Assembly: GCA_001800905.1 (NCBI GenBank)
Contig: MGWH01000002.1
Span: 1 to 64,000, forward strand
DNA: 64,000 nt
Direction of reading: 5' to 3'
DNA from: Flavobacteria bacterium GWA2_35_26
Lineage (GTDB): Bacteria > Bacteroidota > Bacteroidia > Flavobacteriales > Flavobacteriaceae
The notes beneath the pieces are model-generated. The model was not told the DNA's origin. It was given only the letters and a program-made list of their open reading frames with translations, and searched no databases. Made by a program: the position numbers and the translations under genes. Positions 1 through 64,000 of the stretch are shown here, in pieces (position 1 is the first letter of the stretch; each line of letters begins with the position of its first letter).

Positions 1-113
1 ACCGCGTTAGGGATAGCAGCGAAAAGCCCACAGCGAAGCGAGGACTTGAAGCATATAGCCCGGACCTGGTTGGCGAGGAAACGAAGCAAACAGGAAACGC
101 ACTAGTGCTTAAA
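1..113. repeat. Putative dispersed flavobacterial intergenic element (partial at window edge)
   Basis: Non-coding, locally GC-richer sequence; the reverse complement contains tccgggctat...cgctgctatccctaacgcg, similar in layout to the element at 1967-2063. Family membership is from memory. Confidence 0.4.
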
Positions 114-123
114 AATTCGAAGT

Positions 124-789
124 TTATTTATTGACTGCATCGACTTTGGCTTGCCAAACTGAACTCAAATTGTCAAAATCAACTTTAATTGCAGGGGGTT
201 GGTTTTGTAAACGACCTGTTTCAAAAGCATAAACAAGGATTGATTCTATAAGGTAGTCTTCGTTATTTTGATAGGGATCGTATTTGGTCTTTAAATTAAT
301 ATCAAAGAGTTTTGCCGTGACATTGGACCAAAACGCTTTCCAACCACTTTTCAAGTTAGTGATTAAATCGTAAGTAGTATTGCCGGTTTGACGATGAATT
401 AATTTGACCAGAATTTGTCCTTGTTTGCGAGATAACTTTTTGAGTTTTGCTTCAAACTCGTTGGTTAAATAATTCTCAACTATCTTGAAGTATTTCTTTT
501 TTTCTTTTTCCGTTTTCAAATTCGCCATACCGCGATTTAAAGCGGTCAATCGCTCGGCAGTAATTTTAGCATAAGGATATACTTTTAACACTCGGTTTTG
601 AAGTAATTGAAATTGCTTTCTGGCTTCAATATCCAATTTTTCTTTTCGAACAATGATTTCAGGAAGTTCAATGGTGTCATTTAAAATGGTATCGTTTTCT
701 ACTGTAAGATCAGACTCTTTTTGAATTACCTGCGCTTGAACAGCTGTCGAAAAAAATGCGAAGCAAATTAGAAATAGAATGCGTTTCAT
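124..789 (-). CDS. DUF4294 domain-containing protein, secreted
   Basis: 221-aa ORF with signal peptide MKRILFLICFAFFSTAVQAQ; adjacent to M42 peptidase as in other Flavobacteria. Confidence 0.7.
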   Translation of the reverse strand: MKRILFLICFAFFSTAVQAQVIQKESDLTVENDTILNDTIELPEIIVRKEKLDIEARKQFQLLQNRVLKVYPYAKITAERLTALNRGMANLKTEKEKKKYFKIVENYLTNEFEAKLKKLSRKQGQILVKLIHRQTGNTTYDLITNLKSGWKAFWSNVTAKLFDINLKTKYDPYQNNEDYLIESILVYAFETGRLQNQPPAIKVDFDNLSSVWQAKVDAVNK

Positions 790-871
790 TTGTGAAAAAA
801 TTTAATTACAAAATTAGGCATTCTATACACAACTGTAATGCCAAATTTATAATTTAGCAAAAAAATATTTT

Positions 872-1960
872 ATGAGCACTACATCTATATTAAACGAAAA
901 ATCGATCACCTTTTTAGAAAGTTACCTAAATAATGCCTCTCCTACAGGTTTTGAAGCCGAAGGGCAAAAAATTTGGATGGATTATGTAAAACCTTATGTA
1001 GATACTTTTATTACCGATACGTATGGTACTGCTGTAGGAATCATTAATCCAGATGCTCCATATAAAGTAGTCATTGAAGGACATGCTGATGAGATTGCCT
1101 GGTATGTAAATTATATTACGGATGACGGATTAATATATGTAATAAGAAACGGTGGCTCTGACCATCAGATCGCGCCTTCAAAACGTGTTAATATTCATAC
1201 TAAAAACGGCATTGTAAAAGGCGTTTTTGGTTGGCCAGCGATTCACACTAGAAATCGTGGAAAAGAAGAACCAGCCAAAACAGATAATATCTTTATTGAT
1301 TGCGGTTGCGAAAATAAAGAACAAGTTGAAAAATTAGGCGTACATGTAGGTTGTGTTATTACCTATCCTGACGAATTCATGGTGTTGAACGAAAATAAAT
1401 TTGTTTGTCGCGCGATAGATAACCGTATGGGCGGATTTATGATTGCCGAAGTAGCGCGTTTGTTGCACGAAAACGGCAAAAAATTGCCTTTCGGATTGTA
1501 TATCACCAACTCGGTGCAAGAGGAAGTAGGGTTGCGTGGTGCTGAAATGATTACCCAAACCATCAAACCGAATGTGGCTATTGTAACTGATGTTTGCCAC
1601 GACTCTACTACCCCGATGATTGACAAGAAAATTGAAGGAGAGACAAAAATTGGCAAAGGGCCTGTTGTTACTTACGCTCCTGCTGTACAAAATAATTTAA
1701 GAGAATTAATTCTAAATACGGCCACTGAGAAAAAGATTCCTTTTCAGCGATTAGCTTCGTCTCGAGTGACTGGAACAGACACGGATGCTTTTGCGTACAG
1801 CAATGGCGGTGTGGCTTCGGCATTGATTTCGCTTCCATTGCGATACATGCATACAACCGTAGAAATGGTACACCGCGAAGATGTGGAAAATGTCATTAAA
1901 TTGATTTATGAAACCTTATTGAAAATAGAAAATGAGGAAACTTTTTCGTATTTCAAATAA
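872..1960 (+). CDS. M42 family metallopeptidase (glutamyl aminopeptidase/endoglucanase-like)
   Basis: 362-aa ORF with EGHADEIA, CRAIDNRMGG, VQEEVGLRGA and VTDVCHD motifs typical of M42 peptidases. Confidence 0.88.
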   Translation: MSTTSILNEKSITFLESYLNNASPTGFEAEGQKIWMDYVKPYVDTFITDTYGTAVGIINPDAPYKVVIEGHADEIAWYVNYITDDGLIYVIRNGGSDHQIAPSKRVNIHTKNGIVKGVFGWPAIHTRNRGKEEPAKTDNIFIDCGCENKEQVEKLGVHVGCVITYPDEFMVLNENKFVCRAIDNRMGGFMIAEVARLLHENGKKLPFGLYITNSVQEEVGLRGAEMITQTIKPNVAIVTDVCHDSTTPMIDKKIEGETKIGKGPVVTYAPAVQNNLRELILNTATEKKIPFQRLASSRVTGTDTDAFAYSNGGVASALISLPLRYMHTTVEMVHREDVENVIKLIYETLLKIENEETFSYFK

Positions 1961-1966
1961 TTGTTT

Positions 1967-2063
1967 CAATTGGAGCTAATCCCGCTTTCCGCTCTACTTT
2001 ATAGTTGGGGCTTCGGAAACCTCAGCTGTTCAACTATAAAGGATGCCGCTGCAATCGGGGCTA
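1967..2063. repeat. Putative dispersed intergenic element with hairpin
   Basis: ggagctaatcccgctttccgctctac...aaaggatgccgctgcaatcggggcta, with perfect 10-bp arms ctttatagtt (1997-2006) / aactataaag (2032-2041). Confidence 0.5.
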
Positions 2064-2065
2064 AA

Positions 2066-2105
2066 AAAAACCGCAATTCAAAACAATTGAATTGCGGTTT
2101 TTTTA
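2066..2105. terminator. Bidirectional intrinsic terminator between convergent genes
   Basis: aaaaaccgcaattcaaaacaattgaattgcggtttttt. Confidence 0.85.
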
Positions 2106-2122
2106 TTTATACGAAAAGAGAT

Positions 2123-3076
2123 TTATCTATTTTTTAAAAACTCGACAACATTCTTTTCGATTCGCTCATTAATATTACTAATATCAGCTTTTACAAATTG
2201 TTCGCCTAAGATATTTTCATACAACTCAATATAGCGTTCAGAAACCGATTCAATATAAGCATCAGTCATATCTGGAATTTGTTGCCCATCTTGTCCTTGA
2301 AAACCATTTTCAATCAACCAACGACGTACAAATTCTTTAGACAATTGTTTTTGTTCCTCACCTCGATCTTGTCTCTCTTGATAGCCTTCTGCATAAAAAT
2401 AACGAGACGAATCAGGAGTATGAATTTCGTCAATTAATACAATTTTCCCGTCTTTGGTTTTACCAAATTCGTATTTGGTATCCACCAAAATCAAACCTCG
2501 ACTAGCTGCAATTTCAGTTCCTCTTTGAAACAAAGCGCGGGTGTATTGTTCTAAAACCAAATAATCTTCTTCGGTAACAATTCCTTTTGACAAAATAGCT
2601 TCTCTCGAAATATCTTCATCGTGAGAACCATTATCGGCTTTGGTTGTTGGGGTGATTATAGGTGTTGGGAATTTGTCGTTTTCTTTTAATCCTTCTGGCA
2701 TTGGTACTCCGCAAAGTATTCTTTTACCCGCAGCATATTCTCGTGCTGCATGACCAGAAACATAACCACGAATCACCATTTCTACTTTAAAAGGCTCGCA
2801 TAAATGACCAACTGCTACATTAGGATCTGGTGTTGCGATTAACCAATTTGGAACGATGTCTTGTGTCATCTTCATAAATTGGGTAGCAATTTGATTCAAG
2901 ATTTGTCCTTTGTACGGAATTCCTTTTGGCAATACCACATCAAAAGCAGATAATCTATCCGTTGCAATCATGACCAATAGATCATCATTTATATTGTATA
3001 CTTCACGAACTTTTCCACGATAGACTGATTTTTGTCCTGGAAAATTAAAGTTAGTAGTTGTAATTGTTGAACTCAT
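2123..3076 (-). CDS. purC: Phosphoribosylaminoimidazolesuccinocarboxamide synthase
   Basis: 317 aa; [60 protein letters not shown] motifs. Confidence 0.95.
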
Positions 3077-3135
3077 TGTATTATTGTGTTGTTTCGAATT
3101 GCGGCAAATTTAGCATTAATTCATGGAGAATAAAA

Positions 3136-5481
3136 TTATTTATTTAGCAAAGTAGAATTGAATAAATCCAAAATTCTACCATATTCATCCACCCACGAAT
3201 AGGTTTCTTTAAAACCATGTGACTCAACGGGAAAACTAGCTAAACTCCATTTTTTCTTGCCTAATTCAATAAATCGTTGCGATAAACGTACAATATCTTT
3301 GTATTCTACATTATCATCTACCATTCCGTGAAGCATCAATAAATTGCCTTCTAAATTATTGGCAAAATAGATTGGTGAACTTTTTTTATAGGCATCCGGA
3401 TCTGTTTCAGGGAAATTCAAAATATTACCTGTATAGCCGTGGTTGTAATGCGCCCAATCTGTCACCGAACGCAAAGCAGCACCAGCGGCAAATTCTTTGG
3501 GTGTGGTTAGCATACCCATTAAAGTGATAAAACCTCCGTATGAACCTCCATAAATCCCTACTCTGTTTGGATCAATACCGTATTTTTGAACTAACACTTT
3601 TTTTCCATCGATTTGATCGGATAGATCTTTACCTCCCATAAAGCGATAAATACCTGTTCTCACATCTCGTCCATAACCATCACTTCCTCTGTAATCAATA
3701 TCCAAAACGGTATATCCTAAATCAGTCAACAAATTATGAAACATGTATTCTCTATGGTACGTACTCCAATGATTATGGGCGTTTTGTAAATACCCTGCTC
3801 CATGAACAAAAATCACAGCAGCTTTATTGTCTTTACTTGGATTTGGCGCATACAAACGAGCATTGACTGGTGTTCCGTCTTGTGCTTTAAATGTAATCAC
3901 TTCTGGAGTTCTCCATTTATACGATTGGAATGCTGCAGTAGTCGAAAACGTAATTTGTTCTAAAGCACTTCCTTTTTTATTGGTAGCCCAATACAATTCC
4001 CATGGTTTGTTTTTGTAGGAATAGCGTACTAATAGGTTTTTCTCATCAGGTGAAAGACTTACTTCGTGAGCCCCATCTTGAGTTAAAATAGGTTGTAAAA
4101 CCTGATCCGAAACGTTCATTTTATACCACTCTCTATTCCCTGGATGAGTGGTATTGGTAGTTAGATAAAACGTTTTTTTATCTTTAGACAAAACTACCCC
4201 ACGAACTTCCCAATTGCCATTGGTCAATTGCACTTTTTTATTCGTTTTTAAATTGTAGATATACAAATGGGAATAACCCGTTTTTTCCGATTGAAAGTAA
4301 ATGGTTTCGTTATCGGCTAAAAAACCTAAAGTCCCTGAACTAAATGCATACGACGGAATTCCAGGTCCGCCAATCCAAGCCTCATCATGTTGGTGTTCAA
4401 TTTCTTTAAAGCTTCCTGTAGCTAAATTCAAGTTAACTAACCAACGGTCTTTATTATCCTGACTTCTAATTTCTACAATGGCATACGATCCATCTTTATT
4501 GTATATTGGAGCTTGGGCTACAATCAATTTGTCTTTCTTCTCTAGGTTTTTATTCTTTTCATACAATTTGAAATAATCAGGTACCTCTTGAATGTGACTC
4601 AAAGACGAAAAATTGATCATATATACCGTATCCTTTGCTACATTATAGATACCCATTTTTGTATTTACAAAATTGTTGGTCGAAACTTTTGTTTTGGTAT
4701 CTCTAGATTTATTATACCCATCAGCCGTAATAAAAAGCTCCATTTCTTCTTGTTTTACCTCAGCTTCTTCTCTTAAACGGAAAGTAACAAAATCACCCTT
4801 CGGACTGGCTTTAGTACTTTCAATACTATTTTTTCCAAAGAAATACGGTTTTGGAAAATCTGATTTTGGATCTTCATTAGCTGTATTCCATTTCTCTTTT
4901 TGCTCTTGGTCTCTAACAAATTGAAACAATTCTTTTTGTTGCTCTTTCAAAAAAGATTCTTTTTCTTTTGGTTTTTCCTCTGATTTTCCCTTTTTAAAAT
5001 TGGTCAACTGAACCAATGACCCAAGTTTTGTATCGAATTTAAAAAGATTATCACTTTGTTTGAAAAACACTACTCCCTCCTCTTTTCCTATCTGAATATT
5101 GGAAACCGGTACACTATGCTGAAATAACTTTTTGCTTTTTTTATCTTTAATGGAATACGAATACAATTGTCCTTTGTCTATGTAGTAATAGATACCGCTA
5201 CCTTCTTTTTCCACAAATCGAATTTTCGAAAACCTAGCTTCCTCTTTAGACGCTTTTTGAGGAGCTTTCATTCCTTTTTTCCAATAGTAGGTCGAATTAC
5301 CCCATTCTTTAGTAGGATTCCAATCAAAATAAATGGTAGATCCATCCAATGACCATCTTTCATTTTCAGGGAGATTACCAATAAAATCATTCCCTTTCAT
5401 AATTTCTTCCAGCTTCAATGATTGTGCTTGGAAAGTAGTGGAACAAAAAATACAAATTAAAAGTAGTAGGATTTTTTTCAT
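3136..5481 (-). CDS. S9 family peptidase (prolyl oligopeptidase/DPP-IV-like), secreted
   Basis: 781 aa; signal peptide; catalytic GIYGGSYGGFITL, LMLHGMVDDNV and SHGF. Confidence 0.9.
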   Translation of the reverse strand: MKKILLLLICIFCSTTFQAQSLKLEEIMKGNDFIGNLPENERWSLDGSTIYFDWNPTKEWGNSTYYWKKGMKAPQKASKEEARFSKIRFVEKEGSGIYYYIDKGQLYSYSIKDKKSKKLFQHSVPVSNIQIGKEEGVVFFKQSDNLFKFDTKLGSLVQLTNFKKGKSEEKPKEKESFLKEQQKELFQFVRDQEQKEKWNTANEDPKSDFPKPYFFGKNSIESTKASPKGDFVTFRLREEAEVKQEEMELFITADGYNKSRDTKTKVSTNNFVNTKMGIYNVAKDTVYMINFSSLSHIQEVPDYFKLYEKNKNLEKKDKLIVAQAPIYNKDGSYAIVEIRSQDNKDRWLVNLNLATGSFKEIEHQHDEAWIGGPGIPSYAFSSGTLGFLADNETIYFQSEKTGYSHLYIYNLKTNKKVQLTNGNWEVRGVVLSKDKKTFYLTTNTTHPGNREWYKMNVSDQVLQPILTQDGAHEVSLSPDEKNLLVRYSYKNKPWELYWATNKKGSALEQITFSTTAAFQSYKWRTPEVITFKAQDGTPVNARLYAPNPSKDNKAAVIFVHGAGYLQNAHNHWSTYHREYMFHNLLTDLGYTVLDIDYRGSDGYGRDVRTGIYRFMGGKDLSDQIDGKKVLVQKYGIDPNRVGIYGGSYGGFITLMGMLTTPKEFAAGAALRSVTDWAHYNHGYTGNILNFPETDPDAYKKSSPIYFANNLEGNLLMLHGMVDDNVEYKDIVRLSQRFIELGKKKWSLASFPVESHGFKETYSWVDEYGRILDLFNSTLLNK

Positions 5482-5492
5482 CGTTTTTTAAA

Positions 5493-6305
5493 TTAATTCT
5501 TTAATAATAAATCGGAAAGATAATTAGCAACTCCATCCTCGTGATTAGTGGCAATTACTTCCATATGAGGTAACTTGTTTTTTAAAGCGGCTGGTGCATT
5601 GCCCATGATCAGTCCTTTGCCAGAAGTCACCAGCATCATTTCGTCATTAAAACCATCTCCAAAAGAAATGGTATGACTAAAATCTAAATTCTCTTTTTCT
5701 AAAATTTTTGCAATTGCATGGCTTTTGTCAACGTTTTTATCCATGAATTCAAGGCAAATAGGTAGACTAAAAGCATGATTGAAAGTTTCTGGATGGTGCT
5801 CTAAAATCAAATCTCGAACAGCCATTAATTTCTCTTGATTTTCGTGGGTAAAGAAAATTTTAATGGCTTCAAAATCTTCAAGCTCATCAAAATTAACCAA
5901 TTCACGATGGTACGTCACTTCTTTGGAAAAGCTATTTAATTTTTCATTGTGAATGTTGGTTTGCCAAAACTCTTCCTTGAATAAAACTGTAGTTATATCT
6001 GGGTCAATATCCATAGATAAAATAGATTTAATAGCATCCGGATCCATATTGACAGAAAAGATCAACTCTTTATCTGGCGAATGAATTCTGGCTCCATTTG
6101 AAGTAACCAAATACAAGGGAACCTCTAATTTGTCAACCAAAGGCATGGCATCTAAATGATGGCGACCTGTAGCTACCACAATTAAATACTCTTGTTGGTG
6201 CAATTCTTGAAAAACCGATTTTGTGTAGTCTGAAATTACGTGATGTTGATTCAATAAAGTACCGTCCAAATCACTGATAATAACCTTCGTATTTGCTTTA
6301 ATCAT
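5493..6305 (-). CDS. Cof-type HAD-IIB family hydrolase
   Basis: 270 aa; VIISDLDGTLLNQHH, ATGRH, SFGDGFNDEMML. Confidence 0.88.
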   Translation of the reverse strand: MIKANTKVIISDLDGTLLNQHHVISDYTKSVFQELHQQEYLIVVATGRHHLDAMPLVDKLEVPLYLVTSNGARIHSPDKELIFSVNMDPDAIKSILSMDIDPDITTVLFKEEFWQTNIHNEKLNSFSKEVTYHRELVNFDELEDFEAIKIFFTHENQEKLMAVRDLILEHHPETFNHAFSLPICLEFMDKNVDKSHAIAKILEKENLDFSHTISFGDGFNDEMMLVTSGKGLIMGNAPAALKNKLPHMEVIATNHEDGVANYLSDLLLKN

Positions 6306-6325
6306 CCTATAATTCCCCTACTTAA

Positions 6326-7306
6326 TTAATCGTTATTCTCTATTTTTTTATAGGCTTCGATTACTTTTTTAACCAATCGATGGCGTACCACGTCTTTGTC
6401 ATCCAAATAAATAATGCCAATACCGTCGACGTCTTTTAAAACCAACAATGCTTCTTTTAAACCCGAGATAGTGCGACGAGGCAAATCAACCTGACCTGGA
6501 TCTCCAGTAATCATGAACTTAGCATTCTTACCCATTCGAGTTAAAAACATTTTCATTTGGGAATGAGTGGTATTTTGTGCCTCGTCCAAAATTACAAAAG
6601 CATTATCCAAAGTTCGACCACGCATGAATGCTAAGGGAGCAATCTGAATAATTCCTTTCAAAATATAATCTTCAATTTTTTCATTGGGCAACATATCGCG
6701 TAACGCATCGTATAAGGGTTGCATGTATGGATCCAATTTCTCCTTCATATCTCCGGGTAAAAAACCCAGGTTTTCTCCCGCTTCAACTGCAGGACGAGTC
6801 AATATAATGCGTTTGACCTCTTTTTCTTTTAATGCTTTAACCGCCATAGCAACACCGGTGTAGGTTTTACCTGTACCTGCTGGACCAACAGCAAAAACCA
6901 TATCGTTTTTACCCAAAGTGTCAACTAATAATTGCTGATTGGGAGTCAATGCTTTAATGAGCTTTCCTCCTACACCATGAACTAAAATCTTATCATGGTC
7001 TTGCATTTTTCTTTCCTCTTGACCATCTCCAAGAATCACGCGTTCAATGACATTATCGTCTATATTGTTGTAGCGTGTAAAATGCAACATCAATCGTTGA
7101 AATCGTTTTTCAAACTCATCTAAAACTTCTTTTTCACCAAAAGCTTTTAGCGTTGTACCACGAGCCACAATTTTTAATTTGGGATAGTATTTTTTAATCG
7201 TTTCCAAATGAGCATCCTGATCTCCCCAAAATTCTTTGGGAGCAATATCAACTAATTCAATAATTCTTTCGTTCAAAAGCGGGAGTTTTTTAGAATATGT
7301 ATTCAT
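6326..7306 (-). CDS. PhoH family protein
   Basis: 326 aa; GPAGTGKTYTGVAMAV, ILTRPAVEAGENLGFLPGD, VILDEAQNTT, MITGDPGQVDLP. Confidence 0.93.
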   Translation of the reverse strand: MNTYSKKLPLLNERIIELVDIAPKEFWGDQDAHLETIKKYYPKLKIVARGTTLKAFGEKEVLDEFEKRFQRLMLHFTRYNNIDDNVIERVILGDGQEERKMQDHDKILVHGVGGKLIKALTPNQQLLVDTLGKNDMVFAVGPAGTGKTYTGVAMAVKALKEKEVKRIILTRPAVEAGENLGFLPGDMKEKLDPYMQPLYDALRDMLPNEKIEDYILKGIIQIAPLAFMRGRTLDNAFVILDEAQNTTHSQMKMFLTRMGKNAKFMITGDPGQVDLPRRTISGLKEALLVLKDVDGIGIIYLDDKDVVRHRLVKKVIEAYKKIENND

Positions 7307-7451
7307 CGTGAAGCGTTACTAAATCAAATAAATTTCAGAAATAGAAAAAATTTTTCTTTATTTCGTTTTTGAATTTACTATTGTTAGCTTTGCATTTCTC
7401 AAATTTAATGAAAATTAGGCTTACCCAAACTCAATAGTTATAAACAAAATT

Positions 7452-8282
7452 ATGTCAATAATTACCCTTACTACCGATTACGGCTTGAAAGATCACTTTG
7501 TAGGTGCTCTGAAGGGTAAAATTATATCAGAATATCCTGAAGTAAACATCATTGATATTTCACACGACATTGATCCATTTAACATTCTTGAAGCGAGTTA
7601 TATTATTGGCGCTGCCTATAGCAGTTTCCCAAAAGGAACTGTACATATCATTGGCGTAGACAGTGAACGAAATAAAGAAAACCAACACATTGCTATCCAA
7701 TGGAACGATCAGTATTTTATTGGCGCTGACAATGGTATTTTGAGTATGCTTACGCAAAAAGTAGTGCCGCAAAAAATGGTGGCTATCACCATTCACGATC
7801 GTTTGCACAATGAGGCTTCTGATTTGGATGTGTTTGTCAAAGTGGCCTGCCATTTGTCTAAAGGTGGTTTGTTGAATGTAATTGGAAAAGAAATCGGTCA
7901 ATTAAAATCGGTAACTGGTTTACAGGCAAGTGTGGCCAATGACTTCAATTCTATCAAAGGCAATGTAATTTACATTGATCATTTTGGTAATGTAGTGACC
8001 AATATTTCCAAAAAACAATTTTTGGATGTCGCCAAAGGAAGACCCTATGAAATTGTCATGAAAACTAAAAATATCAAAACTATTTTACCTAATTATTCGG
8101 CTGTGGCAACCAATGAAAATTATGCTATTAAGAATTATGAGGGAGAAAAACTGGCGATTTTTAACGAGGCTGGCTTTCTTGAAATCGCTATTTTTAGAAG
8201 CAATCCGTCAAAAATTGGTTCGGCCAATAGTTTACTAGGTTTGAGTTATAGAGATGTGGTATTGATTCAATTTAAAAACTAA
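7452..8282 (+). CDS. S-adenosyl-L-methionine hydroxide adenosyltransferase family (DUF62)
   Basis: 276 aa; MSIITLTTDYGLKDHFVGALKG, DISHDIDPFNILEA, GADNGIL, YIDHFGNVVTNI. Confidence 0.92.
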   Translation: MSIITLTTDYGLKDHFVGALKGKIISEYPEVNIIDISHDIDPFNILEASYIIGAAYSSFPKGTVHIIGVDSERNKENQHIAIQWNDQYFIGADNGILSMLTQKVVPQKMVAITIHDRLHNEASDLDVFVKVACHLSKGGLLNVIGKEIGQLKSVTGLQASVANDFNSIKGNVIYIDHFGNVVTNISKKQFLDVAKGRPYEIVMKTKNIKTILPNYSAVATNENYAIKNYEGEKLAIFNEAGFLEIAIFRSNPSKIGSANSLLGLSYRDVVLIQFKN

Positions 8283-8289
8283 TTTATTT

Positions 8290-8586
8290 ATGTTGGTTCG
8301 CATCGTAAAATTGAGCTTTCATCAAGATAAAATTCCGGCATTTCTTGAAAATTTTGAATTGGTCAAAAATCAAATACGAAATTTCCCCGGAAATCGTTTA
8401 TTAGAATTGTATCAAGACAAAACCAACGCCTCCATTTTCTTTACTTATAGTTATTGGGAAAGCGAAGAGGATTTGGAAAACTATAGAAAATCGGAACTGT
8501 TTACCGAAGTTTGGGATTTTACCAAAAAACTTTTCAATGACAAACCCGAAGCTTGGAGCGTTGACAAATTAGACCGTTTAGTTTAA
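8290..8586 (+). CDS. Antibiotic biosynthesis monooxygenase-like (ABM) domain protein
   Basis: 98 aa; MLVRIVKLSF...FLENFELVKNQIRNFPGNRLLELYQD...YWESEEDLENYRKSELF. Confidence 0.75.
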   Translation: MLVRIVKLSFHQDKIPAFLENFELVKNQIRNFPGNRLLELYQDKTNASIFFTYSYWESEEDLENYRKSELFTEVWDFTKKLFNDKPEAWSVDKLDRLV

Positions 8587-8597
8587 AACAAAAACAG

Positions 8598-9323
8598 ATG
8601 AAATCAATCGTATTACGTGAAATAAAATCGTTTTTTGGTTCACCAATTGGGTATTTGGTGATCGCCATTTTCCTTATTTTAAACGGACTCTTTTTATGGG
8701 TTTTCGAGGGAGATTATAATATATTAAATTCAGGTTTTGCTGATTTGACTCCTTTTTTCACCTTGTCACCTTGGATTCTTGTTTTCTTAATACCTGCGGT
8801 TACTATGCGCAGTTTTTCGGATGAAAAAAAACAGGGTACTTTGGAATTATTATTAACCAAACCCTTAAGCGTTTGGGAGATTGTAAATGGGAAATTTTTG
8901 GGTGCGGTACTTTTGATTTGCATCGCAATTATACCAACATTTATCTATGTAGCTGCCATATCAAGTTTAGGAATGCCTGAAGGGAATATAGACATGGGGA
9001 GTACATTGGGCTCCTATTTTGGTTTAGTTTTCTTGGTTGGCGCTTATGCCGCCATTGGACTATTTACCTCGACACTTTCAGACAACCAAATTGTTGCATT
9101 CATCATTGCGGTATTTCTATGCTTTTTGTTCTATTTTGGTTTTGAAGCATTGGCTACTGTTTTACCCACTTTATCAAATACAATTGCCTACTTAGGCATG
9201 CAAGACCATTTTAAAAGTATGAGTCGTGGGGTTTTGGATACTCGCGATATTCTCTATTTCAGTAGTATTATTATAGTGTTTCTTTCCTTGACTGTTAACC
9301 AATTAAAATCATTTCAATCGTAA
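8598..9323 (+). CDS. gldF: Gliding motility-associated ABC transporter permease GldF
   Basis: 241-aa multi-TM ABC-2 permease beginning MKSIVLREIKSFFGSPIGYLVIAIFLILNGLFLWVFEGDYNILN; overlaps gldG by 1 nt (TAATG). Confidence 0.9.
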   Translation: MKSIVLREIKSFFGSPIGYLVIAIFLILNGLFLWVFEGDYNILNSGFADLTPFFTLSPWILVFLIPAVTMRSFSDEKKQGTLELLLTKPLSVWEIVNGKFLGAVLLICIAIIPTFIYVAAISSLGMPEGNIDMGSTLGSYFGLVFLVGAYAAIGLFTSTLSDNQIVAFIIAVFLCFLFYFGFEALATVLPTLSNTIAYLGMQDHFKSMSRGVLDTRDILYFSSIIIVFLSLTVNQLKSFQS

Positions 9324-11008
9324 TGAATACTGTAACTAAAAACAGGTTAAAATCAGTTGGAATTACACTATTCCTTCTATTGGTTATAAACACCATAGGC
9401 AGTTTCTTTTTCTTTCGATTGGATTTAACCAAAGACAAAAGATATACTCTATCTTCAACTTCCTTACACATTATTGAACAAGTTAAAAACCCATTGTATA
9501 TCAAAGTATATATGCAAGGTGAATTACCTTCTGAATTCAAGCGACTCCAATTGGAAACACGCCAAATGCTAGAAGAATTTCAAGGATATAATTCAAATAT
9601 TATTTTCGAATTCATAGATCCTTTGGAAGATGAGGCTACTAGCATGGACAACATCAAAGAATTGTACCGTAAAGGCCTTACTCCTATCAATATTTCTGTG
9701 GATGATAAAGGAAAACAATCACAAGCAATGGTTTTTCCTTGGGCAATTGCTGTCTACGATAATAAAGAAGTTAATATTCCTCTTTTGAAAAATATTATGG
9801 GGGCTTCAATTACTGATAAGATTATTGGATCCGTACAACATTTGGAATATTCTATAGCTGATGCGTTGCAAAAAATCACCAACGAGAAGCAGAAAAAAAT
9901 TGCAATTATCAAAGGAAATGGTGAATTGCACGAAGCGTATATTGCTAAATTTTTATTGCAAACCAAGGAAAGTTATCATATTGGTCCGTTTACTTTGGAT
10001 TCAGTAGCCAAACAACCTTTGAATACTTTAACCGAATTAAAAAAATACGATTTAGCCATTATAGCTAAACCTACTGAAGCTTTTTCAGAAAGTGAAAAAC
10101 AAGTACTGGATCAATACATTATTAACGGTGGAAAAACAATTTGGTTAATCGATCAAGTAGTAGCTGAAATGGATAGTTTATACAGTCCTACTGGCAGTGC
10201 TTTAGCGTTTCCAAGAGATTTAAACTTAAATGATTTTCTCTTCAAATATGGCGTGAGGATTTATCCTGATTTGGTAAAAGACGAACAAGGAAGCCCTATA
10301 AAACTAGCTTCTGGAGAGCTAGGAAGTGCAACTCAATTTCAAGAATTCAATTGGAAATTTGCACCGCAGGTGTATTGGCAAAGTAATCACCCCATTGTAA
10401 AAAACTTAGGCGGCATCAAATTTGATTTTGCCAATGCGATTGACACATTGAAAAACGGCATCAAGAAAACTGTTTTATTGCAATCCTCTCCCTATTCTAA
10501 ACGAATTGGAACGCCAACCGAAATCAATTTGAATAGCGTAAACGAAGAAACCACTCCCGCTGATTATTTGAATAAAGGCAACATTCCGTTGGCAGTTTTG
10601 TTAGAAGGAAAATTCCATTCCATGTTTGAAAACCGCATTTTGGCTTTTGAACAAAATAATTTTCAAGCCAAGGGAAATTCAAGTAAAATGGTTGTTATTT
10701 CGGATGGTGATATAATTAAAAATCAATTGGATAAAAATGGGATGCCTGTAGAATTAGGTTACGATCAACGCTCAGGTAATTTGTATGACAACAAGGATTT
10801 TTTAATGAATTGTGTCAATTATGTATTGGACGATACCGGACTTATTAACATTCGTTCCAAAGATTTAGATTTGCCTTTATTAGACAAAGAAAAAGTCTAT
10901 GAAAACTACACTAATATACAATTACTAACTATCGGGCTTCCAATAGTTATTTTGGCAGTATTTGGCTTACTATTTACTTTCCTTAGAAAAAGAAAATACA
11001 GCCGATAG
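9323..11008 (+). CDS. gldG: Gliding motility-associated ABC transporter substrate-binding protein GldG
   Basis: 561 aa; N-terminal TM, RLDLTKDKRYTLS, C-terminal TM; follows gldF. Confidence 0.9.
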   Translation: MNTVTKNRLKSVGITLFLLLVINTIGSFFFFRLDLTKDKRYTLSSTSLHIIEQVKNPLYIKVYMQGELPSEFKRLQLETRQMLEEFQGYNSNIIFEFIDPLEDEATSMDNIKELYRKGLTPINISVDDKGKQSQAMVFPWAIAVYDNKEVNIPLLKNIMGASITDKIIGSVQHLEYSIADALQKITNEKQKKIAIIKGNGELHEAYIAKFLLQTKESYHIGPFTLDSVAKQPLNTLTELKKYDLAIIAKPTEAFSESEKQVLDQYIINGGKTIWLIDQVVAEMDSLYSPTGSALAFPRDLNLNDFLFKYGVRIYPDLVKDEQGSPIKLASGELGSATQFQEFNWKFAPQVYWQSNHPIVKNLGGIKFDFANAIDTLKNGIKKTVLLQSSPYSKRIGTPTEINLNSVNEETTPADYLNKGNIPLAVLLEGKFHSMFENRILAFEQNNFQAKGNSSKMVVISDGDIIKNQLDKNGMPVELGYDQRSGNLYDNKDFLMNCVNYVLDDTGLINIRSKDLDLPLLDKEKVYENYTNIQLLTIGLPIVILAVFGLLFTFLRKRKYSR

Positions 11009-11092
11009 ATGTTAATAAAAAATTTTCCATACTAAACTAGTTTACGATATATTTGTAAAAAAGTATATCCCAAAAAATATAAAATATAACAG

Positions 11093-12211
11093 ATGAAATT
11101 TATAGTATCGAGTTCGTACTTATTAAAACAATTGCAAGTTCTAGGGAGCGTTATCAATAGCAATAATACCTTACCTATTTTAGATAATTTCCTATTTGAA
11201 TTGAACAACAATCTTTTGACAGTTTCTGCTTCTGATTTAGAGACTACGATGTCAGCTACTTTGGATATTGATTCTACTAGCCAAGGAAGTGTTGCAGTTC
11301 CTGCCAAATTGCTTTTAGAAATACTTAAAACTTTCCCTGAGCAACCGTTGACTTTCACCGTTGAAGAAAACAGTACTATCGAAATTAGCTCTAATTCTGG
11401 AAAATATGCTTTGGCCTATGCACCAGGTGAAGAATTTCCTAAATCGGTAAACCTAGACGAACCTTCAGTAACTTTAGTACCGGCAGATGTATTGGCAACA
11501 GCTATCAGCAAAACTATTTTTGCAGCTGGAAATGATGATTTACGTCCAGTCATGTCAGGAGTATTCTTTCAGTTTTCTCCACAAGGATTGACTTTTGTTG
11601 CAACAGATGCTCATAAATTAGTAAAATATGCTCGCACCGATGTAACGGCTTCTCAAGTAGCAGATTTCATTATGCCGAAAAAACCATTGAATATTTTAAA
11701 AAGTATTTTAGGCGCTTCGGATGCAGAAGTAAAAATTGAATACAACGATTCTAATGCGACTTTCTCTTTTGACAATTATTTGTTGATGTGCCGTTTAATC
11801 GATGGAAAATATCCAAACTACGAAGCGGTTATTCCTAAAGAAAATCCAAACAAATTGATGATTGACCGTTCTCAATTCTTGAGTTCTGTTCGTCGTGTGG
11901 CGATTTTCTCTAACAAAACAACCCATCAAATTCGTTTGAAAATTGCAGGTGCTGAATTAAACGTTTCTGCAGAAGACATTGATTATTCTAACAAAGCTGA
12001 AGAAAGATTGACTTGTGATTATCAAGGAGACGATATGCAAATTGGTTTCAACTCTCGTTTCTTAACAGAGATGTTAACTAACCTGCAATCCGATATGATT
12101 ATGTTAGAAATGTCATTGCCGAATCGCGCCGGAATCCTTACACCAGTTGATGGTTTAGAAGAAGGAGAAACCGTAACGATGTTAGTGATGCCAGTAATGT
12201 TGAACGCCTAA
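11093..12211 (+). CDS. dnaN: DNA polymerase III subunit beta
   Basis: 372 aa; MKFIVSSSYLLKQLQVLGSVINSNNTLPILDNFLFEL; ends MLVMPVMLNA. Confidence 0.95.
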   Translation: MKFIVSSSYLLKQLQVLGSVINSNNTLPILDNFLFELNNNLLTVSASDLETTMSATLDIDSTSQGSVAVPAKLLLEILKTFPEQPLTFTVEENSTIEISSNSGKYALAYAPGEEFPKSVNLDEPSVTLVPADVLATAISKTIFAAGNDDLRPVMSGVFFQFSPQGLTFVATDAHKLVKYARTDVTASQVADFIMPKKPLNILKSILGASDAEVKIEYNDSNATFSFDNYLLMCRLIDGKYPNYEAVIPKENPNKLMIDRSQFLSSVRRVAIFSNKTTHQIRLKIAGAELNVSAEDIDYSNKAEERLTCDYQGDDMQIGFNSRFLTEMLTNLQSDMIMLEMSLPNRAGILTPVDGLEEGETVTMLVMPVMLNA

Positions 12212-12232
12212 TTCAACTCATTTAAATAAAAT

Positions 12233-12270
12233 AAAAAAACCGCTATTCTATTGGATAGCGGTTTTTTATT
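12233..12270. terminator. Bidirectional intrinsic terminator
   Basis: aaaaaaaccgctattctattggatagcggttttttatt. Confidence 0.85.
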
Positions 12271-12278
12271 TTTAGAAT

Positions 12279-13133
12279 CTATTCATTTATTGGAATTGAC
12301 AAAATTGGAATTTCAAAATCAGTGGCTAACTTTTTAGTCAAACTGGTATGAAAAAGTCCTTCAAAAAAACCTCTTTTATAAGGCAACATAATTAAAATAT
12401 CTACTTCTTTATACATAATAAAATCAGTAATAATTACTTGAACATCATCGTCCTCAATAATATAAAAGTCGATTGGTTCTGATTTGAATTCTTCTTTCCA
12501 TTCAGCAATAGTAGCATTTGATACATCTGAATTGGAGGTTTTAACATACAAACATTTTACTTTTGCTTTTGCCTTATGTGCCAATTGTAATACGGTTTGT
12601 AATGCCTTTTTATCTTTAGGTCTAAATCGAGTAGTAAACCCAATGGTGTCTATTTTTTGAAATGGCGCATCAGAAGGAACACAATAAACCGGTATGCCTG
12701 CATCTGTTATGATCGAACTCGCATTGGTACCAATAAAAAAACTTTCCCAACCCGTAGCTCCAGAAGTGCCTATAACCAAACAATCAATAGCGTCATCTGC
12801 AATTGATTCTTTGATGGCTGAAACCAAATCCCCATCTTTCAATCGGTGAGACATTTTGATTTTGTCGAGATGATGTGATTCTGCAATTGCGCGCAATTTT
12901 GGGATTTCGTTCTTAAACATTTCAAATTCACTTAATTCCACCGAATCATAAATTGCTGCATAATTCTCTGGGAAAAATTGATTGTCGTAAATAGGTAATT
13001 CAAATGAGTGCAACAAAACCAATTCGCCATGAACCATTTTGGCAAATTCTAATGCATGAACAAACGCATTATTCGCAACTTCAGAAAAATCAGTAGGAAA
13101 TAGAATCTTTTTCATAAATAAAGTGTTTATCAA
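12279..13133 (-). CDS. Universal stress protein (tandem USP domains)
   Basis: MKKILFPTDFSEVANNAFVHALEFAK, VIGTSGATGWESFFIGTNASSII; the start is probably the internal ATG of MKKILFP (about 13115). Confidence 0.88.
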   Translation of the reverse strand: MINTLFMKKILFPTDFSEVANNAFVHALEFAKMVHGELVLLHSFELPIYDNQFFPENYAAIYDSVELSEFEMFKNEIPKLRAIAESHHLDKIKMSHRLKDGDLVSAIKESIADDAIDCLVIGTSGATGWESFFIGTNASSIITDAGIPVYCVPSDAPFQKIDTIGFTTRFRPKDKKALQTVLQLAHKAKAKVKCLYVKTSNSDVSNATIAEWKEEFKSEPIDFYIIEDDDVQVIITDFIMYKEVDILIMLPYKRGFFEGLFHTSLTKKLATDFEIPILSIPINE

Positions 13134-13281
13134 TTTGTTTCCTCTAAATTAATTACAACAATTTTATTACAACATGATAATTATCAGTAATTTACAATTA
13201 TTTTTCTTTGTTTCACCTTCCAAAATAATACACAAATTTACCCAGAGAGTTTTATTATCTTTGTGACTTAGAATAATCAAA

Positions 13282-14694
13282 ATGATGTACAACGATTCCA
13301 TCGTAGCCTTAGCAACACCTTCGGGAGCTGGAGCAATTTCAATAATTAGAGTTTCTGGACCAGACGCCATACTAATTGGCGCCAGTGTTTTTAAATCAAT
13401 CAAAAACAAGGATTTAAAACAACAGAAAACCCACACCTTACATTTGGGTTATATTATTGATGAGGGGAAAACTTTAGACGAAGTGTTGATTTCTATTTTC
13501 AAAGGACCTAATTCGTACACAGGTGAAAACACCATCGAAATTTCCTGTCATGGTTCTACTTACATTCAACAACAAATAATCCAGTTATTATTACGAAAAG
13601 GCTGTCGCATGGCTGATGCCGGTGAATTTACCTTACGCGCATTTTTAAACGGTAAATTGGATTTGTCACAAGCCGAAGCGGTTGCTGATTTGATTTCGTC
13701 AGACAACGAAGCTTCACACCAAATTGCGATGCAACAAATGCGTGGCGGATTCTCTAACGAAATTGCTAAACTGCGAGAAGAATTATTGAATTTTGCTTCT
13801 TTAATCGAATTGGAATTGGACTTTGCAGAGGAAGATGTAGAATTTGCTGATCGAACTCAATTTCATGAATTATTAAACCGAATTGAATTTGTTCTCAAAA
13901 GATTGATCGATTCCTTTGCCGTAGGAAATGTTATTAAAAACGGTATTCCGGTGGCAATTGTGGGCGAACCTAATGTAGGAAAGTCTACTTTATTAAATGC
14001 ATTATTGAATGAAGAACGCGCCATAGTTTCAGACATTGCCGGAACAACAAGAGATACTATTGAAGACGAATTAGTCATAGGCGGTGTTGGTTTCCGATTC
14101 ATTGATACAGCTGGAATTCGCGAAACTAAAGACGTAGTAGAAAGTATTGGAATTCAAAAGACCTTTGAGAAAATTGAACAAGCCCAAGTCGTGCTTTATT
14201 TGGTAGATGGTTTAGAGCTTAAGCTTGATGGTGCTTTGGATAGTTTAGTGGTCGCCTTAAATAAAACTCAAAATCAATATCCGCAAAAGAGGATTGTAAC
14301 TATCATCAATAAAAAAGATTTAATTTCGGAGGAAAATATAGTTAACATCGAGAAAAAACTAACAACCAACAACCAACAATCAACAACTATTTTTATTTCT
14401 GCCAAAAATAAAGAAGGCATTGACGAACTTAAAAACACCTTACTTTCTTTTGTGAATACTGGAGCTTTACGAAATAATGAAACGATTGTTACCAATACAC
14501 GTCATTACGATTCGTTACTAAAAGCATTAGATGAAATTCAAAAAGTAAAATTTGGCTTGGAATCGAATTTATCCAGTGATTTAATGGCATTGGATATTAA
14601 AGAAGCGTTGTATCATTTTGGACTAATTACCGGACAAGTAACTAATGATGAGTTGCTTGGAAACATTTTTGCTAATTTTTGTATCGGAAAATAA
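13282..14694 (+). CDS. mnmE: tRNA uridine-5-carboxymethylaminomethyl(34) synthesis GTPase MnmE
   Basis: 470 aa; DSIVALATPSGAGAISIIRVSG, GEPNVGKSTLLNALL, DIAGTTRDTIED, C-terminal FCIGK. Confidence 0.96.
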   Translation: MMYNDSIVALATPSGAGAISIIRVSGPDAILIGASVFKSIKNKDLKQQKTHTLHLGYIIDEGKTLDEVLISIFKGPNSYTGENTIEISCHGSTYIQQQIIQLLLRKGCRMADAGEFTLRAFLNGKLDLSQAEAVADLISSDNEASHQIAMQQMRGGFSNEIAKLREELLNFASLIELELDFAEEDVEFADRTQFHELLNRIEFVLKRLIDSFAVGNVIKNGIPVAIVGEPNVGKSTLLNALLNEERAIVSDIAGTTRDTIEDELVIGGVGFRFIDTAGIRETKDVVESIGIQKTFEKIEQAQVVLYLVDGLELKLDGALDSLVVALNKTQNQYPQKRIVTIINKKDLISEENIVNIEKKLTTNNQQSTTIFISAKNKEGIDELKNTLLSFVNTGALRNNETIVTNTRHYDSLLKALDEIQKVKFGLESNLSSDLMALDIKEALYHFGLITGQVTNDELLGNIFANFCIGK

Positions 14695-14708
14695 ACACTC
14701 TTCAATCT

Positions 14709-15419
14709 ATGAAAAAATATTTTTTACATAACGGAACCGAAAGCTCAGGTCCTTTTAGCTTTGACGAATTACGAGCGATGAAAATTACTAAAACCACACC
14801 GGTTTGGTTTGAGGGAATGGAAAAGTGGAAATATGCAGGAGATGTTGAAGAACTGTACGAATTAGTCGCAGTAACTCCTCCTCCATTTCAAGTCGAAGAA
14901 ACTGTTGCGCCACAAGCGCCAAAAACAACCAGCAATGCTGCTTTTTTAGGGCTTTCTAAAAATACTTTTATTGCAGTGATTGTAGTAATTGTAGTAAGTT
15001 CAACTATTGCGATTAATATCATTCAAAATAACCGAAGCGAAGAATTAGAGGCCAAAAACAAAAAAACAGAACTGGAGAATCGACAATTTTTACTACAGCA
15101 AAAAGAAATTGAAGCTCAAAAAAAATTAATCGAAGAGCAAGAAAAAGCAGAAGCTGAACGTACAGCTCGAGAAAAAAAACAAACGATAATTGATCGTATT
15201 GCTGCCATTGAAAACGAAATGGCCATAACCAAAGATAATTTAGATACTGCTAAAGAAAAATTAGCCAAAGCTAGTGATTTCAAAGTGTTGCGAACTTCGA
15301 ATGAAAAAACTGAAGAGTTGAAAAAAATTAAACAAGAAATTGTTGATTTTGAACAAGAATTGGAAGACTTAGAATTAGAACAAAACCGATTGAATTTAGA
15401 GTTGGATAAAATCAACTAG
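14709..15419 (+). CDS. GYF_2 (DUF4339) domain protein with one TM helix and a coiled coil
   Basis: MKKYFLHNGTESSGPFSFDELRAMKITKTTPVWFEGMEKWKYAGDVEEL; ATG at 14709 preferred over the TTG at 14679. Confidence 0.8.
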   Translation: MKKYFLHNGTESSGPFSFDELRAMKITKTTPVWFEGMEKWKYAGDVEELYELVAVTPPPFQVEETVAPQAPKTTSNAAFLGLSKNTFIAVIVVIVVSSTIAINIIQNNRSEELEAKNKKTELENRQFLLQQKEIEAQKKLIEEQEKAEAERTAREKKQTIIDRIAAIENEMAITKDNLDTAKEKLAKASDFKVLRTSNEKTEELKKIKQEIVDFEQELEDLELEQNRLNLELDKIN

Positions 15420-15421
15420 AT

Positions 15422-15808
15422 CTAGGTTTCAAAATAATCGCCATCCACATACATCCACTGGCCATTTTCTTCTACAAATCGGGAATGTTCATGATGTACT
15501 TGCAACTGTTTACTGGAGTTGAAATAGAATGCTTTGAATTCAACCGTATTTGAAGTAACACGAATTATTTCAAGTCGTTGCCATTGATTACTGGTTGCCC
15601 AATACAAAATTTCGTCCTTTGAATGAGTTGCTCTTGTACTGGAATGCGTTGTTGCAATCAAATAATCCGCATTATGAGTTGCATAGGCAGAATAGCGAGA
15701 TCGCATTACTGCTACGGCAGTAGTTGCTTTTATCTTTCCTGAAAGTATTGGTTCACAACATTTTTCAAAAGACAAATCCGAACCACAATAACAACTTAGA
15801 GTCACCAT
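15422..15808 (-). CDS. YchJ-like family protein (SEC-C motif)
   Basis: CYCGSDLSFEKCCEPIL, AVMRSRYSAYATHNADYLIATTH. Confidence 0.85.
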   Translation of the reverse strand: MVTLSCYCGSDLSFEKCCEPILSGKIKATTAVAVMRSRYSAYATHNADYLIATTHSSTRATHSKDEILYWATSNQWQRLEIIRVTSNTVEFKAFYFNSSKQLQVHHEHSRFVEENGQWMYVDGDYFET

Positions 15809-16030
15809 TTAATTTAACTCGTTAATTTTTTGATGCAATTGATTTAGCAATACTTGGTAACGACTTATTTCAATTAAGTCGGCATCATCGTCTGAAAAAT
15901 CAAGAAAATCGTCAAGTTGCTGGCTTATTTCAACCAATTTATTGTTGGCTTCTTTTCCGTTTTTAGCGGCAATTAGATCAATTATTTTTTGCATTTCTTG
16001 TTGTAATAAATTGAAATCGTGATTTTCCAT
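15809..16030 (-). CDS. Conserved hypothetical protein
   Basis: 73-aa ORF immediately upstream of the YchJ-like gene on the same strand. Confidence 0.6.
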   Translation of the reverse strand: MENHDFNLLQQEMQKIIDLIAAKNGKEANNKLVEISQQLDDFLDFSDDDADLIEISRYQVLLNQLHQKINELN

Positions 16031-16041
16031 AGGGTATTTAA

Positions 16042-16191
16042 TTAGTTGTGTTCCGGTTTATTCGTATTGAATTGCTTGACAATTTGCTTTAACTTTTCTT
16101 TCCTAGCCATAGCCGCTTTTTTGGCTTTGTCTTGTTCTTTGTGCAATTTATCGTTGTGCTTCTTGATATTTCTTTCGTTATTTCTACCCAT
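16042..16191 (-). CDS. Small highly basic hypothetical protein (49 aa)
   Basis: Not in the ORF track; translation MGRNNERNIKKHNDKLHKEQDKAKKAAMARKEKLKQIVKQFNTNKPEHN*; sits in line with same-strand neighbours. Confidence 0.5.
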   Translation of the reverse strand: MGRNNERNIKKHNDKLHKEQDKAKKAAMARKEKLKQIVKQFNTNKPEHN

Positions 16192-16197
16192 AATTTA

Positions 16198-16743
16198 TTA
16201 GCGTTGTTCTCTTTTTATTTCTTCCAAAGACTTTTCTGTGTATATAAGCCCATTTATAATTTTCATACGCAAGGTATCAATATCATCGTATTCAAAATAC
16301 TTTGCCCAAGAAGTTAATTCCAATAAATTTCGAGCTTGTTTGATTCGTTTAGCGGTTTCAAAACTGGTTCGGAGCACCGCTTTTTGATCAAAATCAGGAT
16401 TGTTTTTATGTTGGTATTGAACCGTTTTAGTGTCAAAATTGGCTTCTAAATAATACAACTTATCCTCAGCATTATCGGGATAAAAACTAGTCCAAAGTGC
16501 AAAACCTAATTTCTGTTTTGAAGGCGATGTTTCCTGCATAGGCTCTAAACGCCATTTGCTATTAGCCAATCTTCCCCAGTGATTGGACAAACGGTACATT
16601 CCCTCTTTGGTATAAAAATAAGAACTACCGGCCTTACTTTCGTATTGTACGGTTAACCCTTCGATAGCATCAAGAGGTACTTCATGAAATACACAGAATG
16701 TATTCTTGAATGAATTTGGGCTTGGACGAAAGGATTGTTTCAT
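16198..16743 (-). CDS. Conserved hypothetical protein
   Basis: 181-aa ORF, same strand as neighbours; no family recognised. Confidence 0.65.
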   Translation of the reverse strand: MKQSFRPSPNSFKNTFCVFHEVPLDAIEGLTVQYESKAGSSYFYTKEGMYRLSNHWGRLANSKWRLEPMQETSPSKQKLGFALWTSFYPDNAEDKLYYLEANFDTKTVQYQHKNNPDFDQKAVLRTSFETAKRIKQARNLLELTSWAKYFEYDDIDTLRMKIINGLIYTEKSLEEIKREQR

Positions 16744-16831
16744 AATGCAAAAGTAAGTAGAATCTGCTTTTCAGCCTAACCAAACAATAATTGATTAAGT
16801 TTGCAGTCTAATAATTAAAAAATACAAGATT

Positions 16832-17077
16832 ATGTCAAAATCTTCACACGATAAAATGCTTCAAAAAGGAGTTTATACAGGAAAGATGGAACAGGATGAA
16901 AATGGTAACTTTTTTTGTGGAGACTACCTATTGGATTATAAATTAGCCTCTACCAATCATGCCATTGGCGATTGGATAACCATTAAATCTATCATTGAAA
17001 ACCCAAGTGATATTAGTTATGATCAATATCCTAAAAAATCTAAAAACTTTGACAAAGCCAATTACAAAGAAGAATAA
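16832..17077 (+). CDS. Hypothetical protein
   Basis: 81-aa ORF in an otherwise empty interval. Confidence 0.5.
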   Translation: MSKSSHDKMLQKGVYTGKMEQDENGNFFCGDYLLDYKLASTNHAIGDWITIKSIIENPSDISYDQYPKKSKNFDKANYKEE

Positions 17078-17221
17078 CGACAGCTTGACTTTCTAAAATT
17101 TAAGAATATTCTTTGGTCCAAACCAAAAACTTAAAAAAAAGTGTACCTTTGCAAAAAATTTGTCGATTTGGAACAATAATCCATTACAAACAAACGAAAA
17201 GACAAATAGTTATCTTTATTT

Positions 17222-17662
17222 ATGAAAAAAATAGTTGAATACCGTAAGTTATTAAATGTAGACAAAACTGTCGATTTAAAAGATTTAAAAACCATTTATC
17301 GCAATGCGATGAAAGATGCGCATCCTGATAAATTTCAAGGTGATGAAGCGGGTTTAAAAGCGGCAGAAGAAAATAGTAAATTAATTATTGAAGCGTATCA
17401 CTTTTTAGTAAGTATTAATCCAGAAACGATTAAACAAAACTTACCTGAATACACTGAAACTATTTCAACTTCAACCATTACCGATTATAAATTTGTAGAT
17501 GGACGATTGATTATCAATTTCTCAAACGGAAGTGTTTACGAATACATCAGTGTTCCAAAAGCAACTTATGTAAAAATGGTAAATGCAGACTCTCCTGGAC
17601 GTTTTGCAAAAAGACATATCTTGAATAACTTTACTTGGAGAAAAACAATCAATCAAGACTAA
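17222..17662 (+). CDS. J-domain-like plus KTSC domain protein
   Basis: N-terminal YRNAMKDAHPDKFQG (J-domain HPD); C-terminal FSNGSVYEYISVPKATYVKMVNADSPGRFAKRHI (KTSC-like). Confidence 0.7.
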   Translation: MKKIVEYRKLLNVDKTVDLKDLKTIYRNAMKDAHPDKFQGDEAGLKAAEENSKLIIEAYHFLVSINPETIKQNLPEYTETISTSTITDYKFVDGRLIINFSNGSVYEYISVPKATYVKMVNADSPGRFAKRHILNNFTWRKTINQD

Positions 17663-17686
17663 GACACAAGTACATTCTAATAATTT

Positions 17687-17713
17687 AAGCACACTAATTA
17701 GTGTGCTTTTTTA
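17687..17713 (+). terminator. Intrinsic terminator
   Basis: Perfect palindrome aagcacactaattagtgtgctt followed by T-run. Confidence 0.8.
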
Positions 17714-17853
17714 TTTAAAACTGAATTGAAATTAAGATAATCTGGTGCTATCGTTCTTTTTTAGTAATTCCAACAAAAATTTAGATCTAAAAAGTGGTGA
17801 TACTTTATAATTTTAAATACTTTTGTCAACTTAAATCATTTAACAAACTTATA

Positions 17854-19011
17854 ATGAAAAAAATAATTGTATTACTTTCTGCAGCAGTAGTTTTAATTGC
17901 TTGTAGCAAAGCTGGAAAAGGAGAATATGTAATTTCAGGAACTGCAAAAGGAGTTGAAAACGGAAAAACTATTATTCTTGAAACACAAGATGAGACTGGT
18001 TTAATTGCTAAAGATACTGTGAAAGTTGAAAATGGTAAATTTGAAATGACAGGTAAAATCGATGAACCTGCTTTTTATACTATTAAATTGGAAGGTGCTC
18101 CTGCTCCAATTCCATTTATCTTAGAAGATGGTGAAGAAGTTACTATCGAAATCAATAAAGATAGCATTCAAAAATCAAAAGTTTCTGGAACGTATAACAA
18201 TGACGAATACGTTAAATTTACTGAAGAACTTGCTACAATTCAAAAGAAATTAGTTGATTTTCAAACTAAGAATACTCCAGCGATGCAGGCTGCACAACAA
18301 AATAAAGATACAGCTGTAATTACTAAATTAATGCAAGAATTTGGAAAAATTCAGCAAGAAGTTGGAGAAGCTTCTAAAGCAAAATACCAAACGTATGCTG
18401 AATCACATCCAAAATCATTTATCTCAGTTCTTATTTTACAAGGAATGTTAAATGACCCAACTACTGATGTTAAAAAAGCAGAAGCTACATTTAATGCATT
18501 AGAAGAGAAAATTCAAAACACAAAACCAGGTAAAGCAGTAAAAGAAGCTTTAGCGAAGTTAAAATCAGCTACTACTGCACCACCAGCTATTGGCGGAGCA
18601 AAATGAAGAGCTGACTTTTCTGCACCTAATCCTTCAGGAAAAGTAGTTTCATTAAAGGAAAGTTTAGGCAAAATAACTATTGTAGATTTCTGGGCTTCTT
18701 GGTGTGGTCCTTGTCGCAAAGAAAACCCAAATATGGTTGCCCTTTACAAAGAGTTTCACTCTAAAGGGTTAAATATAATCGGGGTTTCTCTTGACAAAGA
18801 AGCAAAAGCTTGGAAAGAAGCAATTGCAAAAGACCAATTGAACTGGGTTCAAGTTTCTAATTTAAAATTTTGGGACGAACCGATTGCAAGACAATATAAT
18901 GTCGAATCTATACCAGCAACATTTATTTTAGATGCTTCTGGAAAAGTAGTTGCAAAAGATTTAAGAGGAGCTGATTTACGCAATAAAATCGCATCTCTTT
19001 TAGCTAAATAA
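17854..19011 (+). pseudogene. DUF4369/TlpA-like thiol-disulfide lipoprotein interrupted by in-frame TGA
   Basis: 17854-18606 encodes a lipoprotein signal (MKKIIVLLSAAVVLIACSK) and DUF4369-like region. TGA at 18604-18606; the same frame stays open to 19011 and encodes RADFSAPNPSGKVVSLKESLGKITIVDFWASWCGPCRKENPNM..., a thioredoxin fold. Confidence 0.8.
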
Positions 19012-19032
19012 AGACCTCAATTATTGAAAATA

Positions 19033-19060
19033 AAAAAATCTCCCAATGGGAGATTTTTTT
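19033..19060 (+). terminator. Intrinsic terminator
   Basis: aaaaaatctcccaatgggagattttttt. Confidence 0.8.
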
Positions 19061-19116
19061 ATTTTATTCAATACCAATAGGTTAAAAATTATACCGAAAT
19101 TATGTGGTGTTTTAAT

Positions 19117-19146
19117 TTGCAAACATCAAAACAGTTTATATATTTG
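19117..19146 (+). promoter_or_regulatory. Bacteroidota-type promoter for tRNA-Tyr
   Basis: TTG (19117-19119), 19-nt spacer, TATATTTG (19139-19146), matching the flavobacterial -33 TTG / -7 TAnnTTTG consensus; tRNA begins 40 nt downstream. Confidence 0.7.
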
Positions 19147-19185
19147 CAACCGCTTAGACAAACAAAACGGCCTAGTCTAGGAAAT

Positions 19186-19266
19186 GGGGAGATACTCAAG
19201 CGGCCAACGAGGGCAGACTGTAAATCTGCTGTGAAAACTTCGCAGGTTCGAATCCTGCTCTCCCCA
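19186..19266 (+). tRNA. tRNA-Tyr (GTA)
   Basis: Acceptor GGGGAGA/TCTCCCC, anticodon loop CTGTAAA, long variable arm, T arm GGTTCGAATCC; CCA not encoded. Confidence 0.93.
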
Positions 19267-19269
19267 CAA

Positions 19270-19303
19270 AAAAAGTCCCGATTAACATCGGGACTTTTTT
19301 ATT
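19270..19303 (+). terminator. Intrinsic terminator after tRNA-Tyr
   Basis: aaaaagtcccgattaacatcgggactttttta. Confidence 0.85.
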
Positions 19304-19311
19304 GGAAACAA

Positions 19312-19950
19312 TTATAATTTACCCAATCGCTGCATCATGAACAGCACTATAATTGGAATGGTCAATAATACAACCATTTCGGTATGATCGACTAGTAATT
19401 GAGGCTGCTCAATCAATGTAATAACATACCCGCCAACAGCACCTCCAAAATGAGCTGAATGTCCTATATTGTCATTTTTAGATTTCATTCCGTAAATAGA
19501 ATACAGCAAATACAAAATACCAAATAGATAGGCCGGAATAGGAATTACAAAGAAAAGTCCCAGCATCATATCAGGTTGTAATAAAATGGCAGAGTATAAA
19601 ACACCAGTGACCGCTCCAGAGGCACCAACAGCTCGATAACTATAATTGTTTTTATTAAAAAGCAAGGTCAACAAATTACCGAAAATTAAACTTCCCATAT
19701 AAACCAACACAAAGGTCCAATTTCCTAAATAGGCTAAAACCAAGGGCGCAAAAAACCAAAGCGTAACCATATTAAAAAATAAATGCCCCATATCGACATG
19801 TAAAAAGCCGGAAGAAATCATTCTAATTTGCTCCCCTTTCAAGATGCTACCAACATGGAATTCAAATTTTCTAAAAAAAGAAAGATCGTTAAATCCTTTG
19901 TAGCTAATTAGAACTGTAACAGCTATGATTACAATCAATAGTGTATTCAT
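19312..19950 (-). CDS. Rhomboid family intramembrane serine protease
   Basis: 212 aa; GHLFFNMVTLWFF, GASGAVTGVLYS, GHSAHFGGAVGGY. Confidence 0.92.
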   Translation of the reverse strand: MNTLLIVIIAVTVLISYKGFNDLSFFRKFEFHVGSILKGEQIRMISSGFLHVDMGHLFFNMVTLWFFAPLVLAYLGNWTFVLVYMGSLIFGNLLTLLFNKNNYSYRAVGASGAVTGVLYSAILLQPDMMLGLFFVIPIPAYLFGILYLLYSIYGMKSKNDNIGHSAHFGGAVGGYVITLIEQPQLLVDHTEMVVLLTIPIIVLFMMQRLGKL

Positions 19951-20064
19951 TATATATCCATTTTAGTGAATGGTAAAGATAGTAATTCAGCCAAATTGCA
20001 GTTGTTCTCATTCTTATTTATATTTCAACAATTATTTTAATTTATATTTGTAAAAAATTACCGC

Positions 20065-20934
20065 ATGCAATTTTTGATTTATAGTATTAGTTTCCCTTTT
20101 CTTTGGATTATCTCAAAGTTACCCTTTCGATTATTTTATAGGTTTTCTGATTGTATCTATATTCTGGTATATTACATTATTGGCTACCGAAAAAAAATAG
20201 TTCGAAATAACATATTAATTGCGTTACCTCATATATCAGAAGAAAAACGTTTGGTAATTGAAAAGAAATTCTTTCATCATATGTGCGATATGTTTTTAGA
20301 AATGATAAAAACCATGTCGATTTCATCTGAGGAAATGAAAGAACGATTCAAAATCACCAATATTGAATTGCTCAAAGAATACGAACAAAAAAACAAAAGC
20401 ATTATTTTATTAGCAGCTCATTACGCGAGTTGGGAATGGTTACTGTCCATTAACGAGAGTACTTCTTTCAAATGTTATGGAGTGTATAAAAAAGTAAATA
20501 ACAAATACTTTGATGCTAAAGTGAGAGCCATACGATCTAAATTTAAATCCGTTTTGGTTACAACCGATAATACCATTGCATTAATCAATGATAATGAAAA
20601 AAATGGTATCATGAGTCTTTACGGTTTAGCAAGTGATCAGTCGCCTCAAGTACATAAAACATTTCATTGGCAGCAATTTATGGGTATCACCGTTCCCGTC
20701 CATACTGGAGCCGAAATGTTGGCCAAAAGATATGATTTAGAAGTGGTTTTTGCCAAAGTAAAAAAAGTAAAAAGAGGCTATTATGAGGCTACTTTTGTTC
20801 CAATAGCAAATAATCCAAAATCAATTCCAGATTATGAAATCACCGATGCATATCTTAAAGAAGTAGAACAACAAATTTTAGAAGCACCCGAATTTTATTT
20901 TTGGACACACAAAAGATGGAAACATCGTAGATAA
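20065..20934 (+). CDS. Lysophospholipid acyltransferase family protein (LpxL/HtrB-like)
   Basis: 289 aa; AAHYASWEW, ASDQSP, WQQFMGITVPVHTGAEMLAKRYD, FWTHKRWKHR. Confidence 0.88.
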   Translation: MQFLIYSISFPFLWIISKLPFRLFYRFSDCIYILVYYIIGYRKKIVRNNILIALPHISEEKRLVIEKKFFHHMCDMFLEMIKTMSISSEEMKERFKITNIELLKEYEQKNKSIILLAAHYASWEWLLSINESTSFKCYGVYKKVNNKYFDAKVRAIRSKFKSVLVTTDNTIALINDNEKNGIMSLYGLASDQSPQVHKTFHWQQFMGITVPVHTGAEMLAKRYDLEVVFAKVKKVKRGYYEATFVPIANNPKSIPDYEITDAYLKEVEQQILEAPEFYFWTHKRWKHRR

Positions 20935-20970
20935 AAAAATCCCCTTTCTTTTGGAAAGGGGATTTTTATT
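20935..20970. terminator. Bidirectional intrinsic terminator
   Basis: aaaatcccctttcttttggaaaggggattttt. Confidence 0.85.
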
Positions 20971-20986
20971 TTTATTTGCAATCGGA

Positions 20987-22375
20987 TTAGATTCCTGCAA
21001 TCACTTTAATTTCATCAATGATTCGCAAGGCCAAAACATCGGCTGCTTGCTGTGAAGGCGCTTCGGTATAGATTCTAATAATAGGTTCCGTATTCGATTT
21101 TCTCAAATGTACCCATTCGGTAGCAAAATCAATTTTTACTCCGTCAATCGTAGTGATATCTTCATCTTTATACTTGTCTGTCATAGCAACCAAAATAGCA
21201 TCCACATCAATTTGCGGTGTTAATTCAATTTTGTTTTTGCTCATATAATATTCTGGATACGACGCACGTAAGGCAGAAACTTTCATTTTTTTGTTGGCCA
21301 AATGAGTTAAGAATAAAGCAACTCCCACTAAGCTATCACGACCATAATGCAATTCTGGGTAAATGATCCCTCCGTTTCCTTCTCCTCCAATAATGGCATT
21401 GTTCTTTTTCATTAACTCCACTACATTCACTTCACCCACTGCACTCGCTTCATAACTTCCTTTGTGCGCATTGGTAACATCACGCAACGCACGAGACGAT
21501 GACATATTGGAAACGGTATTTCCAGGAGTTTTGCTTAACACATAATCAGCACAAGCGACCAAGGTGTATTCTTCTCCAAACATTTCGCCGTCTTCAGAAA
21601 TAAAAGCCAAACGATCTACATCTGGATCAACCACAATACCCAAGTGGGCTTTTTCTTTAACTACCAATTCCGAAATATCGGTCAAATGTTCTTTCAAGGG
21701 TTCTGGATTGTGAGGAAAATGGCCATTCGGTTCACAGTATAATTTTACTACTTCAACCCCCATTAATTCCAAAAGTTTTGGAATGATTATCCCTCCAGAA
21801 GAATTGACACCATCTACTACCACTTTGAATTGTGCCGATTTTACAGCCGCAACATCCACTAACGGTAAATTCAATACCTCGTCAATATGAATGTCCATAT
21901 AGGCATCGTTTTCAGTCACTGTTCCTAGTGCATCTACATCAGAGAAATCAAAGGCTTCCGCTTCCGCAATTTCTAAAATTTTCTCCCCTTCTACTCCATT
22001 CAAAAACTCTCCTTTTTCATTCAACAACTTCAAGGCATTCCATTGCTTTGGATTATGCGAAGCAGTTAATATGATTCCACCATCGGCTTTTTCTAAAGGA
22101 ACTGCAACTTCCACTGTTGGTGTAGTCGATAATCCCAAATCAATCACATCGATTCCAAGTCCTACCAAAGTATTTACTACTAAATTATGAATCATAGGAC
22201 CCGAAATTCGAGCGTCTCGACCAATTACTACAGATAATTTTTCTTTACCTGAATAGTTTTTTAGCCAAGTTCCATAAGCCGAAGCAAATTTCACTGCATC
22301 CACTGGAGTCAAGTTATCGCCAACTTTTCCGCCTATTGTTCCTCGAATTCCTGAGATTGATTTTATTAAAGTCAT
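20987..22375 (-). CDS. glmM: Phosphoglucosamine mutase
   Basis: 462 aa; ISGIRGTIGG, TASHNPKQWNALK, VDPDVDRLAFI, GGEGNGGIIYPE. Confidence 0.9.
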   Translation of the reverse strand: MTLIKSISGIRGTIGGKVGDNLTPVDAVKFASAYGTWLKNYSGKEKLSVVIGRDARISGPMIHNLVVNTLVGLGIDVIDLGLSTTPTVEVAVPLEKADGGIILTASHNPKQWNALKLLNEKGEFLNGVEGEKILEIAEAEAFDFSDVDALGTVTENDAYMDIHIDEVLNLPLVDVAAVKSAQFKVVVDGVNSSGGIIIPKLLELMGVEVVKLYCEPNGHFPHNPEPLKEHLTDISELVVKEKAHLGIVVDPDVDRLAFISEDGEMFGEEYTLVACADYVLSKTPGNTVSNMSSSRALRDVTNAHKGSYEASAVGEVNVVELMKKNNAIIGGEGNGGIIYPELHYGRDSLVGVALFLTHLANKKMKVSALRASYPEYYMSKNKIELTPQIDVDAILVAMTDKYKDEDITTIDGVKIDFATEWVHLRKSNTEPIIRIYTEAPSQQAADVLALRIIDEIKVIAGI

Positions 22376-22390
22376 CTATATCTGAATTAA

Positions 22391-22412
22391 ATTTGTATTT
22401 TGAAATACAAAT
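22391..22412. repeat. Perfect 10-bp inverted repeat in the glmM/AcpH-like divergent intergenic region
   Basis: atttgtattt-tg-aaatacaaat; overlaps a minus-strand TATATTTG (22408-22415). Confidence 0.6.
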
Positions 22413-22524
22413 ATAAAAGTTCGCTTTTAGCTAGACGACAAAATCATCACCTTTTTTTTACAAAATGAAAATCTAAAATGAACTGAACTTTGTATATTTG
22501 GAAAGAAACAACTCGAACAACCAA

Positions 22525-23109
22525 ATGAATTTCCTTGCCCACATTCATCTTTCTGGAGAAAACGAATTCATCAAAATTGGCAATTTCATGGCCGATGGAG
22601 TTCGAGGAAAACAATATGAAAATTTTCCAATTGACATTCAAAAAGGAATTTTGTTGCATCGAGCGATTGATACTTTTACAGATGCACATCCCCTTTTTCG
22701 TCAAAGTACTAAAAAGCTCCATTCTCGCTACCATCATTATGCTGGTGTAATCGTGGATATGTATTACGATCATTTTTTAGCCAAGAACTGGACCGATTAC
22801 CATTCAGAAAGTTTGTCTAATTATGCCGCTAATTTCTATCAATCATTGACGGATAATTTTCCGCTATTAACCCCAAAAACCCAAAATCTATTACCCTATA
22901 TGGTGGAATACAATTGGCTTGTTAATTATCAATCCATCCATGGTTTAGAACGTATTTTAAGCCAAATGGATCACCGAACCAAAAATCAATCTTTGATGCG
23001 TTTTGCAACCGAAGAACTCGTAGCACATTACGACGAATTTGAATCCGAATTTTCTTTATTTTATAAGGAAGTCCACCAATTTTCAAACAACAAACTGAAC
23101 GAATTATGA
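22525..23109 (+). CDS. Acyl carrier protein phosphodiesterase (DUF479)
   Basis: [59 protein letters not shown] at 22525. Confidence 0.87.
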
Positions 23110-24788
23110 TAACAACTTATCGTGTATTTTTTATTTCATTACTGGTCCTAGTAACCAATATATCACAGGCCCAAAAAGGGTTAATCGCTGACAAAGCCAT
23201 GGTAGTTTCTGCTCGTGAAGAGGCGTCTAAAATTGGCGTAGCCATTCTCAAAAAAGGAGGCAATGCTTTTGATGCTATGGTTGCGACCGAATTGGCATTG
23301 GCCGTAGCTTATCCGTATGCAGGTAATATTGGCGGAGGTGGATTTATGGTCTATCGCAAAGCCAATGGCGAAACCGGAACGCTCGATTATCGAGAAAAAG
23401 CACCTTTATCTGCTACAAAAAATATGTTCTTAGATAAAAATGGTAATATACTACCCGATAAAAGCACTGATTCTCCTCTTGCTATTGGAGTTCCCGGAAC
23501 CATTGCGGGCGTATTTGCAGTACATGAAAAATTGGGTTCTCTACCCATGTCCGAAATCATGAAACCGGTAATTGAATTGGCCGAAAAAGGAGTTATTGTT
23601 ACTAAAAAACAAGAAAAAAGTTTGAACAATTACCGAGAATCCATTATCAAAGCGAATGGAAGTTCGACCAAATTTGCTACTGTTTTTAAAGAAAATGATA
23701 CCATCAAATATCCTGCATTAGCAGAGACATTAAAACGAATCGCTAAAAATGGAAAAGCAGAATTTTACAAAGGAGAAACAGCCCGAAAGTTGGTTCGCTA
23801 TTTTAATAAAATTGGAGCTATTATTACCGCCGAAGATTTGGCACAATACGAAGCTAAATGGAGAAATTCGCTAGAGTTTAATTACAAAGATTTAAAAATA
23901 ATTTCAATGGCGCCACCAAGTAGCGGAGGCATTTGCTTGGCTCAAATCATGAAAATGATTGCGCCATTTGATATCGCTAGCAAAGGACATAATTCGGCCG
24001 AGGCTATCCAACTAATTGTGGAAGCAGAACGAAGAGCCTATGCCGATAGAAGTGCCTTTTTAGGCGATCCTGATTTTGTAAAAATGCCAGTCAAAGAGTT
24101 AATGGACTCTGAGTATCTTAAAAAAAGAATGGCAACTTTCAATTTAGATAAAGCTACTTTATCCTCTGATATAAAGGAAGGTAAAGTAAATTACAATGAA
24201 AGTACCGAAACAACTCATTATTCCATTGTGGACTCTTTTGGGAATGCTGTAGCGGCGACAACTACTATTAATGATGGTTTTGGATCCAAATATTATTGCG
24301 ACGAATTAGGCTTTTTCTTGAATAATGAAATGGACGATTTTAGTGCCAAACCAGGCGAACCCAATATGTTTGGATTGATTGGAAATGAGGCCAACAGCAT
24401 TGCACCCCAAAAACGAATGTTGAGTTCGATGACACCAACCATCGTCGAAAAAAATGGAAAATTATTTATGGTGGTGGGTTCGCCAGGAGGATCCACAATT
24501 ATTACCTCGGTTTTACAAACTATTCTAAATGTGTACGAATACAACTTAAGCATGCAAGAGGCGGTAAATGCGCCCCGCTTTCATCACCAATGGTTGCCAG
24601 ATATAATCACTTTTGAACCCAACGCTTTTGATGCCAAAACTTTGGAAGCTTTAAAAACCAAATCCTATTTAATCAATGAAAAAACAACTCCTGTAATTGG
24701 TAAAGTAGATGCCATTTTAGTTTTACCAAATGGAAAATTAGAAGGTGGTGCCGATTATAGAGGAGATGATAAAGCGGTTGGATTTTAA
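23106..24788 (+). CDS. ggt: Gamma-glutamyltransferase
   Basis: 560 aa; [11 protein letters not shown], catalytic [37 protein letters not shown] overlap with preceding gene. Confidence 0.93.
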
Positions 24789-24791
24789 TCA

Positions 24792-25463
24792 ATGATCATG
24801 AATTTTAGTACCGAATTAGAAACCGAATTCAAAGCCAAGCAGCATCCTGAAAATGCTGTGCCAATGGCTAAATATATGAAGGATTTATTCCCGTTTTTTG
24901 GAATTAAAACCGATGAAAGAAGAGCTATTTTTAAATTGGTTTGCAAAAAACATCAGACCGAAATCGACACCAATACCAGAACAATTGGTTGGGAGTTATT
25001 CCAAAAAAACGAAAGAGAACTTCAGTATTGCGGAATAGAAATTCTTAGTAAGAATTTGAAAAAAAAGTATGTCATTGAAGACATTGTTTGGATCGAAAAA
25101 TTGCTGATTACCAATTCTTGGTGGGATAGTGTCGATACGATTTCAAAATTTATTTTGGGCGATTATTTACAACAATTTCCTGCTGAAATACCAACAGTTG
25201 TGGCCCGATTTTCAGAGGCTAATAATATTTGGCTGAACAGAAGCGTGATTCTATTTCAACTCGGGTATAAATCCCAAACCGATTTTAAACTACTACAATC
25301 ATTGTGCATAAAACATAGTAATTCTAATGAATTTTTTATTCGGAAAGCAATTGGTTGGGCGCTTCGTGAATATGCCAAAACATACCCAGAAGCCGTTCGT
25401 GAATTTGTATTGCAATCCAACTTAAAGCCTTTGAGTAAAAAAGAAGCATTAAAAAATATTTAA
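24792..25463 (+). CDS. DNA alkylation repair protein (AlkC/AlkD-like HEAT repeat)
   Basis: 223 aa; WELFQKNERELQYCGIEIL, WWDSVDTISKFILG, IRKAIGWALREYAKTYPEAV. Confidence 0.88.
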   Translation: MIMNFSTELETEFKAKQHPENAVPMAKYMKDLFPFFGIKTDERRAIFKLVCKKHQTEIDTNTRTIGWELFQKNERELQYCGIEILSKNLKKKYVIEDIVWIEKLLITNSWWDSVDTISKFILGDYLQQFPAEIPTVVARFSEANNIWLNRSVILFQLGYKSQTDFKLLQSLCIKHSNSNEFFIRKAIGWALREYAKTYPEAVREFVLQSNLKPLSKKEALKNI

Positions 25464-25492
25464 TTGTAAATTAGCGCGCTGAAAAAAATACC

Positions 25493-27277
25493 ATGTTTAA
25501 GAAAATCATACTCCAAATAGAAGGCACGATCGCTTGGTCCAGATCAAAATTAGGCGATAAGCAATTTATCTTTCTATCGGCTGTACTTGTTGGTATTTCT
25601 GCTGCCTTTGCAGTAATTCTGTTAAAAGCTTTTGCCCACTGGGTTTTTACTTTTGCCACTTATGTAAGTCGGATTTTAAAATTAGGTTTTTTCAATAGTA
25701 TTTTGCCTATCATCGGGATTTTACTCACCGTTTTTGTAATCAAAAAATTCTTAGGTGGAACTATTCAAAAAGGAACTTCACAAATCCTGTATGCAGTAGC
25801 CAAGAAAGCCAGTATTATCCCTGCCAAACAAATGTATGCGCAAATCATTACGAGTTCCTTAACTGTAGGTATGGGTGGTTCTGCCGGTTTAGAAAGTCCC
25901 ATTGTAATTACGGGTGCTGCCTTTGGTTCTAATTTTGCACAGAAATACAAATTAAGTTATAAAGACCGAACGCTACTGATTGGTTGTGGGGTTGCAGCTG
26001 GTATTGCAGCCGCGTTTAACGCACCTATTGCAGGAGTTTTATTTGCTATTGAAGTACTTTTAGTAGATGTAAGTATATCGGCATTTACACCCATTATGAT
26101 CGCTGCAGCAACCGGCGCTTTAGTCTCCGTGATTGTGCTAAATGAGAACATCTTACTTTCGTTCAAGCAACAAGAAGATTTTAATTATCATTACATTCCG
26201 TTCTATGCCTTCTTAGGTATATTTACCGGTTTGATTTCCATATACTATTCCCGAAATTTTCAACGCGTAGAACATATCTTTAGCCGATTAAAATTGGGTC
26301 CTTACAAAAAAGCGTTGTTTGGCTCTACTCTTCTAGCCATTTTAATTTATGTTTTTCCAACTTTGTTTGGGGAAGGTTATGAAAGTATTCGGATTCTATC
26401 CGAAAGCGATCCAGGGCAATTATTAGAAAATACGTTATTTAGCGGATTCAGAAACAACAGCTGGGTACTTTTACTATTTGTGGGTTGCACAATGTTGCTC
26501 AAAGCTTTTGCTTCCGGTTTAACTATTGGGAGTGGTGGTAATGGAGGTAACTTTGCTCCTTCCTTATTTTTAGGATCCTATGTTGGATTTTTCTTTTCCA
26601 AATTGATTAACCTTATTGGGTTAGCCAAATTACCCATCAGTAACTTTACTTTAGTGGGAATGGCGGGTATTTTAAGTGGGTTGTTTCATGCCCCTTTAAC
26701 TGCGATTTTCTTGATCGCCGAAATCACCGGAGGCTACAACTTAATGATTCCATTGATGATTGTTTCTTCAATCAGTTTTGCTATTTCGAAACGTTTTGAG
26801 AAACATTCGATGGATGTGAAAAATTTAGCCAAAAAAGGACATGCTTTTACGAGTAACAAAGACGCCAATGTATTATCGACTTTAAATACTAATTCTATTA
26901 TTCAAACCGATTATTTGACGGTATCTCCAAATGAAAATTTGGACAAATTAGTAGACTTGATTTCCAATTCAACTCAAGTCGTTTTTGCAGTAGTGAATTT
27001 GGAAAACGAATTGGTGGGCGTGGTCTATTTTAACGATATCAAAGAAATTATTTTCAACACGTACCGAGTGAAATTTACCCTAATCAAAGAGATCATGACT
27101 GCTCCCAAAGAAATCATTACCCCAGAAGACAGTATGGAAATGGTGATGAATAAATTTGAGCAAACAAAAATGGCCTTTTTACCGGTACTCAAAAACGACA
27201 AGTATTACGGATTTATTTCGAAATCTATGGCTTTAGAAGCCTATCGTACCAAACTGAAATCCATGACGATTGAGTAA
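25493..27277 (+). CDS. ClC-type chloride channel with C-terminal CBS domains
   Basis: 594 aa; GMGGSAGLESPIVITGAAFGS, AAFNAPIAGVLFAIE, GSGGNGGNFAPSLFLG, two CBS-like repeats. Confidence 0.93.
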   Translation: MFKKIILQIEGTIAWSRSKLGDKQFIFLSAVLVGISAAFAVILLKAFAHWVFTFATYVSRILKLGFFNSILPIIGILLTVFVIKKFLGGTIQKGTSQILYAVAKKASIIPAKQMYAQIITSSLTVGMGGSAGLESPIVITGAAFGSNFAQKYKLSYKDRTLLIGCGVAAGIAAAFNAPIAGVLFAIEVLLVDVSISAFTPIMIAAATGALVSVIVLNENILLSFKQQEDFNYHYIPFYAFLGIFTGLISIYYSRNFQRVEHIFSRLKLGPYKKALFGSTLLAILIYVFPTLFGEGYESIRILSESDPGQLLENTLFSGFRNNSWVLLLFVGCTMLLKAFASGLTIGSGGNGGNFAPSLFLGSYVGFFFSKLINLIGLAKLPISNFTLVGMAGILSGLFHAPLTAIFLIAEITGGYNLMIPLMIVSSISFAISKRFEKHSMDVKNLAKKGHAFTSNKDANVLSTLNTNSIIQTDYLTVSPNENLDKLVDLISNSTQVVFAVVNLENELVGVVYFNDIKEIIFNTYRVKFTLIKEIMTAPKEIITPEDSMEMVMNKFEQTKMAFLPVLKNDKYYGFISKSMALEAYRTKLKSMTIE

Positions 27278-27390
27278 TCGCAGTAACACAAAACTCAATT
27301 GCTAATTTACAAGCTATTTTAACATAAACTTCGCTGCTGTTGTACCAAAAGAATCAATCAAAATGGTAACTTTGCTTTTTTGCAAAAATT

Positions 27391-30222
27391 ATGGTAGACA
27401 CAGACAATACTATTGACGTTCAGGGCGCACGCGTTCACAACCTAAAAAATATCGATATTTCAATTCCTCGTGAGCAATTAGTGGTCATCACTGGGCTATC
27501 GGGTTCTGGAAAATCATCCTTAGCTTTTGATACGATTTATGCCGAAGGACAACGTCGTTATGTTGAAACTTTTTCGGCCTATGCCCGTCAGTTTTTAGGT
27601 GGATTAGAACGTCCCAATGTCGATAAAATTGACGGACTTTCTCCTGTGATTGCTATTGAGCAAAAAACAACCAGCAAAAGTCCGCGTTCCACTGTGGGAA
27701 CCATCACTGAAATCTACGACTTCTTGCGTTTATTGTATGCTCGTGGCGCTGAAGCCTACAGTTACAATACCGGAGAAAAAATGGTTTCGTATTCTGATGA
27801 GCAAATCAAAGAATTGATTACCCAAGATTTTACAGGAAAACGAATCAATATTTTAGCACCAATTATTCGTGCTAGAAAAGGACATTATGCTGAGCTTTTC
27901 CAGCAAATTACCAAACAAGGCTTTCTGAAAGTACGCGTGAATGGAGAAATTCAGGATTTGGTTAGCGGCATGAAACTAGATCGTTACAAAACCCATGACA
28001 TTGAAATTGTAGTCGACCGCTTAGTTGTTGACAACAGCGATGACAATCAGAAACGTTTATCCGAAAGCATCAACACCGCCATGCATCATGGTGAAAATGT
28101 GTTGATGGTTTTGGACCAAGATTCCAATGAAGTACGCTATTTCAGTAGAAATTTAATGTGTCCAACTACGGGTATTTCGTATCAAAATCCTGAACCCAAT
28201 TTATTTTCTTTCAACTCGCCAAAAGGAGCTTGCGCACATTGTAACGGATTAGGGACGGTGAATGAAATCAATCGAAAAAAGATCATCCCAAATTCTAGAT
28301 TATCCATCAAAAATGGTGGTTTTGCGCCATTGGGCGAATACAAATCGTCCTGGATTTTCAAGCAATTGGAAATTATTGGCGAAAAATACGGTTTCAAATT
28401 GACCGATGCGGTAGAAACCATTTCGGAAGAAGCAATGGAAATGATTTTGAACGGTGGTAAAGAAAAATTCACCATCAACTCCAAAGATTTAGGCGTCGCC
28501 AGAGAATATAAAATTGACTTTGAAGGAATCGCTCATTTTATCAAAAACCAATACGATGAAAGTGGTTCAAGCTCGATTAAACGTTGGGCAAAAGAATTCA
28601 TGGACGAAGTGGATTGTCCCGAATGTGAAGGTTCACGATTGAAAAAGGAAGCACTATTTTTCAAAGTAAACGATAAAAACATTGCCGAATTAAGCGATTT
28701 AGATATTTCTGATTTAACCCTTTGGTTCCAAGAATTAGAAAGTCATTTATCAGACAAACAAAAAACAATTGCTACCGAAGTCATCAAAGAAATCAAAGAT
28801 CGATTGGACTTTTTGATGAATGTAGGATTGAACTATTTGGCCCTAAGCCGAAGTTCAAAATCCCTTTCCGGTGGTGAAGCACAACGCATCCGATTGGCAA
28901 CTCAGATTGGTTCGCAATTAGTTGGTGTTCTTTATATTTTGGATGAACCAAGTATTGGTTTACACCAAAGAGACAACGAAAAATTGATTCATTCATTGGA
29001 ACAATTGCGTGATATTGGCAATTCGGTAATTGTGGTAGAACACGACAAAGACATGATTGAACGCGCCGATTATGTGATTGACATTGGTCCAAGAGCTGGG
29101 AAATTTGGAGGCGAAATCATTAGTCAAGGTACGCCTGCTGAGATATTGAAAAGCAACACCATTACGGCTCAATTCATGAATGGCGATATGAAAATTGAAG
29201 TCCCTAAAAAGCGTCGTGAGGGCAATGGTAAATTCTTAAAACTAACGGGCGCTACTGGAAATAATTTAAAAAATGTTTCTATCGATTTACCGTTAGGCCA
29301 ACTGATATGCGTCACTGGAGTTTCTGGAAGCGGGAAATCAACTTTGATTAACGAAACCCTTTATCCTATTTTAAATGCCTATTATTTCAACGGAGTTAAA
29401 AAACCACAACCTTATAAAAAAATTGAAGGATTAGAACATATTGACAAAGTGATTGACATTGATCAAAGTCCAATTGGGCGTACGCCAAGATCGAATCCAG
29501 CGACCTATACCGAAGTCTTTTCGGAGATTCGAAACTTATTCACGATGACTTCTGAAAGTATGATTCGCGGTTACAAAGCCGGGCGATTTAGTTTCAATGT
29601 AAAAGGAGGACGTTGCGAAACTTGTGAAGGTTCTGGAGTGCGAACGATTGAAATGAACTTTTTACCGGATGTGTATGTGGAATGTGAAACCTGCCAAGGC
29701 AAACGTTTCAATAGAGAAACTTTAGAAATTCGCTACAAAGGGAAATCCATTTCAGATGTATTGAATATGACGGTGGATGAAGCGGTTCCTTTCTTTGAAA
29801 ACATACCCAAAATTTACCGAAAAGTAAAAACCATTCAGGAAGTAGGATTGGGTTATATCACTTTAGGTCAACAAAGTACAACCCTTTCTGGCGGTGAAGC
29901 ACAACGTATCAAATTGGCGGGTGAATTATCAAAAAAAGATACGGGTAATACTTTTTATATTTTAGACGAACCGACTACGGGACTTCATTTTGAAGACATT
30001 CGAGTTTTGATGGGAGTGATTAATAAATTAGTTGATAAAGGGAATACCATCTTGATCATTGAACACAATATGGATGTGATCAAACTAGCCGATTATATTA
30101 TTGACATTGGTCCAGAAGGTGGAAAAGGTGGCGGACAATTAGTAGCCAAAGGAACTCCTGAAGAAATTGTGAAAAATAAAAAAAGCTATACTGCGGAATT
30201 TTTGAAAAAAGAATTAGTTTAG
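27391..30222 (+). CDS. uvrA: Excinuclease ABC subunit A
   Basis: 943 aa; [40 protein letters not shown], CxxC zinc motifs, two LSGGEAQRI signatures. Confidence 0.97.
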
Positions 30223-30281
30223 TAGAACATAAACATAGCTATTCGTATTGAAAAAATGAAAAGCTCCAAAAATTTAAACCT

Positions 30282-31004
30282 ATGAAATTACACGATAGTA
30301 CTGAAGACAATGAGATTCAAGCCCAACTCAATCAAAAAGATTGGAATGAAATTCGTGCCAATGACAGTTGGGGTATTTTCAAAATCATGTCTGAATTTGT
30401 CAATGGATATGAGGCCATGGGACGTATCGGACCTTGTGTAAGTATTTTTGGCTCAGCTAGAATTAAACCTGGTGATCCCTATTATTTACTAGCTGAAAAG
30501 ATCGCTTATAAAATTAGTAAAGCAGGGTACGGAGTAATCACAGGAGGAGGTCCAGGTATCATGGAAGCCGGTAACAAAGGAGCTCATTTAGGTGGTGGAA
30601 CTTCTGTAGGATTGAATATTGAACTACCATTTGAACAACATCACAATCCCTATATTGATCGAGATAAAAATTTGAACTTTGACTATTTCTTTGTTCGAAA
30701 AGTAATGTTTGTAAAATATTCGCAAGGATTTGTGGTCATGCCTGGTGGATTTGGAACATTAGACGAACTTTTTGAAGCCATAACTTTGATTCAAACCAAG
30801 AAAATTGGTCGTTTTCCAATAGTATTAGTAGGAACTACTTTTTGGTCTGGCCTAATTGATTGGGTAAAAACCGTTTTAATCGAACGCGAAGCAACAGTGA
30901 GTGCTTCTGATTTAGATTTGATAAAAATTGTAGACACCGAAGACGAAGTAGTCGCAGTAATTGACGCTTTCTATAAAAAATTCGACTTAAGTCCTAACTT
31001 TTAA
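30282..31004 (+). CDS. LOG family protein (TIGR00730 Rossmann fold)
   Basis: 240 aa; SIFGSARIKPGDPYY, VITGGGPGIMEAGNKGA, VMPGGFGTLDELFE. Confidence 0.92.
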   Translation: MKLHDSTEDNEIQAQLNQKDWNEIRANDSWGIFKIMSEFVNGYEAMGRIGPCVSIFGSARIKPGDPYYLLAEKIAYKISKAGYGVITGGGPGIMEAGNKGAHLGGGTSVGLNIELPFEQHHNPYIDRDKNLNFDYFFVRKVMFVKYSQGFVVMPGGFGTLDELFEAITLIQTKKIGRFPIVLVGTTFWSGLIDWVKTVLIEREATVSASDLDLIKIVDTEDEVVAVIDAFYKKFDLSPNF

Positions 31005-31073
31005 TCTTTAGATTATCGTATTCTGATTTGTTTTCGGTTATTTAATTGTACCTTGTAGTTAAATCGTTTAAAG

Positions 31074-33902
31074 TTGAAATCATTTCTCAAAATAGTATTG
31101 TGTTCTTTATTGGTTTTGACATCAATAAGTAGCTTTGCGCAACATCAATCCAAGATGATAGTGGAGCTTGTTCCTGCAACACACACACTTCGAATTCAAC
31201 AAGAAATCACCTTTATTAATCAGACTAACGACACTCTTTCTTCTCTAGTATTAAATGATTGGAACACGGCCTATTCTAACAAAAACACCCCGTTAGCCAA
31301 ACGATTTTCTGATGAATTTTACAGAGGATTTCATTTGGCTACTGAAGCCGAACGTGGTGGAACTTCTAATTTAACCATTCTGAATGTAGATAAATTATTT
31401 CTATCTTGGAGTAGAACCTTAGAAAACCCCGATTTAATTACCGTAGACTTAAGGGACAAGTTAGCGCCAAATCAGACTGTAACGCTTTCTCTTACTTATT
31501 TTTCTAAAATCCCAAGCAACGAATTTACTAAATATGGCTTTGCAGCCAATGGAGACTTACATCTAAAAAATTGGTTCATAACCCCAGCGCGATATGAAAA
31601 CAACGATTTTATAAGATATAGTAATTGCAACTTGGACGACATAGCCAATGGCAGTTGTAATTTTAAAATTCAATTTAAAATCCCAAAAGAAGCAGCACTC
31701 ACTACAGATTTAGTGATCACGCAACAAATGGAAGAAAAAAATCAAATGAGTTACTTTTTAGAGGATGAAAATAGGACCGACTTTAGCATCGTAATTCAAT
31801 CCAAATCTAATTTCAAAAGTTACCATAACGATCATAACGAAGTTATAACAGACATCAATACTACAAAATTAGATGACATTCAAAAAATCATTATAATCAA
31901 TAGAATTGCCAATTTTGCTAATGAATTTATTGGATTATATCCCCATCAAAAAATCCTAGTTTCCCAAACGAATTATGACCGAAATCCGTTTTATGGATTG
32001 AACCAATTACCGCAATTTCTAAATCCGTTTGAAGATGATTTTCTATTCGAAATTAAATTCTTAAAAACCTATTTAGAAACTTATCTAAAGACCAGTTTAC
32101 AGCTGGATCCAAGAAAAAACAACTGGATTTACGATGCCATCCAAATGGATGCAATGATTCAATACATAGAGCAATATCATGCCGATGTTACCATGCTTGG
32201 GAAGGCCTCTAAATTCAAAATATTAAAAAGATACAATTTAGCCAATCTGAAGTTTAACGAGCAATACAGCTATTTTTATATGCTAATGGCACGAAAAAAT
32301 TTGGATCAAGCTTTAGGAAGTGCTAAAACCGATTTGATAAAATTTAACGAACAAATTGCCAGTAAATACAGAGCTGGATTGAGCATTCGTTTTCTTGACA
32401 ATTACCTCCAGAAAGGAATCGTGAAAAATAGCATTCGCCAATTTTACAATTTGAACAAAGTCCAACAAACAACAGACAAAGACTTTGAAACTATTTTAAA
32501 ATCAAACACGACCAAGAATATTGATTGGTTTTTTAGCACTATCGTTCATTCGAGAGAATTAATTGATTACAAATTTGCCAAAGTATCCAAAACCCAAGAC
32601 AGCATCACTTTTTCAATAAAAAACAAAACTGATCTACCGATTCCAATTCCAATTTACGGCCTAAAAAAGAAAGAAATTGTTTTCAAAGATTGGTTGGATT
32701 TAAAAGAATGTGATAGCACATTTACGATTCCAAGAAAGCAAGCCGATAAAATTATTCTGAATTACAATAACGAAGTTCCCGAATACAATTTGCGTAATAA
32801 TTGGAAAAAACTAGAAGGTTTTTTTCCAAACAATCGACCTGTTAAATGTGTATTCATGAAGGATTTAGAAGATTCCTATTACAATCAAATATTGTATGTA
32901 CCTACTTTAACTTATAATTTGTATGATGGGCTTTCACCCGGTTTGCGTTTGCATAATAAAACTATTTTAGACAAACCTTTTATTTTTGATTTGGCTCCCT
33001 CCTATTCAACAAAATCAAAAAACTTATCTGGTGGTGGCGGATTTATCATCAATGACAATCGAAGAACTGGATCATTATATTCCATTAGGTACCTTTTGTC
33101 GGGTTCCTATTTCCATTATGCGCCTGATGCAAGTTATACTAAAATTACACCGGCTATTGAATTTCGATTTCGTAAACCTGATTTTAGAGACAATACTAAA
33201 GAGGGAATTTTGCTAAGACAAGTCATTGTTACTCGAGATCAAAGTAAAATTGTTCCGACTGATTTAGAAGCCAATTATTCAGTATTTAATGCCCGATATT
33301 TTAATTCCAAAACTGAAATCACCAAGCATAGTAGTACTAATGCAGATATTCAATTCGGATCTAACTTTGGTAAAATTGCCACAGAATGGGAATACAGAAA
33401 GCTTTTTGAAAATAACCGACAAGTCAATTTACGTTTGTATTTAGGCGCTTTTTTATACAACAATACCAATTCTGATTATTTTAGTTTTGCCCTTGACAGA
33501 CCCACCGATTATCTCTTTGACTACAATTTTTATGGACGATCTGAAAGTAGTGGATTCTTCAGCCAGCAATACATTCAAGCTGAGGGAGGGTTCAAATCGA
33601 AGTTGAATACCGCTTATGCCAATCAATGGATGGGAACTGTAAATGGAAGTTTCAATATTTGGAGATGGATTGAAATTTATGGTGATTTTGGACTAGTAAA
33701 AAACAAAAATAACTCTGCTCAATTCGTCTATGACAATGGAATTCGATTGAATTTAGTAACCGATTATTTTGAACTGTATTTTCCTGTTTACTCGAATAAT
33801 GGTTTAGAAATTACACATGAAAAATACAATGAAAAAATTCGTTTTGTGATTACTTTTTCACCAAAAACATTAGTTAACCTTTTCAATAGAAAATGGTTTT
33901 AG
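31074..33902 (+). CDS. M1-like aminopeptidase-fold protein, secreted
   Basis: 942 aa; signal peptide; TTG start; M1-like N-terminal region and beta-rich C-terminal half (GGGGFIINDNRRTGSLYSIRYLLSGSYF...). Confidence 0.65.
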   Translation: MKSFLKIVLCSLLVLTSISSFAQHQSKMIVELVPATHTLRIQQEITFINQTNDTLSSLVLNDWNTAYSNKNTPLAKRFSDEFYRGFHLATEAERGGTSNLTILNVDKLFLSWSRTLENPDLITVDLRDKLAPNQTVTLSLTYFSKIPSNEFTKYGFAANGDLHLKNWFITPARYENNDFIRYSNCNLDDIANGSCNFKIQFKIPKEAALTTDLVITQQMEEKNQMSYFLEDENRTDFSIVIQSKSNFKSYHNDHNEVITDINTTKLDDIQKIIIINRIANFANEFIGLYPHQKILVSQTNYDRNPFYGLNQLPQFLNPFEDDFLFEIKFLKTYLETYLKTSLQLDPRKNNWIYDAIQMDAMIQYIEQYHADVTMLGKASKFKILKRYNLANLKFNEQYSYFYMLMARKNLDQALGSAKTDLIKFNEQIASKYRAGLSIRFLDNYLQKGIVKNSIRQFYNLNKVQQTTDKDFETILKSNTTKNIDWFFSTIVHSRELIDYKFAKVSKTQDSITFSIKNKTDLPIPIPIYGLKKKEIVFKDWLDLKECDSTFTIPRKQADKIILNYNNEVPEYNLRNNWKKLEGFFPNNRPVKCVFMKDLEDSYYNQILYVPTLTYNLYDGLSPGLRLHNKTILDKPFIFDLAPSYSTKSKNLSGGGGFIINDNRRTGSLYSIRYLLSGSYFHYAPDASYTKITPAIEFRFRKPDFRDNTKEGILLRQVIVTRDQSKIVPTDLEANYSVFNARYFNSKTEITKHSSTNADIQFGSNFGKIATEWEYRKLFENNRQVNLRLYLGAFLYNNTNSDYFSFALDRPTDYLFDYNFYGRSESSGFFSQQYIQAEGGFKSKLNTAYANQWMGTVNGSFNIWRWIEIYGDFGLVKNKNNSAQFVYDNGIRLNLVTDYFELYFPVYSNNGLEITHEKYNEKIRFVITFSPKTLVNLFNRKWF

Positions 33903-34076
33903 GACAATTCAAAAAATTACATAATTATATAACAAATTATGTTTTGACCAATAATAATTCAACAATATACTACAAATATCGAAATTGATTACAAAAAGCT
34001 AATTTTAATTCGTAGTGGTAGTATGAAAATATGTAGTTTTTAATTAGATTTGTGCATTATGTCATCCTTTTCAATT

Positions 34077-36485
34077 ATGGTACACGAAAAAACAACTACG
34101 GCCTTAACTTTTGAAGACTTCAAAATAGAAGTTTTGAATGATTACAAAATTGCAGTAACGAGCAGGGAATGTAGTTTGTTAGGTCGTAAAGAAGTACTTA
34201 CTGGAAAGGCTAAATTTGGCATCTTTGGAGACGGAAAAGAAGTACCACAATTAGCCATGGCTAAATACTTTAAAAATGGAGACTTCCGCTCTGGCTACTA
34301 TCGAGATCAAACCTTTATGATGGCTATTGGCCAATTAACTATTAAAGAATTCTTTGCTGGTTTGTATGGTCATACTGATTTGGATTACGAACCCATGTCG
34401 GCAGGAAGACAAATGGGAGGCCATTTTGTAACACACAGTTTACACGCCGACGGTTCCTGGAAAAACTTAACCGAACAAAAAAATTCCAGTTCTGATATCT
34501 CCCCTACAGCGGCTCAAATGCCACGCCTTTTAGGATTGGCATACGCTTCAAAAATATACCGACAAGTTCCCGGAATTCCTAATGCTACCCATTTTTCTAA
34601 TGAAGGAGATGAAATCGCTTGGGGTACTATTGGCAATGCCAGTACTTCAGAAGGTGTTTTCTTTGAAACCATCAATGCTGCAGGAGTTTTACAAGTGCCT
34701 ATGGTAATGAGTGTTTGGGACGATGAATATGGTATTTCAGTTCATGCCAAGCACCAAACCACTAAGGAAAGTATTTCAGAAATTTTAAAAGGATACCAAA
34801 GAGAAAACGGAAGCAACGGTTTTGAAATCCTACAAGTTAAAGGTTGGGATTATGCTGATTTAATTGCCACTTACGAAAAAGCAGCTGAAGTTGCACGCAA
34901 AGAACATGTGCCGGTTTTGGTTCATGTATCGCAATTGACTCAACCGCAAGGGCATTCTAGCTCTGGTTCTCATGAACGCTACAAAAGCGCTGAAAGATTA
35001 GCTTGGGAAAAAGATTTTGATTGTATTCGTCAAATGCGACTTTGGATGATCGCTATCAATATTGCTTCTCCGGAAGAGTTAGATAAGATCGATGCCAATG
35101 CAAAAATAGCCGTTCTTGAGGGCAAAAAAGAAGCTTGGAAAGAGTTTATCAATCCTATTATCAACGAACAAAAAGAACTCCTCTCATTGCTTGAAAGAGT
35201 AGCTGAAACGAGTCAAAACAAAACTAAAATACTTCAATACGTATCCGTATTAAAGAACATTAAGGATCCATTAAAGAAAGAAATTTTAGGTACCGCTCGA
35301 AAAGTATTACGTTTGGTAAATAAGGAAAGTGGTCAAGCTGAACTATCCCAATGGATTCAAAATTACACTACCGTAACACAGCAAAAATTCAGTAGCCATT
35401 TGCATTCTGAATCCAATTCGAATGTGTATTCTGTTCAGCCGATTGCTCCTAAATATACTGAAAACAGTATTGCCGATACGGATGGACGTATGGTAATTAG
35501 AGATAATTTTGATGCTTTGTTTACCAAATATCCGGAAGCCTTAGTTTTTGGCGAAGACGCTGGAAATATTGGTGATGTGAATCAAGGTTTAGAAGGCATG
35601 CAAGAAAAATACGGAGAATTGCGTGTTACTGATGCGGGTATTCGTGAAGCAACAATAATCGGTCAAGGAATCGGATTGGCTTTACGAGGACTTCGTCCTA
35701 TTGCCGAAATACAATATTTAGATTACTTATTGTATGCCATTCAGATTTTAAGTGACGATTTAGCCACTTTACAATACCGAACTTTTGGAAGACAAAAAGC
35801 ACCTCTAATCATTCGTACACGCGGCCATCGATTAGAAGGTATTTGGCATTCGGGTTCACCAATGGGAATGATTATCAATGCTATCAGAGGGATTCACGTT
35901 TTGGTTCCAAGAAACATGACCCAAGCCGCTGGATTTTACAATACGCTTTTAGAAGCCGATGAACCTGCTTTGGTTATTGAGTGTTTGAATGGTTACCGAT
36001 TAAAAGAAAAAGCACCACTAAATTATGGCGAATTTAAAACACCAATTGGAGTTGTAGAAACGCTTCGAGAAGGAAAAGATATTACCCTAGTTTCGTATGG
36101 TTCTACGTTACGTTTAGTGGAACAAGCCGCCAATGAATTAGCGGAAATAGGCATCGATTGTGAAGTGATAGACATACAATCGTTATTGCCGTTTGATATC
36201 AATACGGATATTGTAAAAAGTATTGCCAAAACCAATCGTTTGTTAGTGATTGATGAAGATGTTCCTGGAGGAGCTTCGGCTTACATCTTACAACAAATTG
36301 TAGAAGTGCAAGACGGCTATTCGTATTTAGATAGCAAACCTCAAACTCTTACTTCTAAAGCGCATCGTCCAGCTTATGGCACTGATGGCGATTATTTTTC
36401 AAAACCATCGGTGGATGATATCTATGAAAAAATATATGCCATGATGAGTGAAGCAAGACCCAATCAATATCCTGATTTGTATTAA
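34077..36485 (+). CDS. Fused alpha+beta E1 component of a branched-chain/2-oxoacid dehydrogenase
   Basis: E1-alpha region (QMGGHFVTHSLHADGSW, SNEGDEIAWGTIGNASTSEG) fused to E1-beta region (FGEDAGNIGDVNQGL, DEDVPGGASAYI). Start chosen at MVHEK; TAGATTTG at 34045-34052 resembles a -7 element. Confidence 0.88.
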   Translation: MVHEKTTTALTFEDFKIEVLNDYKIAVTSRECSLLGRKEVLTGKAKFGIFGDGKEVPQLAMAKYFKNGDFRSGYYRDQTFMMAIGQLTIKEFFAGLYGHTDLDYEPMSAGRQMGGHFVTHSLHADGSWKNLTEQKNSSSDISPTAAQMPRLLGLAYASKIYRQVPGIPNATHFSNEGDEIAWGTIGNASTSEGVFFETINAAGVLQVPMVMSVWDDEYGISVHAKHQTTKESISEILKGYQRENGSNGFEILQVKGWDYADLIATYEKAAEVARKEHVPVLVHVSQLTQPQGHSSSGSHERYKSAERLAWEKDFDCIRQMRLWMIAINIASPEELDKIDANAKIAVLEGKKEAWKEFINPIINEQKELLSLLERVAETSQNKTKILQYVSVLKNIKDPLKKEILGTARKVLRLVNKESGQAELSQWIQNYTTVTQQKFSSHLHSESNSNVYSVQPIAPKYTENSIADTDGRMVIRDNFDALFTKYPEALVFGEDAGNIGDVNQGLEGMQEKYGELRVTDAGIREATIIGQGIGLALRGLRPIAEIQYLDYLLYAIQILSDDLATLQYRTFGRQKAPLIIRTRGHRLEGIWHSGSPMGMIINAIRGIHVLVPRNMTQAAGFYNTLLEADEPALVIECLNGYRLKEKAPLNYGEFKTPIGVVETLREGKDITLVSYGSTLRLVEQAANELAEIGIDCEVIDIQSLLPFDINTDIVKSIAKTNRLLVIDEDVPGGASAYILQQIVEVQDGYSYLDSKPQTLTSKAHRPAYGTDGDYFSKPSVDDIYEKIYAMMSEARPNQYPDLY

Positions 36486-36671
36486 TTGTACAAAAAAAGC
36501 GCCCCACTTTTTAAAAGATGTCAATCAGCCGGTATTCCAACATATTGGATGAAGTTTAGGTATACACAAGTAGTTGATACTAAATAAGTTTTGACACTTA
36601 TTAATCGGAATTATTAATATGTTTTTTATTATTGATATATTTGAGCTAAATTTTTGAAAAAATTATCATCA

Positions 36672-37151
36672 ATGAAACAATTTATTTTGTTTTTGTGTAT
36701 TATCTCATTCAGTTCCTACGGCCAAACGATAAGTCGTCAAACGATTGCTTCACAAGGTGCTAGTACTGTAATACGTAATGGTGTTTTCATTAGCCAATCC
36801 ATTGGTCAACAAAGTGTTACTGGCAATTATAAAGGAGATGTTAGTTTGAATCAAGGTTTTCAACAAAGTCAATGGAATCGTTTGATGAGTTCCAATCCAC
36901 CAAAACTAATTTCGACCCTCATTTATCCTAATCCATTTCTTTCTACTATTTCTTTTCAATTTTCGGAACCGGTATTACAGCCTATTGCAGTTGCTATATT
37001 TGATGTCACTGGAAAATTAGTGTATGCCTCTACCAAAAGTGCATTAAATAGTATATTGCAACTTGATTTGCAAAATTTGGCTGTAGGGGTTTATTTTGTT
37101 CGTTTACAATCGGCTAGTTTTCAATATTATTCACAAATAGTAAAACAATAA
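36672..37151 (+). CDS. T9SS type A sorting domain-containing protein
   Basis: Signal peptide MKQFILFLCIISFSSYGQ; C-terminal LIYPNPFLSTISFQFSEP...VGVYFVRLQSASFQYYSQIVKQ. Confidence 0.88.
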   Translation: MKQFILFLCIISFSSYGQTISRQTIASQGASTVIRNGVFISQSIGQQSVTGNYKGDVSLNQGFQQSQWNRLMSSNPPKLISTLIYPNPFLSTISFQFSEPVLQPIAVAIFDVTGKLVYASTKSALNSILQLDLQNLAVGVYFVRLQSASFQYYSQIVKQ

Positions 37152-37777
37152 TGAAAAATCTATTGGTATTTATATTTCTTTTCTTTGCCATTGAAAATAG
37201 TATTTCTCAGGAAGTGTTTTTTGTTACGGGTAAAAATCTTACCACCTATAATTTTAAAAATTCATTTGGAGAGTCTAATCCAAATTTAAAAGGTGGCAGT
37301 GGTTCTTTTTTTGAGTTGGGGTTTACCAACAAAACAAAAAATGAAAGAGTAGCGTATAGTTTCGGTTTAGTATTAAATGAGTACAATAGTATTGGTGGAA
37401 ATTCATTTAATCACTATTCATGGAAAACCAATTATTTGGGAATCCAAACTAGATACTACTATTCCTTACTAGATAGAAATGATCTAGACATCGTACCTAC
37501 TATTGGGTTCAATATCAGCACCTTAATTAATGGACAACAAACTATTGATGCTAGCGTATTCGATTTGACCAAAGAAAAAGAATTTACAGGAGTTGTAGTA
37601 ACTCCATCTTTAGGGGTCCAATTCAAATACAACTTATCGGAAAATGGTTTTGTTAGTTTTGGGTACAACTACTGCAGAGGATTCAATTTAACCAATACTA
37701 CAGATCAAAAATTAGGATTTAGCACCCATCAATTACAATTTGGAGTGCATTATTTTATAAATTCTTGCTGCAATTAA
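37151..37777 (+). CDS. Outer-membrane beta-barrel-like protein
   Basis: 208 aa; signal peptide, alternating aromatic/glycine beta strands, ends LQFGVHYFINSCCN; ATGA overlap with previous gene. Confidence 0.65.
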   Translation: MKNLLVFIFLFFAIENSISQEVFFVTGKNLTTYNFKNSFGESNPNLKGGSGSFFELGFTNKTKNERVAYSFGLVLNEYNSIGGNSFNHYSWKTNYLGIQTRYYYSLLDRNDLDIVPTIGFNISTLINGQQTIDASVFDLTKEKEFTGVVVTPSLGVQFKYNLSENGFVSFGYNYCRGFNLTNTTDQKLGFSTHQLQFGVHYFINSCCN

Positions 37778-37788
37778 TGCTATAAAAA

Positions 37789-40700
37789 ATGAAAAAAACA
37801 TTTGTTTTACTCTTCCTTTTAATAGCCGCTATTGGTGCTGCCCAAAATGGCATTTCGTATCAAGCGGTACTATTAAACCCAAATGGAGAACAACTTCCGG
37901 GAGCTGACAATTCAAAAATACCTTTGGTAAACAGTTCGATTTGTTTGCGATTTTCAATTGCAGCATCTTTAGGTGGAACTCCTGAATATCAAGAAACTAT
38001 AACAACCAGAACCGATGCCTTTGGAATGGTAAATGTGACCATTGGAACTGGAAATCCTACACCGGGCAGTCCAAGTTTTAGCACTATTAGTTGGGGTTCT
38101 GGACCAAAACATCTCAAAGTAGAATTGGACCTAACCGGATTATGCACTAGCTTCATAACCGTTAGTGATCAGCCATTTACTAGCGTTCCGTTTGCCTTGT
38201 ATGCTTTAAATTCGGGTTCTGGTGGAGGTTCTTCAACAACAACTTTAACTGGAGATGTGAGCGGTACTGGAACCGGAACTATTGCTACTTCTTTGGCAAC
38301 CACAGGAGTTATTGCGGGAGTTTATGGATCAGCAACTGCAGTACCTACAATTACAGTGGATTCAAAAGGTAGAATTACAAGTGCAACAACAACTCCAATT
38401 GCTGGGGGTTCCCCTATAGGATCTTCATTAAATAATGGAAATATTATAATTGGTAACAATTCGAATGTAGCAACTGCAGTACCTGTTACAGGTGATGTTA
38501 CCATCACTAACACCGGAGTAACAGCTATTGGTACAGGTAAAGTAACTGATGCTAAATTAGATAAAACTAATATTCCTTTAAGTGGATTTGGAGCCGCTTC
38601 AGCCAATGTTGCCTTGGGTGGTAATAAATTATCTGGAGTAGCAGATCCAACCTTAGCACAAGATGCAGCTACTAAAAATTATGTTGATGTAGCTACTGGT
38701 GCAATCACTAACTTGACAAATGGAAATGTCTATATAGGGAACAGTTCGAATGTAGCAACTGCAGTACCTGTTACAGGTGATGTTATTATAACTAACGCTG
38801 GTGTTACAACTATTGGAACAGGTAAAGTAACTGATGCCAAATTGGATAAAACCAATATCCCATTAAGTGGATTTGGAGCCGCTTCAGCCAATGTTGCCTT
38901 AGGTGGTAATAAATTATCTGGTGTAGCAGATCCAACCTTAGCACAAGATGCAGCTACTAAAAATTATGTTGATGCAGCTACTGGTGCAATCACTAACTTG
39001 ACAAATGGAAATGTCTATATAGGAAACAGTTCGAATGTGGCAACTTCAGTACCTTTTACAGGTGATGTTACTATAACTAACGCAGGAGTTACAACTATTG
39101 GAACAGGTAAAGTAACTGATGCCAAATTGGATAAAACTAATATTCCATTAAGTGGATTTGGTGCCGCTGTTGCAGCAGTGGATTTAGGTTCTAATAAATT
39201 AACCAATGTTACAGATCCAATCTTAGCACAAGATGCAGCAACTAAAAATTATGTAGATGTAGCTACTGGTGCAATAACAACATTAGCTGATGGGAAAATT
39301 TATATAGGAAATACTTCAAATGTAGCTACCGAAGTAACAATGAATGGTGATGTTACCATTTCTAATACTGGAGCAACTACAATAGTACCTAATGCAGTTA
39401 CTTACACTAAAATTCAAGATGTTAATAATGATAAGGTACTAGGTAATTTTTCTGGCGCTTTAGGATCAGTTCAAGAATTAGCTACAACTGGGTCAGGAGA
39501 TGTAGTTAGAGCAAATTCTCCAACAATGACAGCTCCTGTGTTAGGGACTCCCGCATCAGGGGTATTAACTAATGTTACTGGTTTGCCATTGACTTCTGGG
39601 GTTACTGGAATTTTACCTGGTACTAATGGAGGAACTGGTGTTGATAATGGAACCAAAACGATTACTTTAGCCGGAAATTTAACTACATCCGGTGCATTTG
39701 CAACTACCTTAACCACTACAGCTGATACAGATGTTACTTTACCAACAACAGGTACTTTAGCTACTTTATCAGGTGCCGAAACTTTGACCAATAAAACATT
39801 AACAAGTCCAACAATGACAGCTCCTGCGTTAGGGACTCCTGCATCAGGGGTATTAACTAATGTTACTGGTTTACCATTAACATCTGGGGTTACTGGAATT
39901 TTGCCTATTTCTAATGGTGGTACAGGTCAAACAACCAAAGCGACTGCATTTGATGCCTTGTCACCTATGACGGCTGCTGGAGATATTATTTATGGAGGAA
40001 CAAGTGGTGCAGGTTCAGTTTTAGTAAAAGGTTCAGACGGACAAGTTTTAACTTTAGCGAGTGGAGCACCTTCTTGGGCAAATCCAAATGGTGTGACAAC
40101 AATGGGGTCTATTGGAAGTACACCTAATGCTAGTGGTGCTACTATTTCAGGTACTACATTAACCTTGCAACCAGCCAATAACTCTTTTGGTGGTGTAGTA
40201 ACAACTGAATATCAAATTTTTGCAGGATCAAAAATGTTTAAAAGTGTAATAAATGTAGTACCGAACATACCTGCAAGTGGAAACGGAGCCTCTTCAATAA
40301 TTGCAGCGCAAAATGGATTTACTTCAGGGAGTAATTCAGGCGGAGCATTGACTTTAGAAGCTGGTGATGGTAATGGAAGTGGTGCTGGAGGAAATATTTA
40401 TTTAAACCCAGGAACATCTGGTTCAGGTACTGCAGGTATTACTCAAATTAATGGACAAGTTAAAATTACAGGAGGATCTCCTGCTTCAGGGGAAGTATTA
40501 ACCTCAGATGCAACAGGTATAGCAACTTGGGCGGCAATTCCATCTACTAATTTAACAACAGGAGTTACAGAAGTTTTACCCGGTACTAATGGTGGGACAG
40601 GAGTAGATAACGGAATCAAAACGATTACTTTAGGTGGAAATTTAACTACATCAGGTGCATTTGCAACTACATTAACTACTACAGATAATACAAACGTTAC

Positions 40701-41124
40701 TTTACCAACAACAGGTACTTTAGCCACCTTAGACGGTACTGAAACTTTGACCAATAAATCATTAACGAGCCCAATCCTAACTGGGACAACTACTTCAGAT
40801 ATTTTAAAAGTAAATAAAATTGTAGACACTAATGCAGTAATTAATTCTTCTGGAGATGATAATGTAATAATAAATTCAATGTCTGGAAGATTTAAGTTCC
40901 CCCTTGGTCTATCAAAAATAAAAGTTATAAATAGTAATGTTAAAGTTAATTCAATAATTCTATGTACAGTTACTAAAAACACATTCATGAATACTTATAA
41001 TACCAATAATTATATTCTTTCAGTAGATGCTTATGATACATTTTTTACTGTAACTTTACTTTCAGCCGTTACAACGTCAGATAAATTTGAAATAAATTTT
41101 CTCGTACTCAATAATAATCATTGA
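37789..41124 (+). CDS. Repeat-rich secreted protein with phage tail-fibre-like motifs
   Basis: 1111 aa; signal peptide [19 protein letters not shown]; 95-aa repeats ([45 protein letters not shown]...) and [24 protein letters not shown] motifs. Confidence 0.8.
38461..39599 (+). repeat. 285-bp (95-aa) tandem repeat, three good copies plus a degenerate fourth
   Basis: Landmark tcgaatgtag (tcaaatgtag in copy 4) recurs at 38461, 38746, 39031 and 39316, exactly 285 nt apart. Confidence 0.93.
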
Positions 41125-41146
41125 TTTATTTAAATAGATTTCTTAA

Positions 41147-41179
41147 CAAAAAAAAACTCCTTTAAAGGAGTTTTTTTTA
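41147..41179. terminator. Bidirectional intrinsic terminator between convergent surface-protein genes
   Basis: aaaaaaaaactcctttaaaggagtttttttt. Confidence 0.85.
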
Positions 41180-41196
41180 TGAATAGAATTGAAAGA

Positions 41197-41931
41197 TTAA
41201 TTGGTTCTAAAGCTCCAAATCTGGCCTTGGGTTTCTGCTCCCTTAGCATCTCTAACCACTACTTTCCAATAGTAGATCGTTGCAGGCAGTAAAGTGGCAT
41301 CATAAGTGGTTGCCGTTTTATTGTCAACCACCTTAGTGGTTGGTGTAGCCGTAGTTCCTAAATACACATCATAAGTAAGTACGTCATTCACATCGACATC
41401 AGAGCCAGTCCATTTTAAGGTCGTTGTTGTACCTGTAATAATGGCATTAGCAACAGGTGCTACTAATTGTGGCAAAAATGGTGCGTGGTTAGTTAAAGCA
41501 GTACCCTCGGTAAAAAAACTATATACCGTTGAGTAAGCACTCGCTGCACCTTTGCTATCTGTTGCTTTCACTCGCCAGTAATACGCCTTTCCTTTTTCAA
41601 GTGTTTCTGTATGAGTTGGAGTTGAAATCTCCTTAGTAATCACATTTTGAGTAAACACATTATCTGTGGCAATTTGCAACTGATACACGATAGGATTACT
41701 TTCTGCATCCACAGAAACGTTCCATCCAAAAACAACTGTATTACTGATACACAATTGAGCAAGAGTTGGGCTGACCAAACCAGGAACAGAAGGTGCCGTG
41801 TTTGGAACTACAGTTGTTGGCGGAGGAGTTGGTGTTGTTGGTGGCGATGTAGTTGTATCCTCTCCACCACCTCCACTACATGACACTACTGCTAAATAAA
41901 TTAGGGTTCCGTAAAATATATTATTTTTCAT
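41197..41931 (-). CDS. Lipoprotein with two FN3-like domains
   Basis: MKNNIFYGTLIYLAVVSCSGGGGEDTT lipobox; two PxLVxPxxxxxxxxTTxxWxxSxDxxxxxxxYxxxLG-like repeats; 2 nt from the giant upstream gene. Confidence 0.78.
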   Translation of the reverse strand: MKNNIFYGTLIYLAVVSCSGGGGEDTTTSPPTTPTPPPTTVVPNTAPSVPGLVSPTLAQLCISNTVVFGWNVSVDAESNPIVYQLQIATDNVFTQNVITKEISTPTHTETLEKGKAYYWRVKATDSKGAASAYSTVYSFFTEGTALTNHAPFLPQLVAPVANAIITGTTTTLKWTGSDVDVNDVLTYDVYLGTTATPTTKVVDNKTATTYDATLLPATIYYWKVVVRDAKGAETQGQIWSFRTN

Positions 41932-41933
41932 AA

Positions 41934-44900
41934 TTAATTTTTGATTATCATTAAACTTGTAGGTATAGCAGTGTATACTTTAGCAATATACGTTCCGCTC
42001 GTTTGGTTGTCTAAATGTAACTGTATCTTTTGGTTTACTACTGGATAGACAGCTTTCGATATCAATACCGCGTTGATTGAATACAATTCTACGTAGATCT
42101 CTTTCATTTCGGTCGGAACCGTAATTTCAAATAAACCTCTGGTAGGATTTGGATACGCCATAACACTATTTGGAAGATCCGAAATCACTGTTGAATAAAT
42201 TCCTTCACAAGCTACTGAAGATTTTACCATAACTACATCGCCTAATTTGACATCTAGATCAAATACGTTTTGGTCTGTAGTAAATTGTGATTTACCGTTC
42301 AACATTATTTCAAACGGTGCACTACCCTCTGTAATTTCAATTGACACTTTGTTAGACGAAACACCCGATGTTTTTCCTGTCAACGAACCACCTTTACCAA
42401 TTGTTAATTTATAACATTGTTGGAACGATTGACCTGTTACATTGATACAAACATTATACTCTCCTGGAGGTAAATTCGGTACAATCAATGAATTATTTAC
42501 AAAATTGTAATTAATAGTATTAATTGTAGCTGTATAATTAAAACTCTGGGTCGCTTTGATATTAATTTCACCATTGTTTTTTCCAGCACAAGTTTCTGAT
42601 TTAGTTTGAATCAAAAAGTTATTAAAGTCAACTGCAAAAGGAACGATCGATATGGTAACAACAACAGTATTACTATTTGAAGTACCGTCATTCGCTTTAT
42701 AGCTAAAGCTATCCGTTGTAGTATCAGATCCATTATGAACATAAGTAAATGTTCCATTACTATTGAAAGTCAATGTACCGTTAGTAACGTTATTTACAAG
42801 AATAGCAGTTAACGTATTATTTTCCGTATCGGTATCATTAGTCAATACACTAGTAGCATTAGAATTTAATTTAGTTGCTGTTCCTCCTTTTACTACGGTA
42901 ATTTGATCAGAAATTGCAACTGGAGCATTATTTACTGTTACCCCTGTAGCACTTACTTCAAATACCTGAGGGTCTGTAAACGCTGATCCAGAGTAAGCAG
43001 CATCAATAGCTTGAACAGACCAATAGTACTTACCAACTGGCAAACTAACTTTCCATTTTGAATTGTGCTCTGCATTTCCTTTAGTTGACACTTTTCTAGT
43101 TCCATCACTATTTGCATTGGCACTCATAATCTCTTCACCACCAGCAGTTGTACCAATTTTTATTGCATAAGTAAGTCCTGGACTTGGTGTATGATCATCT
43201 GTTGATGAACCCCAATTTAATTCAATTGGGTATTTACCAGCTGTAGTAGCTATGTTTGAAAGTACTTTAGATGCATTGGTTGGTAAAACCGGAACAGATG
43301 GAGCAACGTTAACTACATAGTCGTTAATGGATACATTTCCACTTTGTGATTTCAATCCATTTGAAGATTTTCCAGTTGGATTAGAAGCTAATACTAAAGC
43401 AGAATCATTTCTAACGTTAATATAAGTTCTGAAAATATTTTTCTCCACTGAATTATTAGATGGAGACCAATTTTTATTGGTACCCACAATAACAAAATCC
43501 AAATCCTTGTCTCCGTCTAAATCACCAAATTCCACTTCAGCCGTTGTAAAATCACTTACGTCAAAAGGACTATCTTCATAGCGTTGTGTGGTTTTATTGT
43601 ATTCACTTAATTTAGTAATATTACCACCTCCAGAAGTGGTGCCCGAATACAATATATCACTATAACCATCACCATTGAAATCTCCTAAATCTATTTTACC
43701 ATTTCGAATAGCTGTTAAACCACTAGCAAATCGAGGCCAGTCTTTAATATTTTCATTCAGCTTATTCATATAAATTTCAAATACATCACTTGATGCTCCC
43801 GTACCGGTTAGTACCACATCTAAATCTCCATCACCATCAACGTCAATTAGATCAGTAGTACCATCTTTAATAGCTACAATATTATTATCGGTTGCATTTA
43901 ATTTAAAAGCGCCACCTAACACTGTAGTGTTTTCATAAATAACACTCTTAAGACCCGAAATAGGACTAAATCCAGTAATCACTAAATCCAAATCTTGGTC
44001 TTTGTCAATATCTCCAAAATCAAAAGAGGCACTACTTAAAGCTGCAATATCTGCTGAGGCATCTGTCTTTTTAAAATTTGGAGTTGCAGTCTTATCGTAT
44101 TCGTAAATCCAAAGTTTTGGAACACCCGAAATTAAACTTGAAGAAAGTCCAATAACAACAATATCTAATTTTCCATCATTGTTAATATCGACCATTCTTG
44201 ATTTGGATTTAAACAAACCGTCTCCAACTTGTAATACAGTATTGGAAGAGGTCAAAATCACTAATTTATTTGTAGTTCCTTCTAAATAATTAACCAAAAT
44301 ATCAGCTTTTTTATCACCATCAATATCACCAACATCTGAACTGGATATTTTTGTATAATTGCCAATATTTGTAACAGTTGAATTTTCTTGTGCAATTAAT
44401 CGTTTGCCGTCAAACTGTAATATTTGGGAACCTGATCCTGACGAATTTCCATAAACTAAATCCAAATCGTTATCGTTATCCAAATCTGCTAACTTAACAA
44501 AAGGCGCTTCATTTCCATTAACACTTCTATCAATGATTCCCCCTTGATTTAAAATTTTCCAATCGTAGGTAAGCGTAAATGTACTTTCAGCTGCAAAAGC
44601 ACCTCCTTTTAATCCTGAATCTACCGCTTGAACTGACCAATAGTATTTTCCAGGATCCAATTGCATTTCATAAAAATTAGTATAAATTGGTGCTTGTTTG
44701 GTAATCAATCGATCACCTGTTACTAAATTACTTTCTGTGTTAGACAATTCCGTTCCACCTGGAGTTTTTCCAAGACGAACTACATATCCTAAACTTGCAC
44801 TATAATCATCTGCAGGAGGAGTCCACTGAAATTTAATTTTACCATTTCCTAAATCTTCAGCAATCAATCCAGATGGAATTACAGGAGCTGTATTTCGCTT

Positions 44901-47900
44901 GTTTTTGATATCTGATTTATACAAAAGTGTTTTTGCTCCAGTTGAACCAATACCGGTTAAGAACAAATCTAAATCTCCATCATTATCATAATCCACCCAA
45001 TTGGCTGTAGAATTTCTTAGACCTTCAAGGTTTAATGGAGCAAGTTTAAAGTTTCCATTGCTATTTTGAAAATATAGTTTTGTTTGTGAAGTTCCACTAA
45101 CATCTTCTCCAGTAAATAAAATATCATTGAATCCATCATTGTTAAAATCAACTACTGAAATATCACCATTTTTTAATTTTGGAAAAGTAGAAGTTATAGT
45201 GTTTCCTGGGATTATAAAACCAGGTATACTACTATTATACAATTCAATTGCTCCGTTTGAATCTATACCGCTGGATATAATTGACAAACTATTTTGTGTT
45301 GAATTTAATTTAGCCACCTCAATAGTTGAATTTTTATAACTGAAATTACTCATCATAGAATTAGTATTTGTAGTACTGTTTTTTATGTAAGTATTAATCA
45401 ACGTATTACTATAAGGACTACCATCAGAACTAGCGCCATTGTAAACAATATCATTATCACCATCCAAATCAAGATCTACAATTTTGATATCCCCATCAAT
45501 AACACCTCTATAATTGTTACCAGCAAATGGACCTGACTGAGTATTGATCGTCTTGGATTCTGCTGTAAATTTATTTTGAGTATTGTCTCTATAATATATA
45601 TTAAATTGGAATTTATCGGAAGCATCTACACCAGTTATTGCTAAATCAATATCACCATCATTGTCTAAATCGCCCCAGGCCATTTTACTTGAAAAAAGTT
45701 GAGGAAGACCAAAATCAATGGTACTGGCAAAACTAGTTCCTTTATCATTAATATAAATTTTGGTTAATGGAGCAACACCATTAGACCCAGAAACCGCTAA
45801 ATCCAACCAGCCGTCTTTATTAATATCTACCCACGCAATATCACCCGCATATACTCGAGTAAAGTTTTGATTGGTATCCACAAACACTCCATTTTTATTT
45901 TCATATACTTTAGTAACAGCTCCGGATATACCTTGCCCCATAACAGCAACATCCTGATCACCATCTTGATCATAATCTCCCCAGGATACAGCACCATTTT
46001 CTAAACCTACAAATGGAGAAGTAACAGGAGTTAATGATATGCTATTGTTCAATAGTTTCAACTCCATTTGAGTCGAAAGTCCTGATTTGAATGAACTATT
46101 AATTGGATTCGTATAATTCAAAATAATGGTTTCATCAATTTCTTGTCCATCATAATTAAGATCATCCTCTATCCCTTTTAAGGTGATACTTCCAGTAGTA
46201 CTTCCTGCAGCAATTTTAATTTGTGGTGTCAATTGGTAACTATACAATTCTCTATTACTATTATCTTGACGAAGCAATTGTAAATTTCCATCTGAGGTAA
46301 TTGAAAAGTCTACAATAGGTTTTGTATTAGTTATATCATAACTTAATACATCTAAGGTATTATTAGTAGAATTATATTTCTTTACTTTAATTTCATTACC
46401 CTCATTAACTCTTACATAAAGGGTATTGTTAAACAATTTAGTCCCTCTAATTTCGGAATTTGTTGTATTTCCTGGATTAGAATACGAATTAAATGTAGCT
46501 ACTAAACTTTTATTTGCATCGAACTTTCGAATACTATTGCTATTTGAAAGATAAAAAGAGCCTGAAGAATCGAATGAAAATGATTCAATAGTATTATTAT
46601 TTGCATTATTATAAATTTCAATTGGAGTAGCGCTACCTGTTTTTGAATATAATTTCTTGATATTTGTATTATAGTTTTCAGAATAATAATAAACAGTACT
46701 TCCAACTACATCAAAAGAACGTATACTTGTATCTTGTCCTAAACTAGGTACAATAATTACCTCTGAAGAATCAGAACTACTTAAATCCAAACTCGAAATA
46801 GAGTTCCAAGTTCTATAATAAATTGTAGTTCCTACTGCTTTTATTTCTTCAATATAAGTTGGTAGTGAACGTGTCGTTTGTGTTTGGGTAATTGGATTAT
46901 AGATCAAAATATTTCCTCCACTTGGCAGAACATATCTTCCATCTGACAATTGAACATATCTATTATAACTATTGTCCATAAATGTTTTTACCAAAGTCTC
47001 TTCTCCTAAAGATGGGAAAGTACCTGTATAATCGACATCCAATCCCGCAGTTCCCGTAAATGCAATAGGTACGATTACGTCTTTTGAACTTGGCAAATCA
47101 ATAGTAGCCGTAATAGTAGATGAAGCACTTTCTGCAAAAGTGATTGGAGTTGCTACGATACTAGTAATTTCAGAATTGTCATCACTCTCTAAATTCAATA
47201 CTACTTCAGTGGTAGAGGTAGTTGCATTTACTAATGTTCCCATAGTAAATTTAATTGTTTCCATAACCTCCACGGCTGTGTCATTTTTGTCCCTCGTAGA
47301 TATCGTTATAGAACCATTTGCAGCGTTAGCTGGTATTACTATTTCATTAGCTGAAACAGTATACTCAGTAGTGAGTGTCGCTGTTCCACTTAATGTAAAT
47401 GGAATTCGAATCTCTTTTCCTGATACAACAGACGGAGTAGCTCTCAAAGTAACATCAGTTGATGAATTTTCAACAATTTTTGGTGCCGATAATGCAAAAG
47501 CTACAGTGGGTATTGCATCATTATCAGTAATAGTTACTGTTACTGGAGTAGTTGAACTCAATGTGGCATTAGTAACTGTACCTGGTGTTACAATAATTGT
47601 TTCATCGGCTTCATCAGAAAGATCATCTACACCTGTTACAGTTAAAGTTCCTGTGGTACTTCCTGCTGGAATCTTAAGTTGTGGTGCTAATTGATATGTA
47701 TATAACTCTCTGTTATTTGTATCCTGACGAAACAATTGTAAATTACCATCTGAGGTAATTGAAAAGTCTACAATAGGTTTTGTATTAGTCACATCATAAC
47801 TTAAAGGTTCAAGGGTATTGGTGGTGCTATTGTACTTCTTTATTTTAATAACACTAGCCTCATTAACTCTTACATAAAGGGTATTATTAAACAATTTAGT

Positions 47901-50900
47901 TCCTCTAATTTCAGGAGATGGTGTGCTAGAATTAGTATTAAAAGTTGTAACTAGATTTTTATTAGCATCAAACTTTTTAATGAACCCTGGATTTGAAAGA
48001 TAAAAACCTCCTGTAGTATCAAACAACATCGTTTCTATATATTGTCTTTCAATGTTATTATACACTTCAATTGCAGCCGCACTTCCAGTTTTTGAGAATA
48101 TTTTACTGCTTCCAGCATTGTTATTTTCGATATAATAATATAACGTTGTACCTACTATATCAATTGAACGTATACTTGAATCTTGTCCAATATTTGTCAC
48201 TAGAGTGATTTCTGATGATGCTGTGTCAGCAATATCTAAACTAAAAACAGATTGCCAATTTCTATAATAAATAGTGTTACCTACTGATTTTAATTCATCA
48301 ATCCATGTTGATAAGTTGCGCGTAGTTTGTGTTTTAGTAATTGGGTCATAAATAATTAATGTACTTCCATTTGCAATTACATATCTTCCATCTAACAATT
48401 GAACGTATCTTGAAGCACCGTTATTTAAAAAAGTCTCAATCAATTTCTCTTCACCTAAAGATGGAAAAGTTCCTGAATAATCGACATCCAATCCTGCAGT
48501 TCCTGTAAATGCAATAGGTACAATTACGTCTTTTGAACTTGGTAGATCTATAGTAGCAGTTATTATAGATGAAGCATTCTCCGCAAAGGTTGTTGGAGCC
48601 CCAACAATACTAGTAATAGTAGGATTGTCATCACTCTCTAAATTCAATATAACTTCTGTAGTAGTGCTAGAAGCATTGACTATGGTACCCATAGTAAACT
48701 TAATCGTTTCCATTACCTCAACGGCTGTATCATTTTTGTCCCTCGTAGATATCGTTATTGAACCACTTGCAGCGTTAGCTGGTATTACTATTTCATTAGC
48801 TGAAACAGTATATTCAGTAGTGAGTGTCGCTGTTCCACTTAATGTAAATGGAATTCGAATCTCTTTTCCTGAAACAATAGATGGAATAGCTGTTAAAGTA
48901 ACATCTGTAGTTGAATTTTCAACAATTTTAGGTGCTGATAAAGCAAAAGCGACAGTGGGAATTGCATCATTGTCAGTAATATTGACGGTTACCGCTGTGT
49001 TTGTACTTAATGTAGCATTAGAAACTGTACCTGGTGTTAAAACAATCGTTTCAACATCTTCTTCATCAGAAAGATCATCTATTGCCGTTACAGTTAATGT
49101 GCCCGTTGTAGTTCCAGCAGGTATTTTAAGTTGTGGATTTAATTGGTAATTATATAAACCATATACACTGTTAGCTAGACTATTACTTAAAATTAAATTT
49201 CCTTTTGTATCAAATATAAAATTACTAGTGCCAGTAATAGAACTTCCTATTTGATAAGTAACATCTGTTAATATTCCTGTAGTTGGATTAAGAATTTTTA
49301 TATAATTCTTACCATTAATCATAACCATCAAATATAAAGTTCCATTGTTAAACTTAATATCTGAAATATTTATATTAGTCGAATTTCCATTAATAATTGG
49401 AATTAGAGAATTATTTTTAATCTTACCAACCTGATTGAAATATAAAACATAAATATCTTCAGAGGGCGTTACTACTATTTGATTAAAATCTTGTTGGGCT
49501 TCATATACCACAACTTCTGGAGATTGAGAAGTTAATTCTTTAGACAAAATCAATCTAACTCCTGTACTCTGAATAACTTTTAAATAATAAATTTTATTAT
49601 TAACAATATCAAATCCATTTTTATATTCTTGAATTGATCCGTTACTTAAAAGTGGAACAACACTAGTTTGAGTAGGAGGATTTTGATTTAAATCTATAAC
49701 TGCAATTCTATTCCAATCCCCAAAATAGAGATGATTGTTTTTCGCTACAACTTTTCTTCCTGACATAGTCAAAGGTATATCCTGAGTTGTATTTTGATTT
49801 AAATCGATTAATGAAATTGAATTATAATTATTTAATGTTATAATTTTCCCTTCAGACAATTCAGTAAAATTCATTATCTCACTAGGTAGTTGCTTTAACA
49901 ATTTTTCCTCTCCTTTAGAAGGGAAAGTTCCTGTAAAATCTACATCTAATTTTGCTGTTCCTGTAAATGCAATAGGTACAATCACATCTTTTGAACTTGG
50001 TAGATCAATAGTTGCAGTTATAGTAGAAAAGGCATTTTCAGCAATTGTAATTGGAGTAGCGACTATACTAGTAATTGCAGAATTGTCATCACTCTCTAAA
50101 TTCAATACAACTTCCGTGGTCGTGGTAGTTGCATTTACTAATGTTCCCATAGCAAATTTGATCGTTTCCATAACCTCAACGGTAGTATCATTTTTGTCCC
50201 TCGTAGATATCGTTATAGAACCACTTGCAGCGTTAGCTGGTATTACTATTTCATTAGCTGAGACAGTATACTCAGAAGATTGAGCCGTTGATCCGGTCAA
50301 AGTAAATGGGATTCGAATCTCTTTTCCTGAAACTACAGATGGAGTAGCTGTTAAAGTAACATCAGTTGATGAATTTTCAACAATTTTTGGTGCCGATAAT
50401 GCAAAGGCTATAGTCGGCATTGCATCATTGTCAGTAATAGTTACGGTTACCGCTGTGTTTGAACTTAATGTAGCATTAGTAACGGAACCAGGTGTTAAAA
50501 TGATCGTTTCATTTTCTTCATCAGATATATCGTCAATAGCAGATAAAGTTAAAGTTCCGGAAGTGGCTCCAGCTGGAATCTTAAGTTGCGGTATTAATTG
50601 GTAATTGTACAATTCTCTGTTATTCGAATCCTGACGAAGCAATTGTAAATTTCCATTTGAACTAAGTGAAAAGTCTACAATAGGTTTTGTATTAGTTACA
50701 TCATAACTTAATGGTTCAAGTGTATTGGTGGTGCTATTGTACTTCTTAACTTTAATAACATTAGCCTCATTAACTCTTGCATATAGTGTATTGTTGTAGA
50801 ATTTTATTCCTCTTATATCTACATTAGAATTAAAAGTAGTTACTAAATTTTTATTTGCATCGAATTTTTTTATACTATAACTATTGGAAAGGTAAAAAGA

Positions 50901-53138
50901 ACCTGTAGCATCAAATGATAATGATTCTATACCATTTCCATTTATGTTATTAAAAATTTCAATTGGAGTAGCATTACCCGTTTTTGAATATATTTTTTTA
51001 ATATTAGTATTATTGTTCTCAGAATAATAATATACAGTATTACCTATTACATCAAATGATCTTATACTAGTATCTTGACCTAAATTAGGTACAATTATAA
51101 CTTCTGATAAATTAGGTTGACTCAAATCTAAACTTGTAATAGATTGCCAATTTCTATAATAAATAGTAGTCCCAACTGCTTTTAATTCTTCAATATAGTT
51201 TGGTAGTGAACGTGTCGTCTGGGTTTGGGTTATTGGGTCATAAATCAAAATATCTCCTCCATTAACAATAACCAATCTACCATCTGATAATTGAACATAC
51301 CTATTATAACTATTGTTTAAAAAAGTTTTTACTAATGTTTCTTCACCTTTTGATGGAAAAGTACCTGTGTAATCAACATCCAATCCGGCTGTTCCAGAAA
51401 CAGTTATTGGAACTATTAAATCTCTTGAACTTGTTTGGTTAAGAGTTGCTGTTATAGTGGAGGTTGTATTCTCTGCAAAACTTGTTGGATTAGCAGCAAT
51501 AGTAATTACTGGATAAATAACTGCAGTTGTATTCACGGTTACATCTGCTTGACTACTTAATAAAGTCCCATCATTAGCTTTAAAAGAAAAAGTACCAGTT
51601 CCATTCCCCGAAACATTCCAAACCGGCTCGTAAATTACTTTACCATCGCTGTTAGTCACAGTAGTAGGAACAGTCGTTATTTTGGTTCCTAAATTAGTCC
51701 CATTGGTGGTTTGATACAAACTACCACTTGTTGGTAAAACAGTAATACTGTAGGTTAAGCTGGAAATAGTTGTATCTATATCTGTCCCTGCCAAAGTAAT
51801 CACTTTATTAGTATCTTGAAGTGTAGTAACAGTTTGTGGTGTTGCCACAGGGGCATCATTTACAGGGTTTACGGTGACCGTAAAAGATGTAGAAAAAGTA
51901 TTTACACCACCCCCTTGAGTACCACCATCATCCGTTACAGTAACTGTTATTGTTGCTGTACCCGTTTGGTCTGCCGCTTGTGAAAACTCAAATACTCCTG
52001 TGGTATCTCCAGGAGTATAGGTTATAGTTGGATTAGGAATAAGGGCTGTATTACTACTCGTCGCGGCAATAGTCACTACTTGTGTAGAAAACAAATCACC
52101 ATCAGAAATTCCTGCCAATGCAAACGTTTGTGGTGCAGCATCTTCATTTTTTATAAAATTATTAATTGTATTAATTGTGGGTGGCGCATTTACAGGGGTC
52201 CCTAATGCATTTTCAAAGGCACCTGCATCTGCCGTTGTGGCAACCGGAACTGGTCTTAAACCTGCACTTAAATCTTCTGTTATAGACATATCAGTTCCAT
52301 ACCCAATAGCAGGAGAATAGGCTTTTAACCTAAAATCTTTAGTAGCTAAATCATTAAAATGAATAGCATTGACATTGGAGACTGTAGAAAAGACAGAACC
52401 TGAAATCGTATTGGGAGTGTCGTCTATTATTACTTTATCCAATAACGGTCTCGATCCGTTAAAATAGGATTTGGTTTTATTAACATCAGAGACAATGATA
52501 GAATTATAAATTTTATTATAAATATTGGCACCCGAATTAGTTATGGAATATGAATTATAAATAGTACAATTAATAATCTTAGGTAGTCGTGCATCATCTT
52601 CGAATCCAGCATCATTAAATGTAAGATATTCAACATCTTTGAACACAGAGTTAATTACATGATAATATCCGTAATAAGTAGAAAAACCTCTTCTAATATT
52701 TTCAAACCAACATTGTTTAAAAGTTGCAAAAGCATATCTTTCAATTCGAATTGCCAAAGGGTCATTGAGTTGATTATTACTATTTATAAACTTAAATCCT
52801 TTAATAGTAACATTGACTAAATTATTATTATCTGAATTACCAAATATTGTAAATATTGGAGAATTAGCGTTGGTAAACTCTAATACAGTATCTAAATAAT
52901 TACCTGTTGCAAATATGTTCAATGATTTATTTACAGAAACATTACTAGAATAAGTACCAGGATTAACTAAAATAGTATCTCCATTACTTGCAACATCTAC
53001 TGCCTTCTGGATGGTCAAAAAAGGTGAACTGGAAGTTCCTGAATTAGAATTTGATCCTGTAGTAGCAACATAAAATGTGCTTTGAGCATTCATTGTATAC
53101 GATGCTACAACTAATAATAAAAGTAGAAATTTTTTCAT
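41934..53138 (-). CDS. Giant T9SS-secreted modular protein (beta-helix, cadherin-like, Calx-beta, propeller-like, VCBS/FG-GAP, FN3-like, type A CTD)
   Basis: 3734 aa; signal peptide MKKFLLLLLVVASYTMNAQ; STFYVATTGSNSNSGTSSSPFLTIQKAVDVA; NPVNDAP motifs; several Calx-beta domains; many DxDxDGDxD repeats; C-terminal VMAYPNPTRGLFEITVP...IIKN. Confidence 0.92.
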   Translation of the reverse strand: MKKFLLLLLVVASYTMNAQSTFYVATTGSNSNSGTSSSPFLTIQKAVDVASNGDTILVNPGTYSSNVSVNKSLNIFATGNYLDTVLEFTNANSPIFTIFGNSDNNNLVNVTIKGFKFINSNNQLNDPLAIRIERYAFATFKQCWFENIRRGFSTYYGYYHVINSVFKDVEYLTFNDAGFEDDARLPKIINCTIYNSYSITNSGANIYNKIYNSIIVSDVNKTKSYFNGSRPLLDKVIIDDTPNTISGSVFSTVSNVNAIHFNDLATKDFRLKAYSPAIGYGTDMSITEDLSAGLRPVPVATTADAGAFENALGTPVNAPPTINTINNFIKNEDAAPQTFALAGISDGDLFSTQVVTIAATSSNTALIPNPTITYTPGDTTGVFEFSQAADQTGTATITVTVTDDGGTQGGGVNTFSTSFTVTVNPVNDAPVATPQTVTTLQDTNKVITLAGTDIDTTISSLTYSITVLPTSGSLYQTTNGTNLGTKITTVPTTVTNSDGKVIYEPVWNVSGNGTGTFSFKANDGTLLSSQADVTVNTTAVIYPVITIAANPTSFAENTTSTITATLNQTSSRDLIVPITVSGTAGLDVDYTGTFPSKGEETLVKTFLNNSYNRYVQLSDGRLVIVNGGDILIYDPITQTQTTRSLPNYIEELKAVGTTIYYRNWQSITSLDLSQPNLSEVIIVPNLGQDTSIRSFDVIGNTVYYYSENNNTNIKKIYSKTGNATPIEIFNNINGNGIESLSFDATGSFYLSNSYSIKKFDANKNLVTTFNSNVDIRGIKFYNNTLYARVNEANVIKVKKYNSTTNTLEPLSYDVTNTKPIVDFSLSSNGNLQLLRQDSNNRELYNYQLIPQLKIPAGATSGTLTLSAIDDISDEENETIILTPGSVTNATLSSNTAVTVTITDNDAMPTIAFALSAPKIVENSSTDVTLTATPSVVSGKEIRIPFTLTGSTAQSSEYTVSANEIVIPANAASGSITISTRDKNDTTVEVMETIKFAMGTLVNATTTTTEVVLNLESDDNSAITSIVATPITIAENAFSTITATIDLPSSKDVIVPIAFTGTAKLDVDFTGTFPSKGEEKLLKQLPSEIMNFTELSEGKIITLNNYNSISLIDLNQNTTQDIPLTMSGRKVVAKNNHLYFGDWNRIAVIDLNQNPPTQTSVVPLLSNGSIQEYKNGFDIVNNKIYYLKVIQSTGVRLILSKELTSQSPEVVVYEAQQDFNQIVVTPSEDIYVLYFNQVGKIKNNSLIPIINGNSTNINISDIKFNNGTLYLMVMINGKNYIKILNPTTGILTDVTYQIGSSITGTSNFIFDTKGNLILSNSLANSVYGLYNYQLNPQLKIPAGTTTGTLTVTAIDDLSDEEDVETIVLTPGTVSNATLSTNTAVTVNITDNDAIPTVAFALSAPKIVENSTTDVTLTAIPSIVSGKEIRIPFTLSGTATLTTEYTVSANEIVIPANAASGSITISTRDKNDTAVEVMETIKFTMGTIVNASSTTTEVILNLESDDNPTITSIVGAPTTFAENASSIITATIDLPSSKDVIVPIAFTGTAGLDVDYSGTFPSLGEEKLIETFLNNGASRYVQLLDGRYVIANGSTLIIYDPITKTQTTRNLSTWIDELKSVGNTIYYRNWQSVFSLDIADTASSEITLVTNIGQDSSIRSIDIVGTTLYYYIENNNAGSSKIFSKTGSAAAIEVYNNIERQYIETMLFDTTGGFYLSNPGFIKKFDANKNLVTTFNTNSSTPSPEIRGTKLFNNTLYVRVNEASVIKIKKYNSTTNTLEPLSYDVTNTKPIVDFSITSDGNLQLFRQDTNNRELYTYQLAPQLKIPAGSTTGTLTVTGVDDLSDEADETIIVTPGTVTNATLSSTTPVTVTITDNDAIPTVAFALSAPKIVENSSTDVTLRATPSVVSGKEIRIPFTLSGTATLTTEYTVSANEIVIPANAANGSITISTRDKNDTAVEVMETIKFTMGTLVNATTSTTEVVLNLESDDNSEITSIVATPITFAESASSTITATIDLPSSKDVIVPIAFTGTAGLDVDYTGTFPSLGEETLVKTFMDNSYNRYVQLSDGRYVLPSGGNILIYNPITQTQTTRSLPTYIEEIKAVGTTIYYRTWNSISSLDLSSSDSSEVIIVPSLGQDTSIRSFDVVGSTVYYYSENYNTNIKKLYSKTGSATPIEIYNNANNNTIESFSFDSSGSFYLSNSNSIRKFDANKSLVATFNSYSNPGNTTNSEIRGTKLFNNTLYVRVNEGNEIKVKKYNSTNNTLDVLSYDITNTKPIVDFSITSDGNLQLLRQDNSNRELYSYQLTPQIKIAAGSTTGSITLKGIEDDLNYDGQEIDETIILNYTNPINSSFKSGLSTQMELKLLNNSISLTPVTSPFVGLENGAVSWGDYDQDGDQDVAVMGQGISGAVTKVYENKNGVFVDTNQNFTRVYAGDIAWVDINKDGWLDLAVSGSNGVAPLTKIYINDKGTSFASTIDFGLPQLFSSKMAWGDLDNDGDIDLAITGVDASDKFQFNIYYRDNTQNKFTAESKTINTQSGPFAGNNYRGVIDGDIKIVDLDLDGDNDIVYNGASSDGSPYSNTLINTYIKNSTTNTNSMMSNFSYKNSTIEVAKLNSTQNSLSIISSGIDSNGAIELYNSSIPGFIIPGNTITSTFPKLKNGDISVVDFNNDGFNDILFTGEDVSGTSQTKLYFQNSNGNFKLAPLNLEGLRNSTANWVDYDNDGDLDLFLTGIGSTGAKTLLYKSDIKNKRNTAPVIPSGLIAEDLGNGKIKFQWTPPADDYSASLGYVVRLGKTPGGTELSNTESNLVTGDRLITKQAPIYTNFYEMQLDPGKYYWSVQAVDSGLKGGAFAAESTFTLTYDWKILNQGGIIDRSVNGNEAPFVKLADLDNDNDLDLVYGNSSGSGSQILQFDGKRLIAQENSTVTNIGNYTKISSSDVGDIDGDKKADILVNYLEGTTNKLVILTSSNTVLQVGDGLFKSKSRMVDINNDGKLDIVVIGLSSSLISGVPKLWIYEYDKTATPNFKKTDASADIAALSSASFDFGDIDKDQDLDLVITGFSPISGLKSVIYENTTVLGGAFKLNATDNNIVAIKDGTTDLIDVDGDGDLDVVLTGTGASSDVFEIYMNKLNENIKDWPRFASGLTAIRNGKIDLGDFNGDGYSDILYSGTTSGGGNITKLSEYNKTTQRYEDSPFDVSDFTTAEVEFGDLDGDKDLDFVIVGTNKNWSPSNNSVEKNIFRTYINVRNDSALVLASNPTGKSSNGLKSQSGNVSINDYVVNVAPSVPVLPTNASKVLSNIATTAGKYPIELNWGSSTDDHTPSPGLTYAIKIGTTAGGEEIMSANANSDGTRKVSTKGNAEHNSKWKVSLPVGKYYWSVQAIDAAYSGSAFTDPQVFEVSATGVTVNNAPVAISDQITVVKGGTATKLNSNATSVLTNDTDTENNTLTAILVNNVTNGTLTFNSNGTFTYVHNGSDTTTDSFSYKANDGTSNSNTVVVTISIVPFAVDFNNFLIQTKSETCAGKNNGEINIKATQSFNYTATINTINYNFVNNSLIVPNLPPGEYNVCINVTGQSFQQCYKLTIGKGGSLTGKTSGVSSNKVSIEITEGSAPFEIMLNGKSQFTTDQNVFDLDVKLGDVVMVKSSVACEGIYSTVISDLPNSVMAYPNPTRGLFEITVPTEMKEIYVELYSINAVLISKAVYPVVNQKIQLHLDNQTSGTYIAKVYTAIPTSLMIIKN
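46100..51530 (-). repeat. Four ~1.45-kb tandem modules in the giant CDS
   Basis: The region encoding GTA(G/K)LDVD(Y/F)(T/S)GTFPS recurs near 51350, 49920, 48465 and 47015; IPAG(S/A/T)T(T/S)GTLT near 50575, 49115, 47655 and 46195. Confidence 0.9.
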
Positions 53139-53282
53139 AGGTAATATAATTTAGAAAAAAGCAAAAAGTACTTTAATCAATACGTTTAACTTGCAAATTA
53201 ACATTTTATAAATTAAAAACACTATACCCACTTTTAGTGATATTTCTATTTAAATCAGTACCTTATAAAAATATTTACAAAA

Positions 53283-53316
53283 AAAAGCGCCCTATTGAAA
53301 TGCAATAGGGCGCTTC
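53283..53316 (-). terminator. Intrinsic terminator downstream of the aldehyde dehydrogenase gene
   Basis: gcgccctattg-aaatg-caatagggcgc, T-run on the minus strand. Confidence 0.85.
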
Positions 53317-53335
53317 CATTATATAGCAATACCAC

Positions 53336-54916
53336 TTATAAAATATAATCCGTATTGATAAAATTAGACTCTTTACTATTTAATAATTCTTGTAAGATGG
53401 CATTGTTATACTCGTTGTCTTTTGAGGCAACAAAAGTTCGAATAGAAAACGAACGCAAGGCATCGTGAATACTCAAGGTTCCTACTGCAGAATCTTTACG
53501 ACCTGTAAATGGGAAAACATCAGGTCCTCGTTGACAAGAGCTATTCAAGTTTACTCTACATACTAAATTGACCAAGGTATCAATAAGCGGTGCAATCGTT
53601 TTAATATCTTTTCCAAACAAACTCACTTGCTGTCCGTAATTGGATTCCGCCATATCATTCAATGGCTCTTGAATGTCTTTAAAAGAAATGATGGGCACTA
53701 CTGGACCAAATTGCTCCTCGTGGTACACACGCATGTTTTTGTTCACTGGGTACAAAACTGCTGGAAAAATAAAGTTATCGCTATGTTCTCCTCCTTTTGC
53801 ATTCAAAATTTGAGCGCCATGAGCTTTTGCATCGTCAATCAATTCTTGAATATAAGCTGGTTTTTCTTTTTCAGGAAGTGGCGTCAACATCACGCCTTTT
53901 TCCCATGGATTTCCAAAAGCCAATGCATCTACTTTTGCAGCAAAACGCGTATTGAATTCTTGTGCAATCGATTCATGAACATACAATACTTTTAAAGCCG
54001 TACATCGCTGCCCGTTAAATGACAACGAACCTGTAATACATTCTTGAATAGCCAAATCCAAATCGGCGTCTGGCAAAATAATCGCAGGATTTTTTGCTTC
54101 TAATCCTAAAATCAAACGCAATCTGTTTTTATTGGGGTGTTGGTCTTGCAACGCAATCGCTGATGTACTGTTTCCAATCAAAGCCAAAACGCCAACTTTT
54201 CCAGATTTCATTATTGGCGAAGCCACTTCTCTACCTCTACCGTAAATTATATTGATGGCTCCTTTGGGGAAGCTACTTCTAAACGCTTCTAAAAGTGGTG
54301 ATAATAATAACACACCGTGTTTCGCTGGTTTAAAAACTACCGGATTACCCATAATCAAAGCAGGAATCAACAAAGAGAAGGTTTCATTCAAAGGGTAATT
54401 ATACGGTCCAAGACACAAAACTACACCTAAAGGTCCTCTACGAACCATGGCGTGAATACCCTGCACTTTACTAAAATGAGCACTTCGACTGTTCAATTCT
54501 TTCAAACTATCAATCGTATCGTAAATGTACTCCACCGTTCTGTCAAATTCTTTTTCAGAATCGCCAAGGGTTTTTCCAATTTCCCACATTAATAATTTGA
54601 CCACTTCGGCACGAGTGTCTTTCATTTTAGTAACAAAATCTTCCATGCATTGAATGCGATCCACGACCTTCATAGTGGGCCATAAACCTTGACCGTTATT
54701 GAACGCTAAATCAGCCGATTCAACTGCTTCCATCGCTTCTTTTTCACCCATTGCTGGAATACTCCCTAACAAAGTGGGTGCATAGTCAGCCGTAGAAGAA
54801 ATAGTAGAATAAACTGGCGTAGTTGCACCAGTCCATTTTTTTAATTCGCCATGAACTAAATAGGTATCTTGGGTCAAGGGCGAAGTAATTTGAAATTCTT
54901 GAGGAATTGTACTCAT
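53336..54916 (-). CDS. Aldehyde dehydrogenase, likely NADP-dependent glyceraldehyde-3-phosphate dehydrogenase type
   Basis: 526 aa; [64 protein letters not shown]. Confidence 0.85.
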
Positions 54917-54945
54917 AGTAGGTTGTTGTGTTGTTGTTTAGTAAT

Positions 54946-55257
54946 TTAGGGTTCAACGATGTCGCCGTCCCATTCGATAATTCCACCTAATAAGTTATAG
55001 GTATTTTCAAAACCCAATTCGTTCATGATCGCACAGGCATTAGCGCTTCTAGCTCCAGAACGACAATAAACATAATAGTTTTTGGACTTGTCCAAAGTTT
55101 CTAAATCAGCTACAAATGCAGCACCTTGATGAAAATCATAATTAATAGCACCTGCAATATATCCTTCTTCAAATTCCATGGCTGTTCTCACATCAAGTAT
55201 AACAGCATTTTCGTCTGACTCAAATTGAGCAATCCAATCTTCTTGTGTTAAATTCAT
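54946..55257 (-). CDS. Rhodanese-like domain protein
   Basis: 103 aa; VILDVRTAMEFEEGYIAGAINYD, VYCRSGARSANACAIMNELGF. Confidence 0.9.
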   Translation of the reverse strand: MNLTQEDWIAQFESDENAVILDVRTAMEFEEGYIAGAINYDFHQGAAFVADLETLDKSKNYYVYCRSGARSANACAIMNELGFENTYNLLGGIIEWDGDIVEP

Positions 55258-55514
55258 ATCAAATAATTTTGTTTTTGTAAAAATACGATGTTTTTAGTAA
55301 ACAACAGATGAGACTGTTACGAATTGAAAACTAATTTCACGAAAACGATTTCCAGATTTCATTATATTCAATAAATGGCTCTTTCGGCCAAATTCTTTTG
55401 AAGAATTAGTTACCAATTAGATTAAAATTAATCGTATTTGATAGTTGGATAAATCCAATTTAGTCCCATTCTTAACTTTAGATAATATTTTTTGGAAAAG
55501 AGATAAGCTAAGAC

Positions 55515-55534
55515 TGTGACAAATGTTACATTTG
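55515..55534. promoter_or_regulatory. Candidate CRP/FNR-type operator
   Basis: TGTGACAAATGTTACA (55515-55530); also perfect palindrome caaatgt-t-acatttg (55520-55534); 45 nt upstream of the TauE/SafE start. Confidence 0.45.
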
Positions 55535-55578
55535 ATATGATTCAAAATGTTCATTTTTGTGATTAAAAATATCGAAAT

Positions 55579-56367
55579 ATGGAATACATCGGCTACTTTG
55601 CATCAATAATTATAGGACTATCCCTTGGTTTAATAGGAGGTGGCGGATCTATTTTAACCATACCTATATTGGTCTATTTATTCAAAATTGATCCTGAATT
55701 AGCTACCAGTTATTCCTTATTCATTGTAGGAATTACTTCTTTATCAGGTTGCATTAGCCATTATCGAATGGGAAATCTACAAATAAAAGCGGCCTTGTAC
55801 TTTGCCGTACCTTCAATATTTTCAATATTAATTATTCGTGAAGTAATTTTTCCTCAAATCGCCGAAACACTATTTTCGATAGCTTCCTATACTGTATCGA
55901 AAAGTTTCATAATCATGATTGTTTTCTCATTGCTAATGATGGCAGCTTCTATATCCATGATTAGAAAAAGCAAAGAAGTAACAACAACTGGAAAAACCAA
56001 TTATGTTCAATTGGGAGTGATTGGGTTTTTCGTAGGAATAGTAACTGGTTTCCTAGGTGCTGGAGGCGGATTTTTAATTATTCCAGCTTTGTTATTTTTT
56101 GCAAAATTACCGATGAAACAAGCCATTGGAACCTCTTTACTTATTATCTTCATCAACTCTAGTATTGGATTTGGTGGCGACTTATATATAGGAACTCCCA
56201 TAGATTATGGTTTCCTTTTAATTATTTCAGGCATTGCCTTTATAGGAATGCTCATTGGAACACAATTATCAAAACGAATTGATAGTAGCCAACTCAAACC
56301 AATTTTTGGTTGGTTTATTCTCATTATGGGAATCTATATAATTACCAAAGAAATTTTCTTTGCTTAA
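55579..56367 (+). CDS. Sulfite exporter TauE/SafE family protein
   Basis: 262 aa; IIGLSLGLIGGGGSILTIPILVYL, GIVTGFLGAGGGFLIIPALL. Confidence 0.9.
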   Translation: MEYIGYFASIIIGLSLGLIGGGGSILTIPILVYLFKIDPELATSYSLFIVGITSLSGCISHYRMGNLQIKAALYFAVPSIFSILIIREVIFPQIAETLFSIASYTVSKSFIIMIVFSLLMMAASISMIRKSKEVTTTGKTNYVQLGVIGFFVGIVTGFLGAGGGFLIIPALLFFAKLPMKQAIGTSLLIIFINSSIGFGGDLYIGTPIDYGFLLIISGIAFIGMLIGTQLSKRIDSSQLKPIFGWFILIMGIYIITKEIFFA

Positions 56368-56443
56368 ATCTCAAACACATAAAATCAATTTTTAAAATCT
56401 AAAATCTGAATTACATCTGTAATCAAAAAAGGAAATTACACTC

Positions 56444-57859
56444 ATGCAAATAGAACAAATTTATACTGGATGTTTAGCACAAGGTGCGTATTATATTACT
56501 TCTAATGGAGAAGCAGCGATTATTGATCCGCTTCGTGAAGTACAACCGTATTTGGATCGATTGGAGCGCGACAAAGTAAGCTTAAAATACATTTTTGAAA
56601 CGCATTTCCATGCTGATTTCGTTTCGGGTCACGTAGATTTAGCTAAAGCGACCAACGCAAAAATTGTATACGGTCCAACTGCTAAACCTGAATTTGAAGC
56701 TATTGTTGCCGATGATGAACAAATTTTTGAAGTGGGAAAAATCAAAATTAAAGTACTACACACTCCAGGTCACACCATGGAAAGTACTACTTTCTTATTG
56801 ATTGACGAAAACGGAAAAGACCACGCCATTTTCTCTGGAGACACTTTGTTTATTGGTGATGTAGGTCGTCCTGACTTGGCACAAAAAGCCGCTTCAATGA
56901 CTCAAGAAGAATTAGCAGGCACTTTGTTCCATTCGCTTCGAAACAAAATCATGACTTTGGCAAATGATGTCATTGTATATCCTGCTCACGGTGCTGGAAG
57001 TGCTTGTGGTAAAAACATGAGTAAAGAAACAGTTTCAACTGTGGGTAACCAAAAAGCAACCAATTATGCCTTGAGAGCCAATATGACTGAAGCCGAATTC
57101 ATCAAAGAAGTAACAGATGGTTTATTGCCTCCACCTGCTTATTTTGGGATGAATGTAGCCATGAACAAAAAAGGATACGAAAGTTTCGAAACCGTTTTAA
57201 ACAACGGAATGCGTGCTATTCCTGTAGCTCAATTAGAGCTAATGGTAGAAGAAACCAGAGCATTACTACTAGATACTCGTAACAATGGAGAGTTTGCTCA
57301 AGGATTCATTCCTCAGTCGATAAACATTGGCATCGATGGCGATTTTGCTCCATGGGTAGGTGCTTTAATTGCCGATGTAAAACAACCTATTATATTAGTT
57401 ACTCCAAATGGACGTGAGGAAGAAACGGTAACTCGTTTGAGCCGTGTTGGTTTTGACAACCTAATCGGGCATTTAGAAGGCGGATTCGAGGATTGGAAAA
57501 AAGCAGGTCACGAAATGGATACTGTTAACCGAATTTCGGCGGAAGAGTTTGAAAAACAAGTGACTATTGGCGAAAGCAAAATCATAGATATTCGTAAAGA
57601 AAGTGAATACGAAGCCGAACATATCGAAGACGCTTATAGCAAACCTTTGGCATATATCAACGAATGGGTTAAAGACATCAATCCAGAAGAACATTTCTTC
57701 TTGCATTGTGCCGGTGGGTATCGTTCCATGATTGCTGCTTCTATTTTAGAAGCGCGCGGATTCAGAAACTTTAGTGAAGTAGCAGGCGGTTTTAATGCAA
57801 TTGCTAAAACAACTGTTCCTAAAACTAATTTTGTTTGCCAAAGTAAAGTGTTGAAATAA
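56444..57859 (+). CDS. MBL-fold hydrolase with two rhodanese domains (persulfide dioxygenase-like)
   Basis: 471 aa; FETHFHADFVSGHVDLA, HTPGHTMEST, FSGDTLFIGDVGRPDL, C-terminal HCAGGYRSMIAASIL. Confidence 0.9.
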   Translation: MQIEQIYTGCLAQGAYYITSNGEAAIIDPLREVQPYLDRLERDKVSLKYIFETHFHADFVSGHVDLAKATNAKIVYGPTAKPEFEAIVADDEQIFEVGKIKIKVLHTPGHTMESTTFLLIDENGKDHAIFSGDTLFIGDVGRPDLAQKAASMTQEELAGTLFHSLRNKIMTLANDVIVYPAHGAGSACGKNMSKETVSTVGNQKATNYALRANMTEAEFIKEVTDGLLPPPAYFGMNVAMNKKGYESFETVLNNGMRAIPVAQLELMVEETRALLLDTRNNGEFAQGFIPQSINIGIDGDFAPWVGALIADVKQPIILVTPNGREEETVTRLSRVGFDNLIGHLEGGFEDWKKAGHEMDTVNRISAEEFEKQVTIGESKIIDIRKESEYEAEHIEDAYSKPLAYINEWVKDINPEEHFFLHCAGGYRSMIAASILEARGFRNFSEVAGGFNAIAKTTVPKTNFVCQSKVLK

Positions 57860-57882
57860 AACGAATTAACAAATCATTTTTT

Positions 57883-58077
57883 ATGAAGAATTTGCTTTTA
57901 ACCAATTGGCATTTGATGCGTTGGGTGCGTTTAGCCTTTGCTATTTTTCTTTTCAGTCAAGCCTATATATTGAGAGAATGGGGATTTGTCGCTTTTGGAG
58001 CTTTCTTCTTATTTCAAGTGATTTTTAATATGGGTTGCGGACCAAATGGTTGCGCTGTGCCCAATTCAAAAAAATAA
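57883..58077 (+). CDS. Small membrane protein (DUF2892-like) with terminal C-x4-C
   Basis: 64 aa; LRWVRLAFAIFLF-type TM; ends FNMGCGPNGCAVPNSKK. Confidence 0.7.
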   Translation: MKNLLLTNWHLMRWVRLAFAIFLFSQAYILREWGFVAFGAFFLFQVIFNMGCGPNGCAVPNSKK

Positions 58078-58080
58078 ATT

Positions 58081-58380
58081 ATGGGAAACTTTAATCAAAT
58101 CATACAATCTGACCAACCGGTATTAGTAGACTTTTTTGCTACTTGGTGTGGTCCTTGCCAAATGTTAGGCCCTATTTTAACTGAGGTAAAAACCAATTTA
58201 GGCGAGCGCATCTCTATCATTAAGATTGATGTCGATAAAAACCAAGCCGTTGCAGCTCAATATCAAGTTCGCGGTGTGCCAACGATGATTTTATTCCAAA
58301 ATGGGAAGCAGTTATGGCGACAATCAGGGGTGCTTTCTAAAGAAGATTTAATAAAAGTAATTCTTGAAAAAAGTAACTAA
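58081..58380 (+). CDS. Thioredoxin
   Basis: 99 aa; VLVDFFATWCGPCQMLGPIL, RGVPTMILFQNGKQL. Confidence 0.93.
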   Translation: MGNFNQIIQSDQPVLVDFFATWCGPCQMLGPILTEVKTNLGERISIIKIDVDKNQAVAAQYQVRGVPTMILFQNGKQLWRQSGVLSKEDLIKVILEKSN

Positions 58381-58574
58381 TGACTAAGAAAGCCTTACTT
58401 CTAACCGGTATCGGAATTGCTATTGGCGCCTTTGCCGGTTATGGGTATTATTTTTACATAGGTTGTGCCTCTGGTACTTGTGCCATTACTTCAAAACCTC
58501 TCAACTCCACACTCTACGGAGCACTTATGGGCGGATTAATTTTCAATATGTTTGTGAAGGATACCAAAAAGTAA
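58380..58574 (+). CDS. DUF6132-like small membrane protein
   Basis: 64 aa; GIGIAIGAFAGYGYYFYIGCASGTCAITSKPLNSTLYGALMGGLIFNMF; overlaps thioredoxin stop. Confidence 0.75.
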   Translation: MTKKALLLTGIGIAIGAFAGYGYYFYIGCASGTCAITSKPLNSTLYGALMGGLIFNMFVKDTKK

Positions 58575-58766
58575 ATAGTTACTTAACAATAGAATCCCCA
58601 CTTATGAGTGTCTATTTTAGTAAAACATCCATTTAAATAGATTTTAATTCTTGTGAACTATTAAATGATATATGTAAGTTTATTTAAATTTGATAAAAAT
58701 TATTTGTTCTCATCTCTAAAAAAGAATTGGAAACTAATAAAACTAGCATACTGAAAATAATAAATC

Positions 58767-59006
58767 ATGTGGAAAGAAGAAAACAACCTACTGCATCGCA
58801 GCTTTGAATTTAGAAATTTTGTAGAGGCTTTTGCTTTTATGACAAAGGTTGCTTTTGCAGCAGAAAAAATAGGTCATCATCCTAACTGGACTAATGTGTA
58901 CAACAAGGTACACATCCAATTATGTACCCATGATGCAAATGATACTATTACTGAAAAAGACATTCAGCTTGCAAAGGAAATTGATGCTATCTTCAATAAG
59001 GGATAA
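58767..59006 (+). CDS. 4a-hydroxytetrahydrobiopterin dehydratase
   Basis: 79 aa; FRNFVEAFAFMTKVAFAAEKIGHHPNWTNVYNKVHIQLCTHDAND. Confidence 0.9.
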   Translation: MWKEENNLLHRSFEFRNFVEAFAFMTKVAFAAEKIGHHPNWTNVYNKVHIQLCTHDANDTITEKDIQLAKEIDAIFNKG

Positions 59007-59193
59007 TTTATTGAACAAAGAGTTAAGCATACTTGTTGTACAAGCGACTCGAAAAATACAACTCGAAAAAACAAAACTCGTTTTGATTTTAGCACTATCA
59101 TTTTTTATATTTTTGATAAACTAATTAAACTGACGTTTGTCAGACATATACACAATTTAGCGATAATTGTAAAACAAAACTAAATTCTTCAAG

Positions 59194-59568
59194 ATGAATA
59201 AATTCATTAAACTAAATCTAATTCTCGGAGCAACTTTATTTTTTGCTTCTTGCGCAACTTCAATGTCACCAATAGAAGTCAATAACACCTTACCTACTCT
59301 CACTAAATCAAAATACATAACGCAAGCGCAGGCGCAAGAATCTACAAAAACAAACAGTTGTAGGTATCTAGTTAAAGGCAGAAAATATAGTGCTCCAATT
59401 GGTTTAACAAGTAAGGATGATTTAAGAAACGGTGCTAGAGGAATAGATGAATGGGTGAAATTAGATGGTGGAAATGCTTATGTACTTACAAATTTTAATT
59501 GGATAACTGTTGATCACAATGGCTCAACACAACTTCACATAGAATTTGACACAATGTTATGTGAATAA
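59194..59568 (+). CDS. Hypothetical lipoprotein
   Basis: 124 aa; lipobox LGATLFFASCATS. Confidence 0.65.
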   Translation: MNKFIKLNLILGATLFFASCATSMSPIEVNNTLPTLTKSKYITQAQAQESTKTNSCRYLVKGRKYSAPIGLTSKDDLRNGARGIDEWVKLDGGNAYVLTNFNWITVDHNGSTQLHIEFDTMLCE

Positions 59569-59579
59569 CAACTATCGCT

Positions 59580-59705
59580 AACAGACGTTTCAAGAAAAGG
59601 CGAAAAATGTGCAAAATTCAAATTTTTCATTCGCAAGAATTTTTATCTTAGAGGAAAATATGCCGTTAAGAAGTTCGCCACTAAATGAAGCGACGAAACG
59701 TTATT
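59580..59705. repeat. attC-like multi-helix hairpin element
   Basis: Nested complementary arms: gacgtttc 59584-59591/gaaacgtt 59695-59702; ggcgaa 59599-59604/ttcgcc 59674-59679; aaaattc 59613-59619/gaatttt 59637-59643. Confidence 0.5.
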
Positions 59706-59720
59706 ATGGTTATAAAAAAT

Positions 59721-60110
59721 CTACACCCTCGCCTTCAACTCCGCAGCGTCAATATCGCTGTGCGAAGCATCGTAAATTGATTTTCCTTCTTTAATCAAAA
59801 GCAATTGCGGTGATTGGTGGTAGACATCAAATCGAGTTGCAATTTCATTCGAAATATCCCTGTGATTCAGTAAGTCCAAAAAATAAGGCGTTACACTGCC
59901 TTCCAAATCAAACTCGTTCTCAAATTGTTTCAACGCCATGCGGCTAATACTACAACGGGTACTGTGTTTAAAAATTGCTACCGGTTGTTGGTGAGACAAT
60001 TCCATAATCTCGTTCAATTGTCCCAAATCAGTCAATGGAATCCAATTGATTTTGGATGCATTATTGTTTTTATTTTCTGAATCTCCAAAAATAGAAGTAA
60101 ATAAAGTCAT
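59721..60110 (-). CDS. ytxJ: Bacillithiol system redox-active protein YtxJ
   Basis: MTLFTSIFGDSENKNNNASKINWIPLTDLGQLNEIMELSHQQPVAIFKHSTRCSISRMALKQFE; start ATG at 60110. Confidence 0.9.
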   Translation of the reverse strand: MTLFTSIFGDSENKNNNASKINWIPLTDLGQLNEIMELSHQQPVAIFKHSTRCSISRMALKQFENEFDLEGSVTPYFLDLLNHRDISNEIATRFDVYHQSPQLLLIKEGKSIYDASHSDIDAAELKARV

Positions 60111-60138
60111 TTTGTCGGTTTTAAAGTCATTTTGTCGG
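60102..60138. repeat. Tandem 17-bp direct repeat with 20-bp period
   Basis: taaagtcattttgtcgg at 60102-60118 and 60122-60138. Confidence 0.92.
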
Positions 60139-60255
60139 CTGTAATCCCTTGGCATACGCCAAATTGACGTAAATTTAGAAGTGGAATAACAATTGACGAT
60201 TTTGATGCGAAGTTAATTATTTAACCCCAAATAATAATTTAAAAAAAAGACAAAA

Positions 60256-62859
60256 ATGAACATCAATAAATTTACCACCAAATCGCAAGAGGCCATCCAA
60301 CTTTCGCAACAAATAGCGCAAGGATTGGGTCAGCAACAAATAGAAAACGAACACCTTTTCAAAGCACTTTTAGAAGTGGACGAAAATGTAACGCCTTTTC
60401 TACTCAAAAAACTAAACGTGAATGTGCAGCTTTTCAAACAAATCTTGGAAAGTACCATTCAAAGTTTTCCAAAAGTTTCTGGCGGCGATATTATGTTGTC
60501 CAGAACCGCTAACACTACCTTAAACGAAGCCGAAATCTTGGCCGGAAAAATGAACGACGAATTCGTTTCGGTAGAACATTTGGTATTGGCTATTTTTGGT
60601 TCCAAAAGCAAAATTGCCCAAATTCTAAAAGACCAAGGCGTAACCGAAAAAGGATTGAAAGCCGCCATTGAAGAAATGAGAAAAGGCGAAAGAGTGACCT
60701 CTGCCTCTGCCGAAGAAACCTACAACGCCTTAAACAAATATGCCAAAAACCTGAATAATTTAGCCCGAAGCGGCAAATTAGATCCAGTCATTGGTCGTGA
60801 TGAAGAAATTCGTCGTGTGCTGCAAATTCTAACCCGACGAACCAAAAACAACCCCATGTTAGTGGGTGAACCTGGCGTGGGTAAAACGGCTATCGCAGAA
60901 GGATTAGCACACCGAATTGTGGATGGTGACGTACCCGAAAACCTAAAAGATAAAATCATCTTCTCACTTGATATGGGGGCCTTGATTGCAGGTGCCAAAT
61001 ACAAAGGGGAATTTGAAGAACGTTTGAAGTCTGTCGTGAAAGAAGTGACCGCTGCCGAAGGCGATATTGTTCTTTTCATTGACGAAATCCACACTTTGGT
61101 GGGTGCTGGCGGTGGCGAAGGCGCCATGGATGCGGCTAATATTTTAAAACCCGCTTTAGCGCGTGGCGAATTGCGTGCGATTGGAGCAACTACTTTGGAC
61201 GAATACCAAAAATATTTTGAAAAAGACAAAGCCCTTGAAAGACGTTTCCAAAAAATAATTGTGGAAGAACCGGATACCGAAAGTGCCATTTCGATCTTGC
61301 GTGGAATCAAAGAAAAATACGAAACGCACCACAAAGTACAAATCAAAGACGAAGCCATTATTGCTGCGGTAGAATTATCGCAACGTTATATTACCAATCG
61401 TTTTCTTCCGGACAAAGCGATTGATTTAATTGACGAAGCGGCATCTAAACTGCGAATGGAAATCAATTCAAAACCCGAAGAATTAGACGTTTTGGATCGA
61501 AAAATCATGCAGTTGGAAATCGAAATTGAAGCCATCAAACGCGAAAAAGACGAAAGCAAACTAAAAGTCTTGGGATTGGAATTAGCCAACTTGAAAGAAG
61601 ACCGCAACGAGATATATGCCAAATGGAAATCGGAAAAAGATGTGGTAGATAATATTCAAGCGGTAAAAACAGAAATAGAAGACTTCAAATACGAAGCCGA
61701 ACGCGCGGAACGTGATGGCGACTACGGAAAAGTAGCCGAAATTCGTTACGGAAAAATCAAGGAAGCACAGGAACGTTTGGACGCTTTGGTGAAACAATTG
61801 CAAGAAAATCAGTCGGGAACTTCTTTGATCAAAGAAGTCGTTACCCGAGAAGATATTGCTGAAGTAGTCGCTAAATGGACCGGAATTCCAGTAATGAAAA
61901 TGCTCCAAGGCGAAAGAGAAAAACTCTTGAAATTAGAAGACGAATTACACAAACGCGTGGTAGGTCAAGAAGAAGCTATTGAAGCAGTAAGTGATGCGGT
62001 ACGAAGAAGTCGCGCTGGTTTGCAAGACATGAAAAAGCCTGTGGGCACTTTCCTTTTCTTGGGAACAACGGGAGTGGGTAAAACGGAATTGGCGAAAGCC
62101 CTAGCGGAATATTTATTTGACGATGAAAACGCCATGACCCGAATTGACATGAGCGAATACCAAGAACGCCACTCGGTAAGTCGTTTGGTAGGAGCGCCTC
62201 CAGGATATGTAGGCTATGACGAAGGTGGACAATTGACCGAAGCCGTTCGAAGAAAACCCTACTCTGTGATCTTGTTGGACGAAATTGAAAAAGCACATCC
62301 GGATACCTTTAACATCTTGTTGCAAGTCTTAGACGAAGGACGTTTGACCGATAACAAAGGACGTCTGGCCGACTTCAAAAACACGATTATCATTATGACA
62401 TCGAATATGGGTAGCCAAATTATTCAAGATAAATTCGAAAACTTGAAAGGCGGAATCGAAGCGGCAACAGAGTCAGCCAAAGTGGAAGTTTTGGGTTTAT
62501 TGAAACAAACCGTCCGACCTGAATTCATCAACCGTATTGACGAAATTGTAATGTTCACGCCTTTGACCCATGCTAATATCGCGCAAATCGTAGGTTTACA
62601 ATTGAAATCGGTAACCAAAATGTTAGCACAACAAGGCATTACCATGGATGCTACACCGGAAGCGATTGACTATTTATCTCAAAAAGGCTACGATCCACAA
62701 TTTGGTGCAAGACCCGTAAAACGAGTGATTCAAAGAGAAGTTTTGAACCAATTGTCAAAAGAAATATTGGCGGGTACGGTCAAAACAGAAAGTATTATAC
62801 TTTTAGACGCCTTTGACGGACAATTGGTCTTTAGAAATCAAGGCGAATTGGTATCTTAG
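60256..62859 (+). CDS. clpB: ATP-dependent chaperone ClpB
   Basis: 867 aa; Clp_N repeats, GEPGVGKTAIAEGLA, coiled-coil M domain, GTTGVGKTELAKALAEYLFDDE. Confidence 0.97.
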   Translation: MNINKFTTKSQEAIQLSQQIAQGLGQQQIENEHLFKALLEVDENVTPFLLKKLNVNVQLFKQILESTIQSFPKVSGGDIMLSRTANTTLNEAEILAGKMNDEFVSVEHLVLAIFGSKSKIAQILKDQGVTEKGLKAAIEEMRKGERVTSASAEETYNALNKYAKNLNNLARSGKLDPVIGRDEEIRRVLQILTRRTKNNPMLVGEPGVGKTAIAEGLAHRIVDGDVPENLKDKIIFSLDMGALIAGAKYKGEFEERLKSVVKEVTAAEGDIVLFIDEIHTLVGAGGGEGAMDAANILKPALARGELRAIGATTLDEYQKYFEKDKALERRFQKIIVEEPDTESAISILRGIKEKYETHHKVQIKDEAIIAAVELSQRYITNRFLPDKAIDLIDEAASKLRMEINSKPEELDVLDRKIMQLEIEIEAIKREKDESKLKVLGLELANLKEDRNEIYAKWKSEKDVVDNIQAVKTEIEDFKYEAERAERDGDYGKVAEIRYGKIKEAQERLDALVKQLQENQSGTSLIKEVVTREDIAEVVAKWTGIPVMKMLQGEREKLLKLEDELHKRVVGQEEAIEAVSDAVRRSRAGLQDMKKPVGTFLFLGTTGVGKTELAKALAEYLFDDENAMTRIDMSEYQERHSVSRLVGAPPGYVGYDEGGQLTEAVRRKPYSVILLDEIEKAHPDTFNILLQVLDEGRLTDNKGRLADFKNTIIIMTSNMGSQIIQDKFENLKGGIEAATESAKVEVLGLLKQTVRPEFINRIDEIVMFTPLTHANIAQIVGLQLKSVTKMLAQQGITMDATPEAIDYLSQKGYDPQFGARPVKRVIQREVLNQLSKEILAGTVKTESIILLDAFDGQLVFRNQGELVS

Positions 62860-62876
62860 CCCAAACTTAATTTAAC

Positions 62877-62916
62877 AAAAAAGCGAGAAAAATATATTTT
62901 TTTTTCTCGCTTTTGT
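62877..62916 (+). terminator. Intrinsic terminator after clpB
   Basis: aaaaagcgagaaaaatatatttttttttctcgctttt. Confidence 0.8.
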
Positions 62917-62918
62917 AT

Positions 62919-62948
62919 TTGCTTAATCGAATAACCTTTATATATTTG
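62919..62948 (+). promoter_or_regulatory. Bacteroidota-type promoter of trp operon leader
   Basis: TTG (62919-62921), 19-nt spacer, TATATTTG (62941-62948). Confidence 0.7.
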
Positions 62949-62966
62949 TCTTAACATAAAAAAATT

Positions 62967-63023
62967 ATGATAACAAATACAAACAATACTTGGTGGTGGA
63001 ACAATTTACGTCAGTCGTCGTGA
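62967..63023 (+). CDS. trp operon leader peptide, 18 aa (MITNTNNTWWWNNLRQSS)
   Basis: Short ORF absent from the track with TGG-TGG-TGG at 62991-62999, between promoter and terminator upstream of trpE. Confidence 0.88.
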   Translation: MITNTNNTWWWNNLRQSS

Positions 63024-63084
63024 ACAAAGCTCCTATAGTATTCTATAAAATATAAAAGGCTTGTCATGACGACAAGCCTTTTTT
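63014..63084 (+). promoter_or_regulatory. Transcription attenuator (competing antiterminator/terminator)
   Basis: Terminator ggcttgtc-atgac-gacaagcc plus T-run (63054-63084); 63014-63023 gtcgtcgtga pairs with 63064-63073 tcatgacgac (10 bp, one G-U). Confidence 0.82.
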
Positions 63085-63120
63085 CATATCCAAAACAATG
63101 CTTTTGATAACATTTTAAAA

Positions 63121-64000
63121 ATGAATAGTTTGAAATCTTTTAGTTTAACCACAAAATACAAACAAATACTTGCCGACACGATTACGCCGGTGAGTGTGTA
63201 TTTGAAAATACGCGATAAGTTCCCCAATAGTTTGCTCCTGGAAAGTAGCGACTACCACGGAAACGACAACAGTTTTTCCTACATCTGTTGCAATCCCATT
63301 GCAGCAATCAAGATTGAAAACGAAACGATTATCAAAAACTATCCTGATGGAAGTTCCGAGAAAATATCGATCGATGCTACAACGGATATTCCTGCGGTTA
63401 TTCAAGAATTTTCAGGACAATTTTCTTCAGAAAAAAACGATTTCAAGTTTATTAACAATGGTTTATTTGGTTATATATCTTATGATGCGGTGCGTTACTT
63501 TGAAAAAGTAAACATTGCCAAAAAAGAAAATAGCAATACCATTCCTGATGTGTATTATGCAGTTTACCAAAACATCATTGCCATCAATCATTTCAAAAAC
63601 GAGGCGTATATTTTTTGCCACAGTTTGGATGGTAAAAACAACATTGGAGAAATCGAGCAATTATTACAATCTAGAAATATTGCTTCCTATTCTTTCACCA
63701 AAGACGGCGAAGGATTTTCTAATTTAACCGACGAAGAGTTCAAGTACAATGTGGCTTTGGCCAAAAAACATTGCTACCGTGGCGATGTGTTCCAATTGGT
63801 TTTGTCCCGACGTTTCACCCAAGGATTTAAAGGAGACGAATTCAACGTATACCGAGCGTTGCGAAGCATCAACCCATCGCCTTACCTCTTCTTCTTTGAT
63901 TATGGTGATTTCAAAATATTTGGTTCTTCACCCGAAGCCCAAATTATTGTTAAAGACCGTAAGGCCGAAATTCATCCTATTGCGGGAACCTTTAAAAGAA
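63121..64000 (+). CDS. trpE: Anthranilate synthase component I (truncated by window end)
   Basis: ATG at 63121: MNSLKSFSLTTKYKQILADTITPVSVYLKIRDKFPNSLLLESSDYHGNDNSFSYICCNP...NGLFGYISYDAVRYFEK; open to the window end. Confidence 0.93.
   Translation, partial: MNSLKSFSLTTKYKQILADTITPVSVYLKIRDKFPNSLLLESSDYHGNDNSFSYICCNPIAAIKIENETIIKNYPDGSSEKISIDATTDIPAVIQEFSGQFSSEKNDFKFINNGLFGYISYDAVRYFEKVNIAKKENSNTIPDVYYAVYQNIIAINHFKNEAYIFCHSLDGKNNIGEIEQLLQSRNIASYSFTKDGEGFSNLTDEEFKYNVALAKKHCYRGDVFQLVLSRRFTQGFKGDEFNVYRALRSINPSPYLFFFDYGDFKIFGSSPEAQIIVKDRKAEIHPIAGTFKR

Follow-up and report, generated by a model that had tools for sequence, protein, structure and literature searches.

A probable ribosome-mediated, four-segment trp attenuator of the Bacteroid-trp family upstream of trpE in Flavobacteria bacterium GWA2_35_26

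At the end of the window (the whole stretch of 64,000 nt that was analysed), the leader that precedes trpE very probably acts on the trp operon as a ribosome-mediated transcription attenuator, one that belongs to the Bacteroid-trp RNA family and is built from four segments with mutually exclusive pairings. The elements of this leader, all on the + strand, are as follows, with the terminator designated 3:4 after the segments that form it.

62919..62948, + strand: putative Bacteroidota-type promoter, with TTG at 62919-62921, a spacer of 19 nt and TATATTTG at 62941-62948 (TAnnTTTG), read directly from the sequence
62947..63065, + strand: match to Rfam RF01692 (Bacteroid-trp) over the whole model (positions 1-131), 67.8 bits (gathering score 49), E 1e-8
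62967..63023, + strand: leader peptide ORF of 18 aa, MITNTNNTWWWNNLRQSS and a stop codon, read from the sequence and conserved in relatives
62991..62999, + strand: three tandem Trp codons (TGG TGG TGG), the putative sensor and stall site, conserved in all leaders examined
63005..63010, + strand: segment 1, the putative protector strand TTTACG, which pairs with CGTGAA at 63019-63024
63014..63030, + strand: segment 2, composed of GTCGTCGTGA (the antiterminator core, 63014-63023), CAA (63025-63027) and GC (63029-63030)
63054..63084, + strand: intrinsic terminator (3:4), stem 63054-63065/63071-63082, loop ATGAC, T run 63079-63084, from the sequence and folds
63059..63073, + strand: segment 3, the partner of segment 2, with GCTTG of the terminator 5' arm and the last TC of that arm, the loop ATGAC and GAC of the 3' arm
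63121..64000 and beyond the window end, + strand: trpE, anthranilate synthase component I (Pfam Anth_synt_I_N and Chorismate_bind)

The window thus closes with the leader of the trp operon and the initial part of trpE. In the region of the genome past the window (L225), the operon has the order trpE-G-D-(four-helix)-C-F-B-(four-helix)-A, with trpE as its first gene. The two inserted ORFs encode four-helix-bundle proteins and lie between trpD and trpC (L225:5949-6314, TIGR02436, 102.6 bits) and between trpB and trpA (L225:9039-9407, TIGR02436, 74.5 bits). The promoter at 62919-62948 fits the Bacteroidota consensus TAnnTTTG, and many relatives have TAnnTTTG-like sites at a similar position. On the other side of the promoter, clpB is followed by a strong terminator-like hairpin (62879-62914), the end of which leaves a gap of just some 5 nt to the -33 element of the trp promoter. 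The promoter, the 18-aa ORF with three Trp codons, the 10-bp helix and the terminator described in the first-pass annotation all agree with the sequence at every coordinate.

Using Infernal (gathering threshold 49 bits), we found that the match at 62947-63065 is the sole one to RF01692 above the cut-off in the genome. The leader also has the second trait of this family, a Trp-rich short ORF (WWW, 62967-63023) ahead of a Trp biosynthesis gene (trpE, 63121). Since RF01692 is already catalogued and the match scores well over the gathering score, the leader is an ordinary, well-supported member of a known RNA family and is not new as a kind. The family was first reported by Weinberg et al. 2010 (PMC2864571), and a Bacteroid-trp RNA has been noted ahead of the trp operon of F. 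psychrophilum (PMC6414381). The window shares with the family the whole 131-position model, the Trp leader ORF ahead of a trp gene and the Bacteroidota genome. The RF01692 model, however, ends at the terminator 5' arm, draws another stem and contains no explicit 1:2 / 2:3 / 3:4 switch of the kind proposed here. Our addition is to spell out this four-segment switch and to support it with evidence; the supplement of the 2010 paper may already describe a terminator or an antiterminator. Full-text searches of the literature on Bacteroid-trp RNA gave in silico mentions only, and experimental studies of attenuation in Bacteroidota appear scarce. A sub-threshold antisense RF01692 match (63071-63128, 25.2 bits) and other weak Rfam matches at the leader were taken as chance.

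The leader elements are highly conserved among relatives. A WWW leader peptide is encoded in 80 of the 80 nearest Flavobacterium trpE loci, and a Trp run is present in all 108 trpE loci of other Flavobacteriaceae genera, a non-random sample of one locus per genus that forms the better-scoring part of 183 matching genomes. Variants of the run, W-W-H or W-W-C, occur in a few leaders. When the window is added to the 108 loci of other genera, the Trp run and the terminator are both found in 109 of 109 leaders, and because of this conservation a chance origin of the leader elements is untenable. The leader ORF and the competing helices of the first-pass annotation likewise recur in these relatives, the antiterminator pairing in almost all of them.

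The complete window leader has the terminator as its minimum free energy (MFE) structure, and its folding surpasses that of all 200 dinucleotide shuffles (z -3.97). The antiterminator core GTCGTCGTGA (63014-63023) and TCATGACGAC (63064-63073) form a duplex of 10 bp that includes one G-U pair and has an energy of -14.3 kcal/mol. We had considered an antiterminator restricted to the loop and the 3' arm and dropped it for the window, where segment 2, by way of its CAA and GC, carries the helix on into the 5' arm of the terminator (63059-63063); the AAGC downstream of the core that matches this extension is present in 75 of the 80 Flavobacterium loci.

Across the 109 leaders, TCGTGA, together with the bases beside it, shows complementarity to the terminator loop and the initial nucleotides of the 3' arm. 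The score of the 2:3 helix is 17.2 +/- 1.6, against 8.8 +/- 2.1 with segment 2 shuffled, and falls under the shuffled 95th percentile in a single leader. The core is replaced by the compensated pair TCGTAAAC/GTTTACGA in one genus, and the nucleotide after the core forms a Watson-Crick pair with its partner in 50 of 95 leaders, which none of 20000 shuffles reached. Together with the replaced pairs in other families described below, the helix score and the compensated core give strong comparative support to the earlier proposal that the Ser-Ser-stop strand pairs with the top of the terminator.

The TCGTGA motif itself is exact in 104 of the 109 leaders. Its reading frame varies: 75 leaders have it in frame 0, 31 in frame 1 and 3 in frame 2. 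In a set of 95 leaders it starts 13-19 nt past the Trp run, in almost all cases 18 or 19, and the stop codon lies 0-5 nt from its TGA in 97 of 109. GTCGTGA is also retained in Flavobacterium leaders whose ORF ends two codons earlier, at TAG. Because the motif is kept across all three frames, with a stop near its TGA, and GTCGTGA is kept after the earlier TAG, TCGTGA is taken to be constrained as RNA and not as peptide.

Directly 3' of the Trp codons, segment 1 forms with CGTGAA a 1:2 hairpin that overlaps the antiterminator strand (63014-63030). Counting it as present when at least four of the six core nucleotides pair, we detected this hairpin in 106 of 109 leaders, at a mean dG of -5.1 and a mean z of -2.33 against mononucleotide shuffles. 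Lineages that differ markedly in the codons following the Trp run (LRQ and FRN types) have it as well. Compensatory variants include TTTACG/CGTGAA, CTTACG/CGTGAG and ATTACG/CGTGAT, and the end pair is C-G, U-A, U-G or A-U in 39 of the 40 leaders that have TTACG at the same position. Within one leader type the end pair forms in 31 of 32 cases, a value that 8 of 20000 shuffles equal in a test that ignores phylogeny. The covariation anticipated in the first-pass annotation for both helices was found at end pairs and in a few variants; the cores of 2:3 and 1:2 are nearly invariant in Flavobacteriaceae, and the statistics ignore phylogeny.

When the third Trp codon occupies the A site, the 3' edge of the ribosome lies at about 63010, given the usual footprint size. 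Because the conserved hairpin overlaps the antiterminator strand at a place where a stalled ribosome would cover segment 1, the pairing 63005-63010:63019-63024 is best read as a classical protector hairpin, in a design that appears to follow the 1:2 / 2:3 / 3:4 logic of E. coli. The leader has a conserved ORF with cognate codons, an antiterminator and a terminator that exclude each other, and a 1:2 hairpin on the antiterminator strand. With the Trp run and terminator in every leader and mutually exclusive helices, the comparison strongly supports the earlier suggestion that trp attenuation here would be ribosome-mediated. The further claim that three RNA segments suffice, unlike in E. coli, is not supported: there is a conserved fourth segment (63005-63010), whose hairpin is present in 106 of 109 leaders and has a covarying end pair. 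For the window, the proposed new design gives way to a known one.

We infer how the ribosome would stall, the timing of this and its regulatory outcome. When Trp is plentiful, the ribosome would get to the stop codon (63021-63023) and mask approximately 63003-63035, including segment 2, leaving the terminator 3:4 to form; in the window, the RNA outside such a ribosome folds as the terminator (-17.0 kcal/mol). When Trp is short, a ribosome stalled at 62991-62999 would mask segment 1 (63005-63010) fully or partly, and segment 2 (63014-63030), then free, would pair with segment 3 (63059-63073) and permit read-through into trpE. Since segment 3 comprises the loop of the terminator together with the inner end of each arm, the 2:3 pairing would block the terminator. 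If the leader is left untranslated, 1:2 would tend to hold segment 2, with termination by default.

When the ribosome is stalled on the last Trp codon and the first 4 nt of the 3' arm have been transcribed, the RNA beyond the ribosome folds as 2:3 in all 109 leaders, and 2:3 still folds in 104 of them with the ribosome edge six nucleotides earlier (+4). The complete terminator, in turn, is the MFE structure in 107 of 109 leaders despite a ribosome stalled at that codon. The window is one of the two exceptions: with the upstream RNA removed to the edge of the stalled ribosome, its antiterminator 2:3 (-20.3 kcal/mol) remains the MFE structure despite the presence of the complete terminator. Because the complete terminator is usually more stable, these folds imply that in most relatives the antiterminator has to work by kinetics. 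In ribosome-free truncated RNA, 1:2 wins in 83 of 109 leaders and 2:3 in the other 26, window included, so default termination without leader translation is predicted to be a tendency and not a rule.

These last results bear on a more compact attenuator, in which the antiterminator and terminator alone matter and 1:2 is a by-product of conserved leader codons. A stalled ribosome could by itself choose between 2:3 and 3:4, and both the loss of 1:2 in 26 ribosome-free truncated RNAs and the formation of 2:3 in 104 leaders with the ribosome edge at +4 are compatible with such an arrangement. We nevertheless consider it unlikely, given that the 1:2 hairpin is present in 106 leaders (mean z -2.33), spans the LRQ and FRN codon types and has a covarying end pair. 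It is less likely still that the long stem of the RF01692 model (AATAC 62986-62990 : GTATT 63038-63042) is the decisive alternative structure. The window aligns to the model with many non-standard pairs in this stem, even though the stem belongs to the RF01692 consensus; pairing between the upstream and spacer strands scores 10.5 against 9.0 in shuffles (sd 2.1), with 13 of 108 leaders above the 95th percentile, and folds of the window give a local UAUAG/CUAUA spacer hairpin instead.

The idea that Trp is sensed by another system (TrpR, TRAP or T-box) and that the Trp-rich ORF is incidental is largely refuted, and we regard it as the least probable of these alternatives by its very low likelihood. 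Searches for TrpR above the cut-off, T-box and TRAP gave nothing in the genome, which is 99.5% complete, with no match to T-box RF00230 in the genome or at the leader, and the Trp run is kept in every leader examined. What speaks for another sensor is one sub-threshold match to the TrpR family (20.4 bits against a cut-off of 27). This match covers 33 profile positions at G000:C3:266992-267090 on the minus strand and is probably a generic helix-turn-helix.

The four-segment attenuator is a sharply defined switch, kept in every Flavobacteriaceae leader examined, and as such offers base pairs that are directly testable. No obvious Shine-Dalgarno sequence was detected for the leader ORF at 62967-63023. 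Bacteroidota make little use of Shine-Dalgarno signals, and our results suggest that the attenuation logic of E. coli works in a phylum that is sparing with them.

The window leader and the textbook trpL attenuator of E. coli have in common the Trp codons in a short leader ORF, the protector hairpin, the antiterminator and the terminator, as well as a stop codon near the antiterminator strand. They differ in that the Trp codons precede segment 1 in the window, whereas they lie within segment 1 in E. coli. Moreover, the most conserved portion of segment 3 in leaders of the window type is the terminator loop with 2-3 nt of the 3' arm, the 5' arm being an extension. The Rfam family Trp_leader (E. 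coli type) has no match at the window leader.

In other families of Bacteroidia, detected through class-wide matches to RF01692, the leaders share the Trp run, a small hairpin directly after it, a strand complementary to the terminator, and the terminator. Their switch sequences are unrelated in letters to the TCGTGA of Flavobacteriaceae, and the switch strand has changed together with the terminator sequence complementary to it: GAACAGC/GCTGTTC, GGCAACC/GGTTGCC, ATGTGGC/GCCACAT, TCGTAAG/CTTGCGG and GAGAAGC/GCTTCTC (L086-L114, L226-L244). Of the 35 class-wide loci, 23 reach the shuffled 95th percentile for this pairing and 12 are below it; in at least one of the 35 (L096), the terminator finder appears to have chosen the wrong hairpin. 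Some of these families resemble the classical design, in that the strand pairs with the 5' arm of the terminator, either alone or together with the loop. Tentatively, the trp attenuators of Bacteroidia may follow one four-segment logic in which the antiterminator target drifts between families, the sequence being replaced and the complementarity retained. According to this reading, which could nearly as well hold as fail, the target would be the terminator loop and 3' arm in Flavobacteriaceae and several further families, and the 5' arm with or without the loop elsewhere. If true, an antiterminator can work mainly by seizing the terminator loop ahead of hairpin nucleation.
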